Of a DNA stretch of 64,000 bases, positions 1 to 64,000 are shown in pieces. Below the pieces are notes generated by a model, which ran no database searches, had not been told where the DNA came from, and was given only the letters and a program-made list of their open reading frames with translations. Made by a program: the position numbers and the translations under genes. Origin of the DNA: Minwuia thermotolerans (GTDB taxonomy: Bacteria; Pseudomonadota; Alphaproteobacteria; Minwuiales; Minwuiaceae). The stretch spans positions 62,001 through 126,000 of the forward strand of contig NZ_PIGG01000014.1 of NCBI RefSeq assembly GCF_002924445.1, written 5' to 3'. Position 1 is the first letter of the stretch. Each line of letters starts with the position of its first letter.

Positions 1-669
1 CGAGATGCCGCAGGTCAGGAACATCCAGGCCGCCAGCGTCCAGGGTCTGACCCAGCGCGCCCAGGCCGGGTCGACGCGGCCCTCGATCAGCGCCGCCACG
101 GCGAAGGAGAAGGAAACCGACAGGCCGACATAGCCGAGGTAGAGGAAGGGCGGATGGATGGCCAGCGCCGGATCCTGCAGCAGCGGGTTAAGCCCCTGCC
201 CCTCGAAGGGCGCCGGGTCGATCCGCTCGAAGGGGTTTGACGTGAACAGGATGAAGGCGAGGAAGCCGACGCCGATCATCGCCTGCACCGACAGCACCCG
301 CGCCTTCAGCGTCGGCGGCAGGTTATCGCCGAATCGCGCCACGGCGGCGCCGAATAGCGTCAGGATCAGGATCCAGAGCAGCAGCGAGCCTTCGTGATTC
401 CCCCAGACGCCGCTGATCTTGTAAATCATCGGCTTCAGTGAATGGCTGTTGGCGACGACGTTCGCGACCGAGAAGTCGGAGGTCACGAAACTCACCGTCA
501 GACAGCCGAAGGCGAACAGCACCAGCAGGAACTGCGCCTGCGCCGCCGGCGTCGCGATGGCCATCCAGCCGGCGTCGCGCCGCGCCGCGCCGATCTGCGG
601 CACGATGGCCTGCACGGTGGCGACGATGATCGCCAGCACCAGCGCGTATTGTCCGAGTTCGGGGGCCAT
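1..669 (-). CDS. ccmF: CcmF, cytochrome c heme lyase subunit (N-terminal part, runs off window)
   Basis: This is the large membrane subunit of the heme lyase that attaches heme, delivered by holo-CcmE, to apocytochromes c at the periplasmic face. The 223 codons present read MAPELGQYAL at the start and contain the family's GVWGNHEGSLLLW block and several hydrophobic helices; CcmF is usually about 650 residues, so roughly the first third is here and the rest lies left of base 1. The ATG at 669 overlaps the ccmE stop (TGATG), implying translational coupling. ccmG and ccmH would be expected downstream, outside the window. Family identity is secure from both sequence and operon position. Confidence 0.93.
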   Translation of the reverse strand, partial: MAPELGQYALVLAIIVATVQAIVPQIGAARRDAGWMAIATPAAQAQFLLVLFAFGCLTVSFVTSDFSVANVVANSHSLKPMIYKISGVWGNHEGSLLLWILILTLFGAAVARFGDNLPPTLKARVLSVQAMIGVGFLAFILFTSNPFERIDPAPFEGQGLNPLLQDPALAIHPPFLYLGYVGLSVSFSFAVAALIEGRVDPAWARWVRPWTLAAWMFLTCGIS

Positions 670-1142
670 CAGTTCACGGCCTTCGCGCTGCTCATCTGCA
701 TCTTGCCCTCGCAATTGCCCGGGCCCTGCATCGTCGCGGCGATCTCGGGCGGCATGTAGTTCTCGTCGTGCTTGGCCAGCACCTCATGGGCGACGAAGCG
801 GCCGCCGCCGTCAAGCTCGCCAAGGGCGATGACGCCCTGACAATGCCGGAACAGGTCGGGCAGGATCTTGTTGTAGGAGACCTCGATGGCGTTGACCCCG
901 TCCGTCACCCGGAAGCGGGTGATGATGCCTTCCTTCTCGATCGAGCCGTCCTCGACCAGACCGCCGACGCGGAACCGCTTGCCCTCGGGAAAGCCGTTCT
1001 CGACCAGCTGGGTCGGGCTGCGGAAGACATCCAGCTCCTCGTTCAGCGCCATCAGGGAGAACCCGACCGCGCCCCCCACGAACAGCAAGCCGATCAGAAC
1101 CAGCGCCAGCCGCTGCCGTTTCCTGCTGATTTTCCTGCTCAA
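669..1142 (-). CDS. ccmE: CcmE, periplasmic heme chaperone
   Basis: CcmE binds heme covalently and passes it to the CcmF lyase. The 157-residue protein has a basic N-terminus, one membrane anchor (about residues 11-32), an OB-fold periplasmic domain, and the heme-binding motif KHDENY with the covalent histidine at H125 and the conserved Y129. Length is normal for the family. It overlaps ccmD by four bases upstream (ATGA type) and ccmF downstream. The tail after the motif is short and contains one cysteine (GNCEG), which plays no known role. Confidence 0.96.
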   Translation of the reverse strand: MSRKISRKRQRLALVLIGLLFVGGAVGFSLMALNEELDVFRSPTQLVENGFPEGKRFRVGGLVEDGSIEKEGIITRFRVTDGVNAIEVSYNKILPDLFRHCQGVIALGELDGGGRFVAHEVLAKHDENYMPPEIAATMQGPGNCEGKMQMSSAKAVN

Positions 1143-1321
1143 CGCTTCTCCGCCTTTCTCCGCCGCCGGGGGCTCAACGCCTCCAGCGCCCGCGCCTCGC
1201 GCTCGGCGCGCTTCGCGCCGCGCACGCTGACGACCAGCAGCACGACCATCACCAGCGCCGTGGCGCCATAGGTCGGCCAGACATAGGCCGCATAGCCGCC
1301 CATCGCGAGAAACTCGCTCAT
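1139..1321 (-). CDS. ccmD: CcmD, heme exporter accessory protein
   Basis: A 60-residue protein with one transmembrane helix (about residues 13-33) followed by a strongly basic, Arg/Lys-rich cytoplasmic tail ending RRRRKAEKR. This is the standard build of CcmD, which helps release holo-CcmE from the CcmABC complex. The sequence family is weakly conserved, so the call rests mainly on size, topology and its place between ccmC and ccmE. It overlaps ccmE by four bases. Confidence 0.88.
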   Translation of the reverse strand: MSEFLAMGGYAAYVWPTYGATALVMVVLLVVSVRGAKRAEREARALEALSPRRRRKAEKR

Positions 1322-1358
1322 CGGGCCCTGTCTCCGCTCGCCGTGAACATCTTTCCCC

Positions 1359-2102
1359 TCATTCCGCCGGCTGCATCGCCTGATGGCGCGCGGCCTGGGC
1401 CATGCGCATCATCCGGCTGCGCCGGCCGTGGATTTCACCGCGCACCCGGTAGATCAGGACCACCACATAATACGCCAGGAAACCCACTATCATCAGCAAT
1501 AGTGGCCAAAGCATGGAATTGTCGACCCGCGGACCATCCACGGTGATCAGCGTGGCGCCCTGGTGCAGCGTGTTCCACCATTCCACCGAGAACTTGATGA
1601 TCGGAATCATGACCACCCCGACGATGGCGAGGATCGCCGCCGCGACCGCCGCCTTGGCTTCCTCCTCGAAGGCCTGCCAGAGCGCCATGTAGCCGATGTA
1701 GATGAAGAACAGGATCAGGACCGAGGTCAGGCGCGCGTCCCAGACCCACCAGGTGCCCCACATCGGCTTGCCCCAGAGCGAACCGGTGAGCAGGCACAGG
1801 AAGCAGAAGGCGGCGCCCACCGGCGCCGAGGCCTTGGCGATCATGTCGGCGACCGCGTGACGCCAGATCAGCGCCACGGCGCTGGATACAGCCATGCCGA
1901 CATAGACGCCCATCGCCATCATCGCCGCCGGCACGTGAATGAACATGATGCGCACCGTATCGCCCTGCTGGTAGTCGGGCGGCGCGAAGAACAGGCCCCA
2001 GATCAGCCCCGCGCCGATGCAGGCGACGGCCACCGCCGCCGCGAAAGGCAAGATCGCCGAGGTCAGCCTGAGAAAACGCGTGGGATTTGCGAGCTTGTGC
2101 AT
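1359..2102 (-). CDS. ccmC: CcmC, heme-handling membrane protein of the CcmABCD complex
   Basis: CcmC presents heme to CcmE on the outer face of the cytoplasmic membrane. The 247-residue protein has six predicted helices, the tryptophan-rich periplasmic motif WGTWWVWD (about residues 115-122) and the two conserved axial histidines near H56 (FIHVPAAMM) and H180 (NTLHQGA). These are the hallmarks of the heme-handling protein family. It lies 37 bases upstream of ccmD and 81 bases downstream of ccmB; that 81-base spacer is the longest inside the operon. Confidence 0.96.
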   Translation of the reverse strand: MHKLANPTRFLRLTSAILPFAAAVAVACIGAGLIWGLFFAPPDYQQGDTVRIMFIHVPAAMMAMGVYVGMAVSSAVALIWRHAVADMIAKASAPVGAAFCFLCLLTGSLWGKPMWGTWWVWDARLTSVLILFFIYIGYMALWQAFEEEAKAAVAAAILAIVGVVMIPIIKFSVEWWNTLHQGATLITVDGPRVDNSMLWPLLLMIVGFLAYYVVVLIYRVRGEIHGRRSRMMRMAQAARHQAMQPAE

Positions 2103-2183
2103 CTGGCTCCCTAGATAGGACGGACCGACCCGCCGGAAAGTGATCCCCGTCTCAGCCCCGCTGCACAGGATTCACCTGAAAAA

Positions 2184-2852
2184 TCAATCGAGCGCAAGCC
2201 TTAGCGCCCATGCTGCGGCCATCGGCGCCATCACAATCGCGCCAAGCAGGATCGCGGCGAGGAAGAACAGGTTCGCGGCGGGATCGAAGTCCTGCAGCGC
2301 GGCCTCCACCGCACCGACGCCGAAGATCAGCACGGGGATGTAGAGCGGCGTGACGATAAGGGTGAGCAGCACGCCGCCGCGGCGGACGCCGACCGTCAGC
2401 GCCGCTCCGATGGCGCCGATCAGGCTGAGCGTCGGCGTGCCCAGCGCCATGGCCGCGACCAGCGTGGCGAAGCCCTCGAAGGGCAACTGCATCAGCAGCG
2501 CCAGCACCGGGGTCGCCAGGATCAACGGCAATCCCGTGGTCAGCCAGTGCGCGGCGATCTTGGCGGCGACGATCACCGGCAGCGGCACCGGCAGCAGCGC
2601 GAGGTGGTCAAGGCTGCCGTCCTCCAGGTCCGCCTGGAACAGCCGGTCGAGGGAAAGCAGCACCGACAGCAGCGCCGCGACCCAGATCACGCCCGAGGCG
2701 ATGCGCGAGAGCATTTCCGGCTCCGGCCCGATCCCGAGCGGGAACAACATGATCACCATGACGAAGAAGGCGATGACCAGCAGGCTCGCCCCGCCCTGGC
2801 GGCGCGCCAGCAGCAGGTCCCGGCGCACGACGGCGAGAAAGGCGGCAAGCAT
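2184..2852 (-). CDS. ccmB: CcmB, ABC heme-handling permease subunit
   Basis: CcmB is the membrane subunit that pairs with the CcmA ATPase to release holo-CcmE from CcmC. The 222-residue protein has six hydrophobic segments, a typical start (MLAAFLAVVRRDLLLARRQG) and the conserved inner region around FQADLEDGSLDHLAL. The start codon lies two bases beyond the ccmA stop, so the two are translated together. Length matches the family. Confidence 0.95.
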   Translation of the reverse strand: MLAAFLAVVRRDLLLARRQGGASLLVIAFFVMVIMLFPLGIGPEPEMLSRIASGVIWVAALLSVLLSLDRLFQADLEDGSLDHLALLPVPLPVIVAAKIAAHWLTTGLPLILATPVLALLMQLPFEGFATLVAAMALGTPTLSLIGAIGAALTVGVRRGGVLLTLIVTPLYIPVLIFGVGAVEAALQDFDPAANLFFLAAILLGAIVMAPMAAAWALRLALD

Positions 2853-2854
2853 GA

Positions 2855-3499
2855 TCAGTCCTCCGCCTCCGCGTACCAGTCGTCGATGTTCTCAGGCGGC
2901 GTGATCTCGAATTGCTCGCCTTCGACGCCGGGCAGCGGGGTGTGGGTCGCGGCGACGATCAGTCCGCCGGCGGAAAGGTGGTCCGCCATCACCCCGCCCA
3001 GGGCCGCGACCGCGTCCCGGTCCAGCGCGGTCACGGGTTCGTCCAGCAGCCAGAGCGCCGCCGGCTCGATCAGCAGCCGGCTCAGCGCCACGCGCCGGCG
3101 CTGGCCCGCCGACATGTAGCCTACGGGCAGATCGGCCAGTCCCTCGATGCCGAAACGCGCCAGCGCCTCCTGCGGGTCAGCCGCGCCGCCGCCCTTCAGG
3201 CGCGCCGCAAGGGCCAGATTTTCCGCCGCGGTCAGCGCGGGCTTCATGCCGTCCTTGTGGCCCGCATAGAGAAGTTCCGCACGGAATGCGTCCGGATCCG
3301 CGGCGATCGGCTCGCCGCGCCAGCGCACCTCCCCGGCGAACGGCCGCGCCAGACCGGCGATCATCCGCATCAGGGTCGACTTGCCGGCCCCGTTGCGGCC
3401 GGTCAGGGTCAGCATGCCGCCGGCGGCGACGGCAAAGCCGATGTCGGCGAAGATCAGGCGATCGCCCCGCATCGCCGCCAGTCCGATCCCTTCGAGCAC
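2855..3499 (-). CDS. ccmA: CcmA, ABC transporter ATPase of cytochrome c maturation
   Basis: This is the cytoplasmic ATPase that drives release of heme-loaded CcmE. The 214-residue protein shows a Walker A motif GRNGAGKST (residues 34-42), a signature region YMSAGQRRRVALSR, and Walker B WLLDEP. It is the first ccm gene, starting 11 bases after the folB stop, so folB and ccm may share a transcript. Confidence 0.96.
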   Translation of the reverse strand: MLEGIGLAAMRGDRLIFADIGFAVAAGGMLTLTGRNGAGKSTLMRMIAGLARPFAGEVRWRGEPIAADPDAFRAELLYAGHKDGMKPALTAAENLALAARLKGGGAADPQEALARFGIEGLADLPVGYMSAGQRRRVALSRLLIEPAALWLLDEPVTALDRDAVAALGGVMADHLSAGGLIVAATHTPLPGVEGEQFEITPPENIDDWYAEAED

Positions 3500-3510
3500 G
3501 GGATCCGGCC

Positions 3511-3870
3511 TCAGCGCGCGCGCGTGCGGCTCATCTCCGCACCGACGCTCTCGACGTCGCCGAAGACGTCCAGCTTCTCGATCGTGACCCGGGCGCTGAC
3601 GACGCGGGGATGGGCCAGGGTCATGTCCAGCACCCGGTCGCCCAGGATCTCGACGAGATCGATATGGCCGGAACCGGCAATGTCCTTGATGCCGTTCAGC
3701 AGATCCTCGTAGGAGACGACGCCACTGATCCCCTCGTCGTCCTCGTCGCGGACGGTCTCGGCCTCCAGGTTGATGCGCACGCGCTGGGCGTGACCGCGTT
3801 CATGCGCATGGACGCCGATTTCCATGGCCAGCACCAGATCGCGGATGAAGATCCTGTATGTATCCGGCAC
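3511..3870 (-). CDS. folB: Dihydroneopterin aldolase family protein (FolB-like)
   Basis: FolB converts 7,8-dihydroneopterin to 6-hydroxymethyl-dihydropterin in folate synthesis. The 119-residue protein follows the tunnelling-fold pattern: an N-terminal strand with the IGVHAHERGHAQRV segment, then SYEDLLNGIKDI and a helix around VEILGDRVLD. Length fits FolB. It sits directly upstream of ccmA with an 11-base gap, an unusual partner for a folate gene. A related pterin epimerase or oxygenase of the same fold cannot be excluded from sequence alone. Confidence 0.8.
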   Translation of the reverse strand: MPDTYRIFIRDLVLAMEIGVHAHERGHAQRVRINLEAETVRDEDDEGISGVVSYEDLLNGIKDIAGSGHIDLVEILGDRVLDMTLAHPRVVSARVTIEKLDVFGDVESVGAEMSRTRAR

Positions 3871-4002
3871 ACCCGTCCCCCGGCCCTGACCTCGTGAGCG
3901 TTGCCACTAACGATTTAACGGACCGCCGGTCAAGCGCGCCGCGCCCGCGCCTGCGCCTGCGCGCGGCGGTACGAAGCGGACCGGCCAGGGCCCCGGAACA
4001 GA

Positions 4003-5199
4003 CTAGCGGAAGATTTCGCCGGCGATGATCATCTTGCGCACCTCGGTGGTGCCCGCGCCGATCTCCAGCAGCTTGGTGTGGCGGAAGAGGCGGTTGATCT
4101 CCGATTCCCAGATGTAGCCCGTCCCGCCGTGGACCTGGACCGCGAGGTCCAGCAGGCGGTTCATGGTGTTGGCCGTGTACATGACCGACGCGGCAGTGAT
4201 CTTGTGCACGTCGCCGCGCCCGCCTTCGCCCTCGGCCAGGTCATTGACCGCGGCCAGCCCCTTGTAGGTGAACAGGCGCACCGCCTCGAGCATCACGTAC
4301 ATGTCGGCGATGTGGCTCTGCACCATCTGGAAGCTGGAGATGGGCTGGCCGAACTGCTTGCGTTCCCTGGCGTAATCGACCGTGAGTTCGTAGGCCCGCT
4401 CGCAGATGCCGAGGCAGATGGGCGAGATCATCGCCCGCTCCAGGTCCAGTCCGGACATGACGACGACGTGGCCCTTGTTCTCCTCGCCCACCATGTTGGC
4501 CGCCGGCACACGGCAGTCTTCGAACACCAGTTCGCCGGTCTGGCTGCCGCGGAAGCCCATCTTGATCAGCTTCTGGGCGACCTTGAAGCCCGGCATGTCC
4601 TTCTCGATGACGAAGGCGGAAATGCCCTTCGCGCCGGCCTCCGGGTTGGTCTTCGCATAGACCAGCAGGATATCGGCGACGGGGCCGTTGGTGATGTAGA
4701 GCTTGGAGCCGTTGAGGATGTAGTCGTCGCCGTCGCGGCGCGCCGTCGTCCGCATCGAGCCCAGCGCATCGGACCCGGCGCCCGGCTCGGTCAGGCCCAG
4801 CGCGCCGATCAGCGAACCGTCGGCCAGGCCCGGCACGTAGCGTTTGCGGATGTCCTCATTGCCGTTGCGCAGGATGTTGTTCATGCACAGGTTGTCATGC
4901 GCCACCCAGGCCAGGCCGAAGGCCGGGTTCCAGCGGCTGATCGCCTGCAGAAGCAGCCCGGAGCCGAAGACGTCGAGGCCGGCGCCGCCCAGTTCCGGCG
5001 GCGCCGTGACGCCCAGGAATCCGACCTCGCCCAGCGCCCGGAACTCGGCGTCCGGCCACCATTCCTCGTTGTCCATGCGCGCGGCGAGCGGGTAAATCTG
5101 CTCGCGCGCGTAGCGGTCCGCGGTGTCGAGCAGCGTGCGCTGCTCCTCGGACAGGTCAAAGGCCGGGGCCGCAGCCTCGTTCGGTATTGCGTTGTTCAT
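4003..5199 (-). CDS. Isovaleryl-CoA dehydrogenase-like acyl-CoA dehydrogenase
   Basis: A 398-residue FAD acyl-CoA dehydrogenase that should introduce an alpha-beta double bond into a short branched acyl-CoA and pass electrons to ETF. Visible are the flavin/substrate region around GLTEPGAGSDALGSM, the helix SGLDLERAMIS carrying the glutamate used as catalytic base in isovaleryl-CoA dehydrogenases, and the C-terminal block VHGGTGY followed by AGTTEVRKMIIAGEIFR. The position of that glutamate favours the isovaleryl class (leucine breakdown). It is divergent from pccA across about 136 bases. Exact substrate is an inference. Confidence 0.85.
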   Translation of the reverse strand: MNNAIPNEAAAPAFDLSEEQRTLLDTADRYAREQIYPLAARMDNEEWWPDAEFRALGEVGFLGVTAPPELGGAGLDVFGSGLLLQAISRWNPAFGLAWVAHDNLCMNNILRNGNEDIRKRYVPGLADGSLIGALGLTEPGAGSDALGSMRTTARRDGDDYILNGSKLYITNGPVADILLVYAKTNPEAGAKGISAFVIEKDMPGFKVAQKLIKMGFRGSQTGELVFEDCRVPAANMVGEENKGHVVVMSGLDLERAMISPICLGICERAYELTVDYARERKQFGQPISSFQMVQSHIADMYVMLEAVRLFTYKGLAAVNDLAEGEGGRGDVHKITAASVMYTANTMNRLLDLAVQVHGGTGYIWESEINRLFRHTKLLEIGAGTTEVRKMIIAGEIFR

Positions 5200-5335
5200 G
5201 TCTCTCTCCCCAAGTGCCGGCGATTAGAACCGAGGCGCGCGCGCTTGTCACCCACCCGGCGGTCTTTCCGCCGTTGTCGGCCCTGTATCGAGGCGCTAGA
5301 AGGAACGGCAGAGTTTGGGGGAACCAGCGGACAAG

Positions 5336-7321
5336 ATGTTCAAGAAGATTCTGATTGCCAATCGCGGCGAGATCGCCTGCCGCGTCATGAAGACCGCCCG
5401 GGCCATGGGCATCCAGACGGTCGCCGTCTACTCCGACGCCGATGACGGCGCGCTGCACATGCGCCTGGCTGACGAGGCCGTCCACATCGGTGGCGCCGCG
5501 GCCTCGGAGAGCTACCTGGTCATCGACCGGATCATCCAGGCGTGCAAGGAGACCGGCGCCGAGGCGGTCCATCCCGGCTATGGCTTCCTGTCGGAGAACC
5601 AGAAGTTCTACGCCGCCCTCGAGAAGGCCGGCATCGCCTTCATCGGCCCGGGCCAGAAGGCCATCGCGGCGATGGGCGACAAGATCGAATCGAAGAAGCT
5701 GGCCATGCAGGCCGGCGTCAGCACCGTACCCGGCCACGCCGACATCATCGACGACCCGGAGGAAGCGGTGAGGATCGCCGCCGACATCGGCCTGCCGGTG
5801 ATGATCAAGGCCTCCGCCGGCGGCGGCGGCAAGGGCATGCGCGTCGCCTGGAGCGAGGAGGAGGTGCGCGACGGCTTCAAGTCGGCGAAGTCCGAAGCCG
5901 CCTCCAGCTTCGGCGACGACCGCGTCTTCATCGAGAAGTTCATCGAGGAGCCGCGCCATATCGAGATCCAGGTGCTGGCCGACGGCCAGGGCACGACGCT
6001 CTATGTCGGCGAGCGCGAATGCTCGATCCAGCGCCGCCACCAGAAGGTCATCGAAGAGGCGCCGAGCCCCTTCCTGGACGAAGCGACCCGCCGGGCCATG
6101 GGCGAGCAGGCCGTGGCCCTGGCGGAGGCCGTCGACTATCGCAGCGCGGGCACGGTCGAGTTCATTGTCGACAAGGAACGCAATTTCTACTTCCTGGAGA
6201 TGAACACCCGGCTTCAGGTCGAGCATCCGGTCACCGAGCTGGTCACCGGCATCGACCTGGTCGAGCAGATGATCCGCGTCGCCGCCGGCGAAAAGCTGCA
6301 GCTCACCCAGGACGACATCCGCCTGAATGGCTGGGCCATCGAGAGCCGCATCTACGCCGAGGATCCCTATCGCGGGTTCCTGCCATCGATCGGGCGGCTG
6401 ACCCGCTACCAGCCGCCGAAGGAGAACCGCATCGTCCGCGTCGACACCGGCGTGGTCGAGGGCTCCGAGATCACCATGTTCTACGACCCGATGATCGCCA
6501 AGCTGTGCACCTATGGCGCGACCCGGGCCGAGGCGATCGACAACATGATCGACGCCCTGAACGGTTTCCGGATCGAGGGCATCAGCCACAACATCAACTT
6601 CGTCAACGCCGTCTGCAATCACGAGCGCTTCCGCGAGGGACGGCTGTCGACCAACTTCATCGCCGAGGAATATCCGGAAGGTTTCGTCGGCGCGCCCCTG
6701 AAACAGGAGACCGAGCGGCAGCTCGTCGCCGTGGCCGTCGTCGCGCACCTGCGCGATCTGGCGCGCGGCACCTCGATCTCCGGTCAGGTGCCCCATTTCG
6801 TCGCCAGGATCGGTCAGGACTGGCGGGTGCAGTGCGGCGAACAGAACTTCACCGTGCGCACCACGGTCGGCGACTACGCCACCGACGTCACCGTCGACAA
6901 CGACCACATGATCGTCGAAAGCCGCTACCGCCCCGGCCAGGCGCAGTTCGTCGGCAATGTCGGTTCCCGGCGCATGCAGGCGATGATCACCCGGACGCTG
7001 GAAGGCTATCTGCTGACCTTCGACGGCGCGACGCGGGAGTTCATCATCCGCACGCCCACGGGCGCGGAGATGGCGGCGCTGATGCCGGTCAAGGAAGCCG
7101 TGGACATGTCGAAGTTCCTCGTCTGCCCGATGCCCGGCGCGCTGATGCAGATGCACGTCGAGGTCGGCGACGAGGTCAAGACCGGCCAGCCCCTGGCCGT
7201 CATCGAGGCGATGAAGATGGAGAACGTCCTCCGCGCCGAGACCGACGGCGTGGTCAAGGCCGTCAACGCCAGGCCCGGCGACAGCCTGGCGGTCGACGAC
7301 ATCATTCTCGAACTGGAATAG
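5336..7321 (+). CDS. pccA: Propionyl-CoA carboxylase alpha subunit (biotin carboxylase plus BCCP)
   Basis: PccA carboxylates its own biotin with bicarbonate and ATP for transfer to propionyl-CoA by PccB. The 661 residues begin MFKKILIANRGEIACRV, typical of biotin carboxylase. They contain the ATP-grasp glycine loop KASAGGGGKGM, the active-site ERECSIQRRHQK segment, a middle PCC-type BT domain, and a C-terminal biotinyl domain with EAMKMEN, whose first lysine is biotinylated. An in-frame TTG 21 bases upstream is less likely than the ATG used here, which starts exactly at the family N-terminus. The phrase SRIYAEDPYRGFLPSIGRL favours PCC over methylcrotonyl-CoA carboxylase. No pccB lies beside it. 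Confidence 0.92.
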   Translation: MFKKILIANRGEIACRVMKTARAMGIQTVAVYSDADDGALHMRLADEAVHIGGAAASESYLVIDRIIQACKETGAEAVHPGYGFLSENQKFYAALEKAGIAFIGPGQKAIAAMGDKIESKKLAMQAGVSTVPGHADIIDDPEEAVRIAADIGLPVMIKASAGGGGKGMRVAWSEEEVRDGFKSAKSEAASSFGDDRVFIEKFIEEPRHIEIQVLADGQGTTLYVGERECSIQRRHQKVIEEAPSPFLDEATRRAMGEQAVALAEAVDYRSAGTVEFIVDKERNFYFLEMNTRLQVEHPVTELVTGIDLVEQMIRVAAGEKLQLTQDDIRLNGWAIESRIYAEDPYRGFLPSIGRLTRYQPPKENRIVRVDTGVVEGSEITMFYDPMIAKLCTYGATRAEAIDNMIDALNGFRIEGISHNINFVNAVCNHERFREGRLSTNFIAEEYPEGFVGAPLKQETERQLVAVAVVAHLRDLARGTSISGQVPHFVARIGQDWRVQCGEQNFTVRTTVGDYATDVTVDNDHMIVESRYRPGQAQFVGNVGSRRMQAMITRTLEGYLLTFDGATREFIIRTPTGAEMAALMPVKEAVDMSKFLVCPMPGALMQMHVEVGDEVKTGQPLAVIEAMKMENVLRAETDGVVKAVNARPGDSLAVDDIILELE

Positions 7322-7322
7322 C

Positions 7323-8735
7323 TCAGGCGGGCGCGGACGCCGCCCGGGACCAGAGCAGGCGGCGGCCGGACAGCACCATCGCGGCGGCGAAGGCGAGGCC
7401 CGCGCCGGCGGCCGCGAGCGACAGCTCGTCGATCCCGCCGCCCGCGCGCTGCGCCACCAGCGCCCCCACGCCGAGCGCCAGAGCCAGCCGCAGGGCGCCC
7501 GCCAGGAACGGCCAGATGGCGCTCCCCACCCCCAGCAGGGCGAAGAACAGCCCGAAGGCGAAGCCCATCACCGGCAGCGTCGGGCCCATGGCGCGCAGAT
7601 AGGCCGCGCCGGCGGCGACGACCGCCGGTTCGTCGCTGAACAGCCGCATCCAGCCTTCGGGCAGGAGAATGGCGACGCCTGCGAACACCAGCCCGATCAG
7701 CGCCGATATCCCGCAGCCCGCCCAGGCGATGGCGCGCACACGGTCCTGCAGCCCCGCCCCGGCATTGGTGGCGATCATGGCGATCACCGCGCTGCCGACG
7801 CCGAAGGTGATCGGGATCTGCAGCAGCTCCAGCCGGTTCGCCGCGCCGAAGCCGGCCAGCGCCGCCGGCCCGAAGAGGGCGAACAGCGAGGTCAGTCCCA
7901 GGAACGTCGCCTGCAGCTGGATGGTGTTCAGCGAGGCCAGCACGCCGATCTTCAGGATCGCGCCGAAATGCCGCCGGGCGGGCCGGAAATCGGCGGCGGT
8001 CAGGCGGAACAGGCCCCGGCCCGAGAACAGGTAGACCAGCAGGATCAGGGCGCCGACGCCATAGGTGGCGAGCAGCGCGATGGCCGCGCCGACGACCCCC
8101 ATCGGCTCGAACGGGCCGAGACCCAGGATCAGCACCGGCGAGAGCATCAGGTGGACCGCCTCGCCGGCCACGATGGCGCCGGCGGGCACCGTCATGATGC
8201 CCATGCCGCGCACGGCGTTGGCGGTCAGGTTCATCAGCCAGACCAGGGCGATGCCGCCGAAGACGATGGCCGAGTATGTCACCGCCGCCTCCAGCGCTGC
8301 GCCTTCCGCCCCCAGCGCCCGGAAGATCTCCGGCCCCAGGCCGATCATGATGGCGCCCGCCCCGGCCGCCACGATGAGCGCCAGCATCACCGCATGGGCG
8401 GCGATGCCGGCGGCTTCCCGCGTCCGCCCCGCCCCCAACGCCGCGCCGATCGAGGCGGCGGTCCCGGCCCCCAGGCCGCTCGCCGACATGGTCTGCATCA
8501 GCAGGAAGATCGGGAAGACCAGCGAGACGCCGGCCAGCGCGTCTGTGCCGATCCAGCCGATGAAGACGGCGTCGAAGGAAATGAAGGCGACCCGCGCCGC
8601 GGCCTCGCCGAAATTCGGAAAGGCGAGCCTGAGCAGCGTCGGCGTCACCGGCCCCTCCAGCAGCAGGCGCGTGCGCGGGCTGACCGCTTCAGGCGGCCCG
8701 GACGCGGCGGCGGCGGTCGTTTCGGCCTGGCTCAT
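7323..8735 (-). CDS. MATE-family multidrug/Na+ antiporter
   Basis: A 470-residue inner-membrane protein with about twelve hydrophobic helices and the internal two-fold organisation of MATE efflux pumps. Recognisable blocks are FPNFGEAAARVAFISFDAVFIG near the N-terminus and repeated small-residue-rich helices. Such pumps export cationic drugs or metabolites in exchange for H+ or Na+. The ATG at 8735 (MSQAETT) is preferred over an upstream TTG at 8798, whose extra residues look non-coding. It is convergent with pccA, one base apart. Substrate unknown. Confidence 0.85.
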   Translation of the reverse strand: MSQAETTAAAASGPPEAVSPRTRLLLEGPVTPTLLRLAFPNFGEAAARVAFISFDAVFIGWIGTDALAGVSLVFPIFLLMQTMSASGLGAGTAASIGAALGAGRTREAAGIAAHAVMLALIVAAGAGAIMIGLGPEIFRALGAEGAALEAAVTYSAIVFGGIALVWLMNLTANAVRGMGIMTVPAGAIVAGEAVHLMLSPVLILGLGPFEPMGVVGAAIALLATYGVGALILLVYLFSGRGLFRLTAADFRPARRHFGAILKIGVLASLNTIQLQATFLGLTSLFALFGPAALAGFGAANRLELLQIPITFGVGSAVIAMIATNAGAGLQDRVRAIAWAGCGISALIGLVFAGVAILLPEGWMRLFSDEPAVVAAGAAYLRAMGPTLPVMGFAFGLFFALLGVGSAIWPFLAGALRLALALGVGALVAQRAGGGIDELSLAAAGAGLAFAAAMVLSGRRLLWSRAASAPA

Positions 8736-8858
8736 GATGCGGCGGCTCTCCCCTTCCGGATCGGCGGACAGCTTCGGGCCATCCTCCGGGCGGCGCAATT
8801 ACCTCCGGGGTCATCGCCGTGCTAGGCTTGGCCGGAGGTTTCGCCGGTTCGGGGAGAC

Positions 8859-9161
8859 ATGACCATGGCGGAAGGCAGGACAGCGGCGGTGCTGGCGCGC
8901 ATCTCCGGGCGGGTACAGGGCGTCTGGTTCCGCGGCTTCGTCACGGAGAACGCGGCAAAGCTGGGCGTCCGCGGCTGGGTCCGCAACCGCAGCGACGGCA
9001 CGGTGGAGGCGCTGTTCGTCGGCGATGGTCCTGCGGTCAACGAACTGCTGCGCCGCTGCCGCGCCGGCCCGCCGGCGGCGAAGGTCGAGCACGTCAACGC
9101 GCGGCCGCTGGACGTCCCCGATCCCGAACCACAGGGCTTCGAGCAGCGCCCCACGGAGTGA
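8859..9161 (+). CDS. acyP: Acylphosphatase
   Basis: A 100-residue enzyme hydrolysing acyl phosphates. The catalytic loop RISGRVQGVWFRGFV contains the substrate-binding arginine, and RGWVRNRSDGTVEALFVG contains the catalytic asparagine. The fold order and motif spacing are standard; the C-terminal tail of about 10 residues beyond the fold is slightly long. Two ATG codons two codons apart (8859 and 8865) could both serve as start. Confidence 0.93.
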   Translation: MTMAEGRTAAVLARISGRVQGVWFRGFVTENAAKLGVRGWVRNRSDGTVEALFVGDGPAVNELLRRCRAGPPAAKVEHVNARPLDVPDPEPQGFEQRPTE

Positions 9162-9258
9162 GGGCGAGCGAGGCCCGCCATGACCCGGGGCGGACTTGCG
9201 CGCAAAGACTTCGCGTGATCCGATAGGCGTTCATCTGATGCGTGGGGAGGCGCGGACC

Positions 9259-10110
9259 ATGAAACTCGGTGTGTTCTGCTACAACACGGAATATTCCATC
9301 CGGCCCGACAGGCTGGCGGTGATGCTGGAGGAGCGGGGCTACGAATCGATCTGGCTGCCCGAGCACACCAACATCCCGACATCGCGGCGTTCGCCCTTTC
9401 CGGGCGGCGGCGACCTGCCGAAGCCCTACTACCACATGATGAATCCCTGGGTGTCGCTGGGCGCGGCGGCCGCGGTGACGAAGAACCTGAAACTCGGCAC
9501 CGGCATCTCGCTGGTGATCCAGCACGACCCGATCGTGCTGGCCAAGGAGATCGCGACACTGGACGTCATTTCCGGCGGCCGGGTGCTGTTCGGCATCGGC
9601 GGCGGCTGGAACGCCGAGGAGATGGAGCAGCACGGCGTGCCCTTCGACCGGCGCTGGAAGGTGCTCAGGGAGAAGATCGAGGCGATCAAGGCGCTCTGGA
9701 CCCAGGAGAAGGCCTCCTATGACGGCGAGTTCGTTAGGTTCGAGGAGACCTGGTCCTATCCGAAGCCGGTGCAGCAGCCGCATCCGCCGATCATCCTCGG
9801 CTCCGCCACCGGCCAGGGCCGACAGCGGGTGGTCAACTACTGCGACGGCTGGATGCCGATCAACGTGCTGCTGGAGGACATGCCGGCGGCCGTCGACGAC
9901 CTGCGCCAGCGGGCCGAGGCGGCGGGCCGCAACCCCGACGATATCGAGCTGTCGATCTTCGCCCAGGTCGGCGTCGACGAGGATCTGCTGAAGCGCTATC
10001 GCGATCTCGGCATCGGCCGGTCGGTGATCGGCGTGCCGACCTCCCGCCCGGAGAAGGTGGAGGCGGTTCTGGACCGCTTCGCGCCGCTCATCGGCGAGCT
10101 GGCGGCCTGA
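9259..10110 (+). CDS. LLM-class flavin/F420-dependent oxidoreductase
   Basis: A 283-residue bacterial-luciferase-fold (TIM barrel) oxidoreductase of the subgroup often annotated as F420-dependent. Typical blocks are ERGYESIWLPEHTN, LKLGTGISLVIQHDPIVLAKEIATLD, GGRVLFGIGGGWNAEEM and PPIILGSATGQGRQR. The ATG at 9259 is chosen because MKLGVFCYN matches the family start and is preceded by GGGGAGG eight bases away; the longer reading from 9196 adds non-homologous residues. Whether FMN or F420 is used cannot be told from sequence. Confidence 0.88.
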   Translation: MKLGVFCYNTEYSIRPDRLAVMLEERGYESIWLPEHTNIPTSRRSPFPGGGDLPKPYYHMMNPWVSLGAAAAVTKNLKLGTGISLVIQHDPIVLAKEIATLDVISGGRVLFGIGGGWNAEEMEQHGVPFDRRWKVLREKIEAIKALWTQEKASYDGEFVRFEETWSYPKPVQQPHPPIILGSATGQGRQRVVNYCDGWMPINVLLEDMPAAVDDLRQRAEAAGRNPDDIELSIFAQVGVDEDLLKRYRDLGIGRSVIGVPTSRPEKVEAVLDRFAPLIGELAA

Positions 10111-10626
10111 AAAAGATTCTCAACAGTTTCCGGATTCCGTTTCCGTAAAGTGCCGGCCTTGACTATACTCGATTGATAAAAATCAACTGCACCGTGCAAG
10201 AAATCCGTGCAGGCACAAGGGAAAGCTGCAGCAGGTGCAGAAGGCACTCCCTGACTGCAGACAAGGCATCGGGCAGGGAGGCGTTCCAGGCATGCCGGCC
10301 GAGAACGTTCTTTCGCATCCGCCCAGGGCGCTGGCGGATGTCTGGCGACAGCTACGTCTCGACCATGAGCCGCGGCGCGGGACCCTTTCCCGCCGCGACG
10401 GTTCCGCCGGGCTGTCGGATCCATCCATCGCGCCCCTTCCCCGCCGCGCACGCGCGCGCAACCGGCCCGGCTTTGCCCCACCCTGTCGGGCGGGACGCGG
10501 CGGCCCGGCTGCGTGTCCGGGCGAGGCGCCGCGGCCCCGCTGAACCCACGTTCAACCAATCGAGAAGCCGGCAAGCGGCGCTATTTCCGGAACCAGCAGC
10601 CATCCCATGCAGAAGACCCTTCCCAG
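10111..10626. other. Long intergenic region upstream of a sensor kinase
   Basis: 516 bases with no convincing gene. The left 90 bases are AT-richer than their surroundings and hold TTGACT (10159-10164), an overlapping good minus-10-like TATACT (10164-10169) and the FNR-type palindrome listed separately. The rest is GC-rich with several short CTGCAG/GTGCAG repeats around 10190-10260. Short open frames exist on both strands but lack family resemblance. A small RNA or a long leader for the kinase would fit; neither is shown. Confidence 0.55.
10173..10186 (+). promoter_or_regulatory. FNR/FixK/Anr-type binding site (perfect palindrome)
   Basis: TTGATAAAAATCAA matches the consensus TTGAT-N4-ATCAA of oxygen-responsive Crp/FNR regulators exactly on both arms. 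It lies 440 bases before the sensor kinase start and directly after a TATACT minus-10-like hexamer. If that hexamer is the promoter, the site would overlap the start of transcription and repress; otherwise it could activate a promoter further right. The site itself is clear; its target is inferred. Confidence 0.7.
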
Positions 10627-11865
10627 ATGACCGGCCCTGCTGCACGCGCGCCGATCGTCGTGCGCTTCCTTGCGCTGGCGGCGGTCCTGCTGGCGGCTGG
10701 GCCGGGCGTCGTGGCGCTGCTGGCCTGGAACGCCGGCGGCGGCGGAACGGCGAGAATGGCGGCGCTGGCGGCAGCAGCGGTTCTGTGGGGCGTGGGGGCG
10801 GCCGCGATCGCCTGGCTGCTGACCGTCCGGCCGGCCCTGGCGCGGCTGCGGAAGGGCGAGGCGGACGAGGCCGAGTTTCCGGAGCTGGCGGCGCGGCTGC
10901 GCACGGCCGAGCGCGAGCGCGAACTGCTGGCCAGTCTCTCCGACGCCTATAACCGTCTGATCATCGATGCGCAGAACAATGACCAGGGCCGTCAGCAGGA
11001 GCGCGACCGGCTGTTCCACGACATCGAAGCGCAGAAGGCCGATCTGGTCGCGGCCCGCGACGCCGCCGAGAACGAGGCCCTGGGCCGCAGCCGCTTCTTC
11101 GCGGGCATGACCCACGAACTGCGGACCCCGCTGACGGCCATCATGGGTTTCTCCGAAGCGATCGAGAAGCAGATCTTCGGCCCGGACCGCCTGGACAAGT
11201 ACAGCGAATACGCCCGGGACATCCGTGTCGGGGGCGAACACCTGCTGGAGACGATCAACCACCTGCTGGACCTGGCCAAGGCCGAGGCGGGCAAGTTCGA
11301 ATTGCAGGAAAGCGAAATCGACGTCGCCGGCGTGATCGAGGAGTGCATCAGCCTGCTGCGGCAGATGGCGGAGAACAAGAAGATCAAGCTGGGCCATGTC
11401 CGCGACATCACCCTGCCGCCATATCTCGCGGACGGTCAGATCGTGAAACAGGTGATCATCAATCTGCTGTCGAATGCGATCAAGTTCACCCCGCCGGGCG
11501 GCTCGGTCACCATTCAGGCGGGAGTCGACGCCGCCGACGTGCTGTTCGTAGCGGTCCGCGACACGGGCGTGGGCATCGCGCGCGACGACCTGAAGCGCGT
11601 CTTCGAACCGTTTCACCAGGGCGCCGGCAACAACGACAGACGGGGCACGGGGCTCGGCCTGTCGCTGTCGCGCGTCTTCGTCGAACTGCACGGGGGTCAG
11701 CTGCGCGTGGACAGCGTCGAGGGCCGCGGCACGACAGCTGTCATCCACCTGCCCGCCTGGCGCTGGCGCCGCCCCGGCGCCGCGGCGGGCGCGTCCGATC
11801 CGGAAGCCGACGGCGCCGGCGCGGACACTCAAATCACGCGTTCGGTCGCGGCCCAGTCGAAATAG
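10627..11865 (+). CDS. Membrane sensor histidine kinase
   Basis: A 412-residue kinase. Two transmembrane helices (about 11-34 and 43-66) enclose a very short periplasmic loop, followed by a coiled-coil linker and a HisKA domain with the phosphoacceptor H163 in MTHELRTPLTAIMGFSE. The HATPase domain shows the N box NLLSNAIKFTPPGG, DTGVGI and GTGLGLSLSR. The H-box wording resembles PleC/DivJ-type alphaproteobacterial kinases. No response regulator is adjacent. The ATG at 10627 gives a natural N-terminus. The last 37 bases overlap the convergent aminotransferase gene. Confidence 0.88.
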   Translation: MTGPAARAPIVVRFLALAAVLLAAGPGVVALLAWNAGGGGTARMAALAAAAVLWGVGAAAIAWLLTVRPALARLRKGEADEAEFPELAARLRTAERERELLASLSDAYNRLIIDAQNNDQGRQQERDRLFHDIEAQKADLVAARDAAENEALGRSRFFAGMTHELRTPLTAIMGFSEAIEKQIFGPDRLDKYSEYARDIRVGGEHLLETINHLLDLAKAEAGKFELQESEIDVAGVIEECISLLRQMAENKKIKLGHVRDITLPPYLADGQIVKQVIINLLSNAIKFTPPGGSVTIQAGVDAADVLFVAVRDTGVGIARDDLKRVFEPFHQGAGNNDRRGTGLGLSLSRVFVELHGGQLRVDSVEGRGTTAVIHLPAWRWRRPGAAAGASDPEADGAGADTQITRSVAAQSK

Positions 11866-12674
11866 GCCTCCCGGGCGCGGCGCGCCACCGGGCCGGGCTG
11901 CAGCTCCCGGTCCTCGTAGCGCACCATGGGCGTCACCTTGCCGTAGTTGCCGGTCGAGAATATTTCGTCGGCGGCCATCAGGTCCTCATGGGTGAGGGTG
12001 GTTTCCAGCACCTCGAAGCCGGCCTCCCCGAGCAGGCGGATGATGCGCTGGCGTGTGATCCCGTTCAGGAAGGTGCCGTTCCAGACCGGCGTCATGGCGA
12101 CGCCGTCGCGGACGATCCACAGGTTCGCGGTCGCAAGCTCCGCGATATTGCCTGACGGATCGCGGATGACGGCGTTGTCGAAACCCCGATCGGCGGCTTC
12201 CTTGAGCGCCCGTTGCGAATTGGGGTAGAGGCAGCCGGCCTTGGCGTCGGTCGGCGCCATGTCCCGCGCCGGCCGGCGTCGGCTGGACAGGCAGGCGGCG
12301 AAGCCGTCCCCGCCCGGCAGCGGCGATTCGTACACCGCCAGGGCGAACTCGGTCGATTCCGGGATCGGCGAGACGAAGCCCTCCCGGGCGAAGAACATGG
12401 GCCGGACGTAATATTCGCCGTCCTTCGGCAGTTTGCGGATCGCCTCCCGGCACAGACCGTCGACTTCGTCCAGCCCGATCGGCGGCGCCAGCAGCATCGA
12501 GCGCGCGGACCTGATCAGCCGCTCGCAATGGGGCCTCAGATCCGGCGCCAGGCCGTGGAAGGCGCGCGCGCCGTCGAAGACCATGCTGGACATCCAGAAG
12601 GCGTGATCCATCGGCCCGGTGAGCTTCGGGGACTCATCCAGCCACGCGCCGTCGTAATAGAAAATCTGTTTCAT
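11829..12674 (-). CDS. Class IV aminotransferase, branched-chain aminotransferase-like
   Basis: A 281-residue fold-type IV PLP enzyme related to branched-chain (IlvE) and D-amino-acid aminotransferases and aminodeoxychorismate lyase. It shows the N-terminal FDGARAFHG block, the PLP-lysine region DAKAGCLYPNSQRALKEA, the phosphate-binding region GNIAELATANLWIV and a C-terminal STGNYGKVTPM. The first three favour the branched-chain subgroup. It is slightly shorter than classical IlvE (about 300). Substrate specificity is not proven. Confidence 0.85.
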   Translation of the reverse strand: MKQIFYYDGAWLDESPKLTGPMDHAFWMSSMVFDGARAFHGLAPDLRPHCERLIRSARSMLLAPPIGLDEVDGLCREAIRKLPKDGEYYVRPMFFAREGFVSPIPESTEFALAVYESPLPGGDGFAACLSSRRRPARDMAPTDAKAGCLYPNSQRALKEAADRGFDNAVIRDPSGNIAELATANLWIVRDGVAMTPVWNGTFLNGITRQRIIRLLGEAGFEVLETTLTHEDLMAADEIFSTGNYGKVTPMVRYEDRELQPGPVARRAREAYFDWAATERVI

Positions 12675-12707
12675 GGCCGCCTCCCGCCGCTCGCCGATCC
12701 GGCCCTG

Positions 12708-13331
12708 CTAATATTGGCTCCATGCGACGCGGTAAAGCCATCTGAGATTCTTGCGGTCGACAGTCCGTTCCGTTCCGGCGCCGTTCAGACTGCGGAGCGA
12801 GACCCGCCGGGCCGTCCGGCGCACCAATTCCATCACCAGAACCTCGCCGTCGTCGGTGCAGATCGCCACCCTGTCGCCGCGTCGGCATTCGGCGGACGGG
12901 CAGACGATGATGAACTCGCCATTGCGGAAGGCGGGCGCCAGGCTGTCGTCGGTGACTTCCAGGGCGAAGGCCGCCGGATCGCCGCCGCAAGGAAAGTCCA
13001 CCTGCTCCCAGTCGTCGCCATCGGGCCGGCCGAGTTCGTCGAAATGGCGGGCGTTGACCATGCCGGTGGGCACGCTGTGCAGCCTGGAGGGCATGATGGC
13101 TTCGGAGTGCATCATCGCCACGAAGTCGCACATACGGGTTTCCGTGGCCGTCAGGATCTTGGCGATGCTCTCGGTCGACGGCCAGCGCGCCTTGCCGCTG
13201 CGGGCGCAACGCTTGGACTTGTTGAAGGCGGTCGGGTCGAGACCGGACCGCCGCGCCAGCGCGGACGGCGAAAGGCCGTGTTTTGCGGCCAGCCGGTCGA
13301 TGGCTGTCCAGATGCCTTCATGGGTCAGCAT
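12708..13331 (-). CDS. HTH regulator with LexA-like S24 domain, catalytic lysine missing
   Basis: A 207-residue protein. An N-terminal helix-turn-helix (about 4-60, GLSPSALARRSGLDPTAFNKSKR) is followed by a C-terminal S24 peptidase-like domain. The nucleophile-type serine is present as S130 in VTDDSLAPAFRNGE. The position where LexA/CI relatives carry the general-base lysine reads GEVLVMEL, with M167 instead, so self-cleavage is unlikely. The family is common in alphaproteobacteria and usually reads GDS and a lysine there. The ATG at 13331 is preferred to the TTG at 13376. Targets unknown. Confidence 0.82.
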   Translation of the reverse strand: MLTHEGIWTAIDRLAAKHGLSPSALARRSGLDPTAFNKSKRCARSGKARWPSTESIAKILTATETRMCDFVAMMHSEAIMPSRLHSVPTGMVNARHFDELGRPDGDDWEQVDFPCGGDPAAFALEVTDDSLAPAFRNGEFIIVCPSAECRRGDRVAICTDDGEVLVMELVRRTARRVSLRSLNGAGTERTVDRKNLRWLYRVAWSQY

Positions 13332-13509
13332 AGGGGAAATGGTCCGAACGCTGCCCGCCTCTGTCGACCTGAACAAACGTCAAACAAGGGGGCACGGCCC
13401 GCACGCGGGCGGATTCGATCGCGATTGTTGCATTTCAGCATGAGGCGCTCCGGGTCACCTGACCGCGATACGGATTTCCGAGCGGGCGCGATTGAACTAG
13501 TCTCCGGCG

Positions 13510-14499
13510 ATGTTTCCCTACCCGATCGTCAGACCGCTGCTTTTCGCCCTGGACGCGGAGCGGGCCCACCGCCTGACCCTCGGCGCCATACGCCTCGGCC
13601 TCGCCGGCCGGGTGCGGGCGCCCGGCCCGCCGGTGCGGATCGGCGGCCTGACGCTGGCCAACCCGGTCGGGCTTGCGGCCGGATTCGACAAGGATGCCGA
13701 GGCCGTGGACGGACTGCTCCGGATGGGCTTCGGCTTCATCGAGGTCGGCGGCGTGACCCCCCGGCCCCAACCCGGAAACAAGCGTCCGCGCGTTTTCCGC
13801 CTTGCCGAAGACCGCGCCGTCATCAACCGCTATGGCCTCAACTCCGCCGGCGCGGAGGCGGTCGCGCGCAATCTCGAGAAACGCCGCGCGGTCGGCGTGG
13901 TCGGCGTCAACCTGGGCGCCAACAAGGAGAGCGAGGACCGCATCGGCGACTATGCCGAGTGCCTGACAGTGCTGGGAGGGCTGGCGGATTTCGCGACGGT
14001 CAACGTGTCCTCGCCCAATACGCCGGGGTTGCGCGCGCTGCAGGGCAAGGCGGCTCTGACCGGTATCTTCGACCGGCTGCACCGGGCGCAGTCGGGCGGC
14101 CGTGCAACGCCTCTCTTCCTCAAGCTCGCCCCCGACCTGACGGCCGGGGACATGGACGATATCGCCGAGGTGATCGACGATCTGGGCGTCGCCGCCCTGG
14201 TGATCTCCAACACCACTGTGGCGCGGCCGGAGGGCCTGCGCGGCGCCAACGCCGGAGAGGCCGGCGGGCTGAGCGGCGCGCCGCTGATGCCCCTGTCGAC
14301 GGCGGTGCTGCGCGCCTTCCACGAACGCCTGGAAGGCCGCGTGCCCCTGATCGGCGTCGGCGGCATTCTCTCCGGCGACGACGCCGTGGCCAAGCTGGAA
14401 GCCGGCGCCTCGGCGGTGCAGGTCTATACCGGTCTGATCTATCGCGGGCCGGCGCTGATCGGGGAGTGCGCCGAGGCGATCGCCGCGCACCGGTCATGA
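13510..14499 (+). CDS. pyrD: Dihydroorotate dehydrogenase, quinone-dependent (class 2)
   Basis: PyrD oxidises dihydroorotate to orotate in pyrimidine synthesis and gives electrons to ubiquinone. The 329-residue protein has the class 2 N-terminal membrane-association helices (MFPYPIVRPLLFALDAERAHRL), VGLAAGFDKDAEAVDGL, GVTPRPQPGNKRPRVFRL and the catalytic-serine block VNVSSPNTPGLRALQ, with the FMN-phosphate motif GVGGILSGDDAVAKLEAGAS near the end. Its stop overlaps the start of the next gene (ATGA). Confidence 0.96.
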   Translation: MFPYPIVRPLLFALDAERAHRLTLGAIRLGLAGRVRAPGPPVRIGGLTLANPVGLAAGFDKDAEAVDGLLRMGFGFIEVGGVTPRPQPGNKRPRVFRLAEDRAVINRYGLNSAGAEAVARNLEKRRAVGVVGVNLGANKESEDRIGDYAECLTVLGGLADFATVNVSSPNTPGLRALQGKAALTGIFDRLHRAQSGGRATPLFLKLAPDLTAGDMDDIAEVIDDLGVAALVISNTTVARPEGLRGANAGEAGGLSGAPLMPLSTAVLRAFHERLEGRVPLIGVGGILSGDDAVAKLEAGASAVQVYTGLIYRGPALIGECAEAIAAHRS

Positions 14500-15404
14500 A
14501 GGCGCCGCGGCCGCGCCGTTCCGACACCGAGACCGGCATGCTGCTGATGGCGCTGGCGATGCTGACGCTGCCCTGCATCGACGCCATCGCGAAACACACC
14601 GGCGAGCGGCTGCCGGCGGCGGAGATCGCCCTGGCGCGCTTCGTGATGCAGTCACTGATCCTGCTGCCGCTGGCCAGCCGCGCCGATCTGCTTCGCGCCC
14701 TGCCGGTATGGCCGGCGCATGCCGCCCGCGGCGTGCTGATCGCCGGCGCGACGATCCTGTTCTTCACGGCGCTGCAGTCGCTGCCCATTGCCGACGCCAT
14801 CGCCATCTTCTTCGTCGAGCCGCTGCTGCTGACCTTGCTGTCGGCGGTGTTACTGAGCGAGAAGGTCGGCTGGCGGCGGCTGACCGCCGTGGCGGTCGGC
14901 TTCGGCGGCGCGCTGCTGATCATCCGCCCCAGCTTCGAGGCGGTCGGCTGGCCCGCCCTGCTGCCCGTCGGCGCAGCCGGCTGTTTCGCGTTCTATCTGG
15001 TGCTGACCCGCAAGCTGGCCCGCAGCGGCGACCCCGTGACCATGCAGCTGACGGCCGGCTTCTCCGGCGCGGCGACGGCAGGCGCGGCGCTTCTGTTCGG
15101 CGCGTTCAGCGGCTTCATGCCGGCGGTCTTCGTTCCCGTGGCGCCGGACTGGGCCGAAGTCGCCTGGCTGGCGCTGCTGGGCTGCGTCGCCACGGGCGGC
15201 CATATCCTGGTCGTGCACGCCTTCCGCCGCGCCGACGCCGGCATCCTGGCGCCGTTCCAGTATCTGGAAATCATCAGCGCGACGGCGCTGGGACTGGTGA
15301 TCTTCGGCGACTTCCCGGACGCGGTGACCTGGGCCGGGATCGCGGTGATCGTCGGCTCCGGGCTCTACGTCTTCCACCGCGAGCGGAAGCTGGCGCTAAT
15401 CTGA
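14496..15404 (+). CDS. EamA-family (drug/metabolite) transporter
   Basis: A 302-residue inner-membrane protein with ten hydrophobic helices and the duplicated EamA architecture. It shows LPIADAIAIFFVEPLLLTLLSAVLLSEKVGWRR in the first half and ADAGILAPFQYLEIISATALG in the second. Its ATG overlaps the pyrD stop by four bases. A much longer open frame runs leftward from here but has no start or coding character before 14496. The last nine bases overlap the convergent aminotransferase. Substrate unknown. Confidence 0.87.
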   Translation: MKAPRPRRSDTETGMLLMALAMLTLPCIDAIAKHTGERLPAAEIALARFVMQSLILLPLASRADLLRALPVWPAHAARGVLIAGATILFFTALQSLPIADAIAIFFVEPLLLTLLSAVLLSEKVGWRRLTAVAVGFGGALLIIRPSFEAVGWPALLPVGAAGCFAFYLVLTRKLARSGDPVTMQLTAGFSGAATAGAALLFGAFSGFMPAVFVPVAPDWAEVAWLALLGCVATGGHILVVHAFRRADAGILAPFQYLEIISATALGLVIFGDFPDAVTWAGIAVIVGSGLYVFHRERKLALI

Positions 15405-16628
15405 GGCGGGATCGAGCCACCGGCGGCCATCGGGGCGGCGGTCGGGATCGGCCGCCGTTTCCGACAGGAACTGCACGGCCTCGGTCAGGCCGCTCTCGTG
15501 CGGTATCTCCAGCCGCCGCAGCGTGGCCTCCACGCCCGCCAGCGCGCCCAGGATCATCGGGTCGTTGAGATCGCCCATGTGGCCGATGCGGACGACCTTC
15601 CCCGCCAGCAGTCCAAGTCCGCCGCCGATGGCGACGTCGAAACATTCGCGCGCGGTGAAGCGTATCATGTCCGCATCCGCACCATCGGCGCAGCGCATCA
15701 CGGTGAGCGAATCCGCGCGCTCCGCCGGCCTCAGCGCGTTGAACTCCAGCGCGCCGCCCCGGGTCCAGCAGGCGGCGCAACGCCGGACGGCCTCCGCCAG
15801 GCGGCGATGGCGGGCGAAGACGGCGTCGGTCCCCCACTCGTTGATCATCGCGATCGCTTCCAGCAGGCCGAAGAACAGGTGCTCCGGCGCAGTGCCAGCG
15901 AAACGCCGGTACTGCTCCATGTCCAGGCGCGCCTTCCACGACCAGTAGTCGCGCAGCGTCCCCCCCTCCCGGGAGACGGCGTAGGCGCGGTCGCTGACCG
16001 CGTTGAAGGACAGCCCCGGCGGCATCATCAGGCCCTTCTGGCAAGCGGCGATGATGACGTCGATGCCCCATTCGTCCATGGGCAGCGGCGTGGTCATGAA
16101 GGAGGCGATGGCGTCCACCACCAGCAGCGCCGGATGGCCGGCGGCGTCGATGGCGCGGCGCAGCGCCGGCATGTCCGAGGCCACCCCCGTGGCGGTCTCC
16201 ACATGGACAGCCAGCACGGCCTTGATATCGTGGCCGGCATCGGCGCGCAGCGCCTCTTCCACCCGATCGGCGTCGATGCCGGTGCGCCAGTCGCTCTCGA
16301 AGGTCTCGACGTGCAGACCGAGCGTCTTCGCCATCTCCCCCCAGGTGCGCGAAAAGCGCCCGGTCTCCGGCATCAGGATGGTGTCGCCGGGCCGGAACAG
16401 GTTGACGAAGGCCGCTTCCCAGGCGCCGTGGCCCGAGGCGGTGTAGAAGAAGACCTCGCCCGAGGTGCCGAACAGCGGCTTGATCTCCGCCAGGCACTGG
16501 GTGGCGATGTCCATGAAGTCGGGACTGGAGAAGTCCAGCGCCGGCCGGTGCATGGCGCGCAGGATGCGGTCCGGCACATTGGTCGGTCCTGGCACCTGGA
16601 GGAACTGGCGTCCGGGTCGTTGCGGCAT
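15396..16628 (-). CDS. Class V aminotransferase (serine/alanine-glyoxylate aminotransferase-like)
   Basis: A 410-residue fold-type I PLP enzyme of the alanine/serine-glyoxylate aminotransferase group. The N-terminus QVPGPTNVPDRILRAM is diagnostic. FFYTASGHGAWEAAFVNL holds the PLP-ring region, VVDAIASF the pyridine-binding aspartate, and CQKGLMMPPGLSF the Schiff-base lysine. The C-terminal domain ends with GHMGDLNDPMILGALAGVEATL. Likely role is glyoxylate or purine-derived C2 metabolism. Confidence 0.9.
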   Translation of the reverse strand: MPQRPGRQFLQVPGPTNVPDRILRAMHRPALDFSSPDFMDIATQCLAEIKPLFGTSGEVFFYTASGHGAWEAAFVNLFRPGDTILMPETGRFSRTWGEMAKTLGLHVETFESDWRTGIDADRVEEALRADAGHDIKAVLAVHVETATGVASDMPALRRAIDAAGHPALLVVDAIASFMTTPLPMDEWGIDVIIAACQKGLMMPPGLSFNAVSDRAYAVSREGGTLRDYWSWKARLDMEQYRRFAGTAPEHLFFGLLEAIAMINEWGTDAVFARHRRLAEAVRRCAACWTRGGALEFNALRPAERADSLTVMRCADGADADMIRFTARECFDVAIGGGLGLLAGKVVRIGHMGDLNDPMILGALAGVEATLRRLEIPHESGLTEAVQFLSETAADPDRRPDGRRWLDPASD

Positions 16629-16733
16629 TCAGGGATGTCCGAAGGGTTGCGGTTGCCGTGCTATTGACCCGATTGCGGGTGCAAGTCAAACGAGCTTCGC
16701 TAACGGACCGGATTAGCTGGATTTCATACAGCT

Positions 16734-17702
16734 TCAGCCCGGCAGCGGCGCAGGCTTGCGGAAGCGCAAATGGTAGATCATGCGCAGCACCGCGATGGCC
16801 GTCTTGACCTGCCCCATCTCCAGATGCAGCGCCGCGATGCCGAGCAGATTGCCGGCCGGATCCTCCTGCGCGGCGTGGTGGAGCAACGCGTCGAGCTGCG
16901 CCCGTTCCGGCTGGCCGAGACGGGGCAGTTTCGTTCCGAACATCGCGGAGATGTGGGCCACCAGCCGCTCGGAACCGAGCTGGGGCAGGTCCGGATGCGC
17001 CGCCAGCGCCACCCGCGCGTAGACTGCCGCCGCCCGTTTCATGTCGTTGGAAAGCAGCCGGTGCAGCGCGAAGTTGAGCAGTTCAGCGTAAAGCCGGGCG
17101 ACGTCGCCGCGGCGCACCTCGACCAGCGGCACATCGGCCTCCCCGCCGGACGGCCGGGGCAGCCACCCTTCGGGCAGCCCGGCGACCATGTCGTTGGCGG
17201 CGGCGCGCCGGATCACCTGGTCCAGGCCGGGGCCGGTGGCCATGCCGGCGCGGATCCGTTCCGACCAGCCCTTGAGCAGGGCCGCGGCCTGTTTCGTGCG
17301 CCGCATCATCACGATGCCGGCGGATGGGCCCTCGGCGTCCATCGCCACCGCGATCTCCGCCTTGTCCAGGGCGGCGAACGCCGGATCGACGTCGTCGGCC
17401 CGCAGCCGGCAATGCGAATCGAGATGGAGCGCCCGGTCGAAGATGCCGCGCTCCAGCGCCAGCAGGCAGCAGTCGGCGGTGTTGGCGTCAGGCAGGTCGG
17501 CGGCCGAGACGACGATGTTGAACAGCCCGCTGCGCCAGAGCCTGTGCCCGGGACAGTCGGTGACCACGGCGATCGGCGCATCCGGGTGGCGCTGGCGCAC
17601 CGACCAGGCGGCCATCAGCGTGCGGTCGACCTGCCGTTCGTCCGAAACCGCGGTCAGCAGCACGAGCCGCGCGTTTCGCCTCCTGGTCTCGGACATTTCC
17701 AT
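16734..17702 (-). CDS. Protein of unknown function, possible GT-A-like N-terminus plus helical repeats
   Basis: A 322-residue protein I do not recognise. The N-terminal half (ARLVLLTAVSDERQVDRTLMAAWSVR, then APIAVVTD and ALHLDSHCRLRADDVD) looks like a nucleotide-sugar transferase-type Rossmann half with a DxD-like LDSHCRL. The C-terminal half is helical with TPR-like spacing. There is no signal peptide. The frame opens with a GTG at 17732, but ATG codons at 17702 and 17696 follow a GGGATGG and look better. It stands alone between genes of unrelated function. Confidence 0.55.
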   Translation of the reverse strand: MEMSETRRRNARLVLLTAVSDERQVDRTLMAAWSVRQRHPDAPIAVVTDCPGHRLWRSGLFNIVVSAADLPDANTADCCLLALERGIFDRALHLDSHCRLRADDVDPAFAALDKAEIAVAMDAEGPSAGIVMMRRTKQAAALLKGWSERIRAGMATGPGLDQVIRRAAANDMVAGLPEGWLPRPSGGEADVPLVEVRRGDVARLYAELLNFALHRLLSNDMKRAAAVYARVALAAHPDLPQLGSERLVAHISAMFGTKLPRLGQPERAQLDALLHHAAQEDPAGNLLGIAALHLEMGQVKTAIAVLRMIYHLRFRKPAPLPG

Positions 17703-17765
17703 GGGCCATCCCGTGCAAGGTGGTGAATCCACTCTAACCGGGCGGCGGCGGCGGAAACACCCGCA

Positions 17766-18176
17766 TCAGACTCCGAGTATCTTCCAGACACCCGACGAGA
17801 CCAGCGCCGTCTGCTCGCCGACGGTGAGCCGGCCGGTGACGAAGACCAGGCTGCGGGTCACCCGTTCGACATTGCCCTTGCCGATCACCAGTTCGCCTTC
17901 GCGCACGCCGGCCAGGAACTGGTTGTCCAGTTGCACGGTCGCCGTCGGCCTGCGGCCGATCTCGTTGTGCACGGTCCGCCCCAGCAACTGGTCCATGAAG
18001 CTCATCAGCATGCCGCCGTGCACCACGCCGCGCGCGTTCAGGTGCTTCGGCGCCACGTAAAGGGCGAAAGTGAGGGAGCCATCCGCTTCCCGTCTCTGAT
18101 ATGTGGGGCCGATCATGGAAGAGAACGGACCGGCATCGGTCAGGGGCTCGAAGCCGGCTTCGATTGGGTCGGTCAT
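17766..18176 (-). CDS. PaaI-like hotdog-fold thioesterase
   Basis: A 136-residue single hotdog domain of the PaaI/acyl-CoA thioesterase group, expected to hydrolyse acyl-CoA thioesters as a tetramer. The characteristic segment is NARGVVHGGMLMSFMDQLLG, with the HGG turn and an acidic residue on the central helix, followed by TVQLDNQFLAGVREGELV. Substrate unknown. Confidence 0.85.
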   Translation of the reverse strand: MTDPIEAGFEPLTDAGPFSSMIGPTYQRREADGSLTFALYVAPKHLNARGVVHGGMLMSFMDQLLGRTVHNEIGRRPTATVQLDNQFLAGVREGELVIGKGNVERVTRSLVFVTGRLTVGEQTALVSSGVWKILGV

Positions 18177-18346
18177 GCAGCCTCGGTTCAGCTAGATTGA
18201 ATCGTGTGATCTGGCGACAGGCACGAACAGGCGGGAGCAGGCGTTGGCCATCATCGACGGTTTCTTAACGAAGTGGCGCGCAATATGGAACGGCCTCGGC
18301 GCGCGGGTCCAGCGGATCGGCCGCGCCGGCGGGATGGAGACGGTTC

Positions 18347-18535
18347 ATGTTCGACCTGCCGGTCCTGATCACGGAGAGCAAGGAGGGCTATCGCATCGCG
18401 GTAGCCATCAACGACGATTCCGTGATCTCGCGCCGGATGTCGCGGGCCGACCTGGAACAGCTCCGGGTGCGGATCGACGCGGCTCTCGGCGTCACCAGCA
18501 CCGACTTCGACGACTGGCTGGAGGTGGATTCCTAG
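18347..18535 (+). CDS. Small conserved-looking protein of unknown function
   Basis: A 62-residue acidic protein (starts MFDLPVLITESKEGYRIAVA, ends FDDWLEVDS) with a GGAG seven bases before its ATG. It has no signal peptide or helix typical of membrane proteins and looks like a compact alpha/beta domain. Its last 22 bases overlap the reading frame of the downstream solute-binding protein, so it may act as a leader that couples translation. Function unknown. Confidence 0.55.
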   Translation: MFDLPVLITESKEGYRIAVAINDDSVISRRMSRADLEQLRVRIDAALGVTSTDFDDWLEVDS

Positions 18536-20289
18536 TCATCGCGGCCGCTCTGGCCGGCGTCGCCGCCACGGCCCAGTCGCACCACGGCATCGCCATGCAC
18601 GGCGAGCCGGCCTATCCGCCCGGATTCCCCCATTTCGGCTATGTCGATCCGGCTGCGCCCAGGGGCGGTACGCTCACCCTGGCGGCGCAGCAGGGCAGCT
18701 TCGACAGTCTCAACCCCTTCATCTTCAGGGGCCAGGCGGCGGAAGGCTGGCGTCTGGTCTTCGAGGCGCTGACCAAGCGCTCTCAGGACGAACCCTTTTC
18801 CCTCTACGGCCTGATCGCCGAGGAGGTGGAGATGGATCCCGCGCGCAAGTGGATCCGCTTCCGCCTGCGCCAGGGCGCGCGCTTCGCCGATGGCGAGCCG
18901 GTCAAGGTGCACGACATCCTCTGGTCGTGGGAGACACTCCGCGACAGCGGCCGCCCGAACCATCGCCTCTACTACAAGGAAGTCGCCCGCGTGGAGGTCG
19001 ACGGCCGCGACGTCACCTTCCATTTCCGCAGCGGCGACAACCGGGAGCTGCCCATGCTGATGGCGCTGATGCCGGTGCTGCCCAGCCACTGGTTCGAGGC
19101 CAATGGCTTCGACCGCACGACGCTGACGCCCATCCCCGGCAGCGGCCCCTACGAGGTCGGCCGGGTCGAGCCCGGCCGCCGCATCGAGTACCTCCGGCGC
19201 GAGGACTACTGGGGCCGCAAGCTGAACGTGAACCGGGGCGACTACAATTTCGACCGCATCATCTACGAGTTCTTCCGCGACGGCACGGCCCGGTTCGAAT
19301 CGCTGAAGGCCGGCGTCTACGACGTCCACTACGAGGACGATCCGGCGCGCTGGGTGGAAAGCTACGACTTCCCCGCCATGCGCGACGGACGCTTCCGCCG
19401 CCTCGAACTGCCCATGAAGCGGCCCGCCGGCATGCGCGGCTTCGTCTTCAACACCCGCCAGCCGCCCTTTGACAATCCCGGGGTGCGGGAAGCGCTGACG
19501 CTGGCATTCGACTTCGAGTGGGCCAACGAAAACCTCTATTACGGCGCCTACCGGCGGAACGAGAGTTATTTCGAGAACAGCGACCTCGCTGCCAGCGGAC
19601 TGCCCGACGCCGCGCAGCGCCGCCTGCTGGAACCCTGGCGGAGCGAGGCGCCGCCCGACACCTTCGGGCCGGCGGTCGTCCCACCGCCCACGCCAGATGC
19701 CGCGGCCCGCCGGGAGAACCTCAGACGGGCGCTGGATCTGCTGGACGAGGCCGGCTGGCGGATCGGAACCGACCGGGCGCTTCGGAATGCCGATGGCAGG
19801 CCATTTGCCTTCGAGATCCTGCTCTACCAGCCGGATCAGGAACGGCTGGCGCTGCATTTCGCGCGCTCGCTGGAGCGGCTGGGCATCAGCGCCGACGTGC
19901 GCACCGTCGACCCCGCGCAGTTCGAGCGCCGCCGGCGCGGCTTCGAATTCGACATGATCATCAACCACTGGTACCAGTCGCTCAGTCCCGGCTCCGAGCA
20001 ATGGTACTACTGGGGTTCGGCCCAGGCGGACGAACCCGCCAGCCGCAACTATGCCGGCGTTCGCTCCGCGGCGGTGGACGAGATGGTCGCGCGGATGACC
20101 GCGGCGGCGACGCGCGACGAACTGCGCGCGGCCTCGCGCAGCCTCGACCGGCTACTGCGCGCCGGGCGCTACGTCATCCCCCTCTACTGGGAGCCCGCGG
20201 TGCGGATGATCGTCGACAGCGGCCTGCGCCGCCCCGGCGAAACGCCGGTCTACGGACCGGTGCTGACGACCTGGTGGCGGGCCGAATAG
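18514..20289 (+). CDS. Family 5 extracellular solute-binding protein (YejA-like)
   Basis: A periplasmic binding protein of the oligopeptide/microcin C (YejA) type: HGIAMHGEPAYPPGFPHFGY, RGGTLTLAAQQGSFDSLNPF, and the ARFADGEPVKVHDILWSWE and PIPGSGPYEVGRVEPGRRIEY blocks. A secretion signal core (FLVIAAALAGVAATAQS) is visible, but no ATG, GTG or TTG lies just before it. The nearest in-frame ATG is 18334, inside the overlapping small gene. I mark the frame from the CTG at 18514 near a GGAGGTGG, with an uncertain start. No yejBEF permease genes are adjacent. Confidence 0.82.
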   Translation: MAGGGFLVIAAALAGVAATAQSHHGIAMHGEPAYPPGFPHFGYVDPAAPRGGTLTLAAQQGSFDSLNPFIFRGQAAEGWRLVFEALTKRSQDEPFSLYGLIAEEVEMDPARKWIRFRLRQGARFADGEPVKVHDILWSWETLRDSGRPNHRLYYKEVARVEVDGRDVTFHFRSGDNRELPMLMALMPVLPSHWFEANGFDRTTLTPIPGSGPYEVGRVEPGRRIEYLRREDYWGRKLNVNRGDYNFDRIIYEFFRDGTARFESLKAGVYDVHYEDDPARWVESYDFPAMRDGRFRRLELPMKRPAGMRGFVFNTRQPPFDNPGVREALTLAFDFEWANENLYYGAYRRNESYFENSDLAASGLPDAAQRRLLEPWRSEAPPDTFGPAVVPPPTPDAAARRENLRRALDLLDEAGWRIGTDRALRNADGRPFAFEILLYQPDQERLALHFARSLERLGISADVRTVDPAQFERRRRGFEFDMIINHWYQSLSPGSEQWYYWGSAQADEPASRNYAGVRSAAVDEMVARMTAAATRDELRAASRSLDRLLRAGRYVIPLYWEPAVRMIVDSGLRRPGETPVYGPVLTTWWRAE

Positions 20290-20304
20290 TCGCCGGAATC
20301 GAAA

Positions 20305-20332
20305 GGGGGCGGCAGATTGCTCCGCCGCCCCC
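20305..20332 (-). terminator. Hairpin terminator of the TRAP-type binding-protein gene
   Basis: A perfect nine-base-pair GC stem (GGGGGCGGC paired with GCCGCCCCC, ten-base loop) between the convergent genes. On the minus strand it is followed by TTT, so it most likely ends the gene to its right; it may also help stop the plus-strand transcript. Confidence 0.65.
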
Positions 20333-20359
20333 ATACGGGTCTTCGATCGGTACGGACGG

Positions 20360-21511
20360 TCAGTCCATGCCGTAGGTCGAGGCATCGACCTTGCTGTAAA
20401 TCTCGTCGGCATAGAGCTTGGTCAGCGCCTCGAGATCATCGCCCTTTCCGGCAGTGAGCTTTTCCCACTTCGCCAGCAGTTCGCGGAACTTCGCGACCTT
20501 CGCTTCGGCGTTGTCCACGCCGTAGTCGTTCTTGAAGGTTTCGACGATCGTGGCGACATCGTTGCGCGCGAACTCGCGGCTCGTCTCCAGCAGTTCCGGC
20601 GAAGGCTCGTGGACCTCGATGCCCATGCCCTTGCCCTTCTCCACGTTCCGATAGCCGCGCTGCACGTACTCATAGGTGAAGTAGGCCGTCGAATAGGCGG
20701 AAGCGTCGAGCAGGGCGCGGCGGCCCGACTCGGACAGATCCTGCCACGCATCGCGGTTGGCGTTGTTCAGCGCCACGCCCGCGAACAGGCCGCCGGGCAC
20801 CCGCATGGTAATGTGGCTGGTCACGTCGAAGAGCTGCAGGTTCGACAGCTCGGCGGTCGAGAACATGCCGCAATCGAGCACGCCTTGCTCCATCGCCGAA
20901 TAGATGTCGTTGCCCGGCATGGAGACCTTGATGCCGCCCACGGCCTCGGCCCAGCGGCCGAAGTTCGCGCCGCCCGAGCGGTACTTCTTGCCCCGCGCCT
21001 GCTCCAGCGTCACGACCGGGGTATTGCAGTGCAGCACGTAGATGCCGCTGGCGCCGGTGCCCAGATAGACCTGGTTCTGCTGGCGCCATTCCTTCTGGCA
21101 GTCCGGGCATTCGAAGAAGACATATTCGCTCATGGCGCCGGCCACGGCCGCCGGTGCGCCGGACTGGTCGTCGGCCAGGGTGGACACCATGTTGAGATCG
21201 GCGGCCAGATTGGTGTTGGCGTATTCGGCCGGATAATACGGCGGCAGGACATAGCCCAGATCGGCGATGCCGTCGCGCAGGCCCGGCGGCGTTTCCTTCA
21301 GGTTCAGCAGCGACAGCGGAAAGACCTTGATCTTCAGATCGCCGTTGGTGAATTCCTCGGTCTTCTTGGCCAGCAGTTCGGCCGATTCGGCGGCGACGCT
21401 GCCCGGCGGGAAGCCGGTCGCCAGTTTCAGGGTTTCGGCAGTAGCCGCCGTGGAGACGACGAAGGCGCCCGCCGCCAGAGCCGCAATGACGCGGCCTTTC
21501 AGGTTACTCAT
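20360..21511 (-). CDS. TRAP-type periplasmic solute-binding protein (DctP family)
   Basis: A 383-residue secreted binding protein: signal peptide VIAALAAGAFVVSTAATA, then ETLKLATGFPPGSVAAESAELLAKK and GISDLGYVLPPYYPAEY-like DctP blocks. An unusual ECPDCQKEW segment plus further cysteines (LHCNTP, LDCGMF) suggests disulfides. The ATG at 21511 is preceded by GGGGAGG. No DctQ or DctM membrane genes are adjacent, so it is an orphan or works with a permease elsewhere. Ligand unknown. Confidence 0.85.
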   Translation of the reverse strand: MSNLKGRVIAALAAGAFVVSTAATAETLKLATGFPPGSVAAESAELLAKKTEEFTNGDLKIKVFPLSLLNLKETPPGLRDGIADLGYVLPPYYPAEYANTNLAADLNMVSTLADDQSGAPAAVAGAMSEYVFFECPDCQKEWRQQNQVYLGTGASGIYVLHCNTPVVTLEQARGKKYRSGGANFGRWAEAVGGIKVSMPGNDIYSAMEQGVLDCGMFSTAELSNLQLFDVTSHITMRVPGGLFAGVALNNANRDAWQDLSESGRRALLDASAYSTAYFTYEYVQRGYRNVEKGKGMGIEVHEPSPELLETSREFARNDVATIVETFKNDYGVDNAEAKVAKFRELLAKWEKLTAGKGDDLEALTKLYADEIYSKVDASTYGMD

Positions 21512-21708
21512 TGTGATCCTCCCCAGGAATGAGCCTGTATGAACGCCGCCCCAAACTCCCCGGGACGGCAAAGTGCGATCCTATGCGAATTGCGTGCAAT
21601 CCGACACCCCCTCCGATGCCGGTGCATGGCGCACGCGCCGACAGGCGGTTGCGCGCAGCCCGGCGGAGCCTAGAAAGGACAGCGGGCGACGGCAGAAGAG
21701 GCGGCGCG

Positions 21709-22128
21709 GTGAGACAGCATCTGGGCGAACTGGAATTCGGGACGCGCGGTCGGGGACTGCTCGACATCACCCGCGAGGTCGATGCCTGGCGGCGAGGAAC
21801 CGGACTGACAGTCGGGCTGCTGACCCTGCATGTGCGCCACACCTCGGCATCGCTGCTGATCCAGGAGAACGCCGATCCCGATGTCCTGCGGGATCTGGAG
21901 GATTTCTTCAGCCGGCTGGTCGCCGACGATCCCACGCTCTATCGCCATACGGCGGAAGGGCCGGACGACATGCCCGCCCACATTCGCGGCGCACTGACCG
22001 CCACCAGCCTCTCCGTGCCGCTGGCGGCCGGGCGGCTGCAGCTTGGCACGTGGCAGGGCATCTATCTGTTCGAACACCGCACCCGGCCGCACAGCCGCAG
22101 GGTCGCGCTGCATCTGATCGGCGAATAG
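21709..22128 (+). CDS. YjbQ/UPF0047 family protein
   Basis: A 139-residue protein of the YjbQ family, for which weak thiamin-phosphate-synthase-like activity has been reported but whose role is unsettled. The conserved HVRHTSASLLIQENADPDV block and the C-terminal LGTWQGIYLFEHR are plain. The GTG at 21709 gives MRQHLGELEFGTRGRGLLDI, the normal family start; the frame upstream of it shows no homology. Confidence 0.88.
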   Translation: MRQHLGELEFGTRGRGLLDITREVDAWRRGTGLTVGLLTLHVRHTSASLLIQENADPDVLRDLEDFFSRLVADDPTLYRHTAEGPDDMPAHIRGALTATSLSVPLAAGRLQLGTWQGIYLFEHRTRPHSRRVALHLIGE

Positions 22129-22167
22129 CAATGCTGGCGGGCCAGAACCAGAGGAGAATTCAGCGCT

Positions 22168-22195
22168 TGATTACATACCAACCAGTTGGTATTTA
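22168..22195 (+). promoter_or_regulatory. Promoter overlapping the TetR operator
   Basis: TTGATT at 22168-22173 and TATTTA at 22190-22195 form a plausible minus-35/minus-10 pair with a 16-base spacer. The spacer contains almost the whole operator palindrome, the usual arrangement for autorepression by a TetR-family protein. Inferred from sequence only. Confidence 0.5.
22175..22192 (+). promoter_or_regulatory. TetR-family operator palindrome
   Basis: ATACCAAC-CA-GTTGGTAT is a perfect eight-base inverted repeat with a two-base centre, 21 bases before the TetR gene start. Repeats of this form (ACCAAC...GTTGGT) are typical TetR-family sites. It would control the regulator and its two downstream genes. 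Confidence 0.78.
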
Positions 22196-22213
22196 ACTGG
22201 CAAGGAGAGCGCC

Positions 22214-22840
22214 ATGAATGCACGACCGGCGGGCGACGCCCACAACCGGCTTCTCGATGCCGCCATCGTCGCCATCAGAACCCGCGGCTTCGCCGCGACC
22301 AGCGTGGATGAACTCTGCCGCGCCGCCGGCGTGACCAAGGGCGCGTTTTTCCATCACTTTGCCAGCAAGGCGGCACTGGGCGTCGCTGCCGCGGAACACT
22401 GGAGCGAGACGACCGGCGCCCTCTTCGCCGCCGCTCCCTATCACGGCATGGCCGATCCTGCAGCGCGCGTACTGGCCTATGTCGACTTCCGCAAGGCGCT
22501 GCTGCAAGGGGGAACCCCGGACTACACCTGCCTGGTCGGCACCATGGTCCAGGAGGTGCACCAGAGCCATCCCGATATCCGCGCCGCCTGCGACGCCAGC
22601 ATCAGCGGGCATGCGGCGACACTGGAAGCAGATATCGCCGCCGCACTCGAAGCGCGCGGCCTCACCGGCCGCTTCAGCGCCGAAAGCCTCGCGCTATTCA
22701 CCCAGGCCACGATCCAGGGCGCCTTCATTCTGGCAAAGGCCCGCAACGACTCGGCCGTCGCCGCCGACGTCCTCGATCACCTGCGGCGATATCTCGAGAA
22801 TGCCTTCAATGCCAACACGGAAGGAAACGGCCATGACTGA
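22214..22840 (+). CDS. TetR/AcrR-family transcriptional regulator
   Basis: A 208-residue repressor with the standard N-terminal HTH (LLDAAIVAIRTRGFAATSVDELCRAAGV then TKGAFFHHFASKAAL) and an all-helical ligand domain containing a conserved VGTMVQEVHQSHPDIR segment. It lies just after its own operator and overlaps the next gene by eight bases. It likely regulates the AHSA1 and DUF1428 genes behind it; the ligand is unknown. Confidence 0.92.
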   Translation: MNARPAGDAHNRLLDAAIVAIRTRGFAATSVDELCRAAGVTKGAFFHHFASKAALGVAAAEHWSETTGALFAAAPYHGMADPAARVLAYVDFRKALLQGGTPDYTCLVGTMVQEVHQSHPDIRAACDASISGHAATLEADIAAALEARGLTGRFSAESLALFTQATIQGAFILAKARNDSAVAADVLDHLRRYLENAFNANTEGNGHD

Positions 22841-23324
22841 AGACACCGCCGCCGGGGCATCGCACGAGCTGGAAATCAACAGGCTGCTGCGGGCGCCACG
22901 CGCTGCGATCTACCGGGCCTGGACAGAGCCGCAACTGCTGAAGCGCTGGTTCTGCCCAGCCCCGTGGACCATCGCCGAGGCCCGGGTCGACGTGCGCGCC
23001 GGCGGTTCAAGCCATATGGTCATGCAAGGTCCCGACGGTGAACGCATCACCATGCGTGGGGTCTATCTGGAGGTGGTGCCCGGCGAACGGATCGTCTTCA
23101 CCGACGCCTATGTCCGGGCCTGGGAGCCTTCCGAAAAGCCCTTCTTCACGGCGTCGGTCGACCTCACCGACGAGGATGGCGGCACACGCTATATCGCCCG
23201 CGCCACGCATTGGACCGAGGCCGACCGGAAGGCGCATGAGGAGATGGGTTTCCACGAGGGCTGGAACATCTGCGCCGACCAGCTGGAAAGATTGGCGCAG
23301 GAACTGGCCGCGGCGCCGGCATGA
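22833..23324 (+). CDS. SRPBCC/AHSA1-domain protein
   Basis: A 163-residue START-like (AHSA1) domain protein that should form a hydrophobic binding cavity. Typical blocks are HELEINRLLRAPRAAIYRAWTEPQLLKRWF, VDVRAGGSSHMVMQGPDGE and MRGVYLEVVPGERIVFTDAY, ending HEEMGFHEGWNICADQLERL. The ATG at 22833 overlaps the TetR stop. TetR or ArsR genes followed by AHSA1 and DUF1428 genes are a recurrent arrangement; the biochemical role is unknown. Confidence 0.88.
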   Translation: MTEDTAAGASHELEINRLLRAPRAAIYRAWTEPQLLKRWFCPAPWTIAEARVDVRAGGSSHMVMQGPDGERITMRGVYLEVVPGERIVFTDAYVRAWEPSEKPFFTASVDLTDEDGGTRYIARATHWTEADRKAHEEMGFHEGWNICADQLERLAQELAAAPA

Positions 23325-23346
23325 TCGCATGAAAGAGGATCGAAAC

Positions 23347-23697
23347 ATGACCTATGTCGACGGATTCGTGGTCGCCGTACCGACGGCCAACAAGGAGCGC
23401 TACCGCGCCATGGCCGAAGAAGCCGCCCCGGTCTTCATGGAGCACGGTGCGCTGAAGCTGGTGGAATGCTGGGGCGACGACGTGCCCGAGGGCGAGGTGA
23501 CGTCCTTTCCCATGGCGGTGAAATGCCGGGAAGACGAAACCGTCGTCTTCTCCTGGATCCTCTGGCCCTCGCGGGAAGTGCGGGACGCGGGCATGAAGAA
23601 GGTCATGGAAGATGCGCGCATCGCCGGCCAGATGGAAATGCCCTTCGACGGCAAGCGCATGATCTTCGGCGGCTTCGAGATGATCGTCGACCGCTGA
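23347..23697 (+). CDS. DUF1428 family protein
   Basis: A 116-residue ferredoxin-fold-like protein of the DUF1428 family: YVDGFVVAVPTANKERYRAMA, the central LVECWGDDVPEGEVTSFPMAV and the C-terminal MPFDGKRMIFGGFEMIVD. It starts 22 bases after the AHSA1 gene with GAAAGAGG in front, so it is the third gene of the TetR operon. Function unknown. Confidence 0.87.
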   Translation: MTYVDGFVVAVPTANKERYRAMAEEAAPVFMEHGALKLVECWGDDVPEGEVTSFPMAVKCREDETVVFSWILWPSREVRDAGMKKVMEDARIAGQMEMPFDGKRMIFGGFEMIVDR

Positions 23698-23738
23698 CGA
23701 CGCACAGCGCCAGACGGCGACCGACGTGCCCTGGGGCT

Positions 23739-26165
23739 TCAGCCGATATCCAGAATCCGGGCGAGACGGGCGAGCAGCCGGGGCCCGGAAAGCGGCTTGT
23801 CGATCCGCGGGGCATCGGCCAGAGCGTCCGGCGTCGCCAGGGTATCCGAATAGCCGCTGGCCAGAAGGAAGGGGATGCCTCGGTCGCGGAGCTTCAGCGC
23901 CACCGGCCACACCAGCTCGCCGTCCAGATTGATGTCGAGGACGGCGGCGTCGAAGCGGTCGGCTTCGACCCAACGCTGCGCTTCCTGCAGACTGGTGAGA
24001 GGCCCGATGACCGTGACGCCGGCCGAACGAAGCGTGTCCGCAACGTCCTGGGCGACCAGCCGTTCGTCGTCGCAGACCAGGATACGCCTTCCGCGCAGCG
24101 CGTCAGCGGGCGGCGGCCGGACCCCGGCCCCATCCAGCGAGCGTTCTTTCTGCGGCGGCCGGGCGAGACGGGGCGCGCCGTCCATCAGTTTCTGCAGCGG
24201 CAGCCGCGCCGACATCACCAGGCCGGTTCGCCGGTAGTCGAGATAGAGCGCGCCCCCGAGTTCCTCCGCGAGCATCATGTGGATCAGGCTGGAGCCGAAC
24301 CCGGTCCTTTCCGGAGGGGCCGTGATGGCCGGCCCCCCGGTCTCGCGCCAGTCCAGTTCCAGCATGGCCCCTCCATCCACGTCCCGCACGCCCCAGGCGA
24401 TCTCCAGATGGCCGGTCTCGACGGACAGGGCGCCGTACTTGGCGGCGTTGGTCACCAGCTCGTGCAGCGCCAGCGACAGACTCTGCGCCGCCTTCGGACT
24501 GATACGCAGGTCCTCGCCTCTGACATCGATGTGCGCGCCCTGCTCGCGCCGATAGGGCTCCATGGTCTGCTCGACCGCCGAATGCAGGCCGGCCCCTTCC
24601 CAGCGCGATTCCGCAAGCAGCGAATGCGACCGCGCCAGCGCCGACAGCCGGCCGCCCAGCCGCTCCACCGCGTCGGGTTCGACCTCCCACAGGCTCTGTC
24701 GCGCGATGGACTGCACGACGGAGAGGACGTTCTTCACCCGATGGTCGAGTTCAGCCATCAGCATCCGCTGATGCGATTCCGCCTGGACCCGGGCGGTGAT
24801 GTCGAAGTTCACGCCGATGACGACCCGGTCGTCGGGATTGCCCGTCTCGAGCGGCTTGCCCGCGCCGAACAGCCATCGTTCCCGGCCTTCGGCGTCACGC
24901 ACCCGGAACTCCGTGTGCTGGATGCCGTCGGCTGCGATCGCCGCCAGCTCGCCGCGCAGGCGCGGCAGATCCGCCGGGTGAATGCGCGACTCGACCTCTT
25001 CGAACGGATAGTCGTCCTTGCCGGGATCAAGACCGAGCAGCGCGCGCAGGCGATCGTCGACCTCGGTGCGGCGGCGTTGGAAGTCGATGCGCCAGACGCC
25101 CATCTCGCCCGCATCCAGCGCCATCCTCAGCATCTTGTTGCTGCGGGCCAGTTCCTCGCTGACCCGCGCCCGCTCGACCATGGTCCAGACCCGGCCGGCG
25201 GTTTCCTCGGCCATGCGAACGTCCCAGTCGGACCATTGGCGAACCTCAGGGGCGTGCACGACCAGAATGGCGACCAGATCCCCGCGCCGCCGGACCGGCA
25301 CGTTGACGAGCGCGCGGACGGACCGCCGTAGAAGGCGGGTGCGGCCGGCCGGATCGACCGCGAGCGGATCATTCTCGACATCGGTGACCACCAGCGGTTC
25401 GCCGGCTTCGAGGATGGCCCGATGCGCGCGCGCCAGCGCCTTCAGCGGATGCCTGCCGGCATAGCTGTCCAACCCGTCGGCGCACCAGTCGCAGGCCACC
25501 ACCGCCGATCGTTCGGTCAGGTCGATCTCGGCGAAGGCGACACGTCCGGCGGCCAGATGCTCGCCGAGCAGGCGGTTGGCGGTCGACATGATTTCCCCGG
25601 GCGCCTGAAGGGCGCGCAGGCTGTCGCTCAGTTCCAGCAGGAAGGCGTGACGCCGTGCAGCCAGGACCTGCTCCGTGGTCTCATGGCAGACCACTAGCAC
25701 GCCGCCGACGCCTCCGGGCGCGGCCTCGTCGTCGATCGGGCTGTAGCCATAGGTCCACCACACGTCCTCGCGCCGGCCATGGCGGGTGATCGGCACGTAG
25801 TGATCTTCATGCCAGGTCGCGCCGCCGCCGGCCATGACATGTTCGATCTGCGGCCCGGTAACGGCCCAGATCTCCGCCCAGGTTTCGCGTCCCGGCGCGC
25901 CGAGAGCGGCCGGATGCTTCTCTGGCCCGAGATACCCCCGATAGGCGTCGTTGTAGAACTGGATCAGCTTCGGGCCCCACCAGATGAACATAGGGTGGGA
26001 CGAGGTGAGCAGAAGCCGCACGGCGACCCGGAGACTCTGCGGCCACGAATCCGGCGGCCCCACAGGGGTGGAGGCCCAGTCATGGGCGCGCATCAGCGCC
26101 CCCATCTCGCCGCCCTCCCGAAGAAACTCGGGCGGCCGGCCGCTCCGCAGATCAGCTACACGCAT
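23739..26165 (-). CDS. HWE-type hybrid histidine kinase with GAF, PAS and receiver domains
   Basis: An 808-residue soluble sensor. In order: an N-terminal PAS-like region (HPMFIWWGPKLIQFYNDAY), a GAF domain (about 170-330), a PAS domain (about 345-465, FDITARVQAE at its end), an HWE kinase core with AELDHRVKNVLSVVQSIARQS carrying the phosphoacceptor histidine and LHELVTNAAKYGALS as N box, and a C-terminal receiver with RRILVCDDERLVAQDV and AVLDINLDG. HWE kinases commonly act in light or general-stress signalling in alphaproteobacteria. The ATG at 26165 is favoured because an upstream GTG at 26264 lies inside a terminator hairpin. Confidence 0.87.
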   Translation of the reverse strand: MRVADLRSGRPPEFLREGGEMGALMRAHDWASTPVGPPDSWPQSLRVAVRLLLTSSHPMFIWWGPKLIQFYNDAYRGYLGPEKHPAALGAPGRETWAEIWAVTGPQIEHVMAGGGATWHEDHYVPITRHGRREDVWWTYGYSPIDDEAAPGGVGGVLVVCHETTEQVLAARRHAFLLELSDSLRALQAPGEIMSTANRLLGEHLAAGRVAFAEIDLTERSAVVACDWCADGLDSYAGRHPLKALARAHRAILEAGEPLVVTDVENDPLAVDPAGRTRLLRRSVRALVNVPVRRRGDLVAILVVHAPEVRQWSDWDVRMAEETAGRVWTMVERARVSEELARSNKMLRMALDAGEMGVWRIDFQRRRTEVDDRLRALLGLDPGKDDYPFEEVESRIHPADLPRLRGELAAIAADGIQHTEFRVRDAEGRERWLFGAGKPLETGNPDDRVVIGVNFDITARVQAESHQRMLMAELDHRVKNVLSVVQSIARQSLWEVEPDAVERLGGRLSALARSHSLLAESRWEGAGLHSAVEQTMEPYRREQGAHIDVRGEDLRISPKAAQSLSLALHELVTNAAKYGALSVETGHLEIAWGVRDVDGGAMLELDWRETGGPAITAPPERTGFGSSLIHMMLAEELGGALYLDYRRTGLVMSARLPLQKLMDGAPRLARPPQKERSLDGAGVRPPPADALRGRRILVCDDERLVAQDVADTLRSAGVTVIGPLTSLQEAQRWVEADRFDAAVLDINLDGELVWPVALKLRDRGIPFLLASGYSDTLATPDALADAPRIDKPLSGPRLLARLARILDIG

Positions 26166-26248
26166 GGCGTTCCGCCCGGATTTTCCGAAACCGTAGCAGC
26201 CGGCCGTCGGCCGGGCAATTGACGCAGGGGAAGCCGCGGAAACGAAGC

Positions 26249-26276
26249 GGGGGCTGCCGGTCACCCGGCAGCCCCC
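26249..26276 (-). terminator. Strong hairpin terminator after the thiolase gene
   Basis: A perfect twelve-base-pair stem, GGGGGCTGCCGG with CCGGCAGCCCCC, and a four-base loop, extendable outward by ACGAAG/CTTCGT with a small bulge. It lies 26 bases past the thiolase stop. There is no long U run, so it may also act as a transcript-stabilising end. Confidence 0.7.
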
Positions 26277-26301
26277 TGTCTTCGTGCGTTCGATAGAGGC
26301 G

Positions 26302-27486
26302 TCAGGCGACCTCGAACAGGCCCGCCGCGCCCTGGCCGCCGCCGATGCACATTGTGCAGACCACGTACTTCGAACCCCGGCGCTTGCCCTCGATCAGGGC
26401 GTGCCCGACCATGCGGGCGCCGGACATGCCGAAGGGATGGCCGATCGAGATGGCGCCGCCATTGACGTTCAGGATCTCGTTCGGGATTCCCAGCTTGTCG
26501 CGGCTGTAGAGCACCTGCACCGCGAAGGCCTCGTTCAGCTCCCAGAGGTCGATGTCATCCATCTTCAGACCGGTGCGCTCCAGCAGCTTCGGCACAGCGT
26601 AGATCGGGCCGATGCCCATCTCGTCGGGCTCCAGGCCGGCGACCGCGAAACCGCGGAAATAGCCCAGCGGCTGCAGGCCGCGCTTTTCGGCGACCTTGGC
26701 GTTCATCACCACGGCGGCGGAAGCGCCGTCGGAAAGCTGCGAGGCGTTGCCCGCGGTGATGAAGGCGTCCTCGCCCATCACCGGCGCCAGGCTGGACAGA
26801 CCTTCCAGGTTGGTGTCTGGCCGGTTGCCCTCGTCCTTCTCCAGCGTGACCTCCTGCTCGGACGTCTCGCCGGTCTGCTTGTCGACCACGACCTTGGTGG
26901 TCTTCATCGGCACGATCTCGTCGTCGAACTTGCCGGCCTGCTGGGCGGCGGCGGTGCGCATCTGCGACTGCAGGCCGTACTCGTCCTGGTATTCGCGCGA
27001 GACGTTGTAGCGCTTGGCCACGACCTCGGCGGTCTGGATCATCGAGTAGTAGATGCCCGGATGGGTCTTCTCCAGCCACTCGTCCTTGGAGCGGTAGCGG
27101 TTGGCGTGCTCGTTCTGCACCAGGCTGACCGATTCCAGGCCGCCGGCGACCAGCACGTCCGCCTCGTCCGCGATGATCCGCTGGGACGCCATGGCGATCG
27201 TCTGCAGGCCCGAGGAGCAGAAGCGGTTCACCGTCGCTCCCGGAACGCTGACCGGCAGGCCGGCGCGCAGCGCGATCTGGCGGGCGATGTTGCCGCCGGT
27301 GGCGCCTTCGGGATTGGCGCAGCCCATCAGCACGTCCTCGACCTCGGCGCCGTCAATTCCGGCGCGCTCGACCGCGTGCTTGACCACATGGCCGCCCATT
27401 TCGGCGCCCCCGGTGTTGTTGAAGGCCCCACGATAGGCCTTGCCGATCGGCGTGCGCGCCGTCGAGACGATGACTGCTTCATTCAT
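26302..27486 (-). CDS. Acetyl-CoA C-acyltransferase (thiolase)
   Basis: A 394-residue thiolase for thiolytic cleavage of 3-ketoacyl-CoA or its reverse. The acylated cysteine is C90 in NRFCSSGLQ, the base pair is H350 in GHPFGMSG and C380 in CIGGGQG, and the N-terminus [17 protein letters not shown] is typical. Length matches FadA-type enzymes. No fadB-like gene is adjacent. It follows, in the same direction, the quinone-oxidoreductase-like gene with about 110 bases between. Confidence 0.93.
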
Positions 27487-27596
27487 GGCGTTTCTCCCCG
27501 CAATGGTCGGGCCCGCTGTCCCGGCAGTGACTGAATGGGCGGAACATAACGCGGCGCACCGCCGAAGTCATGCGGCACTGTTGACGATGGTACGCT

Positions 27597-28607
<1,011 letters not shown>

Positions 28608-28724
28608 TTCCGCAACTCCTCCCCTGAAAACATGTCTCTCCCATGATGGTGCGGCTTCGTTCGAGTTTCCAATTCCACCCGCCCGGGGGTAACTTTCCGA
28701 ACGCGGGTCAGCACGGAGGGCGCC

Positions 28725-29171
28725 ATGAAGGGCGAAGTTCTGGAATACGACATCGACGCCGACCACGGCCTGATCTCGGCCGATGACGGCAATCGCTACC
28801 AGTTCCGCGGCATGGACGTCCGCGCCGACCGTCCGCCGCGCCCCGGCGACCGCGTCGATTTCCAGACCGAGGGGAACGACGCCCGCGAGATCTACGTCCA
28901 GAAGCCAGCTGTCCCTGCGGATGGCAAGAACAAGATCGTGGCTGGCCTGCTGGCGATCTTCATCGGCGCGCTGGGCATCCACAAGTTCTATCTGGGCTAT
29001 TCGACAGCCGGAATCATCATGCTGGCGGTGTTCCTGCTGGGCTGGATCGCGCTGGGCATTCCCAGCATCATCATCAGCATCATCGCCTTCATCGAAGGCA
29101 TCATCTATCTCGTGAAGTCCGACGAGGAGTTCCACCAGCGCTACGTCGCCAACAAGCGCGCCTGGTTCTGA
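28725..29171 (+). CDS. TM2-domain protein with N-terminal cold-shock-like domain
   Basis: A 148-residue protein. Residues 1-60 (MKGEVLEYDIDADHGLISADDGNRYQFRG, GDRVDF) resemble a cold-shock/OB-type strand pattern. Residues about 67-135 form a TM2 domain with two helices, the GALGIHKFYLGYSTAGIIM motif and a second helix pair. TM2 proteins are small membrane proteins of unclear role. The ATG at 28725 fits both domains. It is followed after eight bases by the PhyH gene. Confidence 0.83.
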   Translation: MKGEVLEYDIDADHGLISADDGNRYQFRGMDVRADRPPRPGDRVDFQTEGNDAREIYVQKPAVPADGKNKIVAGLLAIFIGALGIHKFYLGYSTAGIIMLAVFLLGWIALGIPSIIISIIAFIEGIIYLVKSDEEFHQRYVANKRAWF

Positions 29172-29179
29172 GGCCGGGC

Positions 29180-29983
29180 GTGCTGACCGAAGCGGAGGTC
29201 GGGCACTACCGGGACCGGGGCTATGCCGTACCGGCGAACTACCGGGTGCCCGATGCGGCCCTGGCAGGCATGCGCCGGGATCTTGACCGCCTGATCGAGG
29301 CCAACCCCCATGTCAGCCCCGACGCCATGTTCTGCCCCCACGAGCCGGACCACGGCACGCAGGGCCTGAAGGGGGACCGCGTGTGGCTGGAGCACGCCGG
29401 CACGCCCGAGATCCTGGACATGGTGGAACAGGTGATCGGCGGCGACTTCCTGCTCTGGGGCACCACGGTCTTCGGCAAGCCGGCCCATTCGGGCAAGGAA
29501 ACGCCCTGGCACCAGGACGGCGAGTACTGGCCGATCCGGCCCCTCGCAACCTGCTCCGTCTGGATCGCACTGGACGCCGCGACCCCCGAGAACGGCTGTC
29601 TTCGGGTCATTCCCGGCAGCCACCGGGACCGCCGGCTGCGCCGCCACCGGACCAATGACGGCGGCCACCTGACGCTCAACCAGCAGCTGGAGGCCGACGA
29701 GTACAGCGAGGCCGACGCGGTCGACATCGTGCTGGCGCCGGGGCAGATCTCGCTTCACGATATCTACATGGTGCATGGCTCCCGCCCGAACCGCTCGCCG
29801 CGGCGCCGGGCCGGCTACGTGCTGCGCTTCATGCCGACGACCTCGCATTTCGACCGGCAACTGGGGGCCGAGATCGCGAAGCGCACCGGAGGCGCAGTCG
29901 ATTTCGCTACCCGCCCCCTCTACCTGATGCGCGGCCGCGACGTCTGCGGGCGCAACGAGCTGGCCGAACGGAGCCCGGCATAG
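29180..29983 (+). CDS. Phytanoyl-CoA dioxygenase (PhyH) family protein
   Basis: A 267-residue Fe(II)/2-oxoglutarate-dependent dioxygenase. The iron-binding His-x-Asp is in PWHQDGEYWPI, the distal histidine in HDIYMVHGSRPN, and a nearby arginine for 2-oxoglutarate follows in SPRRRAGYVLRF. The start is a GTG at 29180 (MLTEAEVGHYRDRGYAV), eight bases behind the TM2 gene, and the stop is two bases before ruvX. Substrate is unknown; the family includes many hydroxylases of small molecules. Confidence 0.87.
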   Translation: MLTEAEVGHYRDRGYAVPANYRVPDAALAGMRRDLDRLIEANPHVSPDAMFCPHEPDHGTQGLKGDRVWLEHAGTPEILDMVEQVIGGDFLLWGTTVFGKPAHSGKETPWHQDGEYWPIRPLATCSVWIALDAATPENGCLRVIPGSHRDRRLRRHRTNDGGHLTLNQQLEADEYSEADAVDIVLAPGQISLHDIYMVHGSRPNRSPRRRAGYVLRFMPTTSHFDRQLGAEIAKRTGGAVDFATRPLYLMRGRDVCGRNELAERSPA

Positions 29984-29985
29984 GC

Positions 29986-30441
29986 GTGTTGCTGGAGAGC
30001 GCCGCCCGGCTGAAGGCGGCCTGCGCCGGCCGGCGGCTGCTGGGACTCGACCCGGGGACGAAGACGATCGGCGTCGCCGTCGCCGATCCCGGACACCAGG
30101 TGGCGACGCCACTGACCGTGATCCGGCGGACGAAGTTCACGGCCGACCTGGCGGCGCTGCAGGCGTTGATCGCCGAATACGACATCGGCGGGCTTGTGAT
30201 CGGGCTGCCGCTCAACATGGACGGGACGGCCGGCCCCAGGGCGCAGTCCGTCCGCGCCTTCCAGCGGAACCTGGAGTCGGCCCTGGATCTGCCCATGATC
30301 CTGCACGACGAACGCATGTCGACCCAGGCCGTCGAACGCAGCCTGATCGGGCAGGACGTCTCGCGCCGCCGGCGCGCCGAGGTGATCGACGCCCACGCCG
30401 CCGCCTATATCCTTCAGGGGGTGCTGGACGCCCGGCCGTAA
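29986..30441 (+). CDS. ruvX: Putative pre-16S rRNA nuclease / Holliday junction resolvase-like YqgF (RuvX)
   Basis: A 151-residue RNase H-fold nuclease implicated in 16S rRNA 5'-end processing. The three acidic active-site regions are seen as LLGLDPGTKTIGVAVAD, ILHDERMSTQAVE and EVIDAHAAAYILQ. VIGLPLNMDGTAGPRAQ is the conserved middle block. It starts with GTG two bases after the PhyH stop; the frame N-terminal to the fold is about 15 residues longer than in many homologues. Confidence 0.92.
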   Translation: MLLESAARLKAACAGRRLLGLDPGTKTIGVAVADPGHQVATPLTVIRRTKFTADLAALQALIAEYDIGGLVIGLPLNMDGTAGPRAQSVRAFQRNLESALDLPMILHDERMSTQAVERSLIGQDVSRRRRAEVIDAHAAAYILQGVLDARP

Positions 30442-30442
30442 G

Positions 30443-31489
30443 TCACTGTTCGCTGCGGGCCAGACGGGTCTCGGCGCGCCGATCGGCGCCGCTCGGCAGG
30501 CGCGGGCCGCCGCGGACGATCCAGTGCCAGACGTCGTGCTGCACGATGGGCCCGTTCAGGTCGCGGAACAACAGGTGCCAGCCCTTCGGATAGAAGGCGA
30601 GATCGGGTTCCACGGTCATGCGGTCCAGCGTCTTCTCCACCGATGCCTGGGGCACGATCTCGTCGCGTTCGCCGTACAGCACCAGAAGGGGTGTATCGAT
30701 CTTCGGCGCGGCCTCGTAGGCGGCGTCCATCAGGTCGACGAGGCCGGAAATGGCGTCGACCCGTGCGCCCTTGATCACCAGCGGATCCCGCCCCAGTCCG
30801 ATCAGCATCTCGATGTTGTCGGAGGCCTGCTTGCGGATGCCCTCTCCGGTCAGCACCACGCCCGGTATGATCGTGCGCAGAATCTCGAGACCGCTCGCCA
30901 TCCAGTTCGCCATGGTCTTGCGGCTCCAGACGGCAGGCGCGGCCAGGACGGCGCCGTCCACCTCGGGCGGATCGGGCCGGCCGAGCAGCGCCATGATCAC
31001 CGCGCCGCCCATGCTCTCGCCGACAAGGTAGAGCGGCTTGCCGGGATGACGCTCCCTGACCACGCCGATGACCTGGCGCAGATCCCCCGTCAACGTGTCG
31101 ACGCCCGGCCAGATTCCCCGCCGGTCGGCCTGCCCGAAGCCCCGCTGATCATAGGCGTAGACCGTCAGGCCGTTGGCGGACCAGCGCCCGGTCGATTCCG
31201 CCCAGGCATTGCTGTAGTCATTGAAGCCGTGCAGCGCGACCACCACCGCAAGCGGCTCCGGGCCCACGGCGCGGTGAACGCGGACCGGCAGACGATAGCC
31301 GTCGGCCATGACCAGTGCATCTCCGGTCAGCGCCGCCTCCGTCCGCGGCGGCCCCGCCGTCTGATAGGTCGGACCGCAAGCGCCGATCTGGACAAGCAGG
31401 CCGAGGACCGGGACTATCGCAAGGAACCGCAGGACGCGGTGAAGCCCGCGCCGCCGGCATGAGGTCTCGAGGTCTGTGGTCGATGTCAT
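30443..31489 (-). CDS. Alpha/beta hydrolase, lysophospholipase/monoacylglycerol lipase-like, possible lipoprotein
   Basis: A 348-residue serine hydrolase. The nucleophile elbow is YLVGESMGGAVIM; ALHGFNDYSNAWAES is the oxyanion region, and LVLYGERDEIVP and GWHLLFRD carry the Asp and His. The N-terminus has a hydrophobic signal ending IGACGPT, which fits a weak lipobox, so the protein is probably exported and lipid-anchored. The first seven bases overlap the divergent SnoaL-like gene, leaving no room for separate promoters outside coding sequence. Confidence 0.84.
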   Translation of the reverse strand: MTSTTDLETSCRRRGLHRVLRFLAIVPVLGLLVQIGACGPTYQTAGPPRTEAALTGDALVMADGYRLPVRVHRAVGPEPLAVVVALHGFNDYSNAWAESTGRWSANGLTVYAYDQRGFGQADRRGIWPGVDTLTGDLRQVIGVVRERHPGKPLYLVGESMGGAVIMALLGRPDPPEVDGAVLAAPAVWSRKTMANWMASGLEILRTIIPGVVLTGEGIRKQASDNIEMLIGLGRDPLVIKGARVDAISGLVDLMDAAYEAAPKIDTPLLVLYGERDEIVPQASVEKTLDRMTVEPDLAFYPKGWHLLFRDLNGPIVQHDVWHWIVRGGPRLPSGADRRAETRLARSEQ

Positions 31490-31896
31490 GGGACGATAGT
31501 AGAGGCAAAGGCCTGATCGAGGCGAACGCGGCGTTCTACCGCGCCTTCGCCGATGGCGACCTGCGGGCGATGAGCGCGTTGTGGGCCGACCACGATGATC
31601 TGGTCTGCATTCACCCGGGCCATGAGCGGCTCACGGGGCGCAGCCCGGTACTGGCCAGTTGGTTCGCGATCCTGGAGAACCCACCGCCGGTCCGAACCTC
31701 GGACGCGCGCGCCGTGCCGCTGGGACAGGCCGGACTGGTCACCTGTACCGAAGCCATCGGGAACAACCGCCTGGCCGCGACCAACGCCTTCGAATGGGAT
31801 GGCGAGGCCTGGCGCATGGTGCTCCACCAGGCCGGTCCGGTGCTGGCCGAGGACCGGCGCGAACCCGGGCGGGGGCCGTCGGGCGCCGTTCACTGA
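31483..31896 (+). CDS. SnoaL/NTF2-like protein (DUF4440 type)
   Basis: A 137-residue NTF2-fold protein: LIEANAAFYRAFADGDLRAMSALWADHDDLVCIHPG, then LTGRSPVLASWFAIL and a C-terminal strand pair. The family includes isomerases, cyclases and domains of unknown role. The ATG at 31483 starts close to the fold; an ATG at 31459 is possible. Its 5' end overlaps the divergent hydrolase gene and its 3' end the convergent glycosylase-like gene. Confidence 0.78.
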   Translation: MSWDDSRGKGLIEANAAFYRAFADGDLRAMSALWADHDDLVCIHPGHERLTGRSPVLASWFAILENPPPVRTSDARAVPLGQAGLVTCTEAIGNNRLAATNAFEWDGEAWRMVLHQAGPVLAEDRREPGRGPSGAVH

Positions 31897-32474
31897 AGCA
31901 GTGCCGCGACACGCGCCCGAAGATGGGGCAGCACATCGGCCTCGAACCATGGATTGCGTTTCAGCCAGCCATTGTTGCGCCCGGACGGGTGCGGCAGGGG
32001 CAGGAGACCGGGCGCGTAATCCCGCCACGCGCCGACGGTTTCGGTCAGCGTCGCGCGGCGGCGCCCGCCCAGATACCAGGCCTGCGCGTACTGGCCGATG
32101 CAGATGGTCAGCTCCACGTCGCCCAGCATCGGCACCAGCCGCGAATGCCAGGTGGCGCGGCATTCGGGCCGGGGCGGCAGATCCCCGGACCGACCGGTAC
32201 CAGGATAGCAGAAGCCCATGGGCACGATGGCGATGCGCGCCGGGTCGTAGAAGACGTCCTTTTCGACGCCGAGCCACTGCCGCAGCCGGTCTCCCGACGG
32301 ATCGTTCCAGGGAATGCCGGTCTCGTGCACCCTTATGCCCGGCGCCTGCCCCGCGAGCAGGATACGCGCACCCGGCGCGGCGCGCAGCACCGGCCGTGGC
32401 CCGGCCGGTAAATCAGCGCATTTCCGGCAGGCCCGGATTTCCGCCAGCAAGGTCTCCAGCTCGTCGCTCAACAA
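31890..32474 (-). CDS. Uracil-DNA glycosylase family protein
   Basis: A 194-residue member of the uracil-DNA glycosylase superfamily: ILLAGQAPGIRVHETGIPWNDPSGDRL is the water-activating region and LLPLPHPSGRNNGW the C-terminal motif. Cysteines in ACRKCADL and a later pair 16 residues apart (GFC ... PEC) resemble the [4Fe-4S] ligands of family 4/5 enzymes. The frame opens to an ATG at 32546, but that lies beyond a terminator of the upstream gene, so a TTG near 32474 is more likely the start. Start remains uncertain. Confidence 0.78.
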   Translation of the reverse strand: MLSDELETLLAEIRACRKCADLPAGPRPVLRAAPGARILLAGQAPGIRVHETGIPWNDPSGDRLRQWLGVEKDVFYDPARIAIVPMGFCYPGTGRSGDLPPRPECRATWHSRLVPMLGDVELTICIGQYAQAWYLGGRRRATLTETVGAWRDYAPGLLPLPHPSGRNNGWLKRNPWFEADVLPHLRARVAALLQ

Positions 32475-32491
32475 TCCGCCATGTCTCAATG

Positions 32492-32519
32492 AAAACGCGC
32501 CGGCCCGGGGACCGGCGCG
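32492..32519 (-). terminator. Rho-independent terminator at the end of the multiheme cluster
   Basis: On the minus strand, an eight-base-pair stem (CGCGCCGG with CCGGCGCG, eight-base loop) is followed by TTTT. It lies 28 bases past the stop of the flavin reductase gene and closes the seven-gene electron-transfer cluster. Confidence 0.8.
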
Positions 32520-32546
32520 CTCAATGACGCGGAAATGTGGCGCCAA

Positions 32547-33830
32547 TCAGGCGTCCAGTTCCATGTCCGTCTTCGGTACCGAGATGCAGGTCAGGCAGGA
32601 GCCCTTGTCGACATCGGCGCTCGGCTCGGTGGCGTAATTCACCTCGCCGGCCAGCACGGCAGTGATGCAGGTGCCGCAGGCGCCGGCGCGGCAGCCCGAA
32701 TCCATGTCGATGTCATTGGCTTCGGCGAACTCGAGAATTGTGTCAGCCGATCCGTCCCAGACCAGTTCCTTTTCGGAACGCGTGAACTTCAGCTTGAAGC
32801 CGGAGCCGGAGACAGGCGCGGCGGCCCCGTCCTCGGTGTCCGCGGTCTTCTTCGACTTCACCGTCGCGGGACCGAAGGCCTCGAAGTGGATGCGAGATTC
32901 CGGCACGTCCCACTCGCGCAGGCCGTGGAACAGGCTCTCCATCATCGGCGGCGGGCCGCAGAAGTAGTAGTCGTAGTTGTTGGACGGCAGAACCTCACGG
33001 AACAGGTCCGCGCCGACACGGCCCTCCAGGTGGTAGTCCCTGCCCTGCTCGTCGTTGTCATCGGGCTTGGAGTAGACGATACGCACGTGGACGTTCTCGT
33101 TCTCCCGGTCGAGCCGCTCCAGATGCTCGCGGAAGACATGCTCGGCGCTGTTGCGGACGCCGAGGAAGAACCAGGTCTCCCGTTTCGAACCCGATTCCAC
33201 GATCGCATTGAGCATCGAAAGCACCGGCGTGATCCCGATGCCGCCGCCGATCAGCACGACCGGGGTCTGGCGGTGCATGTCGAGGAAGAAGTCGCCGTTG
33301 GGCGCCTGGACGTCGAGGATGTCGCCCTCGTTGACGTGGTCGTGGAAATAGTTGGACGACGACTTGCCCACATCGGCCTTCGCCGGATCCTTCGGCGGCG
33401 GGTTGCGCTTGATCGAAACCCGGTAATACTCGCTCTTCGGGCTGTCGGAGAGCGAATAGCAGCGGGTCGTCACCTTCTTGCCCGACGGCAGGTTGAGCTT
33501 GAAGGTCAGATACTGTCCGGGTTCGAAGGGCGGCAGCGGCCGTTCGTCATGCGGGCGGAGGTAGAAGGAACAGATGTCCTTGTTCTCGGGATTCTTGCGC
33601 TCGACGCGGAACTTGCGCACGCCATTCCAGGAAAGCTCGTTCTTCTGCTTGTCGAATTCGCGCGCCGCCTTGATGCGGTCCACCCGCTCGCGCAGATAGG
33701 CGATCTCGGCCTGGATGCCCCGGTCGGTGACGCCGGCGGCTCTGAAATTGTTGTAGATCAGGGACAGAACGTACAGGCCCATAAGGGCCAGCACGGCTAT
33801 CGCGACGTAGTTCACGGCTCCCAGTTCCAT
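32547..33830 (-). CDS. Membrane-anchored FAD/NAD(P) reductase with C-terminal [2Fe-2S] domain
   Basis: A 427-residue protein. One N-terminal helix (about 6-26) anchors it. A coiled segment leads to an FNR-type FAD domain (TRCYSLSDSP), an NAD domain (VVLIGGGIGITPVLSML, YYFCGPPPMM) and a C-terminal plant-type ferredoxin domain with GCRAGACGTC and a fourth cysteine in GSCLTC. The domain order is reversed relative to NqrF and matches phthalate-dioxygenase-reductase-like enzymes. As the last gene of the multiheme cluster it probably exchanges electrons between NAD(P)H and the membrane chain. Confidence 0.85.
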   Translation of the reverse strand: MELGAVNYVAIAVLALMGLYVLSLIYNNFRAAGVTDRGIQAEIAYLRERVDRIKAAREFDKQKNELSWNGVRKFRVERKNPENKDICSFYLRPHDERPLPPFEPGQYLTFKLNLPSGKKVTTRCYSLSDSPKSEYYRVSIKRNPPPKDPAKADVGKSSSNYFHDHVNEGDILDVQAPNGDFFLDMHRQTPVVLIGGGIGITPVLSMLNAIVESGSKRETWFFLGVRNSAEHVFREHLERLDRENENVHVRIVYSKPDDNDEQGRDYHLEGRVGADLFREVLPSNNYDYYFCGPPPMMESLFHGLREWDVPESRIHFEAFGPATVKSKKTADTEDGAAAPVSGSGFKLKFTRSEKELVWDGSADTILEFAEANDIDMDSGCRAGACGTCITAVLAGEVNYATEPSADVDKGSCLTCISVPKTDMELDA

Positions 33831-33879
33831 CCTGCCCTATCCCTCCTGTAAGACGGCGGCGGATCCCCCCGCCCGGACC

Positions 33880-33901
33880 GGCGGGGCCCGATCGCCCCGC
33901 C
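33880..33901 (-). other. GC-rich intercistronic hairpin between beta-barrel and reductase genes
   Basis: GGCGGGG and CCCCGCC form a seven-base-pair stem with an eight-base loop just after the beta-barrel gene stop. No U run follows on the minus strand, so it may protect the upstream mRNA or attenuate read-through rather than terminate fully. Confidence 0.55.
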
Positions 33902-33912
33902 CTGTCGGACCG

Positions 33913-35421
33913 TCAGAACTTGCGGCGCACCTCGAAACGGATGCCGCTGACATCATCGTCATTCTGGCGGATACCGTACATCGCGTCGGCCCGCAGAATC
34001 CATGCCTTCGATACAGGGAGCTGCCAGCGCACGCCGAGCGCGTACTGGTCGCCGTTGATGTTCGTGTTGTCGGCGTGCTCCTGGACGGTCGCCGCCTCGA
34101 GCACGAGTTGCTGGTCCAGATTGAACAGATACTGCACGCCGATGGCGCCGCCGAAGGTGCCGGCCGCAGTGTCGTCGAGGAACGGGAACCCGGTCAGGCC
34201 GTCGGTCTCGAAGTTGATGCCGGTGTTGATCAGCAGGCCTTCCGCATTCGCCAGCGCCTGCGGCCGTTTGAAGCCGACGAAGAAATTGGCGTAGGGGACC
34301 AGCGTATAGGGCTTGCTCGTCATCCAGCTGGTTTCCAACAGCAGGGCGGCGCCCTGTCCGAGCGTCGGCTGGCCGTCATCGCGGTTCTGGTGGCTGAAAT
34401 AGCCCCGGACCGAGTATGACAGGACGTTCTCATAGCGGGTCGACCATGACAGGCCGATGCTGAGCAGGTCCTGGTCGCCCAGCTTGTCGTCGTCGACGTC
34501 GATGAAGCCGAGACCGCCTTCGAAATAACCTTCCAGCGCCTCGATGAAGATGTTGGTGCCGTAGACGTTGGAATTGTGCTCGTTGCGCACGCCCGCGCCA
34601 TTGACGATGCCGTTGTTCTCGACATCGTCGAAGCCAGCGAAGAACGAGATGTCCATGTTGGAGATGTCGAGCTCCGGCGAGTTCAGCGCCGGGATCGCAT
34701 AGGCGATGCCCAGGACCTGGTCGTCCATCCAGATGCCGTTCTGGTAGAACAGCGGCACCAGGCCGAAGGAGAACGGATAGTCGCCGTCATAGTAGCGGCC
34801 CGTGAAGCCCGCAGCGATGGCGCCCGCGTCGCCCTCGAAGAACAGGGTCTCCAGGTTCAGGTCCGTCTGCAGGTCGCACTTGTCGGCGCTGTTGCCGCCG
34901 AAGAACTCGCAGCGGGTGAACTGACCGCCATTGTCGAGCGGCCGCAGGAAGGTGTGAATGCGCTCCGTCGAGGTGATCTTGAAATCGATGTCGAGGTTCA
35001 GACGCGTGGCGATCTGGCCGACTTCCGCATTGCCGTTGTCATTGAAGGCGATGGCGGTCCGGATGTCACCGAAGGCCTGGATCGCGAACTGCGTCGGATT
35101 GAGCTTGCCGAAGACGTAGCTCGGTTCATCGAGCTGGCCGGAAATGTACTGAGGCTGGCCAAGCTCGAACAGCGGCCTGGGCGCCTCGACCTCCGACTTG
35201 CCGCCGTAGATCGCCAGCTGCGCTTCGATGTCGTATTCGGTGTCCTCGTAGTTCGGATCGGGCTTGAAGGCCCCCTCCTCCAGCGGCACGCGCTTGGCGC
35301 CCGCGGACATTTCCGGATTGTAGTCTTCCGCCGCCCACGTTCCGCCGGCGGCGTAAACCAGTATCGCCGCGGCGGCGGTCGCGCCCGCGACGAATTTCCT
35401 GCCAAGAAGCACTCGATTCAT
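33913..35421 (-). CDS. Outer-membrane beta-barrel (porin-like) protein of the multiheme cluster
   Basis: A 502-residue exported protein with a signal peptide (AGATAAAAILVYAAGGTWA) and long alternating strands rich in aromatic and acidic residues. It ends in RFEVRRKF, with the terminal phenylalanine expected for outer-membrane barrels. One cysteine pair (RCEFFGG, KCDLQT) may form a loop disulfide. It has no CxxC motif of MtrB type. The ATG at 35421 gives a normal signal peptide. Lying between five-heme cytochrome and reductase genes, it could hold a cytochrome in the outer membrane or admit a substrate; which is unknown. Confidence 0.78.
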   Translation of the reverse strand: MNRVLLGRKFVAGATAAAAILVYAAGGTWAAEDYNPEMSAGAKRVPLEEGAFKPDPNYEDTEYDIEAQLAIYGGKSEVEAPRPLFELGQPQYISGQLDEPSYVFGKLNPTQFAIQAFGDIRTAIAFNDNGNAEVGQIATRLNLDIDFKITSTERIHTFLRPLDNGGQFTRCEFFGGNSADKCDLQTDLNLETLFFEGDAGAIAAGFTGRYYDGDYPFSFGLVPLFYQNGIWMDDQVLGIAYAIPALNSPELDISNMDISFFAGFDDVENNGIVNGAGVRNEHNSNVYGTNIFIEALEGYFEGGLGFIDVDDDKLGDQDLLSIGLSWSTRYENVLSYSVRGYFSHQNRDDGQPTLGQGAALLLETSWMTSKPYTLVPYANFFVGFKRPQALANAEGLLINTGINFETDGLTGFPFLDDTAAGTFGGAIGVQYLFNLDQQLVLEAATVQEHADNTNINGDQYALGVRWQLPVSKAWILRADAMYGIRQNDDDVSGIRFEVRRKF

Positions 35422-35475
35422 CTTCCCAAACCCCCCGGGCCCACCCTCCGGCCCCAAATCGAAACAAGGTCCTGA

Positions 35476-35504
35476 CCGGCCGCCGCGTTGTCGGCGGCGG
35501 CCGG
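35476..35504 (-). other. GC-rich intercistronic hairpin between five-heme cytochrome and beta-barrel genes
   Basis: A perfect eleven-base-pair stem (CCGGCCGCCGC with GCGGCGGCCGG, seven-base loop), 13 bases after the cytochrome stop. No U run follows. It may separate expression levels of the two genes. Confidence 0.6.
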
Positions 35505-35517
35505 CCGGCTGTGGCGG

Positions 35518-37305
35518 CTACTGGACCTCGATCTCCACAGTGTAGGGATGCATGTCCAGCATCCACTGGTTCATCGACTGCTCCATCTCCTTCGTCGCGC
35601 CGACGAAGCGCATGAAGTAGATGGGTTCCGCGCGGCTGCGCATCCGAGCCGAGAGCTTGTAGGTGCCCGGCTTGGTGAGCAGTTCGCCCGGCACCGAATA
35701 TTCGGCGTCGCGGGACGACAGCGGCGGGATCGAACGGGCCTCCATCCGCACGAACTGCGGGTGGTTGAGAACCGTTGTCGGCACGTTCGGCTGACGCAGG
35801 AACGGCCGCTGATCGACGTCGAAGTTCACCGGCAGGAACATCTCCCGATCCGTTCCCTTCACGTTGGTGGTCAGGAACTTGGTCTGAAGATTGAACAGCT
35901 GGCGGTCATGCTCGATCTTGCCCTGCTGGACGTCCTCCGAATGAAGGTCGGCCATGTCGCCGGCGCTGTCCACGTAACCCGATTCCCAGATGCGGTTGCC
36001 GTCCGGATCGGTCAGCGCGACGTTCAGCCAGATCTCCGGCTGGGCGCCCAGGCTGCCCGAGGGCAGATTGTGGCCCGAGTTCGTGTTGGTGACCTTGTAG
36101 GCGAACTGGAAGTCCTGGCCGACACGCGGGGCGCCGTCGAAGAACGGGCCGTCGAGATGGCTGCCGTTCTCCATCACCGCCCGGCGCAGTTCCTTCTTGT
36201 ATTCCAGCCCTTCGAGGTTCTCCTCGATGATGTAGCGGGCCTCGAAACGATCGTCCTCGGAAGACCAGACCTCGGGGAAATCGACCTCGATCTCGCCGTT
36301 GTATACCTTGTCCTCGAACTCCTCGGTGCCCCAGCCGGCGCGCCAGTCGAACTGCAGCCATTCCTCGATGGTCCAGTTCTCGGCGACCGGGTTGTGCGGG
36401 AAGATGCCCGGATGGGCGATCGGGTAGCCCGGACCGTAGAAGGCGTGATTGCTGCGGCGGCGGTCCGGATTGATCTCCTCGCCGTTCACCACTGCGGCCG
36501 GCCCCTGAGCATATCCTTCGGCCCTGCCCGGAACCTTGCCCATGTGGCATTCCTGACAGGTGATGCCCTCACGCAGAGCCGGGCTGTCGCGGTACTGGTC
36601 CCAGACCACCTCAAGCTTGATGCCCAGGTTCACGGCCACCTGGTGGCAGCTGGCGCAGAACTCGGATTTCGAGATCTGCTCGAACTTGACCACCTCGGTG
36701 TGGATCTGGTTGCCGCGCTCCTCGTCGGAGGTGGCGACGCGGTAGAAGCTCTTGTCCTTGATGACCTTCTTGAGCGTCTCGCCGTCGGAGTTGGTGTAGA
36801 CCGGCGCGTAGATGCGGCCGGGCTCGATCCGCCGCTCGCCGTTCACCTTGTAGTAGGTGTTGTTGACGCGGTGGCAGGTGATGCAGGTGATGCCCTCGCG
36901 CGCCACCTGGCTGCGCTCCCACAACGGCGCGGCACGCGATTCGCCGAGCGTCGTGCCGACGCTCTGATGGCAGCGCACGCAGAAGGTGCCGATCGTGCCC
37001 TGAGTCAGGTTCGTGATCGCCTGCTCGAACTTGTGGAACATGGGCGAGATCGACGCGTAGGCGTGGTTCGAAGACGACCACTCCCTGTAGATCTCCTCAT
37101 GACAGGCGGCGCACTTGGACGCGCTGGGGAACATGTCCTCGCTGAACAGTTCCGTATGCGCCTCGTCGCCAAGCTTCTGCGCCTCGGTGTCGCTCTGCGC
37201 CTGCGCGCTGGAGACCCCGAAGGCCAGAAATGCCGCCATGGCCAGCCCGCCGAAGCGTGCGACCAGGGCGCGGAATTCCGTCCGTCGTCCTGATGCGTTC
37301 ATCAT
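35518..37305 (-). CDS. Five-heme periplasmic cytochrome c with C-terminal beta-rich domain
   Basis: A 595-residue secreted protein: signal peptide ending SSAQAQ, then five CxxCH motifs in order CAACH, CVRCH, CITCH, CASCH, CQECH within the first half. Many extra histidines (SSNHAYASISPMFHKF) can serve as distal ligands. The C-terminal half has no hemes and reads like a beta-sandwich (KVTNTNSGHNLPSGS, WLNVALTDPDGNRIWESGY), a region seen in other large multiheme cytochromes. Two tandem ATGs follow a GGAGG; the first is used. It starts two bases after the stop of the ten-heme gene. Probable periplasmic electron carrier or reductase; substrate unknown. Confidence 0.88.
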   Translation of the reverse strand: MMNASGRRTEFRALVARFGGLAMAAFLAFGVSSAQAQSDTEAQKLGDEAHTELFSEDMFPSASKCAACHEEIYREWSSSNHAYASISPMFHKFEQAITNLTQGTIGTFCVRCHQSVGTTLGESRAAPLWERSQVAREGITCITCHRVNNTYYKVNGERRIEPGRIYAPVYTNSDGETLKKVIKDKSFYRVATSDEERGNQIHTEVVKFEQISKSEFCASCHQVAVNLGIKLEVVWDQYRDSPALREGITCQECHMGKVPGRAEGYAQGPAAVVNGEEINPDRRRSNHAFYGPGYPIAHPGIFPHNPVAENWTIEEWLQFDWRAGWGTEEFEDKVYNGEIEVDFPEVWSSEDDRFEARYIIEENLEGLEYKKELRRAVMENGSHLDGPFFDGAPRVGQDFQFAYKVTNTNSGHNLPSGSLGAQPEIWLNVALTDPDGNRIWESGYVDSAGDMADLHSEDVQQGKIEHDRQLFNLQTKFLTTNVKGTDREMFLPVNFDVDQRPFLRQPNVPTTVLNHPQFVRMEARSIPPLSSRDAEYSVPGELLTKPGTYKLSARMRSRAEPIYFMRFVGATKEMEQSMNQWMLDMHPYTVEIEVQ

Positions 37306-37307
37306 CC

Positions 37308-39326
37308 TCAACCTCCGTCCTGGCCGGGCCGTTCCGGTTCTTGTGCTGTCTGCTGGAAGCCCATCGTCCGAATGAAACCCGGCTCCAGATGATATTCGTG
37401 GCAAAGCTGACAGTCCTGTCGAACTTTTGCCTCGGTATGACACTGGGTGCAAGTCTCCTTGCCGATCGGTTTGAACCCGGGCGCGAAGTCCGTCGCATCG
37501 AAGTGTTTGAACGACGCGGCGTAATCCGCTTCGGGATTCAACTTGTGGCATGTTGCGCATAGTGTTCCCGGGCCGAGCAGATTGACATGGGGGCCGTGGT
37601 CGTATTGCACGTAGGGACGATCTTCCACTGGTTGATAACCCCATTCGACCATCAGCTTGGCCGCATCTTCTCCACCTTCGCCTGATTTGTCGGTGACCTC
37701 AGTCACAGCGTGGCACTTGGCGCAGTTGCCCAGGCCGGTATCGCCCAGAAGTGTGGTCTGAAGCAGCTCCGCCTGTTCGATCACAATCTCGTCAGCACCC
37801 GCCGCTTCGGCCGCCCGCGGCGCGTTCACGGCGAAGTCGAACCAAGCCCGGGCGATCGGATCGGCGTGGCCCGTCGGACGGTAGCTGACCGACACCCCTT
37901 CCGATTGCCAGCCGCCGCCGGTCAGTTCGCTCGGCGCCTCGTACTCCATCTTCTGCATCCAGGCGCAGGCAGCGCGGCGCAGGAGTTCGCCATCGAGGCC
38001 GGCCAGCAGACGTTCCGGACGGGCGTCGCCCGGCACTGCCTCCAGCCGCTCGACCATCGGTTCGAGCCCCGACTCGGCCAGCGCCATGAAGAACTCGCCC
38101 ACGGGTTCGTTGTACTCGTAGTTGTCGTCCGGCGGTGCGCCCAGCATCAACGCCATGGGCGGCGAGAGATAATCGCCCCAGTCCTCGTAGAAATACTCGT
38201 CGAATTCGACTTCGTCCGGGTCGCCGCCCTCGGCGCGCGCCCTCAGGAACTCGACCTGATCCGGTGTCGGCCCGCAGACCTCCGCCACCTGATCCATGTC
38301 GAAGGGATCTTCTTCCAGATACGGCAGGGTGATCAGACGCAGCGAACGGTCGGTGATTCCCTCCAGATGGCAGCTGGCGCAGTTCTGCTCGAAGCTGCCC
38401 GGCGGCACGTCGAGCCCGGCACGCTGAACATCGTGGCAGGTCACGCAGGTCGGCTGCTTGTCCTCGGCCAATTCCTTCGGAAAATACTGGCTGAAGTGAT
38501 TGACGTGATTGAACTGGATGGAACCGCGGCGATCATGCGGAAAACCGGCGGCGAAAGCCGGATGATCCCTGGAGAAGGAACTGACGGTGCTCTGGTGACA
38601 GCTGTTGCACTGGGCGTCCTTCATCGGCGCGATGTTCGCGTCCTTGCCCTTGTGCTCGGTGTGGCACATCACACAGTCGGTGCGCGTCTCCGCGCTCGGC
38701 GAATCGGTCGCGAAACCGCCCCCGCCGTCGAAGACCGCGTTGTGGGCGGTGGTGGCCGGTCCGCCGAACGCGTGGCAGTCGGTGCAGCTCTCGCCGACGG
38801 TCTGATGGGTCACGAAGGCCTCGGCCCAGGCGATCACGCCCTTGCCGTGCGCTTCATGGCAGGAGGTGCAGCCCGTTTCCTCCAGCGCGAAGTTCGAATG
38901 TGCCCGCGACAAGGGGCCCGGCATCAGCGAGGACAGATTGGCCTGGTCGCCCTGGAAGGCGGAAGGCTCGAAACGCAGCACCGCGAAGATCGCGGCGACC
39001 ACCAGGATCGCCACCAGGGTCGAGATCCGGAAACGCCGCCGGCGCAGGGACGGCTGCGGCGTGCACGGCGGATGCTGCATGCAGCACGTGCCGTCAGGCA
39101 TCGGCCCGTCGGCGCAGGGACCGCCCGCAGACGGCGACCGCCGGCACTCCCAGCGGTCGCCGTTGCGGAACGGCGTGCATTCCGTGGTGCCCCCGCATGA
39201 ACCGTCGAAGTTCGGCCCGTTCGGACAGGGCTGTCCGAAGCTGCACGCACGGCCGCAGACATAGGGAAATGTCGGCCGCTCATACGTGCTCTTCTGGTAG
39301 CTGTAGCGATCGGAGTCCGTGATCAT
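37308..39326 (-). CDS. Membrane-anchored ten-heme cytochrome c with Cys-rich cytoplasmic head
   Basis: A 672-residue protein. Residues 1-100 are hydrophilic with ten cysteines (C24, C28, C34, C44, C50, C61, C71, C81, C82, C88) in two related repeats, CPNGPNFDGSC and CADGPMPDGTC. RRRRFR then precedes one transmembrane helix (about 101-118), so the head should be cytoplasmic. The periplasmic part carries ten CxxCH motifs: CTSCH, CTDCH, CVMCH, CNSCH, CVTCH, CASCH, CAKCH, CATCH, CTQCH, CQLCH. It overlaps the cytochrome b gene by four bases. The head might bind Fe-S or zinc; that is inference. Confidence 0.88.
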   Translation of the reverse strand: MITDSDRYSYQKSTYERPTFPYVCGRACSFGQPCPNGPNFDGSCGGTTECTPFRNGDRWECRRSPSAGGPCADGPMPDGTCCMQHPPCTPQPSLRRRRFRISTLVAILVVAAIFAVLRFEPSAFQGDQANLSSLMPGPLSRAHSNFALEETGCTSCHEAHGKGVIAWAEAFVTHQTVGESCTDCHAFGGPATTAHNAVFDGGGGFATDSPSAETRTDCVMCHTEHKGKDANIAPMKDAQCNSCHQSTVSSFSRDHPAFAAGFPHDRRGSIQFNHVNHFSQYFPKELAEDKQPTCVTCHDVQRAGLDVPPGSFEQNCASCHLEGITDRSLRLITLPYLEEDPFDMDQVAEVCGPTPDQVEFLRARAEGGDPDEVEFDEYFYEDWGDYLSPPMALMLGAPPDDNYEYNEPVGEFFMALAESGLEPMVERLEAVPGDARPERLLAGLDGELLRRAACAWMQKMEYEAPSELTGGGWQSEGVSVSYRPTGHADPIARAWFDFAVNAPRAAEAAGADEIVIEQAELLQTTLLGDTGLGNCAKCHAVTEVTDKSGEGGEDAAKLMVEWGYQPVEDRPYVQYDHGPHVNLLGPGTLCATCHKLNPEADYAASFKHFDATDFAPGFKPIGKETCTQCHTEAKVRQDCQLCHEYHLEPGFIRTMGFQQTAQEPERPGQDGG

Positions 39327-40138
39327 AGCAGGTACACGTGAACCAGAATGATGTGCCAGACCATCAATACGAGCACGCCGGCGGCCATGGGCACGTGGAA
39401 GAGAAGCCAGATCTTTGCCGCGCCGTTGACGGCCCAGGCGAAATCAAGCCGGTTCTTGATGTGAGCCAGCTCTTCGAGCTCGCCCAAATAGCCGCGCTCG
39501 GTCTCATCGAGATAGCGCGAGATGGCCGCGGTTTCGCGGCGGATGAAGGCGCGGCCGGACTGGAAACCGAAAAAATGGCTGACCAGGTAGCGCGGCCGCC
39601 GGAAGTACCACGACAGGGTTTCGGCGTAGAACCGCGGCAGGGTATCGGAGGCCGTCTTCTCCGCTGATTCGACGACGATCGCTTCGGCCCGGTTGCGGAT
39701 CTCGGCGACCTCGTAGGGGATGCGCTCCCAGATCACCTCCAGGCCGTTCTCCGTCAGGCGGCGCGGGATGACCCGCTGCATCCAGTAGCCCAGAATGCCC
39801 GACAGGCTGGCCAGATAGAAGAAGACCGCGAGGACCTGTTCGTAGACGCCGTTCGGCCAGAACGAGCCGGTGTGAACGAAGAACACGGCGATGGTCAGCG
39901 TCCCGAACACGGCGTGAGCCATCGTCCAGTAAGCGGACCGCCCGAGCGGCACCATCGACAGCTTCTTGCGCCAGTTGAAGATGAACAGGAAGACCATCAG
40001 GCCGGCCAGGGTGTAGCCGGTGACGATCGCCGGCTCGCCATTGGCCAGCCAGGTCTGCCACGAATTCCAGATCAGGAAGACGAAGGCCGCGACGGCGACC
40101 AGCCAGAACAGGACCGTTGCGCGATGCACCGACCTCAT
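39323..40138 (-). CDS. Di-heme b-type cytochrome membrane subunit
   Basis: A 271-residue integral membrane protein with five helices. Histidines H75 and H89 in helix 3 and H248 and H262 in helix 5 are each spaced by 14 residues, the classical pattern for two stacked bis-histidine hemes b. A fifth histidine, H267, is near the C-terminus. A charged 100-residue cytoplasmic or periplasmic loop lies between helices 4 and 5. It overlaps both neighbours by four bases, so it is translated with the Fe-S and ten-heme proteins. Likely quinol-linked electron carrier across the membrane. Confidence 0.83.
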   Translation of the reverse strand: MRSVHRATVLFWLVAVAAFVFLIWNSWQTWLANGEPAIVTGYTLAGLMVFLFIFNWRKKLSMVPLGRSAYWTMAHAVFGTLTIAVFFVHTGSFWPNGVYEQVLAVFFYLASLSGILGYWMQRVIPRRLTENGLEVIWERIPYEVAEIRNRAEAIVVESAEKTASDTLPRFYAETLSWYFRRPRYLVSHFFGFQSGRAFIRRETAAISRYLDETERGYLGELEELAHIKNRLDFAWAVNGAAKIWLLFHVPMAAGVLVLMVWHIILVHVYLL

Positions 40139-41805
40139 TGGTAGCCCCCCCTGAACGGATCCGGCCCCCGGAAATCAACCCGGCGCAGCGCGTCGTGCGG
40201 ACAGGCCCGCTGGCACGCCGGTCCGCCGGGGTTGCTGGAGCAGAAATCGCACTTGGTCGCCTTCATGATCGGCTTGTGCTCGCCGTCGACCAGCGGCTCG
40301 CCGCGCTGATTGGCGACCTGGACCAGGCGGATGTTGTCATAGGGACAGGACGCCGCGCAGGTGCCGCAGCCAATGCAGGTGTCGTCGTTGACCACCACCG
40401 AACCGTCGGAGATCGAGCGGTGGATGGCGCCCGTCGGACAGCCGATCATGCACACCGGGTCGGCGCAGTGCATGCAGGCGTTGGCCACCATCCAGTGGTC
40501 GAAGGTGGCCCCGTGGCGGATGAAACGCGGATTGCCGCCGTGGGTGGCGGCGCAGGCGCGCACGCAATCGTCGCAGCGGGTGCAGCGGTTGAGGTCGATC
40601 AGCATCGCCCGCGTGCCATTGATGAAGCGCCGGCCGACGGCCCATTCCTTGAGCGCGTCGGCGCTGATCTCGTTGCCGGCCAGATGCCGCAGCTTGGTCT
40701 GCGGCGGCTCCATTTCCTTGAAGACGAATTCCTCGAGCACCTGCCGCGGAATGCGCAGGATGTCGAGATAGCCGAGCGCCGTGAGCGAAGTCTCCAGGAC
40801 GATGCTGTCGTCCTTGTCCTTCCAGGCCCGATAGAGCTCCTCCAGACCGTAGACATCGCCGGCGCCGAGATAGGTCAGCGTCCGCTCGCCATTGCCGATG
40901 CGGGCGGAGACCCGCGCGAAGCCGGCGCGGACCATGAGGATGCCGTCGGGATAGTCGCCTTCGCGCGCGATCGGCGTGCCGTGCTCCATCTCGCGCCCCT
41001 GGGCCAGCATCCGCTTGTAGCTGGTGTGCCAGTCGAAGGCGCCATGGGTCTCGAACAGCGTCGCATCCTCGACCGCCTTGAGCTGCTCGCCGGTGAGGTG
41101 GCGGAACATCGGCGCTTCCTTCAGCGCGTTGTGCAGCGCGTTGCGGCGGTAGGCGAGGTCGATCTTTTCCTTCCACGTGGTGTCGAAGCGGCGGAGTTCC
41201 CGCAGGCCCTGCCATCGGATTTCCAGCACGCGCGCTTCCGTCTCGGCGAAGATCGAGGCGGTGCGCGGCACGCGGCCCAGCGCGGCCAGCTCGCCGAAGA
41301 TCATCTCCGGGCCGAGCTGCGCTGTCTGGTGCTCGTCCAGGATGGCCGGGATGTCCTGCAGATAGACGCCGGCCATGGCGCCGGAGGAGCTGGCGGCCTG
41401 CGTGTTCTGATAGCGTTCGGGGTCCCGGACCTCGGGCCGCCAGTTGTTCGTCCAGAGCTGGCCCAGCGCCTCGAAGAAGCCCTTCTTCTTGACGCTCAGG
41501 CGGCCCAGCATGTTCTGCGGCAGGTTGGGGTTGAGCACCACCCGGAGATGGCCGTCCAGGATCAGGAAGGCGGAATTGCCGTAGTCGCCTTCGCGGACCA
41601 CGATCTCGCCGGGCTGATAGGTCGTCACGCGGGTGTCGTTGAGCAGGATGCCGCGGAGCGGCGTATTGCCCGGAAACCGGTCCTCGTCGATGTCGCGGAA
41701 GATCGGAAACGTCATCAGCTCGTCGACGACGGCTTCCGTCATGTCCGGTCCGAATGGCGTGGCCCACCGTTGCGGCCGGGCCATCGTTTCGACGGCTGTC
41801 ACCAT
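40135..41805 (-). CDS. Dual cyclic-nucleotide-binding domain protein fused to four-cluster ferredoxin
   Basis: A 556-residue protein without signal peptide, so cytoplasmic. Residues about 61-205 form a cNMP-binding domain with FGELAALGRVPRTA (E172, R181, the residues that hold ribose and phosphate), interrupted by an insert at about 92-163. Residues about 240-365 form a second, degenerate one (GLEELY, no arginine). Residues 403-556 hold sixteen cysteines in four groups (408-418, 444-456, 477-487, 519-535) like DmsB/HybA electron-transfer subunits. The ATG at 41805 begins the conserved part. It overlaps the cytochrome b gene, its probable partner. Confidence 0.87.
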   Translation of the reverse strand: MVTAVETMARPQRWATPFGPDMTEAVVDELMTFPIFRDIDEDRFPGNTPLRGILLNDTRVTTYQPGEIVVREGDYGNSAFLILDGHLRVVLNPNLPQNMLGRLSVKKKGFFEALGQLWTNNWRPEVRDPERYQNTQAASSSGAMAGVYLQDIPAILDEHQTAQLGPEMIFGELAALGRVPRTASIFAETEARVLEIRWQGLRELRRFDTTWKEKIDLAYRRNALHNALKEAPMFRHLTGEQLKAVEDATLFETHGAFDWHTSYKRMLAQGREMEHGTPIAREGDYPDGILMVRAGFARVSARIGNGERTLTYLGAGDVYGLEELYRAWKDKDDSIVLETSLTALGYLDILRIPRQVLEEFVFKEMEPPQTKLRHLAGNEISADALKEWAVGRRFINGTRAMLIDLNRCTRCDDCVRACAATHGGNPRFIRHGATFDHWMVANACMHCADPVCMIGCPTGAIHRSISDGSVVVNDDTCIGCGTCAASCPYDNIRLVQVANQRGEPLVDGEHKPIMKATKCDFCSSNPGGPACQRACPHDALRRVDFRGPDPFRGGYQ

Positions 41806-41878
41806 GTTTGCCTTGCCCCTCTCAGTCGCGGCGTCCGTCAGACACCACCGAACCGATCCCCCGGTAAGAATCGCCGAA

Positions 41879-41911
41879 CCGCCGCCGGAAGGCAAGCCCC
41901 CCCGGCGGCGG
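41879..41911 (-). other. GC-rich intercistronic hairpin after the tetraheme cytochrome gene
   Basis: CCGCCGCCGG and CCGGCGGCGG pair over ten bases with a thirteen-base loop, between the tetraheme gene stop and the Fe-S protein start. Without a U run it may work as an attenuator or mRNA 3'-end protector, giving more tetraheme cytochrome than downstream products. Confidence 0.55.
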
Positions 41912-41951
41912 TCGATGTGGCGATCAGCCTTCTATCGCAAGAGCATACCCC

Positions 41952-42935
41952 TTACTTGTACTCGCTCTTCGGCGGAATCATGGACCCGACCTGGCCGGAA
42001 AGGTCCATCTTGTCGCCATAGATCTTGCCGACCAGCGCCTTGGCGTTCGCCTCGGTGGGCTGGGCCAGCAGGGCCTTGGCTTCCGCCAGATCCAGCGCCC
42101 CCAGGGCCGCCCGCGCCTTCTCGGCCCGGGCCTCCTGCGCGGCGATGTACTTGGCGTGCTGGGTCTTCTGCATGGCGTTCGCCGCCTGCACCAGCGAGGC
42201 CGCCTGACCGGTCACGTACCAGCGCGACAGTTCGGCCGGGGTCATTTCCTCGTTGTCCTGGGTGCTGTGATAGAAGCGGTGGCGAATCGTACCCTGGCTG
42301 TACTTGACCAATTCGAAGTCCGGATTCAGCGGATGGCCGGCGTCCAGCATCTTGCCCGCCGTGTCGCCTTCCAGGGTCTCCCGCGCCATGCCGTGGCAGT
42401 TGAAGCAGTTCGCCGCCACGTCATAGTTCACGTCGGTCGGCATGTCCGGCACGTCCTCGCGCCAGCGCGGCAGCCGCATGCCCGCCTCGCGCGCCTTGGC
42501 GAAGCGCTCGGCCTTGTGCAACGGGGTCTCGTCTTCCTTCTTCGTGCCCTTCGGCCCGTAGACATTGTGGATGTTGATGTATTCCGACCCCGGGCCGTGG
42601 CAGCTCTCACAGGAAACGCCGAAATTGTTGCCTACGCGGCCGCCAGGGCGATTCGGCGCCTCGGTGTAGTGGCACTGCCCGCAGGTGTCGGAGCGCTTCA
42701 TCGAACGCTCGCCAAGGGCTTCCGTGACCTTGTCGGCCAGGTCGCGCTTGTGGATGTCCTTGTAGGATTCGGCGTGCGGGGTCTTTTCCCACACGGCATA
42801 TTCGGGCGAGTGGCAGTCCTTGCACTCTTCCGGTCCGACGTTCTCCGGCGCGGCCTGGGCGGCGCTGCCGGCGATCATGAGGGCCATGGCGGCAGCCACG
42901 GCCAACCCCAGTTGTCTCAGCCCAGACATCAGCAT
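41952..42935 (-). CDS. Tetraheme cytochrome c, c554-like
   Basis: A 327-residue periplasmic protein with signal peptide (AVAAAMALMIAGSAAQA). It has four CxxCH motifs, CKDCH (38-42), CGQCH (85-89), CESCH (109-113) and CFNCH (177-181), in the cytochrome c554 pattern (GPEECKDCHSPEYAVWEKTPH). The C-terminal third is alanine-rich helix with no hemes. The ATG at 42935 is preceded by GAGGTGA; an upstream GTG at 42968 is less likely. It is the first gene of the seven-gene cluster and likely the soluble periplasmic shuttle. Confidence 0.89.
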   Translation of the reverse strand: MLMSGLRQLGLAVAAAMALMIAGSAAQAAPENVGPEECKDCHSPEYAVWEKTPHAESYKDIHKRDLADKVTEALGERSMKRSDTCGQCHYTEAPNRPGGRVGNNFGVSCESCHGPGSEYINIHNVYGPKGTKKEDETPLHKAERFAKAREAGMRLPRWREDVPDMPTDVNYDVAANCFNCHGMARETLEGDTAGKMLDAGHPLNPDFELVKYSQGTIRHRFYHSTQDNEEMTPAELSRWYVTGQAASLVQAANAMQKTQHAKYIAAQEARAEKARAALGALDLAEAKALLAQPTEANAKALVGKIYGDKMDLSGQVGSMIPPKSEYK

Positions 42936-43134
42936 GTCTGTCACCTCTTGAGTTGTAATGCCTTGCACGGTCTCACGGGCCGTCCCTGCGCGCGTTCTTT
43001 TACGGTACGCTTATCGATGCGACCCCGACGGCAGTGTAGCAGCACGCGGTCGCGATGAAAGAGTTGATTCATGACGGTCCAGTGAGGATAAGCCTCTCGA
43101 ATCGCTTGCCCCTTCAAAGCTAGGGACCACGACC

Positions 43135-43443
43135 ATGCAGCGCCCCTTCGCCATCATCGCCGTCTGCGCCGCCGCGGCCTCCGCCGCCATGGCGATTTAC
43201 GGATTCAACCGCTTCTCCGGAGAGACCGGATCGCCGGTCGGCGCCGGCAGCGTCTCCGCTCTCGAAGCGGCCGTCGAGCGCTCGCCGGGCAATGCGGAGG
43301 CCTGGAAGGCGCTCGGCCGGGCCCATCGCGCCGCCGGCCAGCCCCAGGCGGCAGTGGCCGCCTATGTCCGCGCGGCCCGGCTGGCGCCGAGAGACCGGGA
43401 GGTGATCGCGGCCCTGCGCGACCTCGCCGGCGCCGCGCGCTGA
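43135..43443 (+). CDS. Small membrane-anchored TPR protein (CcmI/CycH C-terminal-like)
   Basis: A 102-residue protein with an N-terminal hydrophobic anchor or signal (about 4-24) and one to two TPR units (NAEAWKALGRAHRAAGQPQAAVAAYVRAARLAP). This resembles the apocytochrome-binding TPR part of CcmI/NrfG proteins. It is divergent from the multiheme cluster, so a role in handling those apocytochromes is plausible but unproven. Confidence 0.68.
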   Translation: MQRPFAIIAVCAAAASAAMAIYGFNRFSGETGSPVGAGSVSALEAAVERSPGNAEAWKALGRAHRAAGQPQAAVAAYVRAARLAPRDREVIAALRDLAGAAR

Positions 43444-43734
43444 CCCGCCGTCATGTGGCCAACGCGCAACAGAGTGGCGGAAACTGGCGGCGCGCCAAGC
43501 CTTCCCGGCACCGCCGGCTCAGCAGTTCGTCCTGATTTTTTCTTTTGTTTCAATCAATTAGATATCTTTTTCGCCGGTACAATCACCCGCCGCACGCGGC
43601 GATCGACCGGGCCGCAACGGCTTGCACCCACGGCTTTGCTGGCGTAACAGACATCAAGTCGCAATTCGGAGGGCACAAGTCTCATCGGAACCGCGGCGAA
43701 GGAAGTGCGTTTTTCCTTAAGGAGGGCAATCAAG
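43444..43734 (+). promoter_or_regulatory. AT-rich leader and promoter region of the porin gene
   Basis: Bases 43520-43600 are markedly AT-rich compared with the window and include AGATATCT and a TACAAT that could be a minus-10. A strong AAGGAGGG (about 43719-43726) precedes the GTG start of the porin. No clear minus-35 was found. The 100 or so transcribed bases before the start could form a regulated leader. Confidence 0.5.
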
Positions 43735-44859
43735 GTGAACCACAAATATCTACTCGCCGGTGTGGCCGCTGCGGCTCTGTTGACCGCCGGCAACGCCTAT
43801 GCTGCTGCTCATGGCAGCGTGGAAGACCAGCTGAAGGCGCAGTCCGCTGCGATCGACGCGCTGTCGAAGGAAGTCGAGGCTCTGAAGAACTCGACCGTCG
43901 AGCAGGGCATCGGTCAGGGCGTCAAGGGTGTCGAACTCACCATCTCCGGTCATATCAACCGCGCGATGATGTTCATCTCCGACGGGAACGACAACTCCAC
44001 GCTGACTCACGTCGACAATGACGCCGCGTCGTCGCGCATCCGCTTCGACGCCGATGCGCCCGTCTCCGCCAGCACCACCGTCGGCGCGCGGCTCGAGATG
44101 GAGATGGAATCCAACTCCTCCGCTCAGGCGGTGCTGGACAACGAAGTGATCGAAGACACCTTCGCCACGCGTCAGGCCTATGTCTTCGTCAAGGGCGGCT
44201 TCGGCACCCTGGTGATGGGCCATCAGAGCGAGGCGACGGACGGTATCGTCCACAACTCGTTCAACTTCGCGGCGAACGCGGGCATCAATCCGGAGTACAC
44301 GAACGGTATCGCCAATGTCGGCGTCAACTTCCTCTCCATCGGTGATGGCGACCGCGTCGACGCGGTCCGCTACACGACCCCGTCGTTCGGCGGCGCCGCC
44401 GCGTCGGTTTCCCATGCCGTCAACGGCCAGGTCACCGCGGCGCTGCGCTACTCGGGTCAGATCGGTGGCGTCGGCGTTCTGGGCGGCGTCGGCTGGGACT
44501 CGAACTTCGGCAACGACACCTATGCCGGTTCGCTGGGTCTGAACTTCGGCGGCATCGCCCTGAATGGCGCGGTTGGCTACCAGGACAACGAGAACGCCGA
44601 AGAAGACTTCATGTACTATGTCGGCCTGGCCCACAAGGGCAACTACTCCGACCTGGGTCCGACCTCGCTGGGCGTCGACTTCCACGTGAACAATGGCGGC
44701 GTTGGCGGCGGCGACAACAACAAGCGGGTTGGCGTCGGCCTGGTCCAGGGCGTGGCCGCAGGCGCCGACGCCTTTGTGGGTGTCGGGCACAACTTCGGCG
44801 GCGACGGCGCCATCGAAAGCGCCCAGACCGTCATGGCCGGCATGATCATCCGGTTCTGA
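43735..44859 (+). CDS. Outer-membrane porin
   Basis: A 374-residue general porin of alphaproteobacterial type: signal peptide (LLAGVAAAALLTAGNAYA), a short coiled coil (DQLKAQSAAIDALSKEVEALKN), then SGHINRAMMF, FATRQAYVFVKGGFGTLVMGHQ and glycine-rich strands, ending MIIRF with the terminal phenylalanine. The GTG at 43735 follows an ideal Shine-Dalgarno sequence. Codons GGT and GTT are commoner than in neighbours, fitting very high expression. It is followed by an overlapping lipoprotein gene and a strong terminator. Confidence 0.93.
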   Translation: MNHKYLLAGVAAAALLTAGNAYAAAHGSVEDQLKAQSAAIDALSKEVEALKNSTVEQGIGQGVKGVELTISGHINRAMMFISDGNDNSTLTHVDNDAASSRIRFDADAPVSASTTVGARLEMEMESNSSAQAVLDNEVIEDTFATRQAYVFVKGGFGTLVMGHQSEATDGIVHNSFNFAANAGINPEYTNGIANVGVNFLSIGDGDRVDAVRYTTPSFGGAAASVSHAVNGQVTAALRYSGQIGGVGVLGGVGWDSNFGNDTYAGSLGLNFGGIALNGAVGYQDNENAEEDFMYYVGLAHKGNYSDLGPTSLGVDFHVNNGGVGGGDNNKRVGVGLVQGVAAGADAFVGVGHNFGGDGAIESAQTVMAGMIIRF

Positions 44860-45050
44860 TGCGTCGGCTTCTTCGCCCTCTGGTACTGGTTGGTGTCGCG
44901 GTCGGTCTTCTGGCCGGCTGCGGCCCCCACCAGCCGCTTGACGACCCGCCACCCCAGCATGGAGAACTCAAGCCCGGTCCGGGCGTGTTCACCGGCGCGG
45001 ACGGCAAGTTCGTCATCGTGGGCGGGGGCAGGAAGAAGCGCGATTACTGA
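44859..45050 (+). CDS. Small lipoprotein
   Basis: A 63-residue protein whose signal peptide ends in GLLAGCGPHQP, a standard lipobox, leaving a mature peptide of about 43 residues rich in Pro and Gly (GVFTGADGKFVIVGGG). Its ATG overlaps the porin stop (TGATG), so it is translated from the porin mRNA. Function unknown; it might associate with the outer membrane near the porin. Confidence 0.75.
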   Translation: MRRLLRPLVLVGVAVGLLAGCGPHQPLDDPPPQHGELKPGPGVFTGADGKFVIVGGGRKKRDY

Positions 45051-45074
45051 TCGCCGGCTCCGGCCGGTGTCACG

Positions 45075-45105
45075 AAAAAGGGCGGCCTCGCGGTCGCCCT
45101 TTTTT
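45075..45105. terminator. Strong, probably bidirectional, rho-independent terminator
   Basis: GGGCGGCC (45080-45087) pairs with GGTCGCCC (45092-45099) with one G-T pair and a TCGC loop, flanked by AAAAA and TTTTTT. It ends the porin-lipoprotein transcript. Confidence 0.92.
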
Positions 45106-45206
45106 GTTGCCTGAACGGCCTGCCCCGGCCGCCGGACGGTGGCCGCGCCCCCGACCCGGATGCAAGGCGGGTTGCGTGGCCGCGCCCTTCGGCGCATGAA
45201 TCGCCC

Positions 45207-45863
45207 ATGCGCTTTCCTGGCCTGAGTATCGTGACCGTTCTCCTCTCCGCGTTTCTGGGGACGGCCCAGGCGGCCTGCGGCGCATCGGCGCCGCAGATCG
45301 GGATCGCGCTCGCCTTTCCCGCCCCCGGCATCAGCCATGAACTCGCCTCCGACGAGATCCCGCAGGCGATGCGGGCGCATGGGCGCGGGGCGCGCGCCGG
45401 CACGGTGCGCCAGGTCGGCGCCACGGCCTTCACGCTGAACACGGAGGTGCGCATGTCGGTCGCCGCGGCCGAGCAGCGCCGCGACTGTTTCCGGCTGAAA
45501 CGGCTCGACATCCGCCTCGACGTGCTACAGCTCGACGTCTTCATCGCTTCCGAACTCGCCCCGGGAACCTGTCCCTATCGGGTCACCATGGCGCACGAAC
45601 AACGCCATGTTGACATCTACCGGGCCGGCGTGCGGCGGCTGAAGGAAGAACTGGAGACGGCGCTTGGCGGTTCGACCCTGCTGCGCGCCATCCCCGCCGC
45701 CAGCATCGAGCAGGCGATGGAGCGCTTCCGCATCGCGATCGACACGATCGTCTCCGACGCCCGGCGCAAGAACAGCGAGGAGATGGCGCGGGACAACGCG
45801 CGCCTCGACACCCCGTCCAGCTATCGCGAGGAGCACGCCAGGTGCCCGGCCAGCGACTGGTAG
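45207..45863 (+). CDS. Secreted HExxH-type protein (DUF922-like)
   Basis: A 218-residue exported protein (signal MRFPGLSIVTVLLSAFLGTAQA). The motif MAHEQRHVDIYRAGV supplies an HExxH zinc-binding signature, and cysteines occur before and after it. This fits the DUF922 group of putative secreted zinc-dependent proteases. No protease activity can be claimed from sequence alone. It ends 19 bases before the convergent amidohydrolase gene. Confidence 0.72.
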   Translation: MRFPGLSIVTVLLSAFLGTAQAACGASAPQIGIALAFPAPGISHELASDEIPQAMRAHGRGARAGTVRQVGATAFTLNTEVRMSVAAAEQRRDCFRLKRLDIRLDVLQLDVFIASELAPGTCPYRVTMAHEQRHVDIYRAGVRRLKEELETALGGSTLLRAIPAASIEQAMERFRIAIDTIVSDARRKNSEEMARDNARLDTPSSYREEHARCPASDW

Positions 45864-45882
45864 ATCCGCAGGCCGGCGGCCG

Positions 45883-46905
45883 CTAACGGTCCAGATAGCC
45901 GGACAGGAACGCGGCCAGGTTCGCGCCGAGCTCGGGACAGAGATAGCCGCCCTCCTGCACGATCAGCGCCGGCGTGGCCGCGCGGCCGATGAGCCGGCCG
46001 GCGCGGCGAAAGCCCTCCGTCGTGACCGAAAGAATGCCGAGCGGATCGTTCTCCTGCGCGTCCAGGCCGAGCGAGACCACGACGCAGTCCGCACCGTATC
46101 GGCGGATCGCCGCCAGACCCTTCTCCACCGCGGCCAGGTAGTCCTGGTCCCCCGCGCCGCGTGCGAGCGGCAGGTTGAGGTTGTAGCCTTCGCCTTCGCC
46201 CCGTCCCCGCTCGTCAGCATAACCGCTGAAAAACGGATAGAAGTCGCCAGGATGCGCATGGACAGAGACGAACATCACGTCTCGCCGGCCGTAGAAGATA
46301 CCCTGCGTCCCGTTGCCGTGGTGGACGTCGATATCCAGGATCGCGACCGTCCGCCCGGCGGCCACGGCCTGCTGCGCGGCGATGGCGGCGTTGTTGAGAA
46401 AGCAGAATCCGCCGGCCATGTCGGCAAAGGCGTGATGCCCGGGCGGGCGGCAGAGCGCGTAGACCGGAGTCTCGTTCTCCAGCAGGAAGCGCATCCCGGT
46501 CAGCGCGCAGTGCGCTGCCGAGCGCGCCGCCTTCCAGGTGCCCGCACCGATGGGGCAGGCGGTGTCGGCCATGTGCCAACCGGCCTGACCGACCACGTGA
46601 TCCGGCCGGTGCGCCATGTGGCGGCCCGGATGCACGTTGGCGATCACCTCGGGGCTGGCGTCGGGCAGCGCCGACCAGCGTTCATGAGCGGTTTCGAGGA
46701 ACTCGAGATAATCGACGCCGTGGACCGCCGCGATTTCCCGCCGGCCGAAATTTCCCGGGGCCTCGATGTCGTGGCCGGCGGCGCGGACTGCCTCCAGGAA
46801 CCGCTCGGCCCGTTCGGGGCGTTCGGGACTGTCGAGCAGGCGGCCGCTCGAGATAAATGCGCGCGGCGCATGTTCTTGCTGATCGGAACTGTATATGACC
46901 TTCAT
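45883..46905 (-). CDS. Histone-deacetylase-fold amidohydrolase (acetylpolyamine amidohydrolase-like)
   Basis: A 340-residue zinc deacetylase: VYALCRPPGHHAFADMAGGFCFLNN holds the catalytic His pair, and LDIDVHHGNGTQ and VSLGLDAQENDPLG the zinc ligands. The wording HAHPGDFYPFFSGYADERG is characteristic of bacterial acetylpolyamine or related amidohydrolases. The start at 46905 (MKVIYSSDQQEHAP) matches the family. It is divergent from a DadA-like oxidase, fitting an amine or amino-acid catabolic pair. Confidence 0.9.
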   Translation of the reverse strand: MKVIYSSDQQEHAPRAFISSGRLLDSPERPERAERFLEAVRAAGHDIEAPGNFGRREIAAVHGVDYLEFLETAHERWSALPDASPEVIANVHPGRHMAHRPDHVVGQAGWHMADTACPIGAGTWKAARSAAHCALTGMRFLLENETPVYALCRPPGHHAFADMAGGFCFLNNAAIAAQQAVAAGRTVAILDIDVHHGNGTQGIFYGRRDVMFVSVHAHPGDFYPFFSGYADERGRGEGEGYNLNLPLARGAGDQDYLAAVEKGLAAIRRYGADCVVVSLGLDAQENDPLGILSVTTEGFRRAGRLIGRAATPALIVQEGGYLCPELGANLAAFLSGYLDR

Positions 46906-46960
46906 GCGCGAACGATGGGCGAGGAACGATCACGAGGCAAGCAGACAGCTTGAAGGCGAT

Positions 46961-48235
46961 TTGACCGAAGGATCCGACATCATTGTCCTCGGCGCCGGCG
47001 TCGTCGGAATCACCACCGCCTGGGAACTGGCGCGCCGGGGCCACGGCGTGACCGTGATCGACCGCCAGACCGAGCCCGCGACCGGCGCCAGCCATGCCAA
47101 TGGCGCGCAGATCAGCCCCTCCGAGGCGGTGCCGTGGGCGAGTCCGTCGAACCTGCGCCTGGCGCTGGCCTGGATGCGTCAAGCCGATGGTCCCTTCAAG
47201 CTGCGCCTGACCGCCGATTCGCGTCAATGGTGGTGGCTGCTGCGCTTCCTGGCGAGCTGCCGCGAGGATGTCTGGCGGCGAAATGCGCGGCGCATGGTGC
47301 GGCTGGCGCTGGCCAGCCAGCGCCGCCTGGACGAGATCGTGGAGGAGGTCCGCCCCGAATTCGACCGCGAGCGCCGGGGCATCCTGCGCGTCTACGACAG
47401 TGACGCGGCGCTGCGCGAGGCCGAGGGGATCGTCGACTTCATGGCGCCGCTCGGCGTCGGACTGCGCGCCGTCGGACCCGACGAAATCCTGGACATCGAG
47501 CCGGCGCTCGGTGCCGCGATCGCCAGCGGTGCGGTGGCCGGCGGCCTTTACGCCGAAAGCGACGAAAGCGGCGACGCCCAGGCCTTCACCCGCGCCCTGG
47601 CGCACGCCGCCGCAGGGCTTGGCGTCCGCACCGTCCTGGGTCAGCAGGTGGAGCGCATCGACACGCATGGCGACCGCTTCCACTCTGTCGTGGCGGGCGG
47701 CGTCCGGCACATGGCCGACCATCTGGTGATCTGCCTGGGGCTGGACACGCCGCCGCTCACCCGCAGCCTCGGCTTCGACCTGCCAATATATCCGTTGAAG
47801 GGCTACTCGGCGACCCTGCGTCTGGCCGCGACGAACAGCGCGCCGCGGGTCAGCGTGACCGACGAGACCCGGCGGATGGTCGTCAGCCGCCTGGGCGACC
47901 GCATCCGCGTCGCCGGCAAGGCCGACCTCGTGGGTCATGACGCCCGGCTGGACCCGAGGCGCGCGGAGCAACTCGTCCGGGATCTGCGGCGGATCTATCC
48001 CGACCTGGACCATGACGGGCCGCCGGAATTCTGGGCCGGCCTGCGCCCCATGACGCCGACCGGTGTGCCGATCATCGGCCGGAGCCCGGTGGACCGCGTG
48101 TATCTCAACACCGGGCACGGCTCGCTCGGCTGGACCATGGCCTGTGGATCGGCGGTCCTGATCGCCGATCTGCTCGAGGGCCGAAACGGCGAACTGGACC
48201 CCGCGGACTACGAATCGGGGCTTCCGGCGGACTGA
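46961..48235 (+). CDS. DadA-like FAD-dependent amino-acid/amine dehydrogenase
   Basis: An FAD oxidoreductase of the D-amino-acid dehydrogenase (DadA) family: DIIVLGAGVVGITTAWELARRGHGVTVID is the dinucleotide-binding fold, IYPLKGYSATLRL and WAGLRPMTPTGVPIIGRSPVDRVYLNTGHGSLGWTMA are family blocks. About 424 residues from the TTG at 46961, which yields the normal N-terminus; ATGs at 46895 and 46904 extend it by about 20 residues and overlap the divergent gene. Start uncertain. The protein should donate electrons to the respiratory chain. Confidence 0.87.
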   Translation: MTEGSDIIVLGAGVVGITTAWELARRGHGVTVIDRQTEPATGASHANGAQISPSEAVPWASPSNLRLALAWMRQADGPFKLRLTADSRQWWWLLRFLASCREDVWRRNARRMVRLALASQRRLDEIVEEVRPEFDRERRGILRVYDSDAALREAEGIVDFMAPLGVGLRAVGPDEILDIEPALGAAIASGAVAGGLYAESDESGDAQAFTRALAHAAAGLGVRTVLGQQVERIDTHGDRFHSVVAGGVRHMADHLVICLGLDTPPLTRSLGFDLPIYPLKGYSATLRLAATNSAPRVSVTDETRRMVVSRLGDRIRVAGKADLVGHDARLDPRRAEQLVRDLRRIYPDLDHDGPPEFWAGLRPMTPTGVPIIGRSPVDRVYLNTGHGSLGWTMACGSAVLIADLLEGRNGELDPADYESGLPAD

Positions 48236-49080
48236 TCCTCGCCGCCATAGGCATAGACCGGCGACATGTTCACCACCGAGATCGCACGCCATTTGCGGAT
48301 CAGGTAGCGGAAGCGGAGGTCGTAGTAGAAGCGCCGGTCCTCGAGCCCCGTCAGCCGGCTGATCGCGGGACCGAACGGCGGCAGGGATTCGTATGTCAGG
48401 CGGCGGCGGCGCAGGGCGCCCAGTTCGCTGCGCGAGGTGGTCACGATCAACGGCGCGAAGCGGCGGTTGATCGCGACGGCTTCGCCGATCTCTTCGGCCA
48501 GTCCGTCGATCTGGTCCTCCGGCGTCTCAATCAGGTTGAAGGCGATGGTCCGCAGTTCGCCGCGGGGCAGGCTGAACGCCGCAAGCCCGGGCGAGGGCCG
48601 GTAGCTCAGGGCCGAAGGCCGGCGAATCCGGTCGAAGATCGCCGCCGCCCGGCTGGCGGCCTCGTCCCCTGCCGTCCCGCCCGTCTCCGCGGCCGGAACG
48701 GTGTCGGTCGGCGCGCCGCGCCGCATCCAGTTCCACAAGCCGCGCCGCGGCTCGGCCACAGCGGGCGCCGGCTCCGGCGCCGGAGCGGACGCGGCCGGTG
48801 GGAGGTCCATGGCCTCCCGGACAGGGATCCGCAGCAGCGTGCCTTCCACGCCACCGTCCCGCGCCGCGGTCAGCAGATGGTGCTGATCCTCCACCAGCCG
48901 TCGATGATTGCGCTCGCGCACGGAATAGCCGGCCAGAAGCTGCGCCTGCCGTTCGACCTGCTGGCGCAGTCTCTCGTTCTCGCTGGCGAGCGCGGCGTAA
49001 CCCCGGCGAAAGGCGTCGCACAAACCCGCCACGACCGCCTGTTCATCCTCGCCGCCGCGCTTCCGATCGTCAGCCGTCAC
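48208..49080 (-). CDS. Coiled-coil protein of unknown function in glycan cluster
   Basis: A 290-residue protein with an N-terminal coiled coil (about 30-75, ALASENERLRQQVERQAQLLAG), a Pro/Ala linker, and a C-terminal domain I do not recognise (RLTYESLPPFGPAISRLTGLEDRRFYYDLRFRYLIRKWRA). No signal peptide or helix in the membrane. It starts with GTG inside the end of the glycosyltransferase gene (11-base overlap), so it is part of that operon. Its 3' end overlaps the convergent DadA-like gene. Confidence 0.62.
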   Translation of the reverse strand: MTADDRKRGGEDEQAVVAGLCDAFRRGYAALASENERLRQQVERQAQLLAGYSVRERNHRRLVEDQHHLLTAARDGGVEGTLLRIPVREAMDLPPAASAPAPEPAPAVAEPRRGLWNWMRRGAPTDTVPAAETGGTAGDEAASRAAAIFDRIRRPSALSYRPSPGLAAFSLPRGELRTIAFNLIETPEDQIDGLAEEIGEAVAINRRFAPLIVTTSRSELGALRRRRLTYESLPPFGPAISRLTGLEDRRFYYDLRFRYLIRKWRAISVVNMSPVYAYGGEDQSAGSPDS

Positions 49081-51295
49081 GTTCGTCCCCGTCCCTTGCC
49101 GGCCAGCCGTAAAGCGCCAGTGTCCGGTCGATCATGGCTTCAAGGCCGAACTCGCGGCGTACGTAAGCAGCCGCTCTCTCGCCGAAGCGGTAGCGCATGT
49201 CGGCGTCGCTCACCAGAGCTTCGAGCGCATCGGCGATCCCGCCGGGCTCGTCGCACGACAGCAGAATGCCGGTCTCGCCGTCAACGAAGGTCTCGGCCGT
49301 CCCCCCCGAGGGCGTCGCCGCCACCGGCCGGCCAAAGGACTGTGCCTCGATCAGGACGTTGGGCAGCCCTTCGGTCCGCGAGGTGAGCAGCAGAAGGTCC
49401 ATGGCCGCATACTGAGCCCACATGTCGCTGCGCCGGCCGGCGAGGATGATGCGGTCGCCGAATCCCGATTCGGCCAGGCGTCTCTCAAGCCGCACCCGCA
49501 TCGGTCCGTCGCCGACCAGCCTGCCATCGACATGCCGGTGCCGCCGGCAGAGTTCGATTACCGTTTCCAGCCAGAGTTCCGGCCGCTTCTCTTCGGTCAT
49601 CCGCATGACGCCGCCGACGACCACCCGCTCTCCCGAGGGCAGCGCCGGACCGATATCGTGGCGCATGGCGTCGAAGTCGTAGCCGTTCGGCAGATGCCGG
49701 ATCGCGGTCACCGGCGCCCCCAGCCAGCGGGCATAATCGCGCCTGCCCGCCAGGCTGTTATTGAGCAGGGTGACCCGCGGGTTCGCGGCCAGCAGCCGCA
49801 TCCAGTCCCTGAGATAGGGCCGGTTTCGTCCTTCCTTGCGGTCGGGGGCAAGACTGCGCGTGCCGATGATGATGCGCGGGACGCCCGCCAGCAGCGCCGC
49901 AAGGGCTGTCATCGCGCCGGTCATGTCCTGCCAGCCATGGGCCACCGCGGGGCGGCGGCGCTCGAACAGGCGGCAGAGCGCTGCGATCGGTTCGGCGAGA
50001 TTCGCGGGCAGCAGCGCCAGAAGAGGCTCGGCCGGCGCCATCGGCACGGGCAACTCGATCGCCCCGCCATTCCGGCCGGCGAAGAGATCCAGAACCTCGA
50101 CGCCCGCCGCGGCGAGTTCTTCGCCGAAGGCCGCATTTCCCGACCGGCCCGGTTCCTGGAGCGTTGCGACCGCAAGTTCCGGATCGCCGCCGCGCCGCCG
50201 CGCCAGGCCCAACGCCGTCTTGGCCAGCTGTCGTTCTGCCCCGCCTGCCCCGAGGGTGCCGGAGACGAGCACGACGCCGCGCCCGGGCGGCGCATAGGGA
50301 CGAATGCGGTCGCACATGCCGACCATCCGCCTCAGCACGATATCGGGCAGGATCACAGCGTGGTCGGCGAGATACGGCCAGGCTTCCGGCTCGACCGTTC
50401 CGAGAGCGCGAGCGATGTCTTCGAACCGGCGGCGCTGGGTCTGGGTCACCTGCCTGCGCCAGCGCGGGTCGCCACTGCCACGATACAGCAGGAGCGCATC
50501 GGAAACCCGGCCGTCGGCCAACAGGTGGCCGGCGGCGCGACGGCGGCGGCGCAGCGACTCCTGTCCCTCCGTTCCGATCATGCGCTGACGCAGTTCCGCC
50601 GCCACACGCGGAAAGCGGAAGCGGTCGAACAGCCGCGCCACGGCAAGCCCCTCATCCGCCCGCAGCAGAGCGGCGACGCCATTGGCTGCGGTCCTGGCGG
50701 CCTCTGCCGTCTGCCCCAGACGTCGATGCGCCGAAACGGAAAGCTCGAGGCTCTGGATGTCGGGCCCCGCGTCGCCCTCAGCCTCGTCGAGGGCGTCGAG
50801 CACCTTGTCGAAACGGCGCACGCGCGCCTCCAGACGCGCCAGGCCGCGGCGCGCGACCGGGTTGTCCGGTTCCTGGACCAGCAACTCCTCGAACAGTTGG
50901 CGCGCCTGCTCGTCGCGTCCGAGCTGCAGGGCCGATTCGGCGGCGCGTTCGGTGATGAGCGGGAGACGGGGCTCCGGCGCGGCGAGCGCGATCTCCAGCA
51001 CGCGGAGATGATTGCGGCTGCGGCGGTGCTCGTCGAGCAGATGCAGCCGGAGACCGTCCATGTCCGGCCGGGCGGCGAGCACGCGCTCGAACTCTGCCGA
51101 GACAGGCACGGAAAGCCGCGCGCAACACGTCCGCAGCGCCGCGAGCACCGCATCGTCGCTGACGCCTTTCTCCAGCGCATGGCGGTAGAGCGGCAACGCC
51201 TCCGCGAACCGCCCCCTCAGGCGCAGATGCTCGGCGATGTCGAGGGTGCGCCGGATGGCGGCGCCGGGCTGTCGGTGGGTTATGGTGCGGCTCAT
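49070..51295 (-). CDS. Glycosyltransferase family 4 protein with N-terminal TPR-like region
   Basis: A 741-residue protein. The N-terminal 300 residues are helical repeats of TPR type (FAEALPLYRHALEKG, QLGRDEQARQLFEELLVQEPDNPVARRGL). The C-terminal half is a GT-B glycosyltransferase with SGTLGAGGAERQLAKTALGL and a GT4 donor-binding region TSRTEGLPNVLIEAQSFGRPVAATPSGGTAETF. The ATG at 51295 starts cleanly. It probably adds sugars to a surface polysaccharide; donor and acceptor unknown. Confidence 0.87.
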   Translation of the reverse strand: MSRTITHRQPGAAIRRTLDIAEHLRLRGRFAEALPLYRHALEKGVSDDAVLAALRTCCARLSVPVSAEFERVLAARPDMDGLRLHLLDEHRRSRNHLRVLEIALAAPEPRLPLITERAAESALQLGRDEQARQLFEELLVQEPDNPVARRGLARLEARVRRFDKVLDALDEAEGDAGPDIQSLELSVSAHRRLGQTAEAARTAANGVAALLRADEGLAVARLFDRFRFPRVAAELRQRMIGTEGQESLRRRRRAAGHLLADGRVSDALLLYRGSGDPRWRRQVTQTQRRRFEDIARALGTVEPEAWPYLADHAVILPDIVLRRMVGMCDRIRPYAPPGRGVVLVSGTLGAGGAERQLAKTALGLARRRGGDPELAVATLQEPGRSGNAAFGEELAAAGVEVLDLFAGRNGGAIELPVPMAPAEPLLALLPANLAEPIAALCRLFERRRPAVAHGWQDMTGAMTALAALLAGVPRIIIGTRSLAPDRKEGRNRPYLRDWMRLLAANPRVTLLNNSLAGRRDYARWLGAPVTAIRHLPNGYDFDAMRHDIGPALPSGERVVVGGVMRMTEEKRPELWLETVIELCRRHRHVDGRLVGDGPMRVRLERRLAESGFGDRIILAGRRSDMWAQYAAMDLLLLTSRTEGLPNVLIEAQSFGRPVAATPSGGTAETFVDGETGILLSCDEPGGIADALEALVSDADMRYRFGERAAAYVRREFGLEAMIDRTLALYGWPARDGDERDG

Positions 51296-51326
51296 CGGCC
51301 CAGTTTCGGCCGCACCGGCGAAAACC

Positions 51327-52421
51327 TCAATCGGGCACCAGCGCGGCGATCGCATCGGCGGCGGCTTTCGCGCCGTTGTCGCGGTAATGCGCCGGCCGGG
51401 GCGGCGAACGCCGCGACATCACGCGCGAGAAGGCCGCGCCGAGACGCTCGGCAAGATCCTGTCCGGGGGTGGCGGGAACAAGCTCGGCCTCCCCCCGTTC
51501 GGCCGCATAGGAGGCCCGGAGCGCCTGATCGTCCACTTCCATCTGATTGGGCACGAACACCGCCGGCAGGTCGGAGGCCATGATCTCGTGGAAGGAATTG
51601 TAGCCGGTGGCGCTGGTGACCAGGTCGAAGGCGTTGAAGAACCTGGCCAGAGGATAGGTGTCGAGCACTGTCACATCTTCGCCGTAGTGCGGCTGGGCGC
51701 CGGCGATCTTCCAGCGCGCGAGGAAGATGCGGGCATTGCGCACATGGCGGGCCGCGGCGATGGCCGCGGCGGCGGCGTTCCAGTTCCGCTCCACGCCGGC
51801 GCCGAGCTGAATCAGCACCGCGCGTTGGCCATCGGCGATCCCGAGACGGGACCGCGCGGCGGCGCGGTCGAGCATTTCTCCCGTGTCCAGCAGCCGGATC
51901 GGCGCGGTCGCGACGAAGCCGAACGGCGGCGGCGCCAGTTCATTGGCGCGTGTCGTCGGTCCGAGGTCCTTCTCCCCGGCCAGTTCACCGGGTTCGACAA
52001 CAAGATCGCAGAAAGCCTGGGCCTGGAGATTCTTGTAGACCTGGCGGCGGTCGCGCCACATCGGCCGGCGGATCCAGACCAGCCTGCGCCCCTCGTCCGA
52101 CCCGGCCACCGCATCCTGCACCCATGGGAAAATGGCGGTGCCGTCCTGCACGATCACCCGGCAATCATAGAAGCGCATCAGGCTGTCGAACTCCTGGCGG
52201 AGTTGCGCAATCCACGCGTTGCGGGAAATCTCGAGAACCTCATGGCCGGGGATGTGTTCGACCACCGCACCCGGCAGCATGTCGAAGGCGTCAAGAGCCG
52301 GCGAATTCGAGATCACGACCGGGGTGACGTCGGCCGGCAGCCTCCGCGCGATGGCGAGGATCCGGGTGGCGTGGCCCATACCGGTGCCGTTGATGCAGAC
52401 AAAGGCGACGGTGCGGCTCAC
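51327..52421 (-). CDS. MurG-like GT-B glycosyltransferase
   Basis: A 364-residue protein with a GT-B start, FVCINGTGMGHATRILAIARRL, and a C-terminal donor domain with NAFDLVTSATGYNSFHEIMASDLPAVFVPN, similar to MurG and related nucleotide-sugar transferases. It begins with GTG overlapping the upstream stop (GTGA), so it is coupled to the broken gene before it. Likely surface-glycan synthesis; specificity unknown. Confidence 0.83.
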   Translation of the reverse strand: MSRTVAFVCINGTGMGHATRILAIARRLPADVTPVVISNSPALDAFDMLPGAVVEHIPGHEVLEISRNAWIAQLRQEFDSLMRFYDCRVIVQDGTAIFPWVQDAVAGSDEGRRLVWIRRPMWRDRRQVYKNLQAQAFCDLVVEPGELAGEKDLGPTTRANELAPPPFGFVATAPIRLLDTGEMLDRAAARSRLGIADGQRAVLIQLGAGVERNWNAAAAAIAAARHVRNARIFLARWKIAGAQPHYGEDVTVLDTYPLARFFNAFDLVTSATGYNSFHEIMASDLPAVFVPNQMEVDDQALRASYAAERGEAELVPATPGQDLAERLGAAFSRVMSRRSPPRPAHYRDNGAKAAADAIAALVPD

Positions 52422-53319
52422 GCGGCGGCCCCGGCAAGGCGGACAACATCCGCCACCCACGCTTCCGCCGCCCGCTCCGTCGAGACGCCGCAATCCGGCT
52501 CCGCTTCCCTCATCTGGCCGGGCCGCCAGTCCGAAATACGCCGGGCCGCGGACAGACGGCCGGCGGCATTCGACGCCGCCTTGACCGGGACACCGCCGCG
52601 CCCGGCCAGCGCCAGGAAGGGCGTCATCCAGTTGCGCCGGCCCGCGTGAACCATGAAGTCGGCCCGGGCGACCAGCCATGACGGCGCCACCTCCCCGCCG
52701 AGCAGGACATGGACGCCCGGCAGTTCACGCGCCGCTTCCTCGCCAGCCGCTGCGTCGCGGGCGACGATGCGGGGCAGGACGCCACCGTCTTCGGCGAGTT
52801 CGCCAAGCCAGCGAACGAGGTCGACATCGGGTTCCGCGCCGCCATCGAACAGGGCCAGGATAACTGGCGCCGCCTGGTCCCGGCGCGGCGGCCGCTCCAA
52901 CCGCGCCGCGACCCGCTCCGGCGCCGGCACCCGAACTATGCCGAGATCCTCGGCGTCGAAATCCTGGGAGTCCTCGAGCCGCAGGAAACGGACAGACCGG
53001 AACCCATGTTGACGGAGCAGTTCGGCGGTGAACAGCAAGGTAAAGCGCAACTGCGCCGGGTCCGTATCGTCCGGATGCGGCGCGAGGACGAGAGCCGTGC
53101 GCCAGCCGCCCCGGAAGTCCGGGCGGAGGGCCGCGGCGATCGCGACATCCGGCGATTCGAACAGGGCCGTCTCGCCACGACCGCCCAGCGGGGCGTCGTC
53201 CGACAGCGTGCGGAGATCGACCTCCCCGGCCGGAGGCCGAGAAGGCGCGAAAACAGACCGCCGGCCTCGCCCTGAATCAGGCGGGCCGGCGGAACTTCGG
53301 ATAGGGATTCAGGTGTCAC
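52418..53319 (-). pseudogene. Frameshifted gene in glycan operon (glycosyltransferase-like C-terminus)
   Basis: Coding character is continuous from 53319 to 52418 but in two frames. From the GTG at 53319 the protein reads MTPESLSEVPPARLIQGE ... LLGLRPG; after a GGGG run near 53224-53227 the sense continues one base out of frame as EVDLRTLSDDAPLGG ... VLAPHPDDTDPAQ and on to the stop at 52418. Adding one G restores a protein of about 300 residues. The end (VLLGGEVAPSWLVARADFMVHAG) resembles a GT-B donor domain. It may be a true lesion or a homopolymer sequencing error. Confidence 0.7.
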
Positions 53320-53391
53320 GTCCCGGGGGCTGTAAGGCCATGTTTGTCATCGGACCGGGACATTCCCTTCGCCGGTCCGGAAATGGGGCGA

Positions 53392-53853
53392 TCAGCTCCC
53401 GACGAGGATTTCTTCGATCTGGCTGACATCCAGGGCTTCAACCACATCCCCGACATCACCCAGGCTGCCTGTGTCGGGAGGCGCGATGTCGCCCTCGGCA
53501 ATGAGCGTCTGAACTGCGGCGTCAAGCACGCCGGCATCCGACAGCGCCTGGACATCGACGCCCCGATCCGACAGCAGCCGGATCCCCTCCTGCGCCACAT
53601 CCTCTGCGCTGCGCTGCCCGCCCGCCTGAGCGACCTGAACGTAACGTTCGGCTTCGCCGAGCGCTGCGTTCGCCTGCTCGTCCAGTTCGAACCTCAGGCC
53701 CCGGTCGGACACGACGGGCGCCTTGTGCGCGCCATCATCATCGCGGGTTACGGCGCCAGCGAACTTTGCCGGCACGATGGCTGCGACGACCGTCTGGAGA
53801 ACGACCAGCGCGCCCTTCAGCCAAAGCCCTGCAACCTTACGAAACTTTGTCAT
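53392..53853 (-). CDS. Small exported protein of unknown function
   Basis: A 153-residue protein with an N-terminal hydrophobic export segment (about 10-33) and an acidic mature part rich in Asp, Glu and Ala, ending SLGDVGDVVEALDVSQIEEILVGS. No known domain. A GGGGAAG lies before its ATG. It stands between the outer-membrane barrel and the glycosyltransferase genes of the same strand and may belong to their operon. Confidence 0.6.
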   Translation of the reverse strand: MTKFRKVAGLWLKGALVVLQTVVAAIVPAKFAGAVTRDDDGAHKAPVVSDRGLRFELDEQANAALGEAERYVQVAQAGGQRSAEDVAQEGIRLLSDRGVDVQALSDAGVLDAAVQTLIAEGDIAPPDTGSLGDVGDVVEALDVSQIEEILVGS

Positions 53854-53909
53854 CGTTCAACTTCCCCGAACCACTTCTATCCTTGCTCACGCGCCTTCCC
53901 GAGATCCTG

Positions 53910-54863
53910 TCACCGCCCGGTCGAAAACAGCAGCCGTACACCAATGCTGGCCCTCGGGCCGGTGAAACTCTGGTTGTTGATGTTCGACGACTGGTCAACA
54001 ACGCCCGCTTCGGCGAATGCCCGGACATTCCGGGAGAAATCATAGTCCACACGGCCGAAGGCCTCGATGATCTCGTCTTCCCGGGTCAGACCGCCCTGAA
54101 CGGCCGGATTGCCCGAGTCGAAGTCCTTTACCCTATAGCGCAGGCGTGCGCTCAGGGCTGTACGCTCCGTCACATGATGGCTCGCACGGACACCCGCCAG
54201 GAAGGACGTCGTCGCATTGAAGTCGGTCTCTGCATTTTCCCGGATGGCGCCGAGTTCGGCGCCGAGATAGGTCGCATCCTGGAACGGATACCAGTAAGCG
54301 CGCAGGAAGACGTCGCCGCGCGCCTGGTCCAGACCGCCGAAGTTCTGGTCATCGAAATCACGATAGGCGACGCGGCCCTGCGCCGACAGTGTGTAAACCC
54401 GGCTCGGGTTGTAGGTCAGGCTCAGCAGCGCGCCGTTCTCGACGAACTGGTCCACACCGTCCTTGCGGCGGTAGTTGCCGAAATAGCCGGCACGCGCCGT
54501 CATTGCACCGAAGCGCTTGGCCACGTCGGCGAAACCGCCGACGCCCAGCGAATCCTGGTCGGTGCGGTCGATGTGCTGGAAATAGAGCAGGTTGCCGCCG
54601 ACGCGCACGGAAACGTTGTTGTCCAGCCGACCCTGAATGGTCACGCGATTATTGGTCGAAAGCCGAACGTCACTCTCCCGGATCGCGGCGTTGAGCTCGT
54701 CCGCCACGAAGTTGTCGAGATATTCGGCCTGGTTGATGGACAGGAAAGTGGTCGACCAGTCCGCGGCGCCGGCGCCGCTGGTCACCGCCGACAGCCCCAA
54801 GGCCGCCGCGAAGATCGCCCCTCCGGCCGACATCGTTTTCTTGTGCTTACGAAGCTCGATCAT
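53910..54863 (-). CDS. Outer-membrane beta-barrel protein of glycan cluster
   Basis: A 317-residue exported protein: signal peptide (AIFAAALGLSAVTSGAGAA) followed by amphipathic strands with aromatic residues (VSVRVGGNLLYFQHIDR, ARAGYFGNYRRKDG, LSARLRYRVKDFDSG), resembling the putative beta-barrel porin 2 group often found with exopolysaccharide genes. The C-terminus (GVRLLFSTGR) does not end in phenylalanine. First gene of the minus-strand operon leading to 48208. Likely export or surface anchoring of glycan. Confidence 0.74.
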   Translation of the reverse strand: MIELRKHKKTMSAGGAIFAAALGLSAVTSGAGAADWSTTFLSINQAEYLDNFVADELNAAIRESDVRLSTNNRVTIQGRLDNNVSVRVGGNLLYFQHIDRTDQDSLGVGGFADVAKRFGAMTARAGYFGNYRRKDGVDQFVENGALLSLTYNPSRVYTLSAQGRVAYRDFDDQNFGGLDQARGDVFLRAYWYPFQDATYLGAELGAIRENAETDFNATTSFLAGVRASHHVTERTALSARLRYRVKDFDSGNPAVQGGLTREDEIIEAFGRVDYDFSRNVRAFAEAGVVDQSSNINNQSFTGPRASIGVRLLFSTGR

Positions 54864-55216
54864 CCGTCGACACCTTCAAATTCACCCATCCTGTTACTGC
54901 GACCCGCAGTTAGCTCGACTGGATAGCCGCAAAAGGGGTCAACAACAACCCCGAAGGGCCAAGGATTCCCTAAACTTGCGTCTTGTTGCGAATTTGCAGC
55001 ATCGCCATTTCTTGCATCCGCCGCCAACCCGCCCGTTCCAGCCGCCCTGCAGTCTCCCTCGTCAAACGCATTCCGCCCGCGGCGCTGTCGCGGGCATGGA
55101 GCGGCACGATACGGCCCGTCGGTTAACAAGCTGTTGCGACCCGCCCCGCAACAAACCGCCCCTCCGCCATGCAACCGAGGCATATCATAGTACCATTGCC
55201 CTGCCGCGTCCACGAA
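54864..55216. other. Intergenic region upstream of the glycan operon
   Basis: 353 bases without a convincing gene. It must hold the promoter of the glycan operon and the end of the oxidoreductase gene. A short GGGGT/ACCCC inverted repeat (around 54936-54953) and a GTTGCG/CGCAAC repeat (55133-55152) are visible but weak. No consensus promoter stands out. Confidence 0.4.
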
Positions 55217-56191
55217 TCAGGTCGTGAGCACCACCTTACCGATGACCTCCCGCCGTGACAGCAGCGCCAGCGCCCCGGCCGCCTCCGCCAATGGAAGACG
55301 GGCATGAACGTGAGGATTGATCCGCCCCGCGCCCGCAAGTTCCAGCATGTGGGCGATGATCGCCCGGCCCGCCGCAGGATCCCGGCGGCCATATTCCCCG
55401 GCCCTGACGCCGATCACCGAACAGCTCTTCAACAACGCGTAGTTCGCGGGCACCTCCGGGATGGCGCCGCCCGCGAAGCCGATGACCAGAAACCGTCCCC
55501 CCCAGGCGATGCAGCGCAGGGACTGGAACAGGACGTCTCCGCCCACCGGGTCGTAGACGACGTCTGCGCCGGCGCCGCGGGTGATCTCCTGCACGCGGTC
55601 GCGGAAGTTCTCGCTGCGGTGATCGACGACCACCTCCGCACCCTTGGCCCTTACAGCCTCGGCTTTCGCGTCGCTGCCCACGACGGCGATGACCCGGCTC
55701 CCGAGCGCCGCGGCGAGCTCCACCGCTGCGAGGCCGACGCCGCCGGCCGCGCCGTGCACCAGAACCCACTCGCCGGCCTTCAGGCGGCCACGGCTGATCA
55801 GCCCGACATAAGCCGTGTTGTAGGCGGACCAGAACGCCGCGCCCTCGGCGAAGTCCCAGTTTCCGGGAAGCGGCACCGCCCATTCGGCCGGCACCACCGC
55901 TTCCTCCGCATACAGGCCATTGCGCGCGTGGATGATCACCCGGTCGCCCGGCGCGAACGCATCGACGCCCTCGCCCGTCTCCACAACCTCGCCCGCGCCC
56001 TCCATGCCGGGGACGAAGGGCGGATCGGGCCGGAACTGGTACTTGCCGGCGATCATCAGGATGTCCGGGAAATTCAGTCCCGCGGCGCGCACGCGCACGC
56101 GAATCTCGCCCGGCCCCGCCGACGGCGCCGGCAGATCCTGCAGCTTCATGATCTCGGGCGGGCCGAGTTCGTTCACCATCATCGCCTTCAT
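55217..56191 (-). CDS. NADPH:quinone oxidoreductase-like MDR protein
   Basis: A 324-residue zinc-free medium-chain dehydrogenase/reductase: MKAMMVNELGPPEIMKLQDL, VRVRAAGLNFPDILMIAGKYQ, PGMEGAGEVVETGEGVD, and the nucleotide motif LVHGAAGGVGLAAVELAAALG. It may reduce quinones or enoyl-CoA-type substrates with NADPH. Divergent from ccdA, 126 bases apart. Confidence 0.9.
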   Translation of the reverse strand: MKAMMVNELGPPEIMKLQDLPAPSAGPGEIRVRVRAAGLNFPDILMIAGKYQFRPDPPFVPGMEGAGEVVETGEGVDAFAPGDRVIIHARNGLYAEEAVVPAEWAVPLPGNWDFAEGAAFWSAYNTAYVGLISRGRLKAGEWVLVHGAAGGVGLAAVELAAALGSRVIAVVGSDAKAEAVRAKGAEVVVDHRSENFRDRVQEITRGAGADVVYDPVGGDVLFQSLRCIAWGGRFLVIGFAGGAIPEVPANYALLKSCSVIGVRAGEYGRRDPAAGRAIIAHMLELAGAGRINPHVHARLPLAEAAGALALLSRREVIGKVVLTT

Positions 56192-56317
56192 GGGATCGCA
56201 CTATAGGCGCTGGCGCGGATGGTGGAAGCGCAGGCGGCGCTTGACGGCCATGTGATTGGCGCGATAGCTCCCGCGCCCGGTAACGGTGCGTTCCTCGGCA
56301 CACAGGGCGGGCGGCAC

Positions 56318-57061
56318 ATGGCGGCGGGCTTCGGCGAATATCTCACGGCGGCGGGAGGCGGGTTCATCTCGTTCCTGAGCCCCTGCGTCCTGCCCCTCGT
56401 ACCCGCCTATCTCTGCTATCTCGCCGGCACCAGCTACGAAGAACTGTCGGAAAAGGCCGGCCGGGACCGCGCCGTGACCCGCCGGGTTGTGTGGATGTCG
56501 GTCTTCTTCGTCCTCGGCTTCTCGATCGTCTTCGTCGCCCTCGGCGCCGGCGCCAGCGCGGTGACGCAGTTCCTCCGGCCGAATCTCGATCTGCTGGGCA
56601 AGATCGCCGGCGCCATCATCATCGTCTTCGGCCTGCACATGGTCGGCGTCTTCCGGATCGCCTTCCTGAACCGGGAAGCGCGTCTGGAGACGGCGACAAA
56701 GGGTCTGCGGGCGCCGGGCGCGGTGGTGCTCGGCATGGCCTTCGGTTTCGGCTGGACGCCCTGCATCGGCCCGATCCTGGCGACCATCCTGGCGCTGGCG
56801 GCAAGCGAACAGAACGTCGCCGCCGGCGCCTCGTTGCTGGCGGTCTATGCGCTCGGCCTCGGCATTCCTTTCGTGCTGGCCGCCATCGGCGTGCAGGCCT
56901 TCCTCGGCTTCCTGGTCCGTTTCCGCCGGCACCTGCGCACCGTCGAGATCGTCACCGGCCTGCTGCTGATCGCGACGGGCGTGCTGATCTTCACGAATCG
57001 ACTTCAGGTCATCGCCATCTGGATGCTGGAGGCCTTTCCCGTGCTGGGCGAGATCGGCTGA
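56318..57061 (+). CDS. ccdA: CcdA-type thiol-disulfide electron transporter
   Basis: A 247-residue membrane protein with six helices that carries reducing equivalents from thioredoxin to periplasmic thiol proteins needed for cytochrome c assembly. The paired active-site cysteines lie in SFLSPCVLPLVPAYLCYLAG and GFGWTPCIGPILATIL. The ATG at 56318, after GGGCGGG, fits the family; the longer frame from 56219 does not. It is 90 bases upstream of soeA and co-directional. Confidence 0.93.
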   Translation: MAAGFGEYLTAAGGGFISFLSPCVLPLVPAYLCYLAGTSYEELSEKAGRDRAVTRRVVWMSVFFVLGFSIVFVALGAGASAVTQFLRPNLDLLGKIAGAIIIVFGLHMVGVFRIAFLNREARLETATKGLRAPGAVVLGMAFGFGWTPCIGPILATILALAASEQNVAAGASLLAVYALGLGIPFVLAAIGVQAFLGFLVRFRRHLRTVEIVTGLLLIATGVLIFTNRLQVIAIWMLEAFPVLGEIG

Positions 57062-57151
57062 GGTGACAGCCATTGCGCCGCCGCGTCAGGATCGGCGAAA
57101 CTCCACCTGAAATCTGGTAAATCCGGACCGGGGAAATTCGGGGAGGCCGCG

Positions 57152-59995
57152 GTGCCCGACAACGCGACCGACAGACGTATCGCCAAGACCACCTGCTACA
57201 TGTGCGCCTGCCGGTGCGGCATCGACGTGCATCTGGAGGGCGGACGCATCCGCTATATCGCCGGCAACCGCGATCATCCGGTGAACAAGGGCGTGCTCTG
57301 CGCCAAGGGCTCCGCGGGCATCATGCATCACTATTCGCCGGCGAGGCTGCGCAAGCCGCTGAAGCGGGCCGGCCCGCGCGGCGAAGGCCGCTTCGAGGAG
57401 ATCGAGTGGGAGGACGCGCTGGACCAGGCCACGGCCTGGCTGGCCCGCGCCCGCGCCACCGATCCGCGCAAGCTCGCCTTCTTCACCGGCCGCGACCAGA
57501 GCCAGTCGCTGACCAGCTACTGGGCGCAGATGTTCGGCACGCCCAACTACGCCGCTCATGGCGGCTTCTGCTCGGTCAACATGGCGGCGGCCGGTATCTA
57601 CACGATGGGCGGGTCGTTCTGGGAATTCGGTCAGCCGGACTGGGAGCGCACGAAACTGTTCCTGCTCTTCGGCGTCGCCGAGGACCATGACAGCAACCCG
57701 ATCAAGATGGGCCTGGCGAAGCTGAAGGAACGCGGCGCGCGCATCGTCTCGGTCAACCCGATCCGCACCGGCTATTCGGCCATCGCCGACCAGTGGCTCG
57801 GCATCCGTCCCGGTTCGGACGGCCTGCTCGTGCTGTCGCTGATCCACGAGGTTCTGAAGGCGGGCCGCGTCGATCTGGACTATCTGATCCGCTATACCAA
57901 CGCCGCCTGGCTGGTGATCGACGCACCGGGCGAAGCCGACGACGGCCTGTTCCTGCGCGATGCGGGCGGCGCGGAGATGGTGCTGGACCGGCGATCGGGC
58001 GAGGCGGTTTCCAAGGGGGCGACACGGGGCCCGGCGCTGCGCGGGCGTGTCGATCTGGGTGGCGGCCGCAGCGCCCGGCCGGTCTTCGAGCGCATCGCCG
58101 AAACCTATCTGGACAACGACTACGCGCCCGATGCGGTGGCCGGACGCACCGGCATCGACGCCGGCACGATACGTGCGCTGGCCGACGAGATCGGCCGCGT
58201 CGCCTTCGACGAGGAAATCTCGATCGAGCAGCCCTGGACCGACATGAACGGCGAGCGCCACGAACGCTTCGTCGGCCGGCCCGTCAGCTTTCACGCCATG
58301 CGCGGCATCTCGGCCCATTCCAACGGCTTCCAGACCTGCAGGGCGCTGCACCTGCTGCAGATCCTGCTCGGCGCCATCGAATGTCCGGGCGGGTTCCGCT
58401 TCAAGCCGCCCTACCCCAAGCCAATGGAGGCGCACCCGAAACCGACGGGCGCCAGCGTCGTCGGCGCGATCACGCCGCATCAGCCGCTGGCCGGGCCGCA
58501 TCTGGGTTTTCCGCGCGGGCCCGATGACCTGTTGCTGGACGAAGCGGGTGGCGCGCTGCGTATCGACAAGGCCTTTTCCTGGGACGCGCCGCTGGCCGCC
58601 CACGGCATGATGCAAATGGTGATCGCCAACGCGTTCGAGGGCGATCCCTACCCCATCGATGTCCTGTTCCTCTACATGGCCAACATGGCCTGGAATTCCT
58701 CGATGAACACGGCCGGAACCATGGAGATGCTGACCGCCGTGGACGAGGTGACCGGCGAGTACCGCATTCCGAAGATCATTGTCTCCGACGCCTACCAGTC
58801 GGAAATGACGGCCTATGCCGATTTGATCCTGCCCGACACGACCTACCTGGAGCGCCACGACTGCATTTCCCTGCTCGACCGCCCGATCGGCGAGCCGGAG
58901 CTGGTCGCCGACGCGATCCGCTGGCCGGTGCTCGAACCCGACCGGGAGGTGCGCGGCTTCCAGTCGGTGCTGATCGATCTGGCGTCGCGCCTTGGCCTGC
59001 CCGGCTTCATCGCCGAGACCGGCGCGCCGGCCTATGCCGATTATGCCGACTACATGGTGAATCACCAGCGCCGGCCCGGGGTCGGCCCCCTCGCCGGCTG
59101 GCGCGGCGCAGAGGGCGAAGATCAGGGCCGCGGCGAACCCAATCCCGATCAGATCGACCGCTATATCGCCAACGGCGGCTTCTGGAGCACGGAGATCCCC
59201 GAGGAGGCCCGCTTCTTCAAGTTCGCCAATCGGGCGTACCAGGACTTCGCCGTCGAAATGGGTTTCTACGACGCGCCGCAGCCGGTGACCTTCCAGCTCT
59301 GGCTGGAGCCGCTGCAGAAATTCCGCCTCGCCGCCGAGGGTCATGGCGAACGGCAGCCGCCGGGACATCTGAGACAGCGGATCGTGGAGGCCTTCGCCCC
59401 GTTGCCGATCTGGTATCCGCCGCACGAGGGCGAGATGATCGACGGCGAGGCGTTTCCCCTGCACGCGCTGACCCAGCGGCCCATGGCCATGTACCACAGC
59501 TGGGGTTCCCAGAACGCCTGGCTCAGACAGATACACACCGCCAACGCGCTCTACGTCCCCGACGCCATCTGCAGGGAGATGGAACTGGAAGACGGCGATC
59601 TGGTCGACGTCGTCTCCCACCACGGCCGCATCCGCGTCGCCGTGCAGCGCATGGCGGCGGTCAACGGATCGACGGTCTGGACCTGGAACGCCATCGGCAA
59701 GCGGCCCGGCGCCTGGCGGCTGGACCCGGACGCGCCGGAGGCCGAGCGGGGTTTCCTGCTCAACCACCTGATCCACGAACTGCTGCCCCGTGGCGGCAGC
59801 GGCCACCGGATCGGCAATTGCGACCCGATCACCGGCCAGGCCGCATGGTTCGATCTGCGGGTCCGGCTGGAGAAGGTGGCCGACCACGATCTCGCCCGCA
59901 CCCTGCCCCGCTTCCCGGCGCAGCAGCCCGCACCCGGCGCGGAGCCCGCACCGGCGATGCAGGCCTGGCACCCGTCCCGCCCGGTGAAACGATGA
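57152..59995 (+). CDS. soeA: SoeA-like molybdopterin oxidoreductase catalytic subunit
   Basis: A 947-residue molybdenum enzyme of the DMSO-reductase family. The N-terminal [4Fe-4S] ligands are C15, C18, C22 and C50 (TTCYMCACRCGIDVHL, GVLCAKGS), and C140 in HGGFCSVNMA is a plausible molybdenum ligand. No Tat signal is present, so it works in the cytoplasm, as known for SoeABC, which oxidises sulfite to sulfate. Length and the soeB/soeC neighbours fit SoeA. The GTG at 57152 follows GGGAGG. Polysulfide- or thiosulfate-reductase relatives are the main alternative. Confidence 0.85.
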   Translation: MPDNATDRRIAKTTCYMCACRCGIDVHLEGGRIRYIAGNRDHPVNKGVLCAKGSAGIMHHYSPARLRKPLKRAGPRGEGRFEEIEWEDALDQATAWLARARATDPRKLAFFTGRDQSQSLTSYWAQMFGTPNYAAHGGFCSVNMAAAGIYTMGGSFWEFGQPDWERTKLFLLFGVAEDHDSNPIKMGLAKLKERGARIVSVNPIRTGYSAIADQWLGIRPGSDGLLVLSLIHEVLKAGRVDLDYLIRYTNAAWLVIDAPGEADDGLFLRDAGGAEMVLDRRSGEAVSKGATRGPALRGRVDLGGGRSARPVFERIAETYLDNDYAPDAVAGRTGIDAGTIRALADEIGRVAFDEEISIEQPWTDMNGERHERFVGRPVSFHAMRGISAHSNGFQTCRALHLLQILLGAIECPGGFRFKPPYPKPMEAHPKPTGASVVGAITPHQPLAGPHLGFPRGPDDLLLDEAGGALRIDKAFSWDAPLAAHGMMQMVIANAFEGDPYPIDVLFLYMANMAWNSSMNTAGTMEMLTAVDEVTGEYRIPKIIVSDAYQSEMTAYADLILPDTTYLERHDCISLLDRPIGEPELVADAIRWPVLEPDREVRGFQSVLIDLASRLGLPGFIAETGAPAYADYADYMVNHQRRPGVGPLAGWRGAEGEDQGRGEPNPDQIDRYIANGGFWSTEIPEEARFFKFANRAYQDFAVEMGFYDAPQPVTFQLWLEPLQKFRLAAEGHGERQPPGHLRQRIVEAFAPLPIWYPPHEGEMIDGEAFPLHALTQRPMAMYHSWGSQNAWLRQIHTANALYVPDAICREMELEDGDLVDVVSHHGRIRVAVQRMAAVNGSTVWTWNAIGKRPGAWRLDPDAPEAERGFLLNHLIHELLPRGGSGHRIGNCDPITGQAAWFDLRVRLEKVADHDLARTLPRFPAQQPAPGAEPAPAMQAWHPSRPVKR

Positions 59996-60726
59996 CAGGG
60001 CTACCCGAAGGAACAGGGAAGAAGCTCGGCCTGGTGATCGATCTGGACACCTGCGTCGGCTGTCACGCCTGCGCCGTGAACTGCAAGGAATGGAACACCG
60101 GCGGCGACCTGGTCCCGCTCGCCGACGCCGATCCCTATGGCACGGCTGTCTCGGGCGCCTGGCTCAACCGCATCCACAGTTTCGAATGTCGCCAGGGCGA
60201 GGACACGCGGCTGGTGCACTTCCCGAAGTCCTGCCTGCACTGCGACGACGCACCCTGCGTCACCGTCTGTCCGACCGGCGCATCGCTGAAGCGCGCCGAG
60301 GACGGCATCGTGCTGGTCGACGAGGACCGCTGCATGGGCTGCGGCCTCTGCGCCTGGGCCTGCCCCTATGGCGCGCGCGAAATGGATCCGGCGGCCGGGG
60401 TGATGAAGAAGTGCACGCTCTGCGTCGACCGCATCTATTCGGAAGACCTGCCGGAGGAAGACCGTATCCCCGCCTGCGTCCGCACCTGTCCGGCGAACGC
60501 GCGCCATTTCGGCGATCTCGCCGACCCGGATTCGGATGTCAGCCGGCTGGTCGCCGAGCGTGGCGGCATCGACCTCATGGCCGAAATGGGCACGAAGCCC
60601 GTCAACAAGTACCTGCCGCCGCGCCGGCGCGAGACGCCACCGCCGGTTCGGGCCCCCGCTGAGACCGGCGAAGGGCTGACCGGATTCTGGAAATGGCTCG
60701 ACGGCGCGCTGGAGAAGCTGGGATGA
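59992..60726 (+). CDS. soeB: SoeB-like four-cluster iron-sulfur subunit
   Basis: A 244-residue ferredoxin-like electron-transfer subunit with four cysteine groups: TCVGCHACAVNCKEW, SCLHCDDAPCVTVCPTG, RCMGCGLCAWACPYG and KCTLCVDRI ... CVRTCPANA. It passes electrons from SoeA to the membrane subunit. The ATG overlaps the soeA stop. A C-terminal extension of about 50 residues ends in FWKWLDGALEKLG. Confidence 0.9.
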   Translation: MTGLPEGTGKKLGLVIDLDTCVGCHACAVNCKEWNTGGDLVPLADADPYGTAVSGAWLNRIHSFECRQGEDTRLVHFPKSCLHCDDAPCVTVCPTGASLKRAEDGIVLVDEDRCMGCGLCAWACPYGAREMDPAAGVMKKCTLCVDRIYSEDLPEEDRIPACVRTCPANARHFGDLADPDSDVSRLVAERGGIDLMAEMGTKPVNKYLPPRRRETPPPVRAPAETGEGLTGFWKWLDGALEKLG

Positions 60727-60783
60727 CATCCATGTATTACCGGGGCAAAACCTGCCGCCTGAGACTGTATCGGACTGCGTGAC

Positions 60784-61713
60784 ATGTACCCTGCCTTCTC
60801 CATCATCGTCTTCACCGTGCTGTCAGGCGCCGGCTTCGGCGCCATGGCGGCCGCGACGCTGCTGGTGAGTTACCTGGGCGTACTGGGCTTCGACATCACG
60901 ATGATCCTGGGTTTCGTGCTGGCCGGCATCGGGCTGGGCGGCTCGGTGCTGCACCTGCAGTCGCCCTGGCGCGCGCGCTACTCGCTCAGCCAGTGGCGGA
61001 CGAGCTGGCTGAGCCGGGAAGGCGTCTTCGCCCTCGCCACCATGGTGCTGGCCTTCATCGTGATCGTCGGCCATCTGCTGCAGCCGATCCAGGCTCATGA
61101 AGGCTTCGGCGCATGGCGTATTTCGGGCATCATCGCCGCCCTGCTCTGCTTCGCCACGGTCCGCGCCACCGGCATGATCTACCAGTCGCTGAAGGCGGTG
61201 CCGGCCTGGTCGAGTCAGCCGACCAGCCTGATGTTCCTGATCTTTGCCGCCACTTCCGGCGGCCTGATCGCGCTCTCCGCCGCCGGACCGTCGTCGAACA
61301 TGGCCTATGGCGTGGCCCTCTTCTTCCTGTTCGTGGCCTGGTATTTCAAGGCCGTGATCTGGGCCCGCGTCGACCGTCTGGAACCCACGGCGACCGTCGG
61401 CTCGGCCACGGGCCTCGGCGACCATGACGACGTTCGCCTGTTCGAACGGCCCCATGTCACCGAGAACTGGCTCACCTCGGAAATGGGCTTCCGCGTCGCG
61501 CGCCGCCACGCCATGAAGCTGCGCATCCTTGCCGTCGCGGTGGGCGGCGTCCTGCCGGGCGCGATCATCGGCGGCGTGCTGGCCGGTCTGCCGCACCCGG
61601 CGGTCTGGCTGGCGGCGTTGCTGACGATCGGCGGTCTGATGGTCGAACGCTGGCTGTTCTTCGCCGAAGCGAAGCACGCCATGACCCTCTATTACGGCGA
61701 ACAGTCCGTCTGA
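60784..61713 (+). CDS. soeC: SoeC-like membrane anchor subunit (DmsC family)
   Basis: A 309-residue membrane protein with about eight helices, of the DmsC type that exchanges electrons with the quinone pool. Typical blocks are MYPAFSIIVFTVLSGAGFGAMA, HLQSPWRARYSLSQWRTSWLSREG and YQSLKAVPAWSSQPTSLMF. It starts 57 bases after soeB. With soeAB it forms a sulfite:quinone oxidoreductase-like complex. Confidence 0.9.
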   Translation: MYPAFSIIVFTVLSGAGFGAMAAATLLVSYLGVLGFDITMILGFVLAGIGLGGSVLHLQSPWRARYSLSQWRTSWLSREGVFALATMVLAFIVIVGHLLQPIQAHEGFGAWRISGIIAALLCFATVRATGMIYQSLKAVPAWSSQPTSLMFLIFAATSGGLIALSAAGPSSNMAYGVALFFLFVAWYFKAVIWARVDRLEPTATVGSATGLGDHDDVRLFERPHVTENWLTSEMGFRVARRHAMKLRILAVAVGGVLPGAIIGGVLAGLPHPAVWLAALLTIGGLMVERWLFFAEAKHAMTLYYGEQSV

Positions 61714-61769
61714 ACCCGGTTGACGCTGCGGAATCGGGTTGCGCCGGCGGGCGCCACGCGCTTAGCATT

Positions 61770-61783
61770 GTTTGTACACAAAC
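61770..61783 (+). promoter_or_regulatory. Inverted repeat upstream of the xanthine-dehydrogenase-type operon
   Basis: GTTTGT-AC-ACAAAC is a perfect six-base inverted repeat 18 bases before the first gene. The TTGTacACAA core resembles operators of GntR-family regulators, common for such operons. The match is to a general pattern only. Confidence 0.5.
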
Positions 61784-61801
61784 GAATTTGGGACCCGCCG
61801 G

Positions 61802-62632
61802 ATGCCGGAATTCGTCAGACCCGCCGGACTGGAGGAGGCGCTGGAGCGCCTGTCGGGCGGCGTCTGGACGGTGCTGGCGGGCGGCACCGACTTCTACCCC
61901 GCGCGCGTCGGCCGAGCGGTCTCGGAACCGGTCATGGACGTCACCGCGATCCGCGGCCTGCGCGGCATCGAGGCGACGGCGGAAGGCTTCCGCATCGGCG
62001 CGCTGACCACCTGGACCGACATACTGCGCGCCGATCTGCCCCCGGCCTTCGACGCCCTGAAGCTCGCCGCGCGCGAGGTCGGCTCGGTGCAGGTCCAGAA
62101 CGCCGGCACCGTCGCCGGCAATCTCTGCAACGCCTCCCCCGCCGCCGACGGGGTGCCGCCGCTGCTGATCCTCGACGCCGAGGTGGAACTGGCTTCGGCG
62201 GCCGGCCGCCGCCGCATGCCGCTGGCCGGGTTCATTCACGGCAACCGCCGCACCGCGCGCCGCGCCGATGAACTGCTGGTCGCCGTCCACGTGCCGCAGC
62301 AGGCGGCCAACGGCCAATCGACATTTCTCAAGCTCGGCGCGCGCAGGTATCTCGTCATCTCCATCGTCATGGTCGCAGCGCGGCTGGCGCGCAACGGTGA
62401 CGGCCTGACCGATGCCGCGATCTCGGTCGGCGCCTGCGCTGAGGTGGCGCAGCGCCTGCCGGCGCTGGAGCGCGACATGCTGGATGGAACGCTGCCGGGC
62501 GACTGGCCGACACCGGCGCATCTCGATGCGCTGAGCCCGATCGACGACATCCGCGCCGACGCCCCCTATCGCCGGATCGCCGCGGCGGAGGCGGTGCGTC
62601 GCGCCGTCATCGGCCTGGGAGGCTCGGTATGA
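61802..62632 (+). CDS. FAD-binding (medium) subunit of a xanthine dehydrogenase-family enzyme
   Basis: A 276-residue CoxM-like flavoprotein: MPEFVRPAGLEEALERLSGG, VLAGGTDFYPARVG for FAD pyrophosphate, VGSVQVQNAGTVAGNLCNASPAADGVPPLLILDA and a C-terminal CO-dehydrogenase flavoprotein domain. It takes electrons from the [2Fe-2S] clusters. Its stop overlaps the next start (ATGA). Substrate class of the enzyme is not determined by this subunit. Confidence 0.91.
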   Translation: MPEFVRPAGLEEALERLSGGVWTVLAGGTDFYPARVGRAVSEPVMDVTAIRGLRGIEATAEGFRIGALTTWTDILRADLPPAFDALKLAAREVGSVQVQNAGTVAGNLCNASPAADGVPPLLILDAEVELASAAGRRRMPLAGFIHGNRRTARRADELLVAVHVPQQAANGQSTFLKLGARRYLVISIVMVAARLARNGDGLTDAAISVGACAEVAQRLPALERDMLDGTLPGDWPTPAHLDALSPIDDIRADAPYRRIAAAEAVRRAVIGLGGSV

Positions 62633-64000
62633 GCGTCGCCAGCACCGTCGATACCAGCGAGGTCACGCGGTTCCGGGTCAACGGCCGCGCAGTGGAACTG
62701 CCGGACCATCCCGCCACCCGCCTGACCGAGGCCCTGCGCGAACGGCTGGGCCTCACGGGCACCAAGGTCGGCTGCGACGCCGGCGACTGCGGCGCCTGTA
62801 CCGTGCTGCTCGATGGCGAGCCCGTGTGCGCCTGCATGACCGCGCTGGGACAGGTGGAAGGCCGCCGGGTGGAAACGGTGGAGGGCCTTGCCGGCGACGG
62901 CGGCATGCACCGGCTGCAGCGCGCCTTTCTCGACCACGGCGCGGCCCAGTGCGGCATCTGCACGCCGGGCATGCTGATGAGCGCGGCGGCGCTGCTGCGC
63001 GCCAACCCATCGCCCACCGAGGCCGAGGCGATGGACGCGCTGGGCGGCGTGCTCTGCCGCTGCACGGGCTACCGCAAGATCATCAACGCGGTCCTCGACG
63101 CCGCGCCGCCCGCCGTCCGGCACGGCGGCTCCTCCGTCGGCAGCGCCATCCCGCGTCTCGACGGCGCGCCCAAGGTGCTGGGCCGCGAGCAGTTCGGCGA
63201 TGACGCCGCCCCAGGCGACGCCCTGCTGATCCGCGTCATCCGGTCACCATACCACCGGGCGCGCTTCCGTTTCGGCGATCTGGACGGCTTCCTGCTGGCC
63301 AATTCGGGACTGAGGCGGGTCTTCACGGCGGACGACATCCCGGGCGAGAACCGCTTCGGCGTGATCCCGCCCTTCGCCGACCAGCCGGTCTTCGCGACGG
63401 GCGGTCAGGCGCGCTTCCGGGGCGAAGCCGTCGCCGCCGTGGTCGGCGAGCGCGACGACGTGCAGGCGCTGGACCCGGCCGATTTCCCCGTCGAGTGGGA
63501 AGAACTCGAACCCTTGCTCGATCCGGCATTGGCCCGCGCGACGAACGCCCAGAAGGTCCATCGCGACCGCGCCGGCAACATCCTCGTCCAGGGTTTCGTC
63601 GAGCGCGGCGATGTCGACGGCGCGCTCGCTGATGCAGTCCACGTCGTCCGTGACAGCTTCCGCACCGGCTTCGTGGAGCATGCCTATATCGAGCCGGAGG
63701 CCGGATTCGCCCGGATGGACGGGGAGACCGTCGTGATCCACGCCTGCACCCAGGCGCCGCACATGGACCGGGAGGCGGTTGCGGCGATCCTCGGCCTGCC
63801 CGAGGAACGGGTTGTCATCGTGCCGACCAGGGTCGGCGGCGGCTTCGGTTCGAAGCTGGACATTTCGGTGCAGCCGATCCTGGCCCTTGCCGCCCTTCGG
63901 CTGGGCCGGCCGGCGCGCATCGCCTACACCCGGCCCGAATCCATGGCCTCCACCACGAAGCGCCATCCGGCCGAGATGGAGGTAGCGATCGGCGCCGACG
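62629..64000 (+). CDS. Fused [2Fe-2S] and molybdenum-binding subunit, xanthine dehydrogenase family (runs off window)
   Basis: The frame stays open for 457 codons to the window end. Residues about 10-160 are a small subunit with two [2Fe-2S] clusters (GCDAGDCGACTVLLDG, AQCGICTPGML, VLCRCTGYRKI). Without a stop it continues into the large-subunit start (IPRLDGAPKVLG) and the molybdopterin region VGGGFGSKLDISVQP. Most family members have separate genes; fused forms exist but are the minority. Substrate could be a purine, nicotinate-like heterocycle or aldehyde. Confidence 0.88.
   Translation, partial: MSVASTVDTSEVTRFRVNGRAVELPDHPATRLTEALRERLGLTGTKVGCDAGDCGACTVLLDGEPVCACMTALGQVEGRRVETVEGLAGDGGMHRLQRAFLDHGAAQCGICTPGMLMSAAALLRANPSPTEAEAMDALGGVLCRCTGYRKIINAVLDAAPPAVRHGGSSVGSAIPRLDGAPKVLGREQFGDDAAPGDALLIRVIRSPYHRARFRFGDLDGFLLANSGLRRVFTADDIPGENRFGVIPPFADQPVFATGGQARFRGEAVAAVVGERDDVQALDPADFPVEWEELEPLLDPALARATNAQKVHRDRAGNILVQGFVERGDVDGALADAVHVVRDSFRTGFVEHAYIEPEAGFARMDGETVVIHACTQAPHMDREAVAAILGLPEERVVIVPTRVGGGFGSKLDISVQPILALAALRLGRPARIAYTRPESMASTTKRHPAEMEVAIGAD

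Follow-up and report, generated by a model that had tools for sequence, protein, structure and literature searches.

A candidate cyclic-nucleotide-switched electron chain from NAD(P)H to the outer membrane, encoded by a seven-gene cluster of Minwuia thermotolerans

What is known of trans-envelope electron transfer comes mainly from bacteria that reduce metals or oxidise iron, and quinol is usually the link at the inner membrane. What, then, might a cluster that combines multiheme cytochromes and a putative outer-membrane barrel with a pyridine-nucleotide reductase and a cyclic-nucleotide-binding iron-sulfur protein do in Minwuia, a marine member of the Alphaproteobacteria that carries genes for aerobic denitrification (PMC8879329)? 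The cluster lies at positions 32547-42935 of the window, the 64,000-nucleotide stretch of M. thermotolerans DNA analysed here, and consists of seven co-directional genes, all on the minus strand; their products are named as in Table 1. We consider it probable, rather than firm, that together they form a complete outward chain from NAD(P)H to the outer membrane, switched by cNMP and ending in a PENTA-BARREL complex. If correct, this would mean that many alphaproteobacterial families share a conserved NAD(P)H route across both membranes, possibly under direct cyclic-nucleotide control, and it would give the pentaheme PHC cytochromes, which are poorly understood, a place in physiology. An initial annotation of this DNA had described the genes and proposed a pathway joining NAD(P)H or quinol to partners in the periplasm or at the outer surface; its observation is confirmed, and its interpretation is partly supported, in that the link from NAD(P)H to the periplasm and outer membrane stands and a quinol donor is not favoured.

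All seven open reading frames were located where the initial annotation had placed them, and counting CXXCH motifs (4 in C554, 10 in DECA and 5 in PENTA) reproduces its total of 19 c-type hemes. The likely starts of four genes lie inside the longest frames, at 42935 (C554), 41805 (CNMPFeS), 37305 (PENTA) and 35412 (BARREL); a longer alternative for CNMPFeS would begin at 41895. Four-base overlaps, said to be several, exist at exactly two junctions, 39323-39326 (DECA/CYTB) and 40135-40138 (CYTB/CNMPFeS). The terminator proposed for the end of the cluster has a counterpart in a hairpin directly 3' of the FAD stop codon, which folds convincingly but is absent from the list returned by a consensus terminator scan. 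The gene beyond this hairpin encodes a uracil-DNA-glycosylase family protein; on the other side, a small gene for a TPR protein weakly similar to CcmH diverges from C554, and the remaining flanking genes scanned in the window are unrelated to the cluster. No FNR-type palindrome was found near the cluster and no Rfam match for it, and in the neighbourhoods compared no gene other than the seven recurs consistently beside it.

Table 1. Features of the seven-gene cluster, in window coordinates, in the order of transcription
Feature	Position	Strand	Evidence
C554, exported tetraheme c554-like cytochrome, proposed periplasmic shuttle	41952..42935	-	4 CXXCH; PF13435 53.7 bits vs cut-off 20.8
CNMPFeS, two cNMP-binding domains and four [4Fe-4S] groups, cytoplasmic	40135..41805	-	Pfam cNMP_binding and Fer4 families
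Canonical cNMP phosphate-binding cassette FGELAALGRVPRTAS in CNMPFeS	41230..41313	-	conserved over 35 homologues
CYTB, five-TM diheme b-type cytochrome, inner membrane	39323..40138	-	five TM-like segments; four invariant His
DECA, periplasmic cytochrome with ten hemes, one TM anchor and an N-terminal domain in the cytoplasm	37308..39326	-	10 CXXCH; TM-like 99-117
Eight-cysteine tandem domain of DECA, (C-x9-C-x9-C-x5-C) twice apart from one residue	39063..39257	-	without Pfam family
PENTA, exported pentaheme PHC-family cytochrome (assigned by sequence) with C-terminal GHNLPSG domain	35518..37305	-	5 CXXCH; profile match to 5ZE8
BARREL, predicted outer-membrane beta-barrel partner of PENTA	33913..35412	-	N-terminal signal-like segment, C-terminal Phe, amphipathic strands
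FAD, membrane-anchored NAD(P)H/FAD/[2Fe-2S] reductase	32547..33830	-	PF00175, PF00970, PF00111 over cut-off; TM-like 8-26
Terminator-like hairpin, then UUUUC	32493..32521	-	fold -26.8 kcal/mol, z -3.7

How would electrons enter such a chain? The three inner-membrane and cytoplasmic proteins named by the initial annotation, a membrane FAD/[2Fe-2S] reductase, a dual cNMP/4x[4Fe-4S] protein and a di-heme b protein, are all borne out. In FAD, an N-terminal transmembrane segment is followed by FAD, NAD(P) and 2Fe-2S domains (Pfam), and the best NCBIfam match, below cut-off, is the reductase part of flavohemoprotein; NAD(P)H would reduce this anchored protein in the cytoplasm, and the four [4Fe-4S] clusters of CNMPFeS would accept its electrons; the 16 cysteines of these clusters form four ferredoxin-type groups and are invariant in 21 homologues. 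The two cNMP-binding domains of CNMPFeS are not equivalent: one has a degenerate cassette in this form, while the other carries FGELAALGRVPRTAS, with the FGE...R pattern (FG in 35/35 homologues, Glu in 34/35), and retains the Glu and Arg that contact cAMP/cGMP in known domains. Because one domain keeps this canonical phosphate-binding cassette, gating is likely: cAMP or cGMP at the intact site would switch the flow of electrons from CNMPFeS to the two b hemes of CYTB and so across the inner membrane. The four invariant histidines of CYTB are arranged in two pairs (His75/89 and His248/262), the members of each 14 residues apart on one helix, a placement that would put two b hemes one above the other in the membrane, spanning it. 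The AlphaFold model of CYTB is helical, of low to moderate confidence (pLDDT 66, from a shallow alignment of close relatives), and has no fold match; PDB searches with profiles of CYTB and of BARREL returned nothing credible.

From CYTB, electrons would reach the ten c hemes of DECA, a protein that spans both compartments: a cytoplasmic eight-cysteine domain is followed by an RRRR stretch, one transmembrane segment and the hemes. All eight cysteines are retained in 28-29 of 37 homologues. DECA is encoded in 7/7 Minwuia genomes searched and none was found on plasmids; its nearest named relatives, at 65-66% identity, come from Minwuia genomes and an isolate filed as Kordiimonadales bacterium IMCC3096. 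DECA may hand electrons to the tetraheme shuttle C554, all of whose heme cysteines and histidines are invariant (18 homologues), and C554 to PENTA in complex with BARREL. A cofactor-bearing domain for each step of the chain is encoded within the cluster, and the outward direction is proposed because of the donor and the class of the reductase.

What kind of protein receives the electrons at the far end? No named terminal enzyme is present, as the initial annotation had noted, and its choice of the five-heme protein for the likely last step is supported. By family, PENTA is related to ExtKL and cytochrome c552. A PENTA profile matches cytochrome c552 of Thermochromatium tepidum (5ZE8) at 4.7e-13, improving to 1.3e-18 once relatives are added, and the enlarged profile also picks up MccSep, a multiheme selenoprotein (9WT8/9WT9), at 8e-7 to about 1e-6. 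Both alignments consist of three collinear blocks, two with hemes and one with H-x2-P-x-G, the last weak by itself (10.0 bits for 5ZE8, 8.9 bits for MccSep); this block is followed by Sec in MccSep and by Ser or Phe in PENTA, which has neither Sec nor Cys there. The PHC family, proposed to hold ExtKL, Gsu2801 and, by structure, c552, is characterised by five CXXCH hemes in a set pattern and a C-terminal immunoglobulin-like domain (PMC11976967). With five CXXCH and two heme blocks collinear with 5ZE8 and MccSep, PENTA belongs to this family as judged from its hemes; it resembles c552 in its hemes and C-terminal block, but c552 has 435 residues against about 595 and only the three blocks align. 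Identity with the ExtKL equivalog is ruled out (NF040886, 52.8 bits vs cut-off 250). PENTA has six invariant histidines beyond those of the hemes. As a terminal reductase or as an outlet, it would pass electrons on to an acceptor that is located at the outer membrane or comes in through it; selenite/tellurite or another oxyanion, and Fe(III), are the leading candidates.

The initial annotation also called an outer-membrane barrel, and the signal-like segment, C-terminal Phe and amphipathic strands of BARREL agree with that call, but the AlphaFold prediction is unusable (pLDDT 33, again from a shallow alignment of close relatives), and no family scores above cut-off. With 499 residues and ~17 amphipathic peaks by crude count, BARREL is probably not large enough to surround PENTA in the way MtrB surrounds MtrA; therefore, a role as anchor or channel is at least as likely as one as sheath.

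Does the cluster belong to any described system? A close parallel is with extHIJKLMNOPQS of Geobacter, in which ExtI, a protein that resembles phosphate-selective porins, accompanies a pentaheme protein of the same family as PENTA (ExtKL/MccSep) together with multiheme and b-type cytochromes (PMC5877670), and the PENTA-BARREL pair appears analogous to ExtKL-ExtI. However, ExtI, ExtM, ExtN, ExtO and ExtP are unmatched in the seven proteins, ExtKL falls below cut-off, and a Rieske protein is lacking, the input being of the NAD(P)H/cNMP/4Fe-4S kind instead. MtrCAB, MtoAB and PioAB share with the cluster a multiheme cytochrome and an outer-membrane barrel in a trans-envelope conduit, yet the seven proteins contain no MtrB- or CymA-type matches, as had been claimed, and no MtrA-type ones. 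Neither BARREL nor any of six homologues matches an MtrB family; against the DmsE/MtrA decaheme model (TIGR03508, cut-off 192.2) PENTA scores 28.2 bits and DECA 24 bits; and no CymA/NapC-NirT membrane tetraheme that could act as quinol donor was found among the seven. PENTA, exported and pentaheme, alone touches PF03264 (26.3 bits, with no single stretch significant), and TIGR02161 reaches 16.4 against a cut-off of 310.6. Uet of Tenderia and PCC3 of Gallionellaceae likewise pair a porin with several multiheme cytochromes, those of PCC3 carrying 10-35 hemes, but the cNMP/Fe-S, b and FAD parts are not listed for either (PMC10734462). Uet was rejected on composition, since its undecaheme UetJ, peptidyl-prolyl isomerase and NHL proteins, described alongside triheme proteins (PMC10734462), are absent among the seven genes; the Methylobacter porin-cytochrome cluster was also rejected on composition. 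At the input end, NqrF- and Hmc-type complexes offer an NADH-FAD-2Fe-2S reductase and membrane-bound Fe-S, b and multiheme c parts, but FAD reaches 94.9 bits vs 295 for NqrF (TIGR01941) with the partner subunit genes absent, and HmcA reaches 37.6 bits vs 400 with further subunits absent. Searches of open-licence papers turned up no published description or name for the gene combination and no named pathway; such papers are an incomplete sample, and this absence is weak evidence because no others were searchable. The cluster would work like a porin-cytochrome chain that differs in its NAD(P)H input, cNMP-binding Fe-S subunit, eight-Cys domain and exchangeable modules, and it has a real chance of representing a new class.

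If the seven genes make one pathway, do they travel together? Conservation of gene order was the check set beforehand by the initial annotation. The complete set occurs outside Minwuia in 14 loci (L046, L047, L048, L096-L099, L102-L104, L106-L108 and L115) from 11 further alphaproteobacterial families, and two orders dominate, C554-CNMPFeS-CYTB-DECA-PENTA-BARREL-FAD and its circular permutation PENTA-BARREL-FAD-C554-CNMPFeS-CYTB-DECA; the arrangement in L106 is divergent. Strong matches to the PENTA profile (E < 1e-50) are present in 31/385 alphaproteobacterial genomes, and BARREL adjoins PENTA in all 20 neighbourhoods read. CYTB, present in 67 of the 385 genomes, accompanies PENTA in 31/31, against 5.4 expected (hypergeometric p 2e-27, a value that ignores shared descent), and in 18/18 families (from a list compiled by hand, likewise ignoring shared descent); where PENTA-BARREL stands apart, CYTB is found elsewhere in the same genome. 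The recurrence of the seven-gene set across families is far beyond chance. In a search of 398 genomes of the phylum, 25 matched CYTB, and 16 of those neighbourhoods, plus two from DECA relatives, were read: clusters in other classes mostly comprise a five-gene core without PENTA-BARREL, and several of these genomes carry elsewhere shorter PENTA relatives of 400-450 residues, some homologue lengths being overestimated because starts were taken from the longest open frames.

The set is conserved, as a discrete system should be, but it is not fixed. Pairwise protein distances over the 15 loci with all seven genes correlate strongly within C554, CNMPFeS, CYTB and DECA (r 0.83-0.96; 0.91 for CNMPFeS vs CYTB) and between PENTA and BARREL (r 0.98), at about 0.5 between this quartet and this pair, and at 0.13-0.50 for FAD against all others; the proteins therefore fall into a quartet of the inner membrane and periplasm and a pair of the outer membrane, both tight, and an input reductase that is loosely attached. 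The cluster consists of modules that can be exchanged and is not a single fixed unit of seven genes. The weak co-variation of FAD counts against the proposed chain, as does variation without CNMPFeS, which is missing from L060 and L101.

Exchange is also apparent in a sister form (L061-L063, L110, L112, L114 and L117, the Sphingobium plasmid pMSHV), in which a cNMP/4Fe-4S protein of ~800 residues lies beside a homologous CYTB and a decaheme with an FHA/YscD-like domain where DECA has its eight-Cys domain. In the Sphingobium herbicidovorans pMSHV cluster, the CYTB homologue aligns at hhalign 100% (E 3e-44) and the decaheme is downstream, but the cNMP/Fe-S protein carries a fused reductase, and PENTA-BARREL is replaced by a giant multiheme cytochrome. 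The fused reductase is of the pyridine-nucleotide type where checked (L061), and nucleotide-to-4Fe-4S-to-b transfer therefore looks like a common theme. It is conceivable, at somewhat short of even confidence, that both forms represent an unnamed widespread class of cNMP-gated NAD(P)H:periplasm complexes (cNMP/4x[4Fe-4S], diheme b, anchored decaheme) that feed interchangeable outer-membrane modules (pentaheme-barrel, giant multiheme cytochrome), and that a second messenger controls the electron path directly.

Would other arrangements of the same parts explain these data as well? Quinol could feed the chain at CYTB in place of NAD(P)H, leaving FAD to serve something else. Cytochromes of the b561/Ni_hydr_CYTB type can exchange electrons with quinones, the Sphingobium CYTB homologue is weakly similar to them (below cut-off), and FAD is the least co-varying gene; but the overlap and co-variation of CNMPFeS with CYTB, and the fusion of a pyridine-nucleotide reductase to the Fe-S protein in the sister form, make this improbable. 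Reversal of the entire chain, with PENTA-BARREL accepting electrons from an external donor and NAD(P)+ being reduced, is a little less probable still: multiheme wires are reversible in principle, but no energy-coupling subunit for uphill transfer is seen, and the reductase homologues (flavohemoprotein, oxygenase reductases) oxidise NAD(P)H. The origin of T. tepidum c552 in a sulfur-oxidising phototroph (PMC11976967) speaks for inward flow.

The outer end invites two further readings. PENTA may be purely periplasmic and reduce selenite, tellurite, NO, O2 or a comparable small solute, with BARREL only a diffusion channel and the electrons staying in the cell. The apparent smallness of BARREL for an enclosing role fits this, as does ExtI, which is needed for normal selenite/tellurite reduction and dispensable for that of Fe(III) citrate (PMC5877670), and as does a truncated globin gene upstream of PENTA in L105; the near-perfect co-variation of PENTA with BARREL suggests physical contact instead of a passive pore, and we regard this reading as unlikely, if worth keeping in mind. 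Finally, the cluster might serve iron uptake, as a ferric reductase, and not respiration, which we think rather improbable: no iron transporter recurs near it in about 40 loci, although Fur regulation has been reported for the ext genes (PMC5877670), and distant full-length PENTA relatives on two plasmids, of Shinella and Nitratiruptor, sit between imelysin and FTR1 iron-uptake genes, the Shinella one aligning over most of PENTA (hhalign 99.9%).

The exported pentaheme cytochrome PENTA, a member of the PHC family, and its outer-membrane β-barrel partner BARREL recur with a C554-like four-heme gene at L109; because this locus comes from an alphaproteobacterium with highly AT-rich DNA (GC of about 0.2 at third positions), the pair is not confined to high-GC hosts. 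Iron-uptake genes encoding imelysin and FTR1 lie on either side of the plasmid-borne PENTA relatives, and a globin gene accompanies PENTA at another locus; in cable bacteria, PHC cytochromes are fused to truncated globins (PMC11976967).

The variant cluster at L101 lacks both the cNMP/4x[4Fe-4S] protein and the anchored FAD reductase. Giant multiheme cytochromes with LVIVD repeats adjoin the electron module in its sister form (L061 and Sphingobium pMSHV, L117); on pMSHV, a two-partner secretion transporter is also close by.

The cytoplasmic domain of DECA, the anchored ten-heme cytochrome, matches no Pfam family and is a possible new metal-binding domain. The TPR protein encoded beside the tetraheme cytochrome C554 is possibly linked to heme attachment. 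One FNR/CRP-type palindrome was observed in the window, versus 0.2 expected by chance.

Features of the window and of homologous loci
Feature	Position	Remarks
Aldehyde ferredoxin oxidoreductase gene	L101:193-2130	Upstream of variant cluster
Small exported TPR protein	window 43135-43443	Divergent from C554; weak CcmH/CycH-like similarity
DECA N-terminal domain	window 39063-39257	Two repeats of four cysteines; highly conserved
Giant LVIVD-repeat cytochrome	L061:2494-6600	1368 aa, 10 CXXCH
Giant LVIVD-repeat cytochrome; nearby FhaC/ShlB-type gene	L117:13617-16919 and 1731-3410	Cytochrome about 1330 aa
FNR/CRP-type palindrome TTGATAAAAATCAA	window 10173-10186	Single; distant from seven-gene cluster
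PENTA-related pentaheme cytochromes	L116:6152-11623; L118:7338-12288	Shinella, Nitratiruptor plasmids; flanked by imelysin and FTR1
Truncated globin gene	L105:11728-12150	Upstream of PENTA
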